The position numbers were made by a program, and so were the translations under genes. Shown here in pieces: positions 1-34,507 of a DNA stretch of 34,507 bases; within the stretch, counting starts at the first letter, position 1, and every line of letters begins with the position of its first letter. Origin of the DNA: Chamaesiphon sp. 336R_metabinner_41 (GTDB lineage Bacteria > Cyanobacteriota > Cyanobacteriia > Cyanobacteriales > Chamaesiphonaceae); contig JANYDE010000138.1 of assembly GCA_025359915.1 (NCBI GenBank), positions 1-34,507 of the forward strand, written 5' to 3'. A model generated the notes under the pieces. That model ran no database searches and was not told where the DNA came from. It saw only the letters and a list, made by a program, of their open reading frames with translations.

Positions 1-132
1 TCTGACTGGGGGCGGGATCTGTTTGCTGATGTTCGGTCAATTGTCAATACTGGCAAACGACAAGGTTTATCCGCTTTTGAATCCATTCTTAATGCCTTAA
101 ACCCCTTGGAATCCTTGTTTCCTCTGAGTTGA
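1..132 (+). CDS. C-terminal tail of a probable transposase (5' end outside the window)
   Basis: An open frame runs from base 1 to a TGA at 130-132 and encodes 43 residues, beginning SDWGRDLFADVRSIVNTGKR. The tail recalls the C-termini of IS66-like transposases (a helical stretch of the kind 'V..TGKRQG'), but no catalytic residue lies inside the window, so the family assignment is an inference. Its last 36 bases overlap, on the opposite strand, the 3' end of the remnant at 97-507, which fits an insertion-sequence end abutting a damaged gene. It could equally be the end of an unrelated gene. Confidence 0.35.
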   Translation, partial: SDWGRDLFADVRSIVNTGKRQGLSAFESILNALNPLESLFPLS

Positions 133-507
133 GCAATTACCTTTAATTAATGCAGTGTTCTTAACTGCGATCTGGATGTGAGCTAAATCGAAAATTGCCG
201 AACTGGGAAACATATTCTCACCTTCGACAAATATGGCTCTAATGGCTTCCATCTCTTGTCCTTGGCTCCGTAGTAATTCGGTAGCGTAGTTAAAGAAAGC
301 ACAGTCTAAGCGATGAGCTTTTGAGAGGGTGGGATTTTGTTTGGGTAAAGGTCTTTCGAATCGTTGATACCCTTCTCTAAATGAATTGTAGACAATTTTC
401 AGTGGTGGAAACCACTTGATGTCGAGTAAATCGATGCAGTTCTCAAGTTGAATAGTGGCGCGAATGACGGCGGGATGTTGTGGGTGCTGTTGGGTTGCCC
501 ACTGCAT
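97..507 (-). pseudogene. N-terminally truncated hypothetical protein, DUF3990-like remnant
   Basis: The 136-residue frame has the look of the C-terminal two thirds of a cyanobacterial protein family with segments such as AVIRATIQLENCIDLLDI, HRLDCAFFNYATELL and HIQIAVKN..LIKG. In that family, which I associate with DUF3990-like or ADP-ribosyl-type proteins from memory, a 'YHGT' N-terminal portion precedes these segments. Here the frame upstream of the ATG is open only to a TAA at 535-537, and the next gene begins at 624, so the N-terminal portion is missing. The last dozen codons overlap the antisense of the transposase-like tail. It is probably a remnant. I cannot exclude a short expressed protein. 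Confidence 0.4.
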
Positions 508-623
508 TGCTCTGTAGGGTGCATCGATGACATCTTACAGACCGACCACAGGTTAATTTTACCCGCTGGCTGAGTACACTACAGATACGCGATCGATACC
601 AACAGATACACCCACGACAAACA

Positions 624-1664
624 ATGGCAATTCAGATCTGGCAACCAGGGGATAAAATCAAAAACGATCGATTCCATATCCTCAAGCAATTGGGAACGGG
701 TGGTTTTGGGATTACCTATCTGGCTGAAGACACCAGTAAAAAACAGCAGATTGTCATTAAAACCCTCAACGCCAATCAGCAGAGTCAATCAGACTTTGCC
801 CATAAGCAGGAGAACTTCGTTAATGAGGGCTTGATGCTCAAAACATTCAACCATCCCCACATCGTCAAAGTCTACGAACTGATTCAAGCTGGGGATTTGT
901 GGGGCTTGGTGATGCAATATATCCCTGGGGAAGATTTGGCTGACTATATCATTGCCAATGGGCGGCTGGGTGAGGCTGAAGCACTGCGCTATGTTGACCA
1001 AATCGCCCAAGCTCTGGATTGCGTCCATCAGCAGAAGTTTTTTCACCGCGATGTCAAACCGCATAATATAATGTTGCGACAGGATCGGGGTGAAGCGGTA
1101 TTGATTGACTTTGGCATCGCCAAGGAATTTGTCGATCTCGAAACCATTTATTTATCCAATAGTCTGGGTACGGAACTCTACAAACCCATCGAACAATACG
1201 AAAAACGCGGTCAATTCGGAGCCTACACCGATATTTATGCCCTAGCTGTGACTCTGTATCATTTACTAACTGGATCGGCTCCAGGCGGTGGTTCGCCGCT
1301 ATATACGTCGAAGGCGAGGAAGGATGCTCAGGATAAGGGATGGGGTGCAAATTTAGAGGAACATTTGTGGGGTGAGTTGGCAAAGGCTGGGGTAAGTAAG
1401 AGAACTCAAGCGGCAATTAAGGCGGGGATGGAAATAGAACCGAGTCAACGTCCTCAGACTATGACGGCGTTTCGAGAGTTGTTGGGTTTGGTAAAGGATG
1501 CAGTAGTAGAGATCGAAAGTGAATCATATCTTGGGGAAACATATTTTGAATATGAGAAGAGAATATTAAATAAAATATTGGAATGGCACAAAGCTGACTG
1601 CCTGACACAAGTACCTCTAATCCTTGCCCAGCAACGATCGTATCCTTACATCACAATTGACTAA
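624..1664 (+). CDS. Serine/threonine protein kinase (PknB/Hanks type)
   Basis: A soluble Hanks-type kinase of 346 residues that phosphorylates Ser/Thr on unknown substrates. All core motifs are present: the Gly loop GTGGFG at residues 24-29, the ATP-anchoring Lys46 in VIK, the catalytic loop HRDVKPHN with Asp143, and DFG at 162-164. The activation-segment APE is replaced by KPIEQY, a common cyanobacterial variant. The kinase domain ends near residue 290. The remaining 55 residues carry no recognised domain and no membrane segment, and may be frame-damaged (see 1621-1737). It heads a same-strand series with a TPR protein, an FHA-kinase and a one-TM protein, which suggests one signalling unit. 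The ATG at 624 sits 15 residues before the conserved start of the fold, so the start is plausible. Confidence 0.9.
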   Translation: MAIQIWQPGDKIKNDRFHILKQLGTGGFGITYLAEDTSKKQQIVIKTLNANQQSQSDFAHKQENFVNEGLMLKTFNHPHIVKVYELIQAGDLWGLVMQYIPGEDLADYIIANGRLGEAEALRYVDQIAQALDCVHQQKFFHRDVKPHNIMLRQDRGEAVLIDFGIAKEFVDLETIYLSNSLGTELYKPIEQYEKRGQFGAYTDIYALAVTLYHLLTGSAPGGGSPLYTSKARKDAQDKGWGANLEEHLWGELAKAGVSKRTQAAIKAGMEIEPSQRPQTMTAFRELLGLVKDAVVEIESESYLGETYFEYEKRILNKILEWHKADCLTQVPLILAQQRSYPYITID

Positions 1665-1737
1665 ATTATCGGCTCAAAGCCTTAATTTACCGTGGTGGAT
1701 CGATGCCAATTTTACGAAAAATCAGGGTTTCAGATAG
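1621..1737 (+). other. Possible frameshifted C-terminal remnant of the upstream kinase
   Basis: The frame one base ahead of the kinase is open from 1621 to a TAG at 1735-1737. It reads like real protein, with segments such as ILTSQLTKLSAQSLNLPWW followed by IDANF. This stretch straddles the kinase stop at 1662-1664 and the start of the next gene at 1703. It suggests that a base was lost or gained near 1600-1660 and that the kinase once ended at about 1737. The evidence is only compositional, because no homologue could be aligned. Confidence 0.3.
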
Positions 1738-2557
1738 ATGTGTCAGGCAGTCAGGGCACAAAGAAGAAGAGACTATTAATAGTTGTAGTCATTCCTTAGC
1801 ATTTGACCAAAATCATTCTTATAGTTGTGATGATAGTAGCAATACACAGGATAAATCAGAAAGATATAAGCAGGCTATTGATAGTTATGACCGTATACTA
1901 GAAATCCAACCTAAAGACAGTATGGTTCATTATTTAAAAGGGAACACTCTATATGAATGGGGTAGATGTGAAGAGGCTATTGTCAGTTACGATCGTGCTC
2001 TAGAATGTGATGATAATTACTCTGATGTTTGGTATAGTCGCGGTAATATACTGTGTGAACTAGGCAGACATGAAGAAGCTAATCTCAGCTACGATCGCGC
2101 TTTTGAAATGGAGCCAGACTATTATTATTGGCAGATTCGCGGTAATAATCTGGAGAAGATAGGTAGATACCAAGAGGCTGTCATTAGTTATGATCGTGCT
2201 CTGGAGGTAAAACCAAATGATTATTTTATTTGGTATCTTCGTGGAAATGCACTGGGAAAATTAGGTAAATATGAAGAAGCTATTACTAGCTACGATAAAA
2301 TTCTGGAGATAGATATAGACAAACGTTTTACAGAAATAAATCACGAGGATGTAGAAATAGAAGAAATGCGATCTGACTATTATATCGCATCTGTTTTTCG
2401 TGGAAATGCACTGGAAAAACTAGATAAATATGAAGAAGCTATTGCTAGCTACGATCGCGCTTTAGAATTCGATCCTGATAATCCTGAAGCTATTGAAAAA
2501 CGTCAGATAATAGTAGACAAAATAGATAAATCTAGAGGCTATAGAATAATGCACTGA
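1703..2557 (+). CDS. Tetratricopeptide-repeat (TPR) protein
   Basis: A 284-residue protein dominated by about six TPR units of 34 residues, each with a core like YEEAI.SYDRALE followed by a Pro/Asp turn and G..L..LG+. TPR arrays are protein-binding scaffolds. It is cytoplasmic, since no signal peptide is seen. Repeats begin near residue 50. The first 45 residues are low in structure, rich in Ser, His and Cys, and overlap the possible frameshifted end of the kinase gene, so the ATG at 1703 is uncertain. There is no other in-frame ATG before the third repeat, and only a weak GGTGG precedes it. An insert rich in Asp/Glu (about residues 208-225) separates the last two repeats. It lies 7 bases upstream of the FHA-kinase and is probably cotranscribed with it. 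Confidence 0.8.
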   Translation: MPILRKIRVSDRCVRQSGHKEEETINSCSHSLAFDQNHSYSCDDSSNTQDKSERYKQAIDSYDRILEIQPKDSMVHYLKGNTLYEWGRCEEAIVSYDRALECDDNYSDVWYSRGNILCELGRHEEANLSYDRAFEMEPDYYYWQIRGNNLEKIGRYQEAVISYDRALEVKPNDYFIWYLRGNALGKLGKYEEAITSYDKILEIDIDKRFTEINHEDVEIEEMRSDYYIASVFRGNALEKLDKYEEAIASYDRALEFDPDNPEAIEKRQIIVDKIDKSRGYRIMH

Positions 2558-2564
2558 AATTTTT

Positions 2565-3965
2565 ATGACTGTTACTCTTACTATTGTTAATGGACAGCTA
2601 AAAGGCAAATCTTATAGATTCGACTCTCGCAATATTTGCTGGGCGGGTAGAGATTCTAATTGTAAAATTCAGTTTCCAGAAGATCGCGAGCATGGACAAG
2701 TATCCCGCCTCCACTGTTTGCTCGATATCGATCCGCCCAAAATTTCGGTACGCGATTTCAATAGTAAACATGGCACCTATGTCGATGCCATCCTCGTCGG
2801 CAAGCGGGAAAGCGGACAAGCTGCGCCGCAAGGGATGAATGCTGATGTCAAACCAGTTGAGAAAAATCTGTACTCAGGCAATATCATCGGCATCGGCAAC
2901 GTCCATATCAAAGTCACTATTAGCGGCGAACAGCCCGACTATTCGCCCCCACCCATCGCCAAACCACCCACAGCCATGCGACTCGTGGCAGATAAAGCGA
3001 TCTCATTTATCAAAAACTGGTTAGAAATCCCAGATCGCACCCCAGCCAGTCAGCGCGAACAACAGGCGATCGGCGGTTATAAAATAGTCAATGAGATTGG
3101 TGCAGGTGGATACGGACAGGTGTTTCTCGCTGAAAATAAGCAAGGTAAACAACTGGCGATTAAGGTGATGTTGGCGGAGGCGGTGGCGACTCCAGCGAAG
3201 GTGAAGATGTTCGAGCGCGAAATCGATAATGCCAAAGCTCTCAATCATCCCAATGTCGTCCGTCTCACCGATAATGGTTTCGATCCGGCCAATAACTGCT
3301 TATTCTATGCGATGGAATACTGTACGGGGGAAAACCTCAGCACCTTTATCCAAAAAATGGGCGGGATTCTCGATTTACCCCTCGCCAAGCGGATTATTTT
3401 TCAGATCCTCGATGGCTTGGAATATACCCACAATGCTGAAATTCCTTACGTGCGGTTGGCTGATGGCAGCTTTGGCAAAGGTATCGGCTTAGTTCATCGC
3501 GATCTCAAGCCGCTTAACATTATGATCTCGAATACCAATCTCGGTCAAATTGCCAAAATTGGCGACTTTGGTTTAGCCAAAGCGTTCGACATGGCAGGAT
3601 TGAGCGGACATACGATGAGCGGCGATGGTTTTCGCGGTACCCCGCATTTTATGTGTCGCAAGCAAGTTTTGGAGTTTCAACAGGCAAAGCCAGAAGTAGA
3701 TATCTGGGCGGCAGCGGCTTGTTTGTACTATATGCTGACAAATCAGTATCCCCGCAAATTTGGCAAGGGCGAAGGCTGGGAGGTGTTATTAGAGCGCGAT
3801 GTAATTCCGATTCGCGATCGAAATCCCGCTATACCAGCACCTTTAGCCATAGTAATCGATCGAGCATTACAAGAAGGCTCCAAGACATCAACCACCCTTC
3901 ACTATCAACGGGTACAAGATTTCAAAGCCGATCTCGCGATCGCCTTCACCGAAATTTTGGATTAA
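2565..3965 (+). CDS. FHA-domain serine/threonine protein kinase
   Basis: A 466-residue two-domain signalling protein. Residues about 5-115 form an FHA phosphothreonine-binding domain with GRDS at 28-31, SRLH at 47-50 and N66..HG at 69-70. A Pro-rich linker (about 125-145) leads to a Hanks kinase with Gly loop GAGGYG from 179, Lys200, HRDLKPLN with Asp313, and DFG from 334. The APE region is the variant GTPHFMCRKQ. No membrane helix is present. An FHA domain fused to its own kinase suggests binding to autophosphorylated or partner kinases, possibly the kinase at 624-1664. The ATG lies 7 bases after the TPR stop, with no strong ribosome-binding site, so translational coupling is likely. Confidence 0.95.
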   Translation: MTVTLTIVNGQLKGKSYRFDSRNICWAGRDSNCKIQFPEDREHGQVSRLHCLLDIDPPKISVRDFNSKHGTYVDAILVGKRESGQAAPQGMNADVKPVEKNLYSGNIIGIGNVHIKVTISGEQPDYSPPPIAKPPTAMRLVADKAISFIKNWLEIPDRTPASQREQQAIGGYKIVNEIGAGGYGQVFLAENKQGKQLAIKVMLAEAVATPAKVKMFEREIDNAKALNHPNVVRLTDNGFDPANNCLFYAMEYCTGENLSTFIQKMGGILDLPLAKRIIFQILDGLEYTHNAEIPYVRLADGSFGKGIGLVHRDLKPLNIMISNTNLGQIAKIGDFGLAKAFDMAGLSGHTMSGDGFRGTPHFMCRKQVLEFQQAKPEVDIWAAAACLYYMLTNQYPRKFGKGEGWEVLLERDVIPIRDRNPAIPAPLAIVIDRALQEGSKTSTTLHYQRVQDFKADLAIAFTEILD

Positions 3966-3979
3966 CGCCACCCCACCAC

Positions 3980-4090
3980 AACCTGTAGGGGTGCCCTTAA
4001 TGGGTACCCTCACCATCTTGAACATAGCACCAGATTATTTGTGCGATCAATGTTGGTGAGGGCGGGCATGAAGCACCGCCCCTACAGGTT
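3980..4090. repeat. MITE-like palindromic element (111 bp)
   Basis: The ends are perfect 12-base inverted repeats, AACCTGTAGGGG at 3980-3991 and CCCCTACAGGTT at 4079-4090. Inner arms also pair (CCCTCACCA near 4007-4015 with TGGTGAGGG near 4054-4062), so the whole can fold into one long imperfect hairpin. It encodes nothing and fills the gap between the FHA-kinase and the one-TM protein. Such CCTGTAGGGG palindromes are common between cyanobacterial genes. It may also act as a transcription attenuator inside this operon. Confidence 0.75.
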
Positions 4091-4116
4091 AACTGTATTC
4101 CCCCAAACATAAAAAA

Positions 4117-4656
4117 ATGGAACCCGACGAAACGAAATCTATCCAACAGCCTGAATCACCTACTCTAAATCAGACAGATAGCAAAACACCTCCAACTATC
4201 CAGATTGGCATCTCGCCCCTGCCACAACAATCGTCTAGTGGTGAATTCGATCGTCAACCTGGATTTTGGGAAGGATTAAGATTACCAGCGAAAAGAGTTG
4301 GAACGATCTTATTTCTCCTATTGATTTTACTGCTAATCGGATCTGGATTATTTAATCTAGCGAAAAGTGTACTCGATAGCTTAACAGCTAAGAAACCACA
4401 AATGACGAGCCAAACCACTGAGCAAATTCAGCCTAATATCCCTGCAACTACGAGTAGTGATAAAAATAATTGTACTGATTTACCTACCCGTATGAGTAAG
4501 GCGAAAATAACCAGCCAGCAAGTGGATAAGGTATTTTATCAAACATATCCCGATCGAGTAAATAAGCCGCTAGCTGATACAACAGTCGATCGAGCTTTAC
4601 GGCAAGAATGGTGTGGGGTTTCCAATAAATTAATCGAGCAAAAACTAACTAAATAA
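4117..4656 (+). CDS. Single-pass membrane protein of unknown function
   Basis: A 179-residue protein. Residues 1-60 are polar and rich in Pro/Gln/Ser. A hydrophobic helix (about 66-88, core ILFLLLILLLIGSGLF) follows, then a Thr/Gln-rich linker and a compact C-terminal segment of about 60 residues with two cysteines (one in NCTDLP, one in EWCGVS) that could pair. No catalytic motif is recognised. The C-terminal segment (VFYQTYPDRVNKPL..) looks conserved-domain-like. It follows two kinases on the same strand, separated by the palindromic element, so it may be a kinase target or sensor. That is inference from position only. Confidence 0.7.
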   Translation: MEPDETKSIQQPESPTLNQTDSKTPPTIQIGISPLPQQSSSGEFDRQPGFWEGLRLPAKRVGTILFLLLILLLIGSGLFNLAKSVLDSLTAKKPQMTSQTTEQIQPNIPATTSSDKNNCTDLPTRMSKAKITSQQVDKVFYQTYPDRVNKPLADTTVDRALRQEWCGVSNKLIEQKLTK

Positions 4657-4690
4657 AATTGAGATAATATGTATTGCAATGGAGAACATC

Positions 4691-5015
4691 CTAGCATATT
4701 TCTTTGTCATTATCTATAATTAAGATGTCGATCGCTCTTCAGATCTAAATCTTCTTGAATTGTATTAACTAATCGTGTATCACCAACCGCGCCCTGTAAA
4801 GCAATTGATAACTCATCACCCTCTAAAAATTTAGGAACTGGTACTTGTCGATTTAGTTCATCATTATGAGAAAATGTCTTGGGGATTAGTTCATCCCAGA
4901 ATGAATCTACTTGCGATCTTTTTTCGATCTGCTTTATCCCCTGATATTTGAGCAACTTAATCAAGAATGCGATGTCTTGAGCACCTTCTGTCAGAAGATA
5001 ACAATATTTGGTCAC
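4691..5015 (-). pseudogene. Frameshifted TOPRIM-like protein (DUF3226/DUF4435 type), partner of the ATPase
   Basis: The GTG start at 5013-5015 lies 2 bases after the ATPase stop. The frame gives 101 residues beginning MTKYCYLLTEGAQDIAFL, typical of the N-terminal part (TEG..D..F) of TOPRIM-like proteins of roughly 200 or more residues. It ends at a TAA at 4710-4712. In the next frame, starting at 4726, the sequence reads ILIIDNDKEIC before a TAG at 4691-4693, which matches the TOPRIM hydrophobic strand plus DxD metal-binding motif. A single-base shift just before the active site therefore broke the gene, and the rest of the domain is lost. The product is probably an inactive nuclease or primase-like partner. 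Family naming is from memory. Confidence 0.7.
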
Positions 5016-5017
5016 TA

Positions 5018-6169
5018 TTACCTCACATCCAATCCACGATTCGATCGCAGTCTTTGCAGCAATTCTCCAGCGAACCTTTGTGGTGGTTTGTTATTATCAT
5101 TCAACCTAAAAGCGACTACTTCATCTTTTTCGCTGTCTGCGTCAAGCATTGCATCCACGGCTTCTAGACTATGAGTTGTGACGAAAAGCTGTGTTTTGTT
5201 TATTTTACAAGCTTTAATTAACCAAGTAAATACTTGACTCAGAGCTGAGAAATGAATAGAAGTTTCAATTTCGTCAATTAAAAATATACCATTTTTAGCT
5301 AATGGAAGTGTTAATGCAATTAGTAGCATTTTCTTGAGTCCATCCCCAAATGTATAAAAAGGTGCAAGTCCTAGCTTTCGATGTTCTATATATAAGCTCG
5401 ATCTATTTTGAGAGGTAGCGAGAACATGAAGGTCTAAAATTTCTGGATCGAATAATTTTACGACTTCTAGTAAATCATTTTTTGTACCTTCTTTTGTGAT
5501 CTGTGTGAGTCTAAGTGCTAGAATAACATCTGACGAAAAATATGAAGGATACACTGTTACATGATTTACTAATGCTTTGCCTCGCGACCTTTTGCGCTGA
5601 ACAAATCGCTCATCTTCCCAGAACTGGAAAGTTTCTTCAATTTCATAATCAAAAAGCTTTGGTTGACCATCGGTAGGTGCGGTCGATAAAACCTCCAGCT
5701 CAATGCCAGATCTCGCATATTCCGTTTCTAATGTATTTACATCTTCAGCTTCGATAGATGGATCTTCCTCATCAGCACTATCAGCTTTCTCAGCACCAAT
5801 ACTGTAGATTTCTGAAATAGTTGCTAGAACAGAAATATTGATATTTCCACTGGCATTAATTTCTATTTCTCCTTGATATTGTTGTCGAGCCTTTAGATCG
5901 TTACTTTCTTGTGGAAATAGCCATTTTATTGATTCTAAGCTAGGACGTAGAGCAGTAGGTGCTCTACCAATATTGAGCCGTCGTTCTGATGTGCCAATCC
6001 ATTGAAATGGATCGAGTGGATTACAGACAATCGAAATGGCTTCTAGAATAGTAGTCTTACCAGAATTATTCTTACCCACCAAAATATTAACCCAACCTAA
6101 ATCTGACAAATTGAGTCCTTTTAACCCGCGAAAACTATTAATTTGTAAATTTTGGATAACGGGATTCAT
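5018..6169 (-). CDS. AAA/ABC-type ATPase of the OLD-like (AAA_15/AAA_21) group
   Basis: A 383-residue ATPase. The start (NLQINSFRGLKGLNL) and Walker A GKNNSGKT at residues 32-39 are typical of OLD/RecF-like ATPases. Walker B FLIDEIETSIH lies near residues 293-303 and the switch His in TTHSLEA near 330. There is an acidic insert (about 135-165). It has no TOPRIM domain of its own; that function would come from the adjacent downstream gene, 2 bases away, now frameshifted. Paired ATPase and TOPRIM genes occur in anti-phage systems (the OLD, Gabija and PARIS types), so a defence role is a reasonable inference, not shown. The protein itself looks intact. The start ATG at 6167-6169 fits the conserved N-terminus. 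Confidence 0.9.
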   Translation of the reverse strand: MNPVIQNLQINSFRGLKGLNLSDLGWVNILVGKNNSGKTTILEAISIVCNPLDPFQWIGTSERRLNIGRAPTALRPSLESIKWLFPQESNDLKARQQYQGEIEINASGNINISVLATISEIYSIGAEKADSADEEDPSIEAEDVNTLETEYARSGIELEVLSTAPTDGQPKLFDYEIEETFQFWEDERFVQRKRSRGKALVNHVTVYPSYFSSDVILALRLTQITKEGTKNDLLEVVKLFDPEILDLHVLATSQNRSSLYIEHRKLGLAPFYTFGDGLKKMLLIALTLPLAKNGIFLIDEIETSIHFSALSQVFTWLIKACKINKTQLFVTTHSLEAVDAMLDADSEKDEVVAFRLNDNNKPPQRFAGELLQRLRSNRGLDVR

Positions 6170-6244
6170 TAATGTGGGTCGGATTACCTAAAGCTTTGGT
6201 AGATCCAGATATATCTAGTTATACTGCCGATCGAGACTATTGGA

Positions 6245-6273
6245 AACCCTTGTAGGGATTAGCTACAGGGGTT
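6245..6273 (-). terminator. Hairpin downstream of the truncated chlH copy
   Basis: AACCCTTGTAG (6245-6255) and CTACAGGGGTT (6263-6273) form an 11-base stem with one G-U-type mismatch and a 7-base loop. It lies 36 bases past the chlH-like stop and 75 bases before the ATPase start. There is only a short T tract after it on the minus strand, so it is a weak terminator at best. It resembles half of the CCTGTAGGGG palindromes found elsewhere in the window. Confidence 0.45.
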
Positions 6274-6308
6274 AAGTCAGATGATCTAGGTCTTGAATCA
6301 GCTATTTT

Positions 6309-8588
6309 CTACTCAACACCCTCAATTCGGTCTTCAACCTCCTGATAGAGGTCACGGAGCATATCCAAATTCTCATCACTAGTCTCCCAATAACCGCGTC
6401 CATTGACTTCCAACAGCGTCGAAACAATCTTACGGAACGAATTAGGATTGAGATCCATCAACCGCTTACACATTTCCTTATCCTTAATAAACGTGTCATT
6501 GGTTTCCTCATAAATCCAATTATCCACCGCTCCGGCTGTCGCACTCCAACCACTGGTATTGACTAAGCGTTTCGAGAGTTCCCGTACACCTTCATAACCA
6601 TGAGAGAGCATTCCCTCATACCATTTTGGATTGAGTAACTTCGTCCGCGCATCTAGTCGGACAGTCTCTGAGAGGGTGCGAACTTGAGCATTAGCCGTCG
6701 TGGTGTCGGCGATGAAGGACGTAGGCGTTTTGCCATCTGCCCGCAGGTTGGCGACGATTTTGGTGGGGTCTGAGTCGTAGTAGTGAGATACATCGGTCAG
6801 ACTGATTTCGGAGGAATCGAGGTTTTGGAAGGTGACATCGGCTGTTTTGAGGGAGGTCTCAAAGATGGCGCGGTTTTGTTCCATTGTGCCAGGATTATCG
6901 GCACTGAAGGCGAAGGATTTGCGTCCGAGGTACATTTCTTGCAGTTCGGCTTCGTTCTCCCAGGTGCCATTTTCTACTGCCAGGTTGATGTTGGAGGAGT
7001 AGGAACCAGAGGCATTGGAGAAGACGCGGGTGGCGGCTTGACGCAGGTTAATTCCCATCTCTTCGGCTTGGACTAGAGCATGTTTGCGGATGAAGTTCAT
7101 TTCTAATGGTTCATCGGCTTCTGCTGCCATTTTGACGGCTTGGTCGAGCAGGTTCATTTGGTTGATGAATAGGTCGCGGAAGACACCGGAACAGTTGATG
7201 ACGACATCGATGCGGGGACGACCGAGTTCTTCGAGGGAGATCATTTGGAGTTTGTTGATCCGTCCGAGCGCGTCCGGGACCGGTTTTACGCCGACCATCC
7301 ACATGATTTGGGCGAGGGATTCGCCGTAGGTTTTGATGTTGTCTGTACCCCAGAGGACGCAAGCGATCGTTTCGGGATATTGTCCGTTATTATCGCGCAT
7401 TTGTCGATCGAGTAACCGATCCACAACAACTTTCGCTGATTTAACGGCGGCTTCGGTGGGGATGGATTGAGGATCGAGGGCGTGCATGTTCTTACCTGTG
7501 GGTAAGACATCGGGGTTGCGGATTGGGTCGCCACCTGGCCCTGGGAGGATGTATTCACCGCCTAATCCTTGCAGGAGTGCGCCGAGTTCGTTGTCAGCGC
7601 AGACTTGGGTGAGGCAGAATTCCAGGTAGTCGAAGAGGGGTTTGATTTCGTCGAGGTTGACGTTTTTGTAGCCGGATGCGTAGAGGGATTCGACCCAGGC
7701 TGCTTTTTTACCGACGTTGAAGATGTTTAGTTTGGACATCAGGGAAACTCGTCCTTCGGTATCCACTTGGGAACTGACGATGGCGGCGACGGCTTCGCGG
7801 ACGGCGAGGGTGATGTCTTGTAAGAGTTGGACATCTTCGAGGATGCCACGATCGTTACTTTGATACACTTGGTCTAGGTCACGTCCTAAGCTTTCGGCGA
7901 TAATCCGAGGTAAGCCTTTGATTCCTTCTTCTTCGCGATCGAGTGATGCTATATTTACGAGGGTGGCGACTGCTTCTTCGGCTGTGGGTGGTTTGCCGAC
8001 TACGTGCAAGCCGCAGGGGAGGAGGCGGGATTCGATTTCCATCAGACGGCTGTAGACGGAGCCGATGATATTATCCCGTTCTTCGATGTTCATTGTGCCT
8101 GCATCGATTTCGGGGATGTTGATGTCTTTATCGAGGTTGCAAATCCGCGCTTTGTCCATAATTGTGTTGGCGATTTGCACGCCGCGCCCGCTTTCCCGTA
8201 AGGCTTGGTAGGAGCCGACGAGTTCGCCGAGTTCTTGTAAGCCTTTGTATAATCCAGCGTTTTCGGCGGGTGGGGTGAGGTATGAGATGGTTTCGGCGTA
8301 GGAACGACGTTTGGCGATGGTGGCTTCGCTGGGATTATTGGCGGCGTAGTAGTAGAGGTTCGGAATGTTGCCGATTAAGCTGTCGGGGAAGCAGTCGTTG
8401 GACATACCCATTTGCTTACCTGGCATAAATTCCAGGGAACCGTGGGTGCCGAAGTGGAGGACTGCATCTGCTTCCCAGACTTTTTCGAGGTAGGTATAGT
8501 AGGCAGCGAAACCGTGGTGGGGACTGGCGGAACGGGAGAATAGTAACCGCATTGGGTCGCCTTTTCCTCGGAACTTTCTGTAATCCAA
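6309..8588 (-). pseudogene. chlH: Magnesium chelatase subunit H, 5'-truncated second copy
   Basis: This encodes the C-terminal 751 or so residues of ChlH (from [17 protein letters not shown]), collinear with residues of the intact copy at 15375-19379. The N-terminal ~585 residues, including much of the porphyrin-binding region, are absent. They are replaced by about 8 unrelated codons starting at a TTG (8586-8588). I count 19 substitutions against the intact copy over the shared part, most clustered between about 7690 and 8180, and no indels. The frame is intact and ends with TAG where the full gene has TAA. It follows two unknown genes by 2 bases, so it could still be transcribed with them. 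A functional chelatase subunit is unlikely. It is probably a broken paralogue kept similar by gene conversion. Confidence 0.8.
6310..8563. repeat. 2.25-kb direct duplication, partner at 15376-17629
   Basis: The bases 6310-8563 match 15376-17629 in the same orientation with a constant offset of 9066 and no gap that I can find. Homology ends on one side exactly at the stop codon and on the other at GGGTCGCCTT (8554-8563 and 17620-17629). Long near-identical tracts (for example about 6380-6555 and 6670-6798) alternate with tracts rich in silent changes (for example 6311-6375 and 6556-6670). Direct repeats of this length can recombine and delete the 9 kb between them. Confidence 0.85.
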
Positions 8589-8590
8589 AT

Positions 8591-9238
8591 CTATAAGTTC
8601 ATCCTCAGCCGCACTTCTCCTTCTCCCGTGCGGACTAACATCGATCGCAATAATGAGCCAAAAATCCGCCAGCCGACCAAACTTAAACTAGCCTTGCGAG
8701 TAGCTAATAATAATTCTGAGAGTTCAATTTGGATGATCCCATCAAACAATAGTGCATTAGCTAATGTATCGGCTGGATCTGAAGGCAATGGTGGCAAATA
8801 TAGTCGTTGGGTTGATTGAAACTTCAATAACTGACCGAGCGCATCAGCAGCATTAGGCGTGTTTACTGTGATGGGTTGAATTCGTAATAATGCCGCATAG
8901 TCGCGCCTGCCTGGGACTAGATCGCAAGTAGAGGAAGCAATGACAAAATTCATTCCTGTCAATCTTTCTCCCAGCAAGTAGGCTGCATCGCTACTGATAA
9001 TGTCACCTTGAAGTAGAGAGAAACGGTCTTCTGTCGATTCAATCGATCCATTAGCAAGAGCTTCATCATAATCTAGCGGTTCGCGCACGATCGCGCCTGG
9101 AGCGTTAAATGTCTGTTGCCGTTGCTTAGTTTTTCCTAATTGGCTGGCGAAATTCCTAACTAATCGTACCGCGCTATCGTCGTGAGATAAATCTCGCAGG
9201 GCTTCTTCCAGACTCTTTAAATCGGTTGGTAAGGTCAC
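8591..9238 (-). CDS. Conserved-looking protein of unknown function (215 aa)
   Basis: I do not recognise the family. The protein starts with GTG (9236-9238), four bases after the previous gene, and is soluble without signal peptide. The first 60 residues are helical and charged. The middle has LLQGDIISS and a strand-loop [12 protein letters not shown] of the kind 'S.TCD' seen in several uncharacterised, sometimes defence-associated, proteins. The C-terminal third alternates hydrophobic strands and ends in a basic tail LRMNL. It forms a tight two-gene unit with 9243-9686 and runs into the truncated chlH, whose frame begins 2 bases beyond its stop. No function is proposed. Confidence 0.7.
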
Positions 9239-9242
9239 AATC

Positions 9243-9686
9243 TTAGCCTAATGGACGTTGAATTTGGGCTGGATCGAGTGTGACTTCATCATCTGGCTCA
9301 ACGGCTATATTTTCAAGCTCCAGTGGTGGAAAGGTAGATCTCGTTGGTAAAACGTTGGGCAGTTTCCCCAGCATAGTTACAGTTTCAACTAGTAAGGCAA
9401 GAGTGTCGGTATCTTCAGGATGATTTTGGACGACGCGGACGGCTCTGATGACGACGTTTAAACCTTGCTGTAAGCGTTCTACATCGCCAGCTAAACCTAC
9501 CAGGTGTTGAAAATCAGTTTCGGTTAGTAGTCGATACTGTCCATTTTTGGTTTGAAGGGTTCCGACTGTCCCTGGCGTGACTTTGTTGAGGGCGTTTACT
9601 CCTGCGGTTCTTAGTTGCTCAAATGAGTGCCAATGTTCACCAGGAGAGAGTTTTAATGTTTGTGATGTTGATGATTGAGTTAGCAT
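9243..9686 (-). CDS. Small protein of unknown function (147 aa), first gene of a pair
   Basis: An unrecognised protein of 147 residues with a Thr/Ser/Gln-rich start, a segment TAGVNALNKVTPGTVGTL, then a helical middle (about 60-115) with LVGLAGDVERLQQGLNVVI, and an acidic, Pro-rich tail. No membrane helix or signal is present. The helical middle may form an oligomerisation or partner-binding surface with the 215-residue product encoded immediately downstream (4-base gap). The ATG at 9684-9686 opens the operon. The 330-base gap upstream would hold its promoter. Confidence 0.65.
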   Translation of the reverse strand: MLTQSSTSQTLKLSPGEHWHSFEQLRTAGVNALNKVTPGTVGTLQTKNGQYRLLTETDFQHLVGLAGDVERLQQGLNVVIRAVRVVQNHPEDTDTLALLVETVTMLGKLPNVLPTRSTFPPLELENIAVEPDDEVTLDPAQIQRPLG

Positions 9687-10018
9687 CTCGTTGGTGAAGC
9701 CTCTGTGAAAGAGAATTGGTTCGATCTGATGGATCTAATTAAATAGTAGCAAGTTAACAACGGCTTAACAATGATTTTCGTTGACGTTGCCTTATTTTAC
9801 TGCCTATCGATCGCAATCTCTAACTAAACTTGAATGCCATGCCTTTGTCAAAATTGTCCTGATTTAGCTGTGATGTAGTTGAATATGTTTTTAGCTACCA
9901 TGACTTTTGCTATTCATCTAAACCTCAGTCCAATCTTGTGGAAAATGAGGATATCTGGAATCTAGCTGACGATAGTAATTGGATTGAGTAGCGGTATCCC
10001 TTCATTAATGGTCATAAT
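9687..10018. other. Intergenic region between divergent genes
   Basis: About 330 bases between divergently transcribed genes, AT-rich, with no open frame of note, no tRNA and no clear terminator. It must hold the promoters for the minus-strand pair ending at 9686 and the plus-strand lipoprotein gene at 10019. Bases about 9848-9901 (CCTGATTTA, then GTTGAATAT, then TAGCTAC) resemble 12236-12291 upstream of the gene at 12364, which hints at a shared leader or control region. Confidence 0.4.
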
Positions 10019-11089
10019 ATGCGTCAAGCTAGTAATATTCATTATTTTGTAGGACTCACTGCAATCTCACTATTGGTAAGTAGTTGCAATGTTGATCGCG
10101 ATACTACACAAAAAACTGCGCCTCAGAAGGTTGCTGCATAGCAGCAACCTTCTGACAAAAAGACTGTCTCGCCAGCTCCTGAAATTTCCAAGCCACAACC
10201 ACCGAAAGCGGATCTGATTTCAGTAGGTGTAACGGCTAATGTCAGATCGGATCGAGCTGTGAAAGTTGATAGGATTCAAACATTCGATCGAATTGTGGCT
10301 GATAATCCCTTTGCAACTCCGATCGAAGGCAAAGGTGGCAAACTAATTGTAGTATTTATTACGCTCAAAAATACTGGTGATGAGTCTGGGAATATGGCTT
10401 GGTCTCGATTTCAATTGAAAGATCGAGAAGGGCGTAAATATGACGAGATCGATAATTTCATGACCAAAAGTATCTGGCTCAAAGAACAGGGACTAGATCG
10501 AGACAACGAACAGATATTCCCTGGAGGAACAGCCCAGACTGCCAAAATATTTAGAGTTGCTAATGATGCTAGTAAGTTGAAATTAGCGGTTAATCTAACG
10601 ACATTCAAATTACCATCTGAAGATCGAAATGTTCAGACACAATCGGATGAAGGCGAAGGTAAGCCTGATTTAAGCCGATCGAATGAAGGTAGCAATGAAT
10701 CTAATGATGGAGAGTTAGCCAGCAATAATTCTTCGGTTTCACCTAGTAGTGAGAAATTGACTCCTGATACTGCTGTCATCAATCATTATAAATTGATCGA
10801 TAATAAAGAGTTAGACAAATCTTGGAATGACTTATCACCAAGTTTTAAGGGATCGAACTTAACGAAAGGATTCAACGAGTATATAGAGTGGTGGAATTTA
10901 GTAGAGAAAGTCTATATTGATGATGTTGAAATCGTCAAAAACTCTGATAGAAGATCCATAGTCAAAGCAAATTTGAGATACAAACTACGAAGTGGTCGAG
11001 TTATTAAAGACAAGAAAAAATATATCTACTTGGTTTTGATAGATGGTAAATGGTTGATTGATGGAAAATTCGAGACATATAATAATTAA
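10019..11089 (+). pseudogene. Lipoprotein with DUF4352-like and NTF2-like domains, interrupted by in-frame TAG
   Basis: One frame runs from ATG 10019 to 11089, cut only by TAG at 10139-10141 (codon 41). Residues 1-23 form a lipoprotein signal with lipobox VSSC (Cys23). After a Pro/Lys-rich linker (where the TAG falls) comes a DUF4352-like beta domain (about codons 80-195, VVFITLKNTGDE and FPGGTAQTAKIF). A Ser/Asn linker follows, then an NTF2-like domain (about 250-355, INHYKLIDNKELDKSWNDL, EWWNLV, DGKWLIDGKF). The domain order suggests an exported, membrane-anchored binding protein. Without readthrough, only an anchor peptide of 40 residues is made, or a cytoplasmic product from GTG 10259 that would lack the signal. 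The TAG sits in the loop of a perfect hairpin. Confidence 0.6.
10123..10155 (+). repeat. Perfect 15-bp hairpin enclosing an in-frame TAG
   Basis: TCAGAAGGTTGCTGC (10123-10137) and GCAGCAACCTTCTGA (10141-10155) are exact reverse complements separated by the triloop ATA (10138-10140). The TAG (10139-10141) of the lipoprotein frame spans the loop and the first base of the 3' arm. It has no T tract, so it is not a standard terminator, and it is inside a coding frame. Confidence 0.8.
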
Positions 11090-11128
11090 TTTTCAATCTA
11101 AATCTTAAATCATCTAACATTATTAATC

Positions 11129-12199
11129 ATGAAACTTTTTATTGCTATATCGATCGGTCTATTCTTTGGCAGCTTGAGTTTAACCTATCGAGCAGATACT
11201 GCTAAAGCCAATACTATTAGCGATATCGCTAATATATCAATCCAATGCGTTGAAAATCCAGTAAGTGTTGATGAAAAATATCATGACGCGGTAGCAGAAC
11301 AGCCTAATTTTGCCCATGTCTATAATGATCGAGGTGAGGCTAAAATAAAACTAGGCGATTGTGATGGTGCTCGTCGGGATTTTGATCGTGCACTGGAATT
11401 AGATGATAAATATGCTCAAGCCTATATAAACAAGGGATTATTAGATAGTGAGACAGGACTAACATATTTTCTACAAACGTCTACAATCGAAGATTTTAAC
11501 CGTGCATTAATAATTAATCCAAAATACATTGAGGGATATGATCGTTTAGTCAAACTTACTCCCAATAATGCTAATATTTATATTTATCGAGGTATTGCTA
11601 GATATATTCTAAAAGATTTAATTGGATCGCTAGCCGACTTCGATCGAGCAATTAAGATCGAACCTAATAATTATTTATTCTATCATTATAGAAGCTCAGT
11701 AAAATATACACTTGAAGATAAACTAGGTAGCAACAAAGATAAAATTCGTGCAGATAAAATATTCGCATCTGAAAATCAAATAGGTACTAGAGGTGCTGCT
11801 GATGCCGCAATTTATGGTGCCTTATCTGTCCCCATTCATTTAGATCCAACTAATCTCAAGGCTTACTGGCGAAGAGCCACTGCACTATTTGCCATGTATG
11901 GTAAAGGACGAGAGGATTATCTTCGAGTAATCGAGCTTCAGCCTAATAATCCCTATGCCTATTATCAAATATCCGAAAGTTTCCGAATACAAGGTTCCAG
12001 AAATGAATCACAAGAAGATATCGAAGCGATAGCTAAAGCAGATGAATATTTAGCTAAAGCTAAAGAGTTGATTATTGATAATGCAGAAGTTATGAGTCTT
12101 GATGATTTCCATCCTAATCAATATATTCGGGCTGATATAAGAGAAGCACTAGGAGATATTGAAGGAGCAAAGACTGATAGAGCAAGAATCAAAAAATAG
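11129..12199 (+). CDS. Secreted tetratricopeptide-repeat protein
   Basis: A 356-residue protein with a Sec signal peptide (residues 1 to about 27, hydrophobic core IAISIGLFFGSLSL, likely cut after AKA), so probably periplasmic. TPR-like units are clear at about 60-95 (YNDRGEAKIKLGD, then ARRDFDRALEL), 150-190 (YIYRGIARYILKD, then DFDRAIKIEP) and 240-290 (AYWRRATALF, then YLRVIELQPNNPYAYYQI). Less regular repeats lie between. It is a scaffold protein with unknown partners. It starts 39 bases after the DUF4352-type lipoprotein gene, on the same strand, so both may act together at the cell envelope. It ends with TAG at 12197-12199. Confidence 0.85.
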   Translation: MKLFIAISIGLFFGSLSLTYRADTAKANTISDIANISIQCVENPVSVDEKYHDAVAEQPNFAHVYNDRGEAKIKLGDCDGARRDFDRALELDDKYAQAYINKGLLDSETGLTYFLQTSTIEDFNRALIINPKYIEGYDRLVKLTPNNANIYIYRGIARYILKDLIGSLADFDRAIKIEPNNYLFYHYRSSVKYTLEDKLGSNKDKIRADKIFASENQIGTRGAADAAIYGALSVPIHLDPTNLKAYWRRATALFAMYGKGREDYLRVIELQPNNPYAYYQISESFRIQGSRNESQEDIEAIAKADEYLAKAKELIIDNAEVMSLDDFHPNQYIRADIREALGDIEGAKTDRARIKK

Positions 12200-12363
12200 T
12201 TTTCAAGCAATTTATTTATAATTGATAGACATTATCCAAATCGTCCTGATTTAATGTTGATATCCATGAAATAGATAATAGCTACGACGAGACTATTTCT
12301 TATTCCGTAGCTTCGACCAACACTTGAAATATAATCAACAATCACTACAATCTAAGAGCAGTC

Positions 12364-13419
12364 ATGCCATTACTAATCAAAGATACTGATAAAGTCAAAA
12401 AATCTCAAGCAATTGCTATTATTAACGACCAAGGTACACAAAATATTTCAAACAAGACTACTGTATTTTCTAATATCAATAGTGCTAAAAGTGTTTACTG
12501 GTTTGATATCCCCCTCAAGCGCTTAAATAGCAAAGGAAGCTTAAATATTCTCACCTATGATAGCCAGCATGAGAAACTTTATTATTTAGAGGTGCCACAT
12601 TCGTATTTCACTGAAAATATATCTTTATTTTATGTACGTCAAGATAAACAGGCTATTAGCTTAGAGCTTGATGCTACTATCGAAAATCAGTTTCAAGATA
12701 TTCGCACTGGTAGCCAAAGATCGCACTTCAGAGGTTTTATCAAGGGCGTGTATGATTGCAGTTGCTTAAAATCAGAAATCAGCGAAGAGGATGATGAAAA
12801 TGAAGATGATTCGGACTCTGAAGATATTCTATCAAGTATTTATGGCGAACCCGTTCATTTAATTGGCAGCCATCGATTCAATGATGATGACGGCAATGAT
12901 AAAGACCTATTTATATTACGAGAGATTCGTCGTGGCTATTATCTAGAAATGTTGGTGGAGTACACGAAAAATGATTTATCCAATACTTCTACTTCTCACC
13001 GAGTACTTCCCTCTTTTCTACCTTTACTAGAGAATAAAGAGAAAACTTGGAAGAAATTCACAAAGAAAGCCAGTGATGAAGATTGGTTGGCTTTAGATGA
13101 GATTATGCTAAATACTGTCCTTTGTTCATCTAGTCACGTTTTGTTTGCTGGAGCCGATCTTATTGGTCCAGATGTTGCAGATGAAGCCGTCGATCGTTTT
13201 GGCTGCTATTATCCTGATGAAGATTTACTACCTGTGTTTATCTTTGAGAATACTGATTATCAATTAAGATTATTTATTCCATCTGATAGTGGTAATGAAT
13301 TTGCATCAGACTGTGCAGTTGGTGATGAGATTGATAGTAGCCATAGCTGTTTTTCTTCTTTGAAAAAAGCTCAAGAGTTTTTAGATCAAAGACTCTCTTA
13401 CTACATCCAAGAATCCTAA
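12364..13419 (+). CDS. Unknown protein with an acidic low-complexity segment (351 aa)
   Basis: I do not recognise this protein. It is soluble, with no signal peptide or membrane helix. The N-terminal 130 residues look like a beta-rich domain (YWFDIPLKRLN, LYYLEVPHSYF, FYVRQD). An Asp/Glu run at about 139-157 (SEEDDENEDDSDSED) acts as a hinge. The C-terminal 190 residues have mixed content, ending in a helix (LKKAQEFLDQRLSYYI). The context is a secreted TPR protein 164 bases upstream and a terminator immediately downstream. Base use is AT-rich like its neighbours, and AT-richer than the chlH region. It may be lineage-restricted. Confidence 0.7.
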   Translation: MPLLIKDTDKVKKSQAIAIINDQGTQNISNKTTVFSNINSAKSVYWFDIPLKRLNSKGSLNILTYDSQHEKLYYLEVPHSYFTENISLFYVRQDKQAISLELDATIENQFQDIRTGSQRSHFRGFIKGVYDCSCLKSEISEEDDENEDDSDSEDILSSIYGEPVHLIGSHRFNDDDGNDKDLFILREIRRGYYLEMLVEYTKNDLSNTSTSHRVLPSFLPLLENKEKTWKKFTKKASDEDWLALDEIMLNTVLCSSSHVLFAGADLIGPDVADEAVDRFGCYYPDEDLLPVFIFENTDYQLRLFIPSDSGNEFASDCAVGDEIDSSHSCFSSLKKAQEFLDQRLSYYIQES

Positions 13420-13424
13420 TTATC

Positions 13425-13453
13425 TAACCGATCGACATGATGTCGATCGGTTA
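13425..13453 (+). terminator. Rho-independent-type hairpin after the gene ending at 13419
   Basis: TAACCGATCGACA (13425-13437) and TGTCGATCGGTTA (13441-13453) form a perfect 13-bp stem with a TGA triloop, followed by ATTTTCAT. It starts 5 bases after the stop codon. The stem contains the CGATCG core that is frequent throughout this genome. It could serve both strands, since the converging gene ends at 13529. Confidence 0.75.
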
Positions 13454-13528
13454 ATTTTCATCATAATAGCGAGCTTGTAAAAAATGACTCGATTTATTTT
13501 GGACTTGATCGATTATTCGATGCTCTAA

Positions 13529-14104
13529 TTAGTAGACTACTTGCGAAAAAGCTTCTTCCAACAACTCCATTTCTTCACCATTCCAACGCCAAAGATGTTC
13601 GCCTTGCACTCCGCATTGTTCAGCCCACAAATCACCACTTGTATGAACGCGATACTTCTTTGGGCTGACTTCAGGATAAACATCCTGAATGCGTAATAGT
13701 AATTCTTGGTCAATCTTGCGAAAATAGCTCCAATGATGAATGTGAAAGAATTTATCTTTCACCTGATGTTCTTTTTCCCAGTCGTCGAATTCCGTGTGAA
13801 GTAAATAAACCAAACTTTCTGACGGCTCTGACATAATTTCTTGCGCCGCCACCAAACCCGGCATTGATGTTGTGAATACAATCAGCGGCTCTGGGTCAAA
13901 GTTCTTTATCATTAGAGTCTCGCGTTGTCCAAGAATACCACGCAAATGCTGCTGATACCAGCTAATAAATTCTCCACCAATGATGCGGCATTGCCATTCT
14001 TCCTCATCTGATAAAGTATCGCGGTTAGAAATTGGATTATGTTGGCGTTGGGCTTGCGCGAAGGATTTTAGCGCGGTTAACCATTCTTGCTTATTCATTT
14101 TCAT
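13529..14104 (-). CDS. Unknown protein, third gene of a toxin-antitoxin-like operon (191 aa)
   Basis: Not recognised. It is soluble, rich in Trp (in HHWSYFRK, HLWRWNGEEM, DLWAEQCG) and His, and acidic at the C-terminus. Its start ATG (14102-14104) overlaps the stop of the DUF5615 gene by 4 bases (ATGA), so it is translationally coupled to the DUF433/DUF5615 pair. A second ATG lies two codons downstream. A coupled third gene is unusual for this two-gene family. It might be a chaperone, modulator or simply a passenger; nothing in the sequence decides this. Confidence 0.65.
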   Translation of the reverse strand: MKMNKQEWLTALKSFAQAQRQHNPISNRDTLSDEEEWQCRIIGGEFISWYQQHLRGILGQRETLMIKNFDPEPLIVFTTSMPGLVAAQEIMSEPSESLVYLLHTEFDDWEKEHQVKDKFFHIHHWSYFRKIDQELLLRIQDVYPEVSPKKYRVHTSGDLWAEQCGVQGEHLWRWNGEEMELLEEAFSQVVY

Positions 14105-14457
14105 CTGTCTTTGCTTGCACGATTTACACGAATTAATTCACCTTTTAAAGATTCTTTTTCTTTTAATGCTAGATCGATTCTTTCGACTAAATCATCTCGA
14201 TCTTCTTTCCGTCGAGTGCTAATACAAATTACAATCCCATGATGATTGGGATCTTGTTTATGCATATTTTTAAAATCATTGTAATTCAGCGTGATAACTA
14301 CTCTATTTTCTTGGACTGCAAATGCTAATACGTCTTCATCTGGAATTCCTTGATTTGCATTACCAGCTTCTAGGGCGGTTAAAATATCATATCCTTTCTC
14401 TCTAAGTTTTTTGATAACTGGAAGTTCAAAGTTCTCGTCTGCGTATAATCTCACCAT
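14101..14457 (-). CDS. DUF5615 family PIN-like protein (putative toxin)
   Basis: A 118-residue protein with the DUF5615 signature: RLYADENFELPVIKKLREKG at residues 3-22, then EDVLAFA and RVVITLNYNDF (about 44-62) and HHGIVICI. These acidic residues (Asp7, Glu8, Asp44 or Asp60 region) fit the PIN-like nuclease core, so it is probably an RNase toxin. Its start directly abuts the stop of the DUF433 gene, the usual antitoxin-first order. It overlaps the next gene by 4 bases. The role as toxin is inferred from family and order. Confidence 0.85.
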   Translation of the reverse strand: MVRLYADENFELPVIKKLREKGYDILTALEAGNANQGIPDEDVLAFAVQENRVVITLNYNDFKNMHKQDPNHHGIVICISTRRKEDRDDLVERIDLALKEKESLKGELIRVNRASKDR

Positions 14458-14760
14458 CTAGTCTGCCTCATTAGCAGCGATCGCTTGCTCAATCTCACTA
14501 GGAAAGGTTTCAGCATAAAACCAAGCATTTGTTAAATCGGCTTGTGTTAGTTCGGGATGTGCTTCTAAGATTTCTAGATCGCTGGCTCCCATCTGGTGAG
14601 ACTGAAACAAACTCCAAACTGGAATTCGGGTATTTCTGATTCGAGCAGCACCGCCCACAACTTTAGGAGTTTTATTAATTCCATCTAATAGCTGAATAAT
14701 CTCAGTTTTTTCTTCCGGTGATAAAGTCAGCAGTTCTTGGCGAAGTTCTTTAGTAATCAT
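14458..14760 (-). CDS. DUF433 domain protein (putative antitoxin)
   Basis: 100 residues. Residues 1-30 form an extension with a helix (LRQELLTLSPEEKTEIIQLL). Residues about 33-95 are the DUF433 domain, with VVGGAARIRNTRIPVWSLF, GASDLEILEAHPELTQADL and AWFYAETFPSEI, a helix-turn-helix fold. It pairs with the DUF5615 gene that follows without gap. In this arrangement the DUF433 protein is normally the antitoxin and may repress its own operon. The ATG is at 14758-14760, 9 bases after the end of the RelE-like gene. Confidence 0.85.
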   Translation of the reverse strand: MITKELRQELLTLSPEEKTEIIQLLDGINKTPKVVGGAARIRNTRIPVWSLFQSHQMGASDLEILEAHPELTQADLTNAWFYAETFPSEIEQAIAANEAD

Positions 14761-14769
14761 TATTTCCTT

Positions 14770-15051
14770 TTAATAAACCTCATCATGAGAACCAATATTT
14801 AACAGTAATATTGCCCTCTCATCTGTTTCAGGATCGGTTACAAATTCAAATAAAATCCGGTAACTGTAATCAATCGAACAAGACCAAGTATCATCCAAAT
14901 TACCCATCAGTTTATGGGTTTTCAAACTTGGATGATATATATCTGACAACATTTGTTGCAATGTCTTTTCCACCAATACTCGTAGTTGAGGGTTTCTTTT
15001 AACTAAACGTTTAAAAGCCCTAATCGATCTTGGGGTCTACCCAATTTTCAT
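14770..15051 (-). pseudogene. RelE/YafQ-like toxin with in-frame TAG at codon 5
   Basis: From ATG 15049-15051 the frame reads MKIG, TAG (15037-15039), then TPRSIRAFKRLVKRNPQL and on to SIDYSYRILFEFV and the family-typical ending GSHDEVY. The ATG overlaps the antitoxin TGA by 4 bases (ATGA), which is strong evidence that this is the native start. Relatives commonly begin with a strand like 'IIWTP', so TAG replaces an expected TGG (Trp) by one G-to-A change. Without suppression, a shorter 68-residue form could start at TTG 14974-14976, but it would lack the first helix. It is probably a silenced mRNA-interferase toxin. Confidence 0.7.
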
Positions 15052-15275
15052 AGTTCGTCCAACTCAGACATCAGATCGCTCACCGAGCCAAATTTAACAT
15101 TTCCCGATCGATATTCCTCGCGTACAGCCGCTACTTCCGCCACTAATTCTTGTCGCTTAGTTTGCCCAATCCGTTGTCGTAAGACATCCAACAGCACTAA
15201 CCGCTCATCTATCGGCAATTGCTCTACGGCTTCGATCGCTTTTTGAAAGGCTGATTCAGTATGAAGATTAACCAT
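15048..15275 (-). CDS. Antitoxin of a RelE/YafQ-like toxin-antitoxin pair
   Basis: 75 residues. The first helix (AFQKAIEAVEQLPIDERLVL) and second helix (LRQRIGQTKRQELVAEVAAV), followed by EEYRSGNVKFGSVSDLMSEL, match the small cyanobacterial antitoxins that precede RelE-like toxins. The C-terminal part (from about 50) would wrap the toxin. Its TGA (15048-15050) overlaps the ATG of the toxin, giving coupled translation. With the toxin carrying a nonsense codon, this antitoxin may be an orphan. Confidence 0.8.
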   Translation of the reverse strand: MVNLHTESAFQKAIEAVEQLPIDERLVLLDVLRQRIGQTKRQELVAEVAAVREEYRSGNVKFGSVSDLMSELDEL

Positions 15276-15330
15276 GAATTGTTCAATTGTGCGAAACGAT
15301 CGAGCATTAATCTGATGCTAGCACAGATAA

Positions 15331-15358
15331 AAGAAAGGACGCTATTTTACTAGCGTCC
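15331..15358 (-). terminator. Rho-independent terminator of full-length chlH
   Basis: On the minus strand GGACGCTA, a loop GTAAAA, and TAGCGTCC form a perfect 8-bp stem (15337-15358) followed by TTTCTTTT (15329-15336). It is 17 bases past the chlH stop at 15375-15377, and has the U-rich tail expected for intrinsic termination. Confidence 0.85.
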
Positions 15359-15374
15359 CTCATTAAATCAGAGA

Positions 15375-18300
15375 TTACTCAACACCCTCAATCCGGTCTT
15401 CGACTTCTTGATAGAGGTCGCGCAGCATATCGAGATTCTCATCACTAGTCTCCCAATAACCGCGTCCATTGACTTCCAACAGCGTCGAAACAATCTTACG
15501 AAACGAATTAGGATTGAGATCCATCAACCGCTTACACATTTCCTTATCCTTAATAAACGTGTCATTGGTTTCCTCATAAATCCAATTATCCACCGCTCCG
15601 GCTGTCGCACTCCAACCACTGGTATTTACCAACCGTTTTGAGAGTTCCCGCACGCCTTCATAACCGTGGGAGAGCATTCCCTCATACCATTTGGGATTGA
15701 GTAACTTCGTCCGCGCATCTAAGCGAACAGTCTCGGAGAGGGTGCGAACTTGAGCATTAGCCGTCGTGGTGTCGGCGATGAAGGACGTAGGCGTTTTGCC
15801 ATCTGCCCGCAGGTTGGCGACGATTTTGGTGGGGTCTGAGTCGTAGTAGTGAGATACGTCAGTCAGACTGATTTCGGAGGAATCGAGGTTCTGGAAGGTG
15901 ACATCCGCTGTTTTGAGGGAGGTCTCAAAGATGGTGCGGTTTTGCTCCATCGTGCCAGGATTATCGGCACTGAAGGCGAAGGATTTGCGACCGAGGTACA
16001 TTTCCTGGAGTTCGGCTTCGTTCTCCCAGGTGCCATTTTCTACTGCCAGGTTGATGTTGGAGGAGTAGGAACCAGAGGCATTGGAGAAGACGCGGGTGGC
16101 GGCTTGACGCAGGTTGATTCCCATTTCTTCGGCTTGGACGAGAGCGTGTTTGCGGATGAAGTTCATTTCTAAGGGTTCATCGGCTTCTGCTGCCATTTTC
16201 ACGGCTTGGTCGAGGAGGTTCATCTGGTTGATGAATAGGTCGCGGAAGACACCGGAACAGTTGATCACTACATCGATGCGGGGACGACCAAGTTCTTCGA
16301 GGGAGATCATTTGGAGTTTGTTAATCCGTCCGAGCGCGTCGGGGACGGGTTTTACGCCAACCATCCACATGATTTGGGCGAGGGATTCGCCGTAGGTTTT
16401 GATGTTGTCTGTACCCCAGAGGACGCAAGCGATCGTTTCGGGATATTGACCGTTATTATCGCGCATTTGTCGATCGAGTAACCGATCCACGACCACTTTA
16501 GCTGATTTAACTGCGGCTTCAGTCGGGATAGATTGCGGATCTAAGGCGTGCATGTTCTTACCTGTGGGTAAGACATCGGGGTTGCGAATTGGGTCGCCAC
16601 CTGGCCCTGGGAGGATGTATTCACCGCCTAATCCTTGGAGGAGTGCGCCGAGTTCATTGTCGGCGCAGACTTGGGTGAGGCAGAATTCGAGGTAGTCGAA
16701 GAGGGTTTTGATTTCTTCGAGGTTGACGTTTTTGTAGCCAGAAGCGTAGAGAGATTCGACCCAGGCTGCTTTTTTACCGAGGTTAAAGATGTTTAGTTTG
16801 GCGACAAAGGAGACTCGTCCTTCTTCGTTTACTTGGGATTTAACCATCGCGGCGACGGCTTCGCGAATTGCCATCGTCAGATCTTGTAAGAGTTGGACAT
16901 CTTCGAGGATGCCACGATCGTTACTTTGATACACTTGGTCTAGGTCGCGTCCTAGACTTTCGGCGATGATCCGAGGTAAGCCTTTGATCCCTTCTTCTTC
17001 CCGATCGAGTGATGCTATATTTACTAGCGTGGCGACTGCTTCTTCGGCGGTTGGTGGTTTGCCCACTACATGCAAGCCGCAAGGGAGGAGGCGGGATTCG
17101 ATTTCCATCAGGCGGCTGTAGACTGCGCCGATGATATTATCCCGTTCTTCGAGGCTGATTGTGCCTGCATCGATTTCGGGGATATTGATGTCTTTGTCGA
17201 GGTTGCAAATCCGCGCTTTGTCCATAATCGTGTTGGCGATTTGGACTCCGCGTCCGTTTTCCCGTAGGGCTTGGTAGGAGCCGACGAGTTCGCCGAGTTC
17301 TTGTAAGCCTTTATATAACCCTGCGTTTTCGGCGGGTGGGGTGAGGTAGGAGATGGTTTCGGCGTAGGAACGACGTTTGGCGATGGTGGCTTCGCTGGGA
17401 TTATTGGCGGCGTAGTAGTAGAGGTTAGGGATGTTGCCGATTAAGCTGTCGGGGAAGCAGTCGTTGGACATCCCCATTTGCTTACCAGGCATAAATTCTA
17501 GGGAGCCGTGGGTACCGAAGTGGAGGACTGCATCTGCTTCCCACACTTTTTCGAGGTAGGTGTAGTAGGCGGCAAAACCGTGGTGGGGACTGGCGGAACG
17601 GGAGAATAGTAACCGCATCGGGTCGCCTTCGTAGCCGAATGTGGGCTGAACGCCGATGAAGATATTTCCGAAATGTTTGCCGTAAATGACTAGATTTTGA
17701 CCATCACTATTGAGATTACCTGGAGGTGGTCCCCAGCTTTCGTGCAGTTTCTCAGAATAAGGCGTGAGTTTTTCATACTCATCGACAGGCATTCGATAGG
17801 CGACGTTCAGTTCGGGGCTATTATATTGCGCCTGGACATCGTGAATGACTGCTTCGAGTAATGCTTGCGGTGATTCTGGTAAATCTTGGACATCGTAGCC
17901 ATTGTCCCGCATCGATTTGAGGACTTCGTAGATCGAACCAAATACGTCTAAATATGCGGCGGTGCCAACGTTCCCTTTATCAGGGGGGAAACTGAAAACA
18001 GTAATTGCGACCTTTTTCGTAATTTTTGGCTTGCGGCGGAGGTTTGCCCACTTCATTGCCCGTCCGGCGATTGCTTCGATTCGATCTTGTAAGGCGATCG
18101 CCCGTCCCGTAGAACCATCACGACCTGATAAAATGATCGGTTCGATCGCACCGTCTAATTCAGGAATTGCTACTTGTAAAGCGACCTGAATCGGGTGTAA
18201 ACCTAAATCGCTGTCTTCCCACTCTTCGGTTGTTTGGAAGACTAAAGGTAACGCCACCATGTAGGGACGATTCAACCGTTTTAGCACGTCAATTGCTTTA

Positions 18301-19379
18301 GGATGATCCTGTCGGGCCGGGCCACCAACTAGGGCAAATCCGGTCAGGGACACCACTGCATCGACGATCGCGTTAGTTTTGTCGATCGGGTCAAAGAAGT
18401 AGGCTTCCAGAGGCTTGGAGAAGTCCAAACCACTGGCAAACATCGGGATCACTCGCGCACCCATCGATTCAAATTCTTGCAGTACTGCTACATAATGCGC
18501 CGCATCGCCAGTGACGATGTGAGTCCGTTGCAATACTAGTCCGATACACGGAGCTAACGGATCTTTATGATCGTCCGAGATATCGCGGCGGCTATTGTAC
18601 CAGTTCAGATATTCTTTGACATCCTCAAACATCTGCGGAGCCATTGGGTGCCAAATTCCCATATCTGGGAAAGTGACTGGATCTTGATACTTAATTTCGC
18701 CAGCCGAAGCCGTCGAGTTCAGCGTATCATCTTCCTTCAACACATATCGATCGGCTAACATCAGCAAGAAGTTTTCCAGATTCTCCGGCGTACCACCGAG
18801 CCAATACTGGAAACTTAACATAAAGTTTCGGGCATCCTGAGCCTTCTCGATCGGCAAATACTTAAGAATATTCGGCAGCGTATTTAATAACTTCAGCATT
18901 CCATCTTGGAAGCTACCCGCGCCAGCATTAGCTTTGCGCTTCTTCATAAACTCGCCAATCGCACTCTTGGATTGTCCCAATTGCGCCAGCGAGAAACTCC
19001 CCATCTTGCTCAACCGCATCACCGCAGGCATCGACGGAAACACCACCGCCACATCCAAATTATCCCGATATGGCTCCACCGCAGCGACGACTTTTTCAGC
19101 TAAATCTTCAATAAAAATCAGTGAAGCGATGAAGATATTCGCAGTTTGGATCTCGCGCTGCAAGCCAGCATAATTCTCAGGATCGCGTAGTTCCTCTAAG
19201 AGATAGCCACTAATTTCGATCGCAACTTTGGGATTATGGTCGTTAATGGCGTTCACAGCCGCAGAAATTGAACTCTGATACTGTGGCTCTAATACGACAT
19301 AGACCACCTTTAATAACTGTCTACCCCGCACATCAGCAGGAGTTATATGTCTAATGGTGGACTTGACGTTAGTGAACAT
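15375..19379 (-). CDS. chlH: Magnesium chelatase subunit H
   Basis: A 1334-residue ChlH, full length for the family. It binds protoporphyrin IX and, with the ChlI/ChlD ATPase, inserts Mg2+, the first step committed to chlorophyll. The N-terminal section (about 1-180) matches the DUF3479-type head, followed by the CobN/Mg-chelatase domain. That domain contains the conserved segments [15 protein letters not shown] (about residue 625-640) and [16 protein letters not shown]. The start ATG at 19377-19379 has AGGAG 7 bases upstream (19387-19391). chlI and chlD are not in the window. A HIT gene diverges upstream, and the pigment gene bciB lies just beyond it. A 5'-truncated paralogue sits 9 kb away (6309-8588). 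Confidence 0.97.
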
Positions 19380-20165
<786 letters not shown>

Positions 20166-20184
20166 TTTGATAATTGATAATTAA

Positions 20185-21378
20185 TTATTCTGGTAGCTTA
20201 TATTTAGAGACAATTTTTTTGGCAAATTCTGGAACATGTTGTTCTAATTTTCCAGGATAATTGCGTTTGGTAAATAGATAGTTGCGGGTGAAGTGAGAAT
20301 CGATCGAGAATCGCGCGTATTCCAACCCTTTAGGGCCGATTTTATCGATGACTACGCCCATGATTTTAGCTACCCACATTGGTAAGGTAACGGCTTTGTC
20401 GTAGGCGGGAATGCTTTGTTGAACGGCGGCAGTTCGATCGCCTTTAGACATCACAGCTTGAGTTTCGATCTCATTATTTACTAAGTCTAGCATCTGTTGA
20501 CCGCGATCGTTTCTGACGACGATCCATTGCCAGCCAAAGGGTGCGCCCATATAACCGACAACTAAATCGGCGAGAGAATTTACATAGTCAAAACAACTTA
20601 AACAGGAGGGGGCGAATACGTCTTTTAATTCTTTGGTATTTAGTCCGAAGAAGGGTACTAATTCGGTCGAACCATCTTCATGTTTGAAGTGGACATTAAA
20701 GTCCTGCATGAATTCATAATAAACTACCGTTGATGGCGATCGACTGGTGGTGTCTAAGAATTTTTGCAATCCGGCGCGGGTGACGTTATCTGTACAGGGT
20801 GTACCGAGGACATACAGTTTTTCTAAGCCTAATTCTTTTTCGACAGCTCTTAAGGCTTGAATTTGACAACCGACACCGATAACTAGTAGTTTCTTTAAGC
20901 CTGATTCGGCGATTTGTTCGAGGATGGAGAGGTTGGGAGAGAGGGTGGGTTTATTTACCTTAGCCGCGAGAATTTCCTCCCTAGTGCGGGCAATTATCGG
21001 CATTGGTTGGAATCGATCTTCGGGGGTGTTTTGGACGCAGACAACGCCTTCTACTAGCCCCTGCTCTAACATTTCGATGGCGATGGTGCTGACGATTCCC
21101 GTCCATTGTGCGCCAGGGATTGGTTCAATTTTTCGCGCCGCCATCATCTGCTGATGTACGCCAAAGTATAAGTCATCTTCTTTGTCTAAATCCCGACTGC
21201 GCCCGTGGGTTTGAGTTTCCAGCATGGGTATCTGCTGGTTGAGGAAAGCGCAAGCTGTTTTGACGTAGTGGACAAAATGGGTGTCGCACAATCCACATTC
21301 GCTACAGAGTTCCTTGGCTGGTTTGACGCTGTTTGGTTTGAGGGCTTTGGCTTTGATGTGTTTGGGCGCAGCAGTCAT
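20185..21378 (-). CDS. bciB: 3,8-divinyl (proto)chlorophyllide a 8-vinyl reductase, ferredoxin type (BciB)
   Basis: A 397-residue protein of the coenzyme F420 hydrogenase beta-subunit family. The N-terminal cluster-binding cysteines ECGLCDTHF lie at about residues 24-35 (Cys25, Cys28, Cys31), with Cys43 next, and a further pair occurs in PSCLSCFDYVN. These would bind Fe-S clusters, with FAD bound by the C-terminal domain. In cyanobacteria the slr1923 type catalyses reduction of the 8-vinyl group with ferredoxin. The related plant enzyme HCAR acts on hydroxymethyl chlorophyll, so that is the alternative. Position near chlH supports the chlorophyll role. It starts at ATG 21376-21378, with a C/T-rich leader and no Shine-Dalgarno sequence. 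Confidence 0.88.
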   Translation of the reverse strand: MTAAPKHIKAKALKPNSVKPAKELCSECGLCDTHFVHYVKTACAFLNQQIPMLETQTHGRSRDLDKEDDLYFGVHQQMMAARKIEPIPGAQWTGIVSTIAIEMLEQGLVEGVVCVQNTPEDRFQPMPIIARTREEILAAKVNKPTLSPNLSILEQIAESGLKKLLVIGVGCQIQALRAVEKELGLEKLYVLGTPCTDNVTRAGLQKFLDTTSRSPSTVVYYEFMQDFNVHFKHEDGSTELVPFFGLNTKELKDVFAPSCLSCFDYVNSLADLVVGYMGAPFGWQWIVVRNDRGQQMLDLVNNEIETQAVMSKGDRTAAVQQSIPAYDKAVTLPMWVAKIMGVVIDKIGPKGLEYARFSIDSHFTRNYLFTKRNYPGKLEQHVPEFAKKIVSKYKLPE

Positions 21379-21381
21379 GAT

Positions 21382-21434
21382 GGGAGTTGGGAGGGGGGAG
21401 GGGGGAGATGGGGAGATGGGGGCGATGGGGAGAT
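21382..21434 (+). repeat. G-run tract with quadruplex potential before bciB
   Basis: At least seven runs of three to six G separated by one to five bases, with a repeated GGGGAGAT unit. It begins 4 bases upstream of the bciB start. On the bciB mRNA it would be a C/T-rich leader. Such GGGGA-type heptads are common short tandem repeats in cyanobacterial intergenic DNA. Confidence 0.7.
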
Positions 21435-21560
21435 GATTATTTTAGCTTAGTCGATTTTTGATTGGGAATTCTCGATCGTTATTTAATGTTGCTAATTTGG
21501 AGATGGTGTTTTATTAAACCGCAGAGGCGCAGAGGACGCAGAGGAAGAAAGGAGATGAAA

Positions 21561-21587
21561 ATTACTCATTACTCATTACTCATTACT
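21561..21587. repeat. Short tandem heptamer repeat (ATTACTC)
   Basis: Three full copies plus most of a fourth of ATTACTC (21561, 21568, 21575, 21582). The last copy includes the stop codon of the uracil-DNA glycosylase gene (21583-21585). Just upstream, CGCAGAGG-like units repeat (about 21522-21546). These match the short tandemly repeated repetitive type known in cyanobacteria. Confidence 0.7.
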
Positions 21588-22272
21588 TAACCGCACTTTC
21601 ATCTAATTTAGCCCTAACTGCTTGAATATCTTGCCACATTAACCATTTAGGTTTGCCGACATTTGGTTCGGGGTTGCGGAGGAGATATGCGGGGTGAAAA
21701 ATTGGCATACAGGATCTTCCTTCCCATTCAATCCAGGTACCCCGAATTTTACTGATGGCTTCTTTTTTACCTGTGATTGCTTTAACTGCTGTTGCTCCAG
21801 TTAATAAGATTATTTTCGGATTTACTAGGCGAATTTGTTCGAGTAAATATGGTTTACAAGCAGCTACTTCGGCGGAGGTGGGAACGCGATTTTCGGGAGG
21901 GCGACAACGGACGACGTTACAGATATAAATATCTTTTTCAATTGTTAGTTTAACAGATGCCAGGATTTTTTCGAGCAGTTGACCGGAACGTCCGACGAAG
22001 GGTAATCCTTGTTCATCTTCGTTTTGACCTGGGCCTTCACCTATAATCATAATTGGTGCTTGTTCGTTACCTCTACCGACGACTGCGTTGGTACGTGTTT
22101 TTCCGAGTTCGCACCGTTGGCAAATCTGACAATGTGTGGCGAGTTGGGCGATACTATTGTACGTACCTGGGGGAATGGGGATACTATTAAGTGTGGGGAT
22201 TAGATCGAAGTTACTTGTTATTGATTCGGTTGTAGTTTGACCAAAAATATTTAATTGTGATTCTAATGACAT
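21583..22272 (-). CDS. Uracil-DNA glycosylase family 4 (Fe-S cluster type)
   Basis: 229 residues. Removes uracil from DNA in base-excision repair. The signature segments are present: CQICQRCELGKTR at about 48-60 (Cys48, Cys51, Cys54 for the 4Fe-4S cluster, two being true ligands), GEGPGQNEDEQGLPFVG at about 78-94 (motif A, catalytic and pyrimidine pocket), CRPPENRVP with a further Cys, and HPAYLLRN at about 195-202 (motif B). Residues 1-40 are an unstructured leader. It is a complete gene. The stop codon lies within the ATTACTC tandem repeat. The glucokinase gene upstream is separated by 38 bases. Confidence 0.95.
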   Translation of the reverse strand: MSLESQLNIFGQTTTESITSNFDLIPTLNSIPIPPGTYNSIAQLATHCQICQRCELGKTRTNAVVGRGNEQAPIMIIGEGPGQNEDEQGLPFVGRSGQLLEKILASVKLTIEKDIYICNVVRCRPPENRVPTSAEVAACKPYLLEQIRLVNPKIILLTGATAVKAITGKKEAISKIRGTWIEWEGRSCMPIFHPAYLLRNPEPNVGKPKWLMWQDIQAVRAKLDESAVK

Positions 22273-22310
22273 GCGGTTTTAGTTGAAAATTGAAAGTTAA
22301 AAGTTGAAAG

Positions 22311-23207
22311 TTATTTTTTGCGTTTGAGCATTTCCCAGGCTAATTTTGCTGCGCCGGTGATGCCTGCTTGATTACCTAGTTGGGCTGCGATTAGTTTGAA
22401 TTTGGGGCGGGATGTTTCCATGACTCGGCGTTCGATTTCGCGTTGGGCGGCGGGGAGAAAATATTTGGCACTAGCACTAATTCCGCCGCCGATAATTGCG
22501 ACTTCGGGGGTGAGAATATAAATAATACTGGTTAAACCGATGCCTAAATTTCGACCGTAATTATCCCAAAATTCTAACGCGGATCGATCGCCTGTTGCTG
22601 CTAATTCGCCCATTTGTTGGGGTTCTTTTCCGGTGATGCGGCGAATTGCTTGTCCTGATAGAAACTGTTCGAGAGAGCCATTGTTACCGCTTTTGCAAGG
22701 ATGTCCATCGGGATCGAATGATATCAATCCCAATTCTCCCGCACTTCCAGTATGTCCGGTAAATAATTCACCGTTGATAAATACCGCGCCACCGACTCCG
22801 GTACCTAAGGTGAGTAAGATGGAATTGCGATAGTTACGCCCTGCGCCGAGCCAATTTTCCCCCAATCCGGCGCAGTTACCATCATTCCCGACAATCGCGG
22901 GAATTCCGGTGCGGGATTGAATTAGTGTCGCTACGGGGATATCAATCCAACCTTCGAGATTGATTGCAATTTTGGCGACTCTTCCCGTAATATCGGCGGG
23001 GCCTGGTGTGCCAATCCCGATCGCGCTAACATTAACTAAACTGGGGGCTAATTTGTCGATCGCATAGACCATCATATCAATTACATCATCGGGATATGCT
23101 GGATGGGGTGTAGGTACTGTCAATGACTGAAGACAATTCCCATCCTCAGTAAATCGCCCCAATTTAATCGCCGTACCACCCAAATCGATCCCGATTACTT
23201 CCGTCAT
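22311..23207 (-). CDS. ROK-family glucokinase-like sugar kinase
   Basis: 298 residues. Phosphorylates glucose or a related sugar using ATP or polyphosphate. Phosphate-1 motif IGIDLGGTAIKLG (about 5-17), GTGVGGAVFINGE (about 134-146) and IIGGGISAS near 240 fit ROK kinases. The zinc motif of ROK proteins is degenerate: GELGL replaces GE.GH, and the Cys-rich loop reads HPCKSGNNGS, keeping one Cys and losing two. Zinc-free variants of this loop are, as I recall, common in cyanobacterial glucokinases. It lies between the UDG gene and an oxidoreductase, with 3 bases to the latter, so the two probably form one transcript. Confidence 0.9.
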   Translation of the reverse strand: MTEVIGIDLGGTAIKLGRFTEDGNCLQSLTVPTPHPAYPDDVIDMMVYAIDKLAPSLVNVSAIGIGTPGPADITGRVAKIAINLEGWIDIPVATLIQSRTGIPAIVGNDGNCAGLGENWLGAGRNYRNSILLTLGTGVGGAVFINGELFTGHTGSAGELGLISFDPDGHPCKSGNNGSLEQFLSGQAIRRITGKEPQQMGELAATGDRSALEFWDNYGRNLGIGLTSIIYILTPEVAIIGGGISASAKYFLPAAQREIERRVMETSRPKFKLIAAQLGNQAGITGAAKLAWEMLKRKK

Positions 23208-23210
23208 AGT

Positions 23211-24224
23211 TTAGGTTATGCTTAAATTTAAGATTCGATCGGCTAAAGCCATACCGGATAGATAAGCAGATTCTACCCGATTTCCGCCGCACCAATCACC
23301 ACAGAAATATAGTGGCGCGATCGTTTGAGCTGTAAGGAATCTTTCTGATAAGGGATTTTTAGTAAAAGCATAACCCCAGCGGTGTACCTGAACTAATTCG
23401 GGCGCATGTAAAGTGGGAATAAAAGGAGCTATTTCATCAATCAATTTTTGACCGATAATTGAGAGATCTGGAGCGTCAAAATATTGCTCGGCGAAGGCTG
23501 CGCTGCTCTGGATTACTAGTACTGGTTGCTTTGGCTCGATTTGTTTGGAGCTATCTAAACCAATCCAGGCTAAAGTCGGATGTTCGATACATTGGATTCC
23601 TTGCCAAGGGATGGCTGTGGCTGCGTTTTGGTCGGTTTCTGGATAGACGGCAATTGTGGTAATCGATCGAGTAAACTGGACACTAGCTAATTGCTCGATA
23701 GATTGAGCACCTATTGATTCTCTCGCAATATTCAATGCTTGAGCTGGCGGCGTAGCGATGATTACTTGCGCTGCTGTCAAAGAAAATTCAGGATCTTTCG
23801 TACTGAGCCGCCAACCATTATCGATGGGCGAGATATCAGTAATCAATTTATCGCCAATTATCTCCAAATCTCGCCCTAGATACTTCGCGATGCTAGTCGC
23901 TCCCATTGGTGCGGCGTAATAAGGCGCGGATTTAGTCGGTGACTGTAAAACACCATCCGCAGATAAGCGGTGAATACCATTTGTCCATACCTGCAAAATA
24001 CCTCCAGATACTAGCTCATCAATCCATGCCTGAAATTGACTATCCTTAGCCTGAAGATAGCACACCCCATGATCCGCATGAGTACCAGCTAACCGCCGCG
24101 TCGCCAATCTACCACCCAATCCCCGCGATTTATCAATTAATACAATAGTTTTACCCGCCGCCTGCAACCGTCGAGCACAAGTCAATCCCGCAATCCCCGC
24201 CCCAATCACCGCAACTTCAACCAT
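23211..24224 (-). CDS. FAD-dependent oxidoreductase (renalase / amine-oxidase-like)
   Basis: 337 residues from ATG 24222-24224. A start three codons earlier would need TTG and is less likely. The N-terminus VAVIGAGIAGLTCARRLQAAG is the GxGxxG dinucleotide fold, followed by IDKSRGLGGRLATRR, the GG-doublet of amine-oxidase-type flavoproteins. The C-terminus LYFCGDWCGGNRVESAYLSG is the matching FAD-binding end. The product is a cytosolic flavoprotein with unknown substrate. Renalase-like proteins oxidise dihydropyridine nucleotides, so that is a candidate. Its gene is followed after 3 bases by the sugar kinase gene. Confidence 0.9.
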   Translation of the reverse strand: MVEVAVIGAGIAGLTCARRLQAAGKTIVLIDKSRGLGGRLATRRLAGTHADHGVCYLQAKDSQFQAWIDELVSGGILQVWTNGIHRLSADGVLQSPTKSAPYYAAPMGATSIAKYLGRDLEIIGDKLITDISPIDNGWRLSTKDPEFSLTAAQVIIATPPAQALNIARESIGAQSIEQLASVQFTRSITTIAVYPETDQNAATAIPWQGIQCIEHPTLAWIGLDSSKQIEPKQPVLVIQSSAAFAEQYFDAPDLSIIGQKLIDEIAPFIPTLHAPELVQVHRWGYAFTKNPLSERFLTAQTIAPLYFCGDWCGGNRVESAYLSGMALADRILNLSIT

Positions 24225-24267
24225 AAATCTCAATTTTTACTAGACTAAAATCCCCTCCTCGGAGCGG

Positions 24268-24304
24268 CGGTTTTATTCTGGGGTTCCCCCAGAATAAAAA
24301 ACCG
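24268..24304. repeat. Strong inverted repeat in the gap upstream of the FAD oxidoreductase gene
   Basis: CGGTTTTATTCTGGGG (24268-24283) pairs with CCCCAGAATAAAAaaCCG (24287-24304) apart from two extra A. No T tract follows on the minus strand, so termination after the permease gene (24557) is possible but weak. It may be a separate palindromic repeat. Confidence 0.65.
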
Positions 24305-24384
24305 ACAAGACAGGGGTACCCGTAGGGGGTGGGTAGATCTCGGCAGCACACCAGCACCCTAGAGATGTTGGGTTGCTAGACTTC

Positions 24385-24551
24385 TGCGGAGATGGTGTTA
24401 CCCCCCCAACCCCCCCTTATAAAGGGGGGGCTTTACGCCTTCCCCCTTTTAGGGGAATTGCTTTTCCGGCTCCCTCCCCCTAGGGGAAGGACTTTTCCGG
24501 CTCCCTCCCCTTTCTAAGGGGTAGGGCTGGGGTGGGGTAAAGATCTCCGCA
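24385..24551. repeat. MITE-like element with GC-rich arms (167 bp)
   Basis: TGCGGAGA at 24385-24392 and TCTCCGCA at 24544-24551 are the inverted ends, and GTTACCCC and GGGGTAA sit inside them. A C-run/G-run palindrome near 24413-24430 (CCCCCC..TTATAAAGG..) forms a central hairpin. Two 19-base direct repeats CTTTTCCGGCTCCCTCCCC start at 24461 and 24492. No coding frame exists. It begins 5 bases downstream of the permease stop. Confidence 0.7.
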
Positions 24552-24556
24552 TCAAA

Positions 24557-25459
24557 TCAACGTCTCTCCCTCGGATTTATCAATTCACTCAAACCCTCAC
24601 CCAACAGAGACAACCCCGTCACCATCAAAGTCAAAGCCAAACCTGGAAAGAAAGTCGTCCACCAAATCCCCGTCGAAAGCGCGGGTAAAGCCTGCTTGAG
24701 ATCGTGCCCCCATTCGGCTATTTCATCCGGTAAACCCAAACCCAGAAAACCCAAACCACCCAAGACTAAAATCGCATCCGCCGCATTGAGCGTAAATAGA
24801 ACGGGTACACTTTGCACCACGTTAGCAAATAGATATTTTTTTAAGACATGACTGGTAGATGCACCCAGAGCCTGAGCTGCTTCGACAAACATCTGCGTCT
24901 TCAAACTGGCTGTCTGATTCCGCACCACCCGAAAGTACTGGGGAATGTAAGAAATACTCAAGGCAATCGCCGCATTAAATACACCTTTACCCACAATAAA
25001 CGCTAACGTCACCGATAACAATAATCCTGGTAACGTGTAGATCGTATCCATAATGAATAATAGGACTCGATCGAGATTGCCGCCCAAATAGCCGCTAATC
25101 ATGCCTAATGGCACCCCTATTAGTAAACTCATCAAAGTTGCTAAAATCACCACTTGTAGAGCCGCCTGAGTGCCGAACAGCGTCCGAGCGAACACATCAT
25201 AACCTTCCCGACTCGTACCAAACCAATGTTGCCAAGATGGAGCTTGATTGATGGGATTATAAGGTGGCATCGATGAGCCTAATAAATCTTGCGGATCTTG
25301 GAGGATGCCGATCGATTGTAGCAGTGGGGCGAATAATGCGATCGTTACAAAACTCGTCGTGATCAATAATCCTAGCATTAGTAACTGCGTGGATAGCCGA
25401 TCTTGGCGGTTGCGGAAGAGTTGTTTGACAGAACCAAAAGAAAGTTTACTGACAGCCAT
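24557..25459 (-). CDS. ABC transporter permease, DppC/OppC type
   Basis: 300 residues from ATG 25457-25459, which I prefer to the earlier TTG at 25505-25507. The protein has an N-terminal hydrophobic helix (LLMLGLLITTSFVTIALFAPLL), then the peptide-permease core with about five more helices. The ABC-facing EAA-like loop is EAAQALGASTSHVLKKYLF. The C-terminal segment GLGLPDEIAEWGHDL and the final helix are typical of DppC. It would import peptides or nickel with partner permease, binding protein and ATPases, none of which is adjacent. It is alone in its transcription unit, as is frequent in cyanobacteria. Confidence 0.88.
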   Translation of the reverse strand: MAVSKLSFGSVKQLFRNRQDRLSTQLLMLGLLITTSFVTIALFAPLLQSIGILQDPQDLLGSSMPPYNPINQAPSWQHWFGTSREGYDVFARTLFGTQAALQVVILATLMSLLIGVPLGMISGYLGGNLDRVLLFIMDTIYTLPGLLLSVTLAFIVGKGVFNAAIALSISYIPQYFRVVRNQTASLKTQMFVEAAQALGASTSHVLKKYLFANVVQSVPVLFTLNAADAILVLGGLGFLGLGLPDEIAEWGHDLKQALPALSTGIWWTTFFPGLALTLMVTGLSLLGEGLSELINPRERR

Positions 25460-25558
25460 GAGCAGATTTGGAGCGATCGGGAAAAGGGTGTCCCTACTAT
25501 AGATCAATCGGTGTCATTTCGCACTCTTCTGGTAGGTAAATCACTAGGAAAACTCAGC

Positions 25559-25564
25559 TATAAT
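25559..25564 (+). promoter_or_regulatory. Possible -10 box (TATAAT) of the phytochrome gene
   Basis: A perfect TATAAT 56 bases before the phytochrome start. No good -35 hexamer is found 16-18 bases upstream, so activator-dependent initiation or chance is possible. The ribosome-binding site GAGG (about 25611-25614) is clear. Confidence 0.4.
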
Positions 25565-25620
25565 GCTAAGTCAATAGTGGTGCAATTCTTGATTGAAAAC
25601 GCTACGCAAATGAGGCAATT

Positions 25621-26805
25621 ATGACAGGAACTAGTCTAGGCATTCCAAATCTCAATCTGACTAGATTGAAACAACCGTCAATTAGTATTCTGACCAAAAT
25701 CCAGTCTCATGGCGTATTGTTGGTTTTACAAGAGCCAGACTTAACGATTTTACAAGTTAGTAATAATACAATCACGGCATTTGGAATCGCACCAACTTGG
25801 ATGCTGGGCAAGCCTTTAGAGCAAATTTTAGATATTTTCCAAGTGGAGCAATTTCGAGCAGAATTACTCGAAGAAACTCTCGATCGACACAATTCTAGCA
25901 AGGTTTGGATCCGTAAGCATACAGATGAATATAGTATCTTTGATGCTGTTTTTCATCGGAGTCCTGATGGATGTCTGATGCTCGAATTGGAACCAACCTC
26001 AAAAAATGAGACTATTCCTTTTCTAAGTTTTTATCATTTAGCGAAAGCGGCGATCGATCGATTGACCATCACGGCTAATTTACCAGTTTTCGGGCAAATT
26101 GTCACCGCCGAAGTCCGCAACATCACTGGATTCGATCGCGTGATGCTGTACAAGTTCGACGATGATGGGCATGGGGAAGTAATTGCCGAAGATAAAGTCG
26201 CCGAGGTGGAATCCTATTTGGGCTTACATTTCCCTGAGTCGGATATTCCCCAATCAGCGCGGGAGCTATTTGTCGCCAACCGGATTCGGGTGATTCCTGA
26301 CGCTCGCGAGGAGGGCGTAGAGCTGATTCCCGCTCAAAATCCGCTGACAAATCTACCCACAGATCTGTCGCTGTCGATCCTACGTAGTCCGGTGCCTTGT
26401 CATACCGAGTATCTTCAAAATATGCATGTCGGGGCATCTTTGACGATTTCCCTGGTGAAAGATGGACAGTTGTGGGGGATTATTGCCTGTCACAATCGGA
26501 CAGCTAAATTAGTGTCCTATGAATTGCGGAAGGCTTGCGAACTGCTGGGGCAGGTGATTTTTGCGGAGATTTCCACTAACGAGGATTTGGCGGATGCTAA
26601 ATATCGATCGGAATTAGCGCGTAATCAATTTGTGGCACTCGATCGAATATCGAGATCTACGAGCTTTGTTGAGAGTCTAATGGGACAATCACCCAATCTC
26701 TTGGATCTGGTTGATGCTCAAGGTGCGGCGATTTATTTTGGCGGTAATTGGACAACTCTCGGCAAAACGCCCGCTACCGTAGATCTCAATTGTCTGATGC
26801 AATAG
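25621..26805 (+). CDS. Cyanobacterial phytochrome, photosensory half (PAS-GAF-PHY), ends at in-frame TAG
   Basis: 394 codons from ATG (GAGG 7 bases upstream). Residues about 20-120 form the PAS domain (ILQVSNNTITAFG), and about 150-310 the GAF domain, with FPESDIPQSAREL, the PASDIP-type bilin-pocket motif. Cys260, in RSPVPCHTEYLQNM, aligns with the Cys259 of Cph1 that attaches phycocyanobilin. The PHY domain begins at about 330 and is cut by TAG at 26803-26805 after CLMQ. The next codons continue the same frame (26806-27909) and restore PHY and the kinase. Homologues have Trp in an LxxWL context here, so TGG became TAG. Alone this half could fold as a photoreceptor without output. Confidence 0.85.
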   Translation: MTGTSLGIPNLNLTRLKQPSISILTKIQSHGVLLVLQEPDLTILQVSNNTITAFGIAPTWMLGKPLEQILDIFQVEQFRAELLEETLDRHNSSKVWIRKHTDEYSIFDAVFHRSPDGCLMLELEPTSKNETIPFLSFYHLAKAAIDRLTITANLPVFGQIVTAEVRNITGFDRVMLYKFDDDGHGEVIAEDKVAEVESYLGLHFPESDIPQSARELFVANRIRVIPDAREEGVELIPAQNPLTNLPTDLSLSILRSPVPCHTEYLQNMHVGASLTISLVKDGQLWGIIACHNRTAKLVSYELRKACELLGQVIFAEISTNEDLADAKYRSELARNQFVALDRISRSTSFVESLMGQSPNLLDLVDAQGAAIYFGGNWTTLGKTPATVDLNCLMQ

Positions 26806-27909
26806 TTGGTCAAAAACGTCAAAGATGAAGTATTTTCCACCAACTCCCTCTCCTTACTAGATCCAGATACCGAAACCTTTAAAGATATTGCCAGTGGACT
26901 AATCGCGATCTCGCTCTCGCCCCACAGTTATCTATTGTGCTTCCGCCCAGAAGTGATTCAATCGATGAATTGGAGTGGAGATCCAGATCGTGCTTTCCAA
27001 CTAGTCGAGAACGATGGTGATGTTCAGTTACATCCCCGTAAATCCTTTGAATTGTGGCGACAAACCATCACCGCACATGCTCTGCCCTGGAAGCTAATTG
27101 AGATTGAAGCAGCCATTGAACTACGCAAAGCTATTGCGAATATTGTCCTAGATCAAGCCGAAGCACTAGCTCTACTTGCTACCGATTTAAGACGATCAAA
27201 TACCGAACTGAGACAGTTTGCTCATATCGCTTCCCACGATTTGCAAGAACCGCTCAATCAGGTAGCTAGTTATGTCCAACTGCTGGAAACTCGCTACGGC
27301 AAAGAACTCGATCAAGATGCCAAAGAATTCATCGGTTTTGCCGTTGAAGGCGTAAACTTGATGCAAACTCTGATTGATGATGTATTACTTTATTCCCAAG
27401 TAGATTTCTTCGTGATCGAATGGGAACCGATCGATATCGAGATTGCTCTAGAACGCGCTCTAAGTCACTTACGCCGACAAATCACTGAAACAGGAGCGAT
27501 CATCACATCCGACCCGATGCCGACGATTGTCGCAGACAGTACACAGCTAACTCAGCTCTTCCAAAACCTGATTGGGAACGCGATTAAATTTCGCACGCCG
27601 GAGACAATTCCGCAGATTCAGATCTCCGCCACTCGACAACCCGACGACTGGTTATTTGCCGTAAGTGGGAATGGGATTGGGATCGATCCGCAGTTTTTCG
27701 ATCGAATCTTTACGATCTTCCAGCGTTTACATACTCGCGACGAGTACCCAGGTACGGGGATGGGCTTAACAATCTGCAAAAAAATCGTCGAGTGTCATCA
27801 TGGCAAAATCTGGGTAAATTCAGCATTGGGACAAGGTGCGACTTTTTCATTTACAATCCCTGTAAGGGGAGCGGGGTGGGGGGAGAACCGATGTAAGCTA
27901 ATTTGCTAG
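26806..27909 (+). CDS. Phytochrome, PHY remainder plus histidine kinase, in frame after TAG
   Basis: 367 codons in the same frame as the upstream half, so only the stop separates them. Residues about 1-100 complete PHY (SGLIAISLSPHSYLLCFRPE, then WSGDPDRAF). HisKA follows with the H-box SHDLQEPL (phosphorylated His at 27235-27237), and then HATPase with NLIGNAIKF and GTGMGLTICKK. The G1 box reads SGNGIGID, where DNGIGI is expected: the adenine-binding Asp is Gly (27667-27669). The kinase may therefore be dead even if the stop is read through. No ATG lies near the start, so independent expression would need the TTG at 26806. A hybrid kinase gene follows 210 bases downstream. Confidence 0.8.
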   Translation: MVKNVKDEVFSTNSLSLLDPDTETFKDIASGLIAISLSPHSYLLCFRPEVIQSMNWSGDPDRAFQLVENDGDVQLHPRKSFELWRQTITAHALPWKLIEIEAAIELRKAIANIVLDQAEALALLATDLRRSNTELRQFAHIASHDLQEPLNQVASYVQLLETRYGKELDQDAKEFIGFAVEGVNLMQTLIDDVLLYSQVDFFVIEWEPIDIEIALERALSHLRRQITETGAIITSDPMPTIVADSTQLTQLFQNLIGNAIKFRTPETIPQIQISATRQPDDWLFAVSGNGIGIDPQFFDRIFTIFQRLHTRDEYPGTGMGLTICKKIVECHHGKIWVNSALGQGATFSFTIPVRGAGWGENRCKLIC

Positions 27910-28119
27910 TTATAACAATGCCTACGATTGAAACTGGTGAGGATTTGATCGATGAAGATGTCTCAAAGGTAAATCATACCTGAAGTCAGCAACGCCCAGT
28001 AAGTAAATAGTGACTTGAGTCGCTGTCTAACCTACGACGCATTTATGTGAAGAATACAAGGAATTCCCGAATCAGTGACTTTTTAGTTTAGAATCCTGGG
28101 AAAGAATGACACAGAACAC

Positions 28120-30198
28120 ATGCTCGATAATCTGTCAAAATCTACCACCATCGCTCTGTCAAAAATAACTGGGACACGAACTGCGGATACCGAACATCCT
28201 GAAATTAAGATTTTGCTAATTGAGGATAATTTAGCTGATGCCCGATTGTTTAAGGAAATTCTCCAGGATGCCTGGGCTGATCGGCTAAGATTAGAACATT
28301 TCCAGCGATTGGGGGCTGCAATTAGCGAATTAGAGCGGAATCATTTTGATGTTGTGTTGCTGGATTTGACACTGCCCGATAGCGATGGTTTGGCTTCTGT
28401 GGATGTATTAACCCACCATGTACCTAGTTTACCGATCGTCGTATTAACCAACACCAACGATCCTGAATTGGCTCTGGATGCGATGCGGCATGGGGCGCAA
28501 GATTATCTCGTCAAACGTCAAGTCAACTTAGATATTTTAGTTCGATCGATCCGGTATGCGATCGAGCGCAAACAAACCACCGAAGCTCTACGGGAAATCA
28601 ATGAAACCCTGGAATTGCGAGTAGAAGAACGCACTGCCGCCATCGAAGCTGCAAACGAAGCTCTCAGTCAGGAAATCGGATCGCGAGAAAGTGCTCAAAA
28701 TCGGTTGGAATTAGCCCAAAAAGCTGGTAAGATTGGCACGTTTGAATGGGATATTAGTACCGATCAAGTTACTTGGTTGATCGAGTTAGAAACCCTCTAT
28801 GGGTTAGCACCAGGCAGTTTTGGACATACTCACGAGCAATGGCTCGAAGCTATTTATCCCGAAGATCGATCAATAGTGATCGCCGGACTAGCTAAATCGC
28901 GACAATTAGGACAGGAGTTAGAATTAGAATTTCGGATTGCTTATCCAGATCGGAATATTCACTGGATTGCCGTCAGAAGTAATGTCTTTCTAGATGATAT
29001 CGGCAATCCCACCCGTACCGTCGGTATTCACATGGATATTACCGAGAAAAAACAACTCGAATCGCAATTCTTACGAGCGCAACGATTAGAAAGCCTCGGC
29101 ACCCTCGCTAGTGGTATCGCTCACGACTTAAATAATGTCCTCACCCCGATTTTATCAGTCGCGCAACTATTACCACTGAGATTGACAAATATCGACGATC
29201 GTAGTCAAAATCTGCTCAAGATCCTCGAATCCAGTGCCCGCAGAGGTGCAGACTTAATTAAACAAATTTTATCATTTGCCCAAGGAATCGAAGGCAAACA
29301 TCTCTGCATCCAACCCACTCACCTGCTGATCGATATCCAAAAAATCGTCCAGCAAACCCTCCCCAAATCGATCGAAATTGACAGAGATTTTCCCAGCAAC
29401 TTGTGGACAGTATTAGCTGATATGACTCAACTGCATCAGGTATTGATGAATCTCTGTGTCAATGCCCGCGATGCCATGCCCCACGGTGGTACCCTCAGTA
29501 TCGAAGCTGCCAATTGTTCGATCGATAAAACCTTTGCCAGTCAACATTTAGATGCCAAAATCGGGGATTATGTGATGATTAGCGTCAGCGATACTGGTAC
29601 CGGAATTCAGCCCCAACTCCTCCACCGAATCTTCGATCCATTTTTCACCACCAAAGAGATTGGCAAAGGCACTGGTTTAGGTTTATCCGCAGTACTGGGA
29701 ATCATCAAAAGTCATGGTGGGTTTCTCGATGTCCAAAGTCAAGTAAATCAGGGCACCCAAATTCATGTCTATTTACCCGCCTGTAATACCCAAATAGCTC
29801 CCCTCCAGAATGAGCCAGAACTGCCATCCGGTCAACAACAGTTGATTTTAGTAGTCGATGATGAACGAGCGATTTGTGAGCTAATCAAGACCACCCTAGA
29901 GACATATAATTATCGAGTATTAACCGCCGATAATGGTACTGACGCGATCGCGATTTATGCCGAACATTGCGACGAAATAGATAGTGTCCTGATTGATATG
30001 ATGATGCCAGTCATGGACGGCATCTCGACAGTCACCGCACTCCATCTCCTCACCCCCGATTTGCCCGTAGTCGCGATGAGTGGACTCAGCTCAGTTGAAG
30101 CCATTAATCAAGCCAACCGCTTTGGGTGCCGCTACTTTCTCGCCAAACCTTATACTACCCACGATCTACTCCAAGTTCTCGCCGACTGTACAAGGTAG
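28120..30198 (+). CDS. Hybrid sensor kinase: REC-PAS-HisKA-HATPase-REC
   Basis: 692 residues. REC1 about 28-150 (KILLIEDNLADARLF, phospho-acceptor Asp82 in LLDLTLPD). A coiled coil (about 155-200, ETLELRVEERTAAIEAANEA) leads to a PAS/PAC domain (about 205-320). HisKA follows with SGIAHDLNNVLTPIL, His335, then HATPase (NLCVNARDAMPHGG, VSDTGTGIQP, GKGTGLGLSAV) with intact ATP boxes. The C-terminal REC (about 575-690) has Asp626 in LIDMMMPVMDG. No membrane helix is present, so it is cytoplasmic. REC1 could receive phosphate from the phytochrome kinase encoded just upstream. That pairing is inferred from position only. Confidence 0.95.
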   Translation: MLDNLSKSTTIALSKITGTRTADTEHPEIKILLIEDNLADARLFKEILQDAWADRLRLEHFQRLGAAISELERNHFDVVLLDLTLPDSDGLASVDVLTHHVPSLPIVVLTNTNDPELALDAMRHGAQDYLVKRQVNLDILVRSIRYAIERKQTTEALREINETLELRVEERTAAIEAANEALSQEIGSRESAQNRLELAQKAGKIGTFEWDISTDQVTWLIELETLYGLAPGSFGHTHEQWLEAIYPEDRSIVIAGLAKSRQLGQELELEFRIAYPDRNIHWIAVRSNVFLDDIGNPTRTVGIHMDITEKKQLESQFLRAQRLESLGTLASGIAHDLNNVLTPILSVAQLLPLRLTNIDDRSQNLLKILESSARRGADLIKQILSFAQGIEGKHLCIQPTHLLIDIQKIVQQTLPKSIEIDRDFPSNLWTVLADMTQLHQVLMNLCVNARDAMPHGGTLSIEAANCSIDKTFASQHLDAKIGDYVMISVSDTGTGIQPQLLHRIFDPFFTTKEIGKGTGLGLSAVLGIIKSHGGFLDVQSQVNQGTQIHVYLPACNTQIAPLQNEPELPSGQQQLILVVDDERAICELIKTTLETYNYRVLTADNGTDAIAIYAEHCDEIDSVLIDMMMPVMDGISTVTALHLLTPDLPVVAMSGLSSVEAINQANRFGCRYFLAKPYTTHDLLQVLADCTR

Positions 30199-30464
30199 GG
30201 TGTGTGGGAGATGTGGGAAGGGTGGGGAGTGTGGGAGTTTCGTTGTGCGCTTTTGATAGATATCAATTTCTGCTGTTGCTTTTGGGCAATATAAGTTTGA
30301 CACTCTGCTGGCTAAAGCCAAGCAGATTCTATCGAGGATTTCTGGCTATATCCCCAAGTCCCCAAGTCCCCCAGTGCGGTATCCCCTACTCAGACAAATG
30401 ACCGCGATCGATTAAGATTCCAACTATACTAACCCGCCCTACATCTCCAGCCAAGCTTAATTAT

Positions 30465-32324
30465 ATGCAGAATCGGTTCTCTAATAACTTGTCTGGCGAT
30501 CGATCTGGTAACGATCTCAGCTCTGGTTTCTACAACAAAACTCGGACTGTCGGACAAGGTAATCAAGCATGGGTGATGATGGGAATTATTACCTTGGGAT
30601 TGCTAGGTGCGATTGGTTCGCGGCTATTTTATCTCCAATTAAATCAGGGCGCGAAAAATCGTCAAGTCGCCGAAAATAACCGCGTCCGTACTGTGGCAAA
30701 ACCGCCAGTTCGCGGTAACATTTACGATCGCAAGGGTCGGCTGTTAGCTGGTAATAAATTATCCCACTCAATCTTTATTTGGCCATTAGCTGTCAAACGG
30801 GAAAATTGGCTCAAAACTCGTCATCGGATTGCCGAAATTCTGGGCATTGATGAGCAAATGATCCAGAAAAAAGTTGCCAATGTCAGCATCAATTCTGCCA
30901 AACGGGTGAGGATTGTGCGAGACTTAAGCGAGGCACAGATTACGGCACTTCAGGAGTATGGTGCTGATAAGGAAGGTATCGATGTTGATATCGAATCAGT
31001 TCGTTATTATCCAGGCGGACAACTTGCCGCTCATGTCCTCGGATACACAGGTGAAATGAATGAAAAAGAACTCGAAAAACTCCGTCCCCTTGGCTATCGA
31101 TTAGGTGATGTGACTGGTAAAATGGGCTTAGAATCTACCCTGGAGTCTAAATTGCGTGGCGAATGGGGTGGTACCCAAATCGAAGTAGATGGCGCGGGTA
31201 GATTGCAGCAATTTTTAGGACAAAAAGTTTCTAAACCTGGAAATGATGTCACTATCACCATCGATTTAGAACTCCAAAAGGTAGCTGAAGCCGCACTTGG
31301 CACTAATAAAGCGGCGATTGTCGCAATGGATCCCAATACGGGTGAAATCCTAGCGATGGCAAGTCGTCCAGCTTTCGATCCCAACGACCTCTCTGGGCGG
31401 ATTTCGCCAGAAGTTTGGAAAAAATTGCAAGGACAAGATCACCCCTTCGTCAACCGTGCGCTGCGTCCCTTCCCGCCAGCAAGTCCGTTCAAAATTGTCA
31501 CGACTACTGCCGCTTTAGAGACGGGGAAATTCAAACCCGATACTATCCTCCAAACTTATCCCTCATTGCGGATTGGTGGCTTTACCTTCGCCGATTGGAA
31601 TCACGCTGGGTTTGGGCCATTAGGCTTTCCAGGTGCCCTAAAATGGAGTAGTGATACATTCTTCTATCAAGTCGGACAGCGCGTCGGTGGGCCAAGTTTG
31701 ATTGAATGGTCGCGTAAATATGGCTATGGCAAGAAAACAGGGATCGAATTACCCGAAGAAGCCAAAGGTTTAGTTGCTGATGACAACTGGAAACAACTAA
31801 ATTATAAAATGCAATGGTCGATCGGCGATACGATTAATATGTCGATCGGTCAAGGCTTTCTTCAAGCTACACCGCTCCAAGCCGTTGGCATGTTTGCCGT
31901 AGTTGCCAATGGTGGCTATCATGTTCAACCTCATCTGATCAAAGATGCCACCAAACGAGAATGGCGCGAATCGATGAATCTCAAACCCACCACAATTGCC
32001 ACCCTCCGCAAAGGTTTACGAGAAGTTGTCGATGGCGGTACTGGTGCGGTGATGAATTCACCGACAATTCCCAAAGCCGCCGGAAAAAGTGGCACCGCTG
32101 AAGCACCCCCTGGGCCATCCCATGTCTGGTTTGGCTCCTACGCGCCTGCCGATAAACCAGCAATTGTTGTCCTCGCTTTCGGCGAACATACTGGTGGCGG
32201 TGGTGGTAAAACCGCCGCACCAATGGTCTTGAAGGTGATGGAAGCTTATTTTAATGGTGGTAAACCTTTACCCGTAAAGAATGAGAAAGATGGTGAGAAA
32301 TCAGCACCTAAAAAGACTCGGTAA
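30465..32324 (+). CDS. mrdA: Penicillin-binding protein 2 (class B transpeptidase)
   Basis: 619 residues. Cross-links peptidoglycan during cell elongation, with RodA. A membrane anchor at about 36-58 (VMMGIITLGLLGAIGSRLF) follows a polar N-terminus of 35 residues. The dimerisation domain contains RGNIYDRKGRLLA (about 83-95). In the transpeptidase domain the active Ser340 is in PPASPFK (SxxK; usually PPGSTFK), the second motif is SSD at 395-397 (SxD is normal for PBP2), and KSGTAEA is at 541-547. The tail is Lys/Glu-rich. No rodA gene is seen. The ATG at 30465 gives the expected N-terminus. Upstream 266 bases hold G-rich and CCCCAAGT-type repeats. Confidence 0.93.
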   Translation: MQNRFSNNLSGDRSGNDLSSGFYNKTRTVGQGNQAWVMMGIITLGLLGAIGSRLFYLQLNQGAKNRQVAENNRVRTVAKPPVRGNIYDRKGRLLAGNKLSHSIFIWPLAVKRENWLKTRHRIAEILGIDEQMIQKKVANVSINSAKRVRIVRDLSEAQITALQEYGADKEGIDVDIESVRYYPGGQLAAHVLGYTGEMNEKELEKLRPLGYRLGDVTGKMGLESTLESKLRGEWGGTQIEVDGAGRLQQFLGQKVSKPGNDVTITIDLELQKVAEAALGTNKAAIVAMDPNTGEILAMASRPAFDPNDLSGRISPEVWKKLQGQDHPFVNRALRPFPPASPFKIVTTTAALETGKFKPDTILQTYPSLRIGGFTFADWNHAGFGPLGFPGALKWSSDTFFYQVGQRVGGPSLIEWSRKYGYGKKTGIELPEEAKGLVADDNWKQLNYKMQWSIGDTINMSIGQGFLQATPLQAVGMFAVVANGGYHVQPHLIKDATKREWRESMNLKPTTIATLRKGLREVVDGGTGAVMNSPTIPKAAGKSGTAEAPPGPSHVWFGSYAPADKPAIVVLAFGEHTGGGGGKTAAPMVLKVMEAYFNGGKPLPVKNEKDGEKSAPKKTR

Positions 32325-32409
32325 GGTATAGATGTAGGGTTGGCATTTTTCAGTCATTGTCGATTCAGCCGATTTCCCGAAGGGAAGGCTCCGCCAACGA
32401 ACCCCACCA

Positions 32410-32421
32410 AACAGATCTGTT
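32410..32421. promoter_or_regulatory. 12-base perfect palindrome upstream of msrA
   Basis: AACAGATCTGTT, a perfect inverted repeat 46 bases before the msrA start, in AT-rich DNA. It could be a dimeric-regulator operator. Chance is not excluded. Confidence 0.3.
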
Positions 32422-32466
32422 ACAATTAATCAAGATATTAATATTTTACTTGACATAATTAGAACC

Positions 32467-33117
32467 ATGCTATTCAACATCTTTGGTGGTAAAAAATTGA
32501 CCATCCCCTCCCCCGCCGATGCATTGTCTGGCAGATCTGCAAAAATGCCTCTACCTGCTAAACATTTTGTCAATGGCAATTCTTTCGCGCCGCCATATCC
32601 AGCGCAGATGGAACAAGCGATGTTTGGCTTGGGTTGTTTTTGGGGTGCAGAGCGCAAATTCTGGCAGTTACCAGCAGGGGTGTATATTACTGCTGTGGGC
32701 TATGCTGCTGGAAGTACGCCAAATCCAACTTATCAAGAGGTTTGCAGTGGTGCAACGGGGCATAATGAGGTCGTACTAGTCGTTTTCGATCCGGCATTAG
32801 TTAGTTATTCAGAATTACTAAAAGTGTTCTGGGAAAGTCACAATCCGACTCAAGGAATGCGCCAAGGTAATGATGCTGGTACTCAATATCGATCGGGTAT
32901 CTACTGTTATTCTGATCATCAGCTCAAATTAGCTGAAGCTTCTAAAGTAGCTTATCAATCAGCTCTTGCAGGTGCTGGATATAAAGAGATTACGACTGAG
33001 ATTTTATCCGCACCAGAATTTTACTATGCTGAAGTCTATCACCAACAATATCTCGCCAAGAATCCTGGTGGTTATTGTGGTTTAGGCGGAACGAATGTCT
33101 GTCTGCCGGAGAATTAG
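32467..33117 (+). CDS. msrA: Peptide-methionine (S)-S-oxide reductase MsrA
   Basis: 216 residues. Repairs oxidised methionine in proteins. The catalytic Cys57 lies in GLGCFWGAE. Other family segments are [44 protein letters not shown] and the C-terminal [16 protein letters not shown] with resolving cysteines in [11 protein letters not shown]. Length is typical, with a 45-residue N-terminal extension of unknown role. Its TAG stop is part of the first AGTGGTTT repeat unit (33116-33139). It is cytosolic. The ATG at 32467 is the only plausible start before the core. Confidence 0.97.
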
Positions 33118-33139
33118 TGGTTTAGTGGTTTAGTGGTTT
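33116..33139. repeat. Three tandem AGTGGTTT octamers
   Basis: AGTGGTTT repeats at 33116, 33124 and 33132, the first overlapping the msrA stop codon. A loosely related AACCACTAA segment appears near 33239. Short tandem repeat of the cyanobacterial intergenic kind. Confidence 0.65.
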
Positions 33140-33242
33140 GTTATTGCCTGACAATTAGATTGGATTTACGGCAACCTTGTCGATCGAAACAATTTCACAC
33201 GATCGAGCAATTAGTAGCTGTTATGGCGATCTTGCTAAACCA

Positions 33243-34331
33243 CTAACAACTAAACCGCTCACTTAACAATTGTTCGATCGAGTCCAATATTTCTACCTGT
33301 CCCCAATTTTGGTATAGGCTAGCGGCAATTGCCAATCCCCCTGCGCCGACTCCTTCTTTGACAAAACCTTGCTCGTAGACTTGGAGTTGGGGATATTGGG
33401 AATCCGCAAAACTCAGGTTGGTAGAAATGAGGGGGATGTAGGGAATTAATTCGGAGAGCGCGACAGTATCGCCAGATCGATCGCCAGCAACCCAGGCTGT
33501 GGTGCCGACGACGATCTGAGCGGTATTAAGCTCTAAATGTTGGTGGAGTCCGATCTCGGTAATTAGAGCTGCTACAGCCAACATTTGCGTCCCTCCAGCG
33601 AGTAAAACACCAGTCGATCTACTGGCAGAAATTGCCATTCCCGCGACAACGATTTGCATCGGATCGCCAACTGCTGCCACCAATTCAAACGGGGAAAGGG
33701 GTAAACTGAGATGTGATAAGCCCTGGGCGACGATTTCGGCTTTTTGGTGATGATTGCAGACTGGATGACTACTATTGACTTTTCCTAGTGCATCGATGCC
33801 CAATCCGGCGAGGAGACTGAGTGCTGTCGTGGTGCCGCCAACGACACATTCGCCGATGACGAGATAGCTATCTGGATGAAGAGTAGCCAATTTTTCGCCC
33901 CAGTTTAAACCTTGTTGATAAAGGTGTTCGACGATTTCCAATGGTAGAGCTGCACCTGTCGTCAAGCAAGCTGCTGGTATACCGCCTAAGTCAAGATGGG
34001 GCACAGTTGGCGGGATCGGTAAACCAGCATTGAAGATATATAAGGGTAGATCGAATGCGGCGACGATCGATCGAGAAATATAGACAGGCGATGCACCTGC
34101 AATCAGTAGCGGGAGCGGGTAATCGGGTTGGAGTTGTACGCCATTAGCGAGAAATTCAGCATCAGCGATTGCCGTATACCGTCGATCTTCAGGTGTTTTC
34201 CCCGCAGCCGAAATCCCTGGAATCAGACAAGTATCTGTAAATCCTAAAACACAAGCAAATACTGGCAATTTGCCGCGATATCGATCCAACCACTGTTGAG
34301 CTTGTAATGGTTCTGTGTGGATCTCAATCAT
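33243..34331 (-). CDS. CobT-like protein (nicotinate-nucleotide–dimethylbenzimidazole phosphoribosyltransferase family, UPF0284 type)
   Basis: 362 residues matching the cyanobacterial/archaeal branch of CobT-like proteins. It starts HTEPLQAQQWLDRYRGKLPV and contains VIGECVVGGTTTALSLLAGLG (about 155-175, phosphate/nucleotide-binding region), AAVGDPMQIVVAGMAISA and GVGAGG near the end. Predicted to act in assembling the lower nucleotide loop of cobamides (pseudocobalamin in cyanobacteria), though the biochemistry of this branch is less certain than that of CobT itself. The start ATG at 34329-34331 has no Shine-Dalgarno; a purine-rich + strand tract precedes it. It is a single gene converging with msrA. 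Confidence 0.88.
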   Translation of the reverse strand: MIEIHTEPLQAQQWLDRYRGKLPVFACVLGFTDTCLIPGISAAGKTPEDRRYTAIADAEFLANGVQLQPDYPLPLLIAGASPVYISRSIVAAFDLPLYIFNAGLPIPPTVPHLDLGGIPAACLTTGAALPLEIVEHLYQQGLNWGEKLATLHPDSYLVIGECVVGGTTTALSLLAGLGIDALGKVNSSHPVCNHHQKAEIVAQGLSHLSLPLSPFELVAAVGDPMQIVVAGMAISASRSTGVLLAGGTQMLAVAALITEIGLHQHLELNTAQIVVGTTAWVAGDRSGDTVALSELIPYIPLISTNLSFADSQYPQLQVYEQGFVKEGVGAGGLAIAASLYQNWGQVEILDSIEQLLSERFSC

Positions 34332-34368
34332 GAGGAGGGAAGAGGGAGGAGAGAGGAGGGAGGAGGCT
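34330..34368 (+). repeat. Polypurine tract at the start of the CobT-like gene
   Basis: About 39 bases of G and A only on the + strand (GAGGAGGG-type units) directly abut the start codon. The mRNA leader is thus pure C/T and cannot form a Shine-Dalgarno. It parallels the tract before bciB (21382-21434). Confidence 0.55.
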
Positions 34369-34372
34369 GATT

Positions 34373-34507
34373 GACGGACAAATCTTTTTCCCGTAGGTTG
34401 GGTTGAAGAATGAAACCCAACATTTCTAGGCTGTTGGTGTCAAAGTTGGGTTTCGGAAGCCTCAACCCAACCTACTGATTTTCGTTGTTTCAGGAGTTTT
34501 GTCCGTC
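34373..34507. repeat. MITE-like palindromic element (135 bp, may reach the window edge)
   Basis: Inverted ends GACGGACAAA (34373-34382) and TTTGTCCGTC (34498-34507). Inside are the arms GTAGGTTGGGTTGA and TCAACCCAACCTAC, and the inner pair GAAACCCAAC and GTTGGGTTTC, so nearly the whole element folds back. No coding frame. Palindromes of the CCCAACC type are widespread in cyanobacterial genomes. Confidence 0.75.

Follow-up and report, generated by a model that had tools for sequence, protein, structure and literature searches.

Does a Chamaesiphon phytochrome kinase gene that is interrupted by one in-frame stop codon still signal, and if not, what was lost first? The window, meaning the whole stretch of 34,507 nucleotides that was analysed (Chamaesiphon sp. 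336R_metabinner_41, contig JANYDE010000138.1), carries a phytochrome frame at 25621..27909, whose sole stop before its end is the TAG at 26803-26805, codon 395. A search of the same genome with the PHY family independently reported one TAG within this PHY match. The features of the locus, all on the forward strand, are the following.

25621..26802, + strand: phytochrome part before the stop, 394 aa that cover PAS, GAF and the initial third of PHY (Pfam, ORF)
26398..26400, + strand: codon TGT of the bilin-attachment residue Cys260 (homologue alignment)
26803..26805, + strand: in-frame TAG, codon 395, where homologues have Trp (TGG) (alignment)
26806..27909, + strand: phytochrome part after the stop, with the rest of PHY, HisKA and HATPase_c, ending in TAG at 27907-27909 (Pfam, ORF)
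27235..27237, + strand: codon CAC of the H-box residue His539, retained (alignment)
27667..27669, + strand: G1-box position 683, GGG (Gly); GCT (Ala) in L004 (alignment)
27910..28119, + strand: gap where relatives have an Rcp-type response regulator gene, with no recognisable remnant (blastn/tblastx)
28120..30198, + strand: intact REC-PAS-HisKA-HATPase-REC hybrid kinase, which comes after the regulator in relatives (Pfam, comparison)

Before the stop, Pfam recognises PAS_2, GAF and PHY profile positions 9-62, and after it PHY positions 68-182, HisKA and HATPase_c. Taken over the two halves, the inherited gene has the Cph1-type order PAS_2-GAF-PHY-HisKA-HATPase_c, which the TAG interrupts between positions 62 and 68 of the 183 positions of the PHY profile, leaving a translated product with neither a complete PHY domain nor the tongue. 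The PRxSF tongue region of PHY stabilises the Pfr state; the cut removes it, so that only PAS, GAF and roughly a third of PHY remain. Codons 1-394 are 71-72% identical to the corresponding parts in the related genomes G002 and G006, and the half after the stop shows 71-76% identity with Chamaesiphon relatives. In a tblastn comparison with the G002 locus L004 the alignment spans 1-749 with unchanged length, hence the split amounts to one codon and is not a chance juxtaposition. A single in-frame TAG interrupting a Cph1-type phytochrome kinase is thereby confirmed.

The gene, read through with X at the stop, was aligned with 91 homologues, 82 of them close (>55% identity) and nine more distant. 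The alignment omitted the window's own copies and, by name or as duplicate proteins, ten fetched loci, which include the duplicates L023 and L029, the partial loci L019, L025, L097, L098 and L100, and L093 with an identical protein. Column 395 is Trp in 91/91 homologues, none of which has the inactivating TAG, and the codon is TGG in all 82 close ones. A change of one codon is the simplest cause, as originally proposed. Nine loci were rechecked at this column (L017, which is in the alignment, and L019, L023, L025, L029, L093, L097, L098 and L100); eight reach it and all eight have Trp, while L097 stops short. In the sister protein L023, aligned to Cph1 (2vea_A), the column falls on Trp394 of the chain. 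Cys260 is Cys in 82/82 close homologues. The original prediction had thus given the stop position, the domains, Cys260 and the Trp column correctly. The picture it set against its own reading, homologues that normally end here and have a separate kinase gene, has no example among those aligned: none of the 91 ends at codon 395 or replaces the C-terminal half by a separate kinase gene, and neither these nor the eight rechecked loci have a stop there.

The surroundings of the gene have changed as well. In relatives, the gene next downstream of the phytochrome encodes an Rcp-type response regulator, and the REC-PAS-kinase-REC hybrid comes after it. Counting a regulator as present if a match of >45% identity over >100 aa lies within 1.5 kb downstream, we found it at 84 of the 86 full-length close loci, a few of them mutual duplicates; the only two without it, L004 and L023, are both the single G002 locus, and the L004 sequence is cut at 435 bases while that of L023 is not. 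The 1.5 kb downstream in the window likewise hold no Rcp-type regulator, the only match being the first REC domain of the hybrid, at 32%. Both G006 and G003 retain the regulator, and their two copies are 90% identical, while its best match anywhere in the window's own genome is 47% identical and in G002 36%. The hybrid kinase alongside is intact and keeps its receiver and ATP-site motifs.

We also considered a regulator remnant in the 210-base gap and dropped it, as a comparison of 27910-28119 with six regulator regions by blastn and tblastx gave only short matches with E values of 0.08 or worse. That the gap is a multi-copy element was ruled out, since only a 34-base piece of it recurs: the stretch 27963-27996 has counterparts, at 94%, on C81 and C6, two other contigs of the genome.

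A second change lies in the ATP site of the kinase itself. The G1-box Asp of histidine kinases is required for ATP binding. At this position, 683, Asp is present in 81 of the 82 close homologues (GAT in 68, GAC in 13), and the sole exception is L004 of G002, with GCT for Ala and a change of the next residue too, giving ADGIG. The window has GGG and reads GNGIG, so the Asp of DxGxG is missing, while G003 and G006, which kept the regulator, have DNGIG. The H-box His539 is retained in ASHDLQEPL. As GGG differs from both GAT and GAC in two bases, the change is not a single recent slip. Loss of the G1 Asp predicts a dead kinase in both the window and G002.

In the tree, the window gene and L004 are separated from the rest with a bootstrap value of 100, and the regulator and the G1 Asp are both missing in exactly the two genomes of this clade, with the G002 frame still open. 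We infer a tie between the two losses from one lineage with two genomes, that is, from a single coincidence and not from a tested correlation. The G002 locus can be followed in L023 (188-4585), where an open-frame phytochrome with ADGIG for DNGIG and without a response regulator directly abuts the hybrid kinase; its product is predicted to be a kinase-dead protein in an intact frame.

At columns with 97% conservation among the remaining close homologues, counted leaving one sequence out, the window gene departs in 27/296 and L004 in 26/305 cases, followed by L014 with 16/301; L005 has 9/302. The difference between the window and L005 gives a Fisher P of 0.0017, phylogeny not being allowed for. 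Over 305 columns, the window and L004 have 16 departures in common, while 18 belong to the window and 10 to L004. The 9-column shared decay could instead be adaptation to a new partner.

Selection was estimated for six taxa with our own script, by codon likelihood under branch classes, and the figures cover the whole window branch. On this branch omega came to 0.195 for the codons upstream of the stop and 0.277 for those downstream; the intact hybrid kinase gave 0.237. A value of 1 was rejected in each case (2dlnL of 51.85, 21.84 and 58.32, respectively), while equality with L005 (0.92, 0.85 and 0.56) and with L004 (2.18, 1.20 and 1.97) was not. A loss of purifying selection on the window branch, with omega near 1, was therefore sought and not found, the values being 0.20 and 0.28. 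Relaxed selection limited to the half after the stop looked suggestive at first sight (0.28 versus 0.20, with 0.04 and 0.07 in the background class). We rejected it, as the differences from L005 and L004 are not significant in either half and omega in the intact neighbour is 0.24; the background branches are saturated, several with lengths of >2 neutral changes per codon, and the contrast with them is not to be trusted. The similar omega of the intact hybrid kinase is also a counterpoint to decay in general.

The fact that omega lies below 1 on both sides of the stop, as in the intact relatives, indicates that most of the branch predates the stop and that the gene was constrained for most of it. 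Of the single neutral changes in this gene, 3.85% would create a stop, and no second in-frame stop is present among the 761 codons. By arithmetic at the 95% level, this caps the neutral period at ~0.1 changes per codon, on a branch of 1.2 to 1.5. Constraint over most of the branch and the lack of a second stop leave three options, a young stop, an error or a gene that still works; the earlier losses of the regulator and the G1 Asp favour a young stop. The selection figures give no direct evidence of decay after the stop, as a recent stop, an assembly error and a working gene would all give the same picture.

With a probability of roughly 0.72, we read the locus as a Cph1-type phytochrome histidine kinase undergoing stepwise loss, an orphaned system in which the stop came late. 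In the common ancestor with G002, the partner Rcp-type regulator would have been deleted and the ATP-holding Asp of the G1 box lost, which would have ended the usual kinase signalling. The frame may then have stayed open for some time, as it is in G002 today, until recently, and in the window lineage only, the Trp codon became TAG. The present product, PAS-GAF with about a third of PHY, could still bind bilin; with the tongue of PHY and all of the output module gone, it would probably no longer signal.

An unlikely alternative is that the stop is an error of the consensus, or a variant carried by a minority, in a draft genome, and that the real frame is open like that of G002 and encodes a phytochrome of full length whose kinase is predicted to be dead. 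The assembly is indeed a draft (G000; 4.23 Mb, 169 contigs, estimated contamination 3.42%), one G-to-A difference suffices, and omega on either side of the stop fits an intact gene. However, all 55 ABC_tran matches in this genome are free of stops and the window's remaining ORFs are unbroken, so errors are not widespread in the assembly; single transitions of this sort also arise commonly by natural mutation.

It also appears doubtful that the short PAS-GAF bilin protein is kept without its kinase for a function of its own, for instance by binding the first of the REC domains in the hybrid kinase. Both Cys260 and the 394 codons before the stop show conservation, the neighbouring hybrid is unbroken and keeps the motifs of its receiver and ATP site, and the kinase would already have been expendable in the ancestor common to G002. 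Yet the cut lies inside PHY, off any domain border, and takes away the tongue, to which a stable Pfr is ascribed; no aligned homologue ends at this codon, and any constraint on the first half beyond that on the second is not separable from L005 or L004. A related and similarly improbable reading is that the protein has been a kinase-dead light sensor since the G002 ancestor, acting directly on the adjacent REC-PAS-kinase-REC protein and reduced here to a bare PAS-GAF by the stop.

Programmed read-through or suppression, which would yield a short sensor and a full-length kinase in regulated proportions, was the other possibility raised by the original prediction. The frame stays open for 367 codons past the TAG with omega below 1, but most observations speak against it, and we consider it very improbable. 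ARAGORN typed the 39 tRNA places found in the genome and none has the anticodon CUA, in a set that is incomplete and lacks tRNA-Ala and Ile(GAU). The release factor 1 gene prfA is present (508.8 bits), and among the 25 ORFs of the window counted as genes, the final codon is TAA in 15, TAG in 7 and TGA in 3. Together with the stop-free ABC_tran matches, these findings argue against a genome-wide reassignment of TAG, which we set aside; TAG seems to be a normal stop codon here. The stop is not kept in relatives, as all aligned and rechecked loci that reach the column have Trp. The base right after the TAG (+4) is T, and the part of PMC5289835 available to us reports that +4U lowers read-through in E. 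coli, mainly for UAA. An extended protein would, moreover, still be without the G1 Asp and so carry a predicted dead kinase. Translation re-starting past the stop, at the in-frame TTG that immediately follows it (26806) or later, to give a separate PHY-kinase fragment and a two-piece phytochrome, is just as hard to credit, as no GGAG/AGGA-like ribosome-binding run occurs in the bases preceding this TTG and the fragment would start within PHY and lack the G1-box Asp.

Stepwise loss, the preferred reading, can be set beside known systems. The closest is Cph1/Rcp1 of Synechocystis (PDB 2vea): the window gene keeps the PAS-GAF-PHY plan and the bilin Cys, the sister protein L023 matches 2vea_A over 5-515 with an E value of 4.1e-176, and the gene's relatives have an adjoining Rcp-type regulator. 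It differs in the stop within PHY, the loss of the G1 Asp and the lack of an adjoining regulator or a close one elsewhere. A natural one-step break of a bacterial phytochrome is described, in the accessible part of PMC6899989, for bphP1 of Rhodopseudomonas palustris CGA009, where one small change likewise breaks an otherwise intact gene. There, according to the same part, the change is a frameshift with suggested laboratory selection, in contrast to the nonsense change here, and bphP1 has a PAS9/HOS output and the partner PpsR2, with no prior loss of a partner or a kinase residue mentioned. DrBphP of Deinococcus radiodurans resembles the window gene as a phytochrome with a histidine-kinase module whose kinase activity is undetectable (PMC8292422, as far as its available text goes). 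In that text it is, however, a light-sensitive phosphatase acting on its own cognate regulator, whereas the window and G002 are without one at the locus. DivL of Caulobacter, according to the accessible portion of PMC4211667, is a histidine-kinase homologue with a new role that has no autokinase activity and binds ATP poorly; unlike the window gene, which keeps the H-box His and has lost the G1 Asp, its phospho-acceptor is Tyr. In the available parts of the open-licence literature this gene was not found named, and the one paper linking Chamaesiphon with phytochrome concerns CcaS in glacier MAGs.

The case would be one of ordinary gene loss, but its order may be readable from living relatives, with the losses under an open frame in G002 followed by the stop of the window. 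It thus offers a small, testable example of a light-sensing two-component system falling apart, and G002 serves as a warning that an open frame does not imply a working kinase.

The PHY search of the whole genome returned, besides this locus with its one TAG, one other match without a stop (L156 2887-6778, minus strand, contig C81). It belongs to an intact protein of 1,297 residues with the order GAF-PHY-GAF-GAF-HisKA-HATPase-REC and a PCH motif typical of bilin binding. Given this intact GAF-PHY sensor, red-light sensing need not be lost. The proposed loss of light signalling therefore need not hold for the genome as a whole, while it probably stands for this gene, whose kinase output was probably gone before the stop arose, the regulator and the G1 Asp being missing.

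Of the eight other genomes of the genus, G002, G006 and G003 have an orthologue, that of G003 being a contig-end piece with 76% identity. For G001, G004, G005, G007 and G008 no orthologue of >60% is among the matches listed; with completeness values of 82, 91, 99, 89 and 77%, respectively, some of these absences may be gaps. G001 has a hybrid kinase 78% identical to that of the window. Just upstream of it, on contig C112 (L171 1-125), KRVAFSLTIPI follows stops within the 125 bases before this gene, a possible but weakly supported scrap of a phytochrome C-terminus. Its score beats 1999/2000 Markov shuffles over 11 columns and 1998/2000 over 9, while over 15 columns 358/2000 shuffles reach it; 17/3000 random 125-base pieces from three fetched loci score equally high, and the blastn E value is 0.43.

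Two further phytochrome-like copies were seen. One, on contig C258 of G002 (L144), is a phytochrome-like frame, the second of that genome, with 1,176 residues and 66% identity to the first half of the window gene, of which no counterpart of >60% was seen in the window's genome. The other lies in G020, a member of a different family, on contig C304 (L019/L172), where no regulator match was found; this related phytochrome has stops at the window-equivalent codons 336, 342, 359 and 377 and is thus an independently broken copy.
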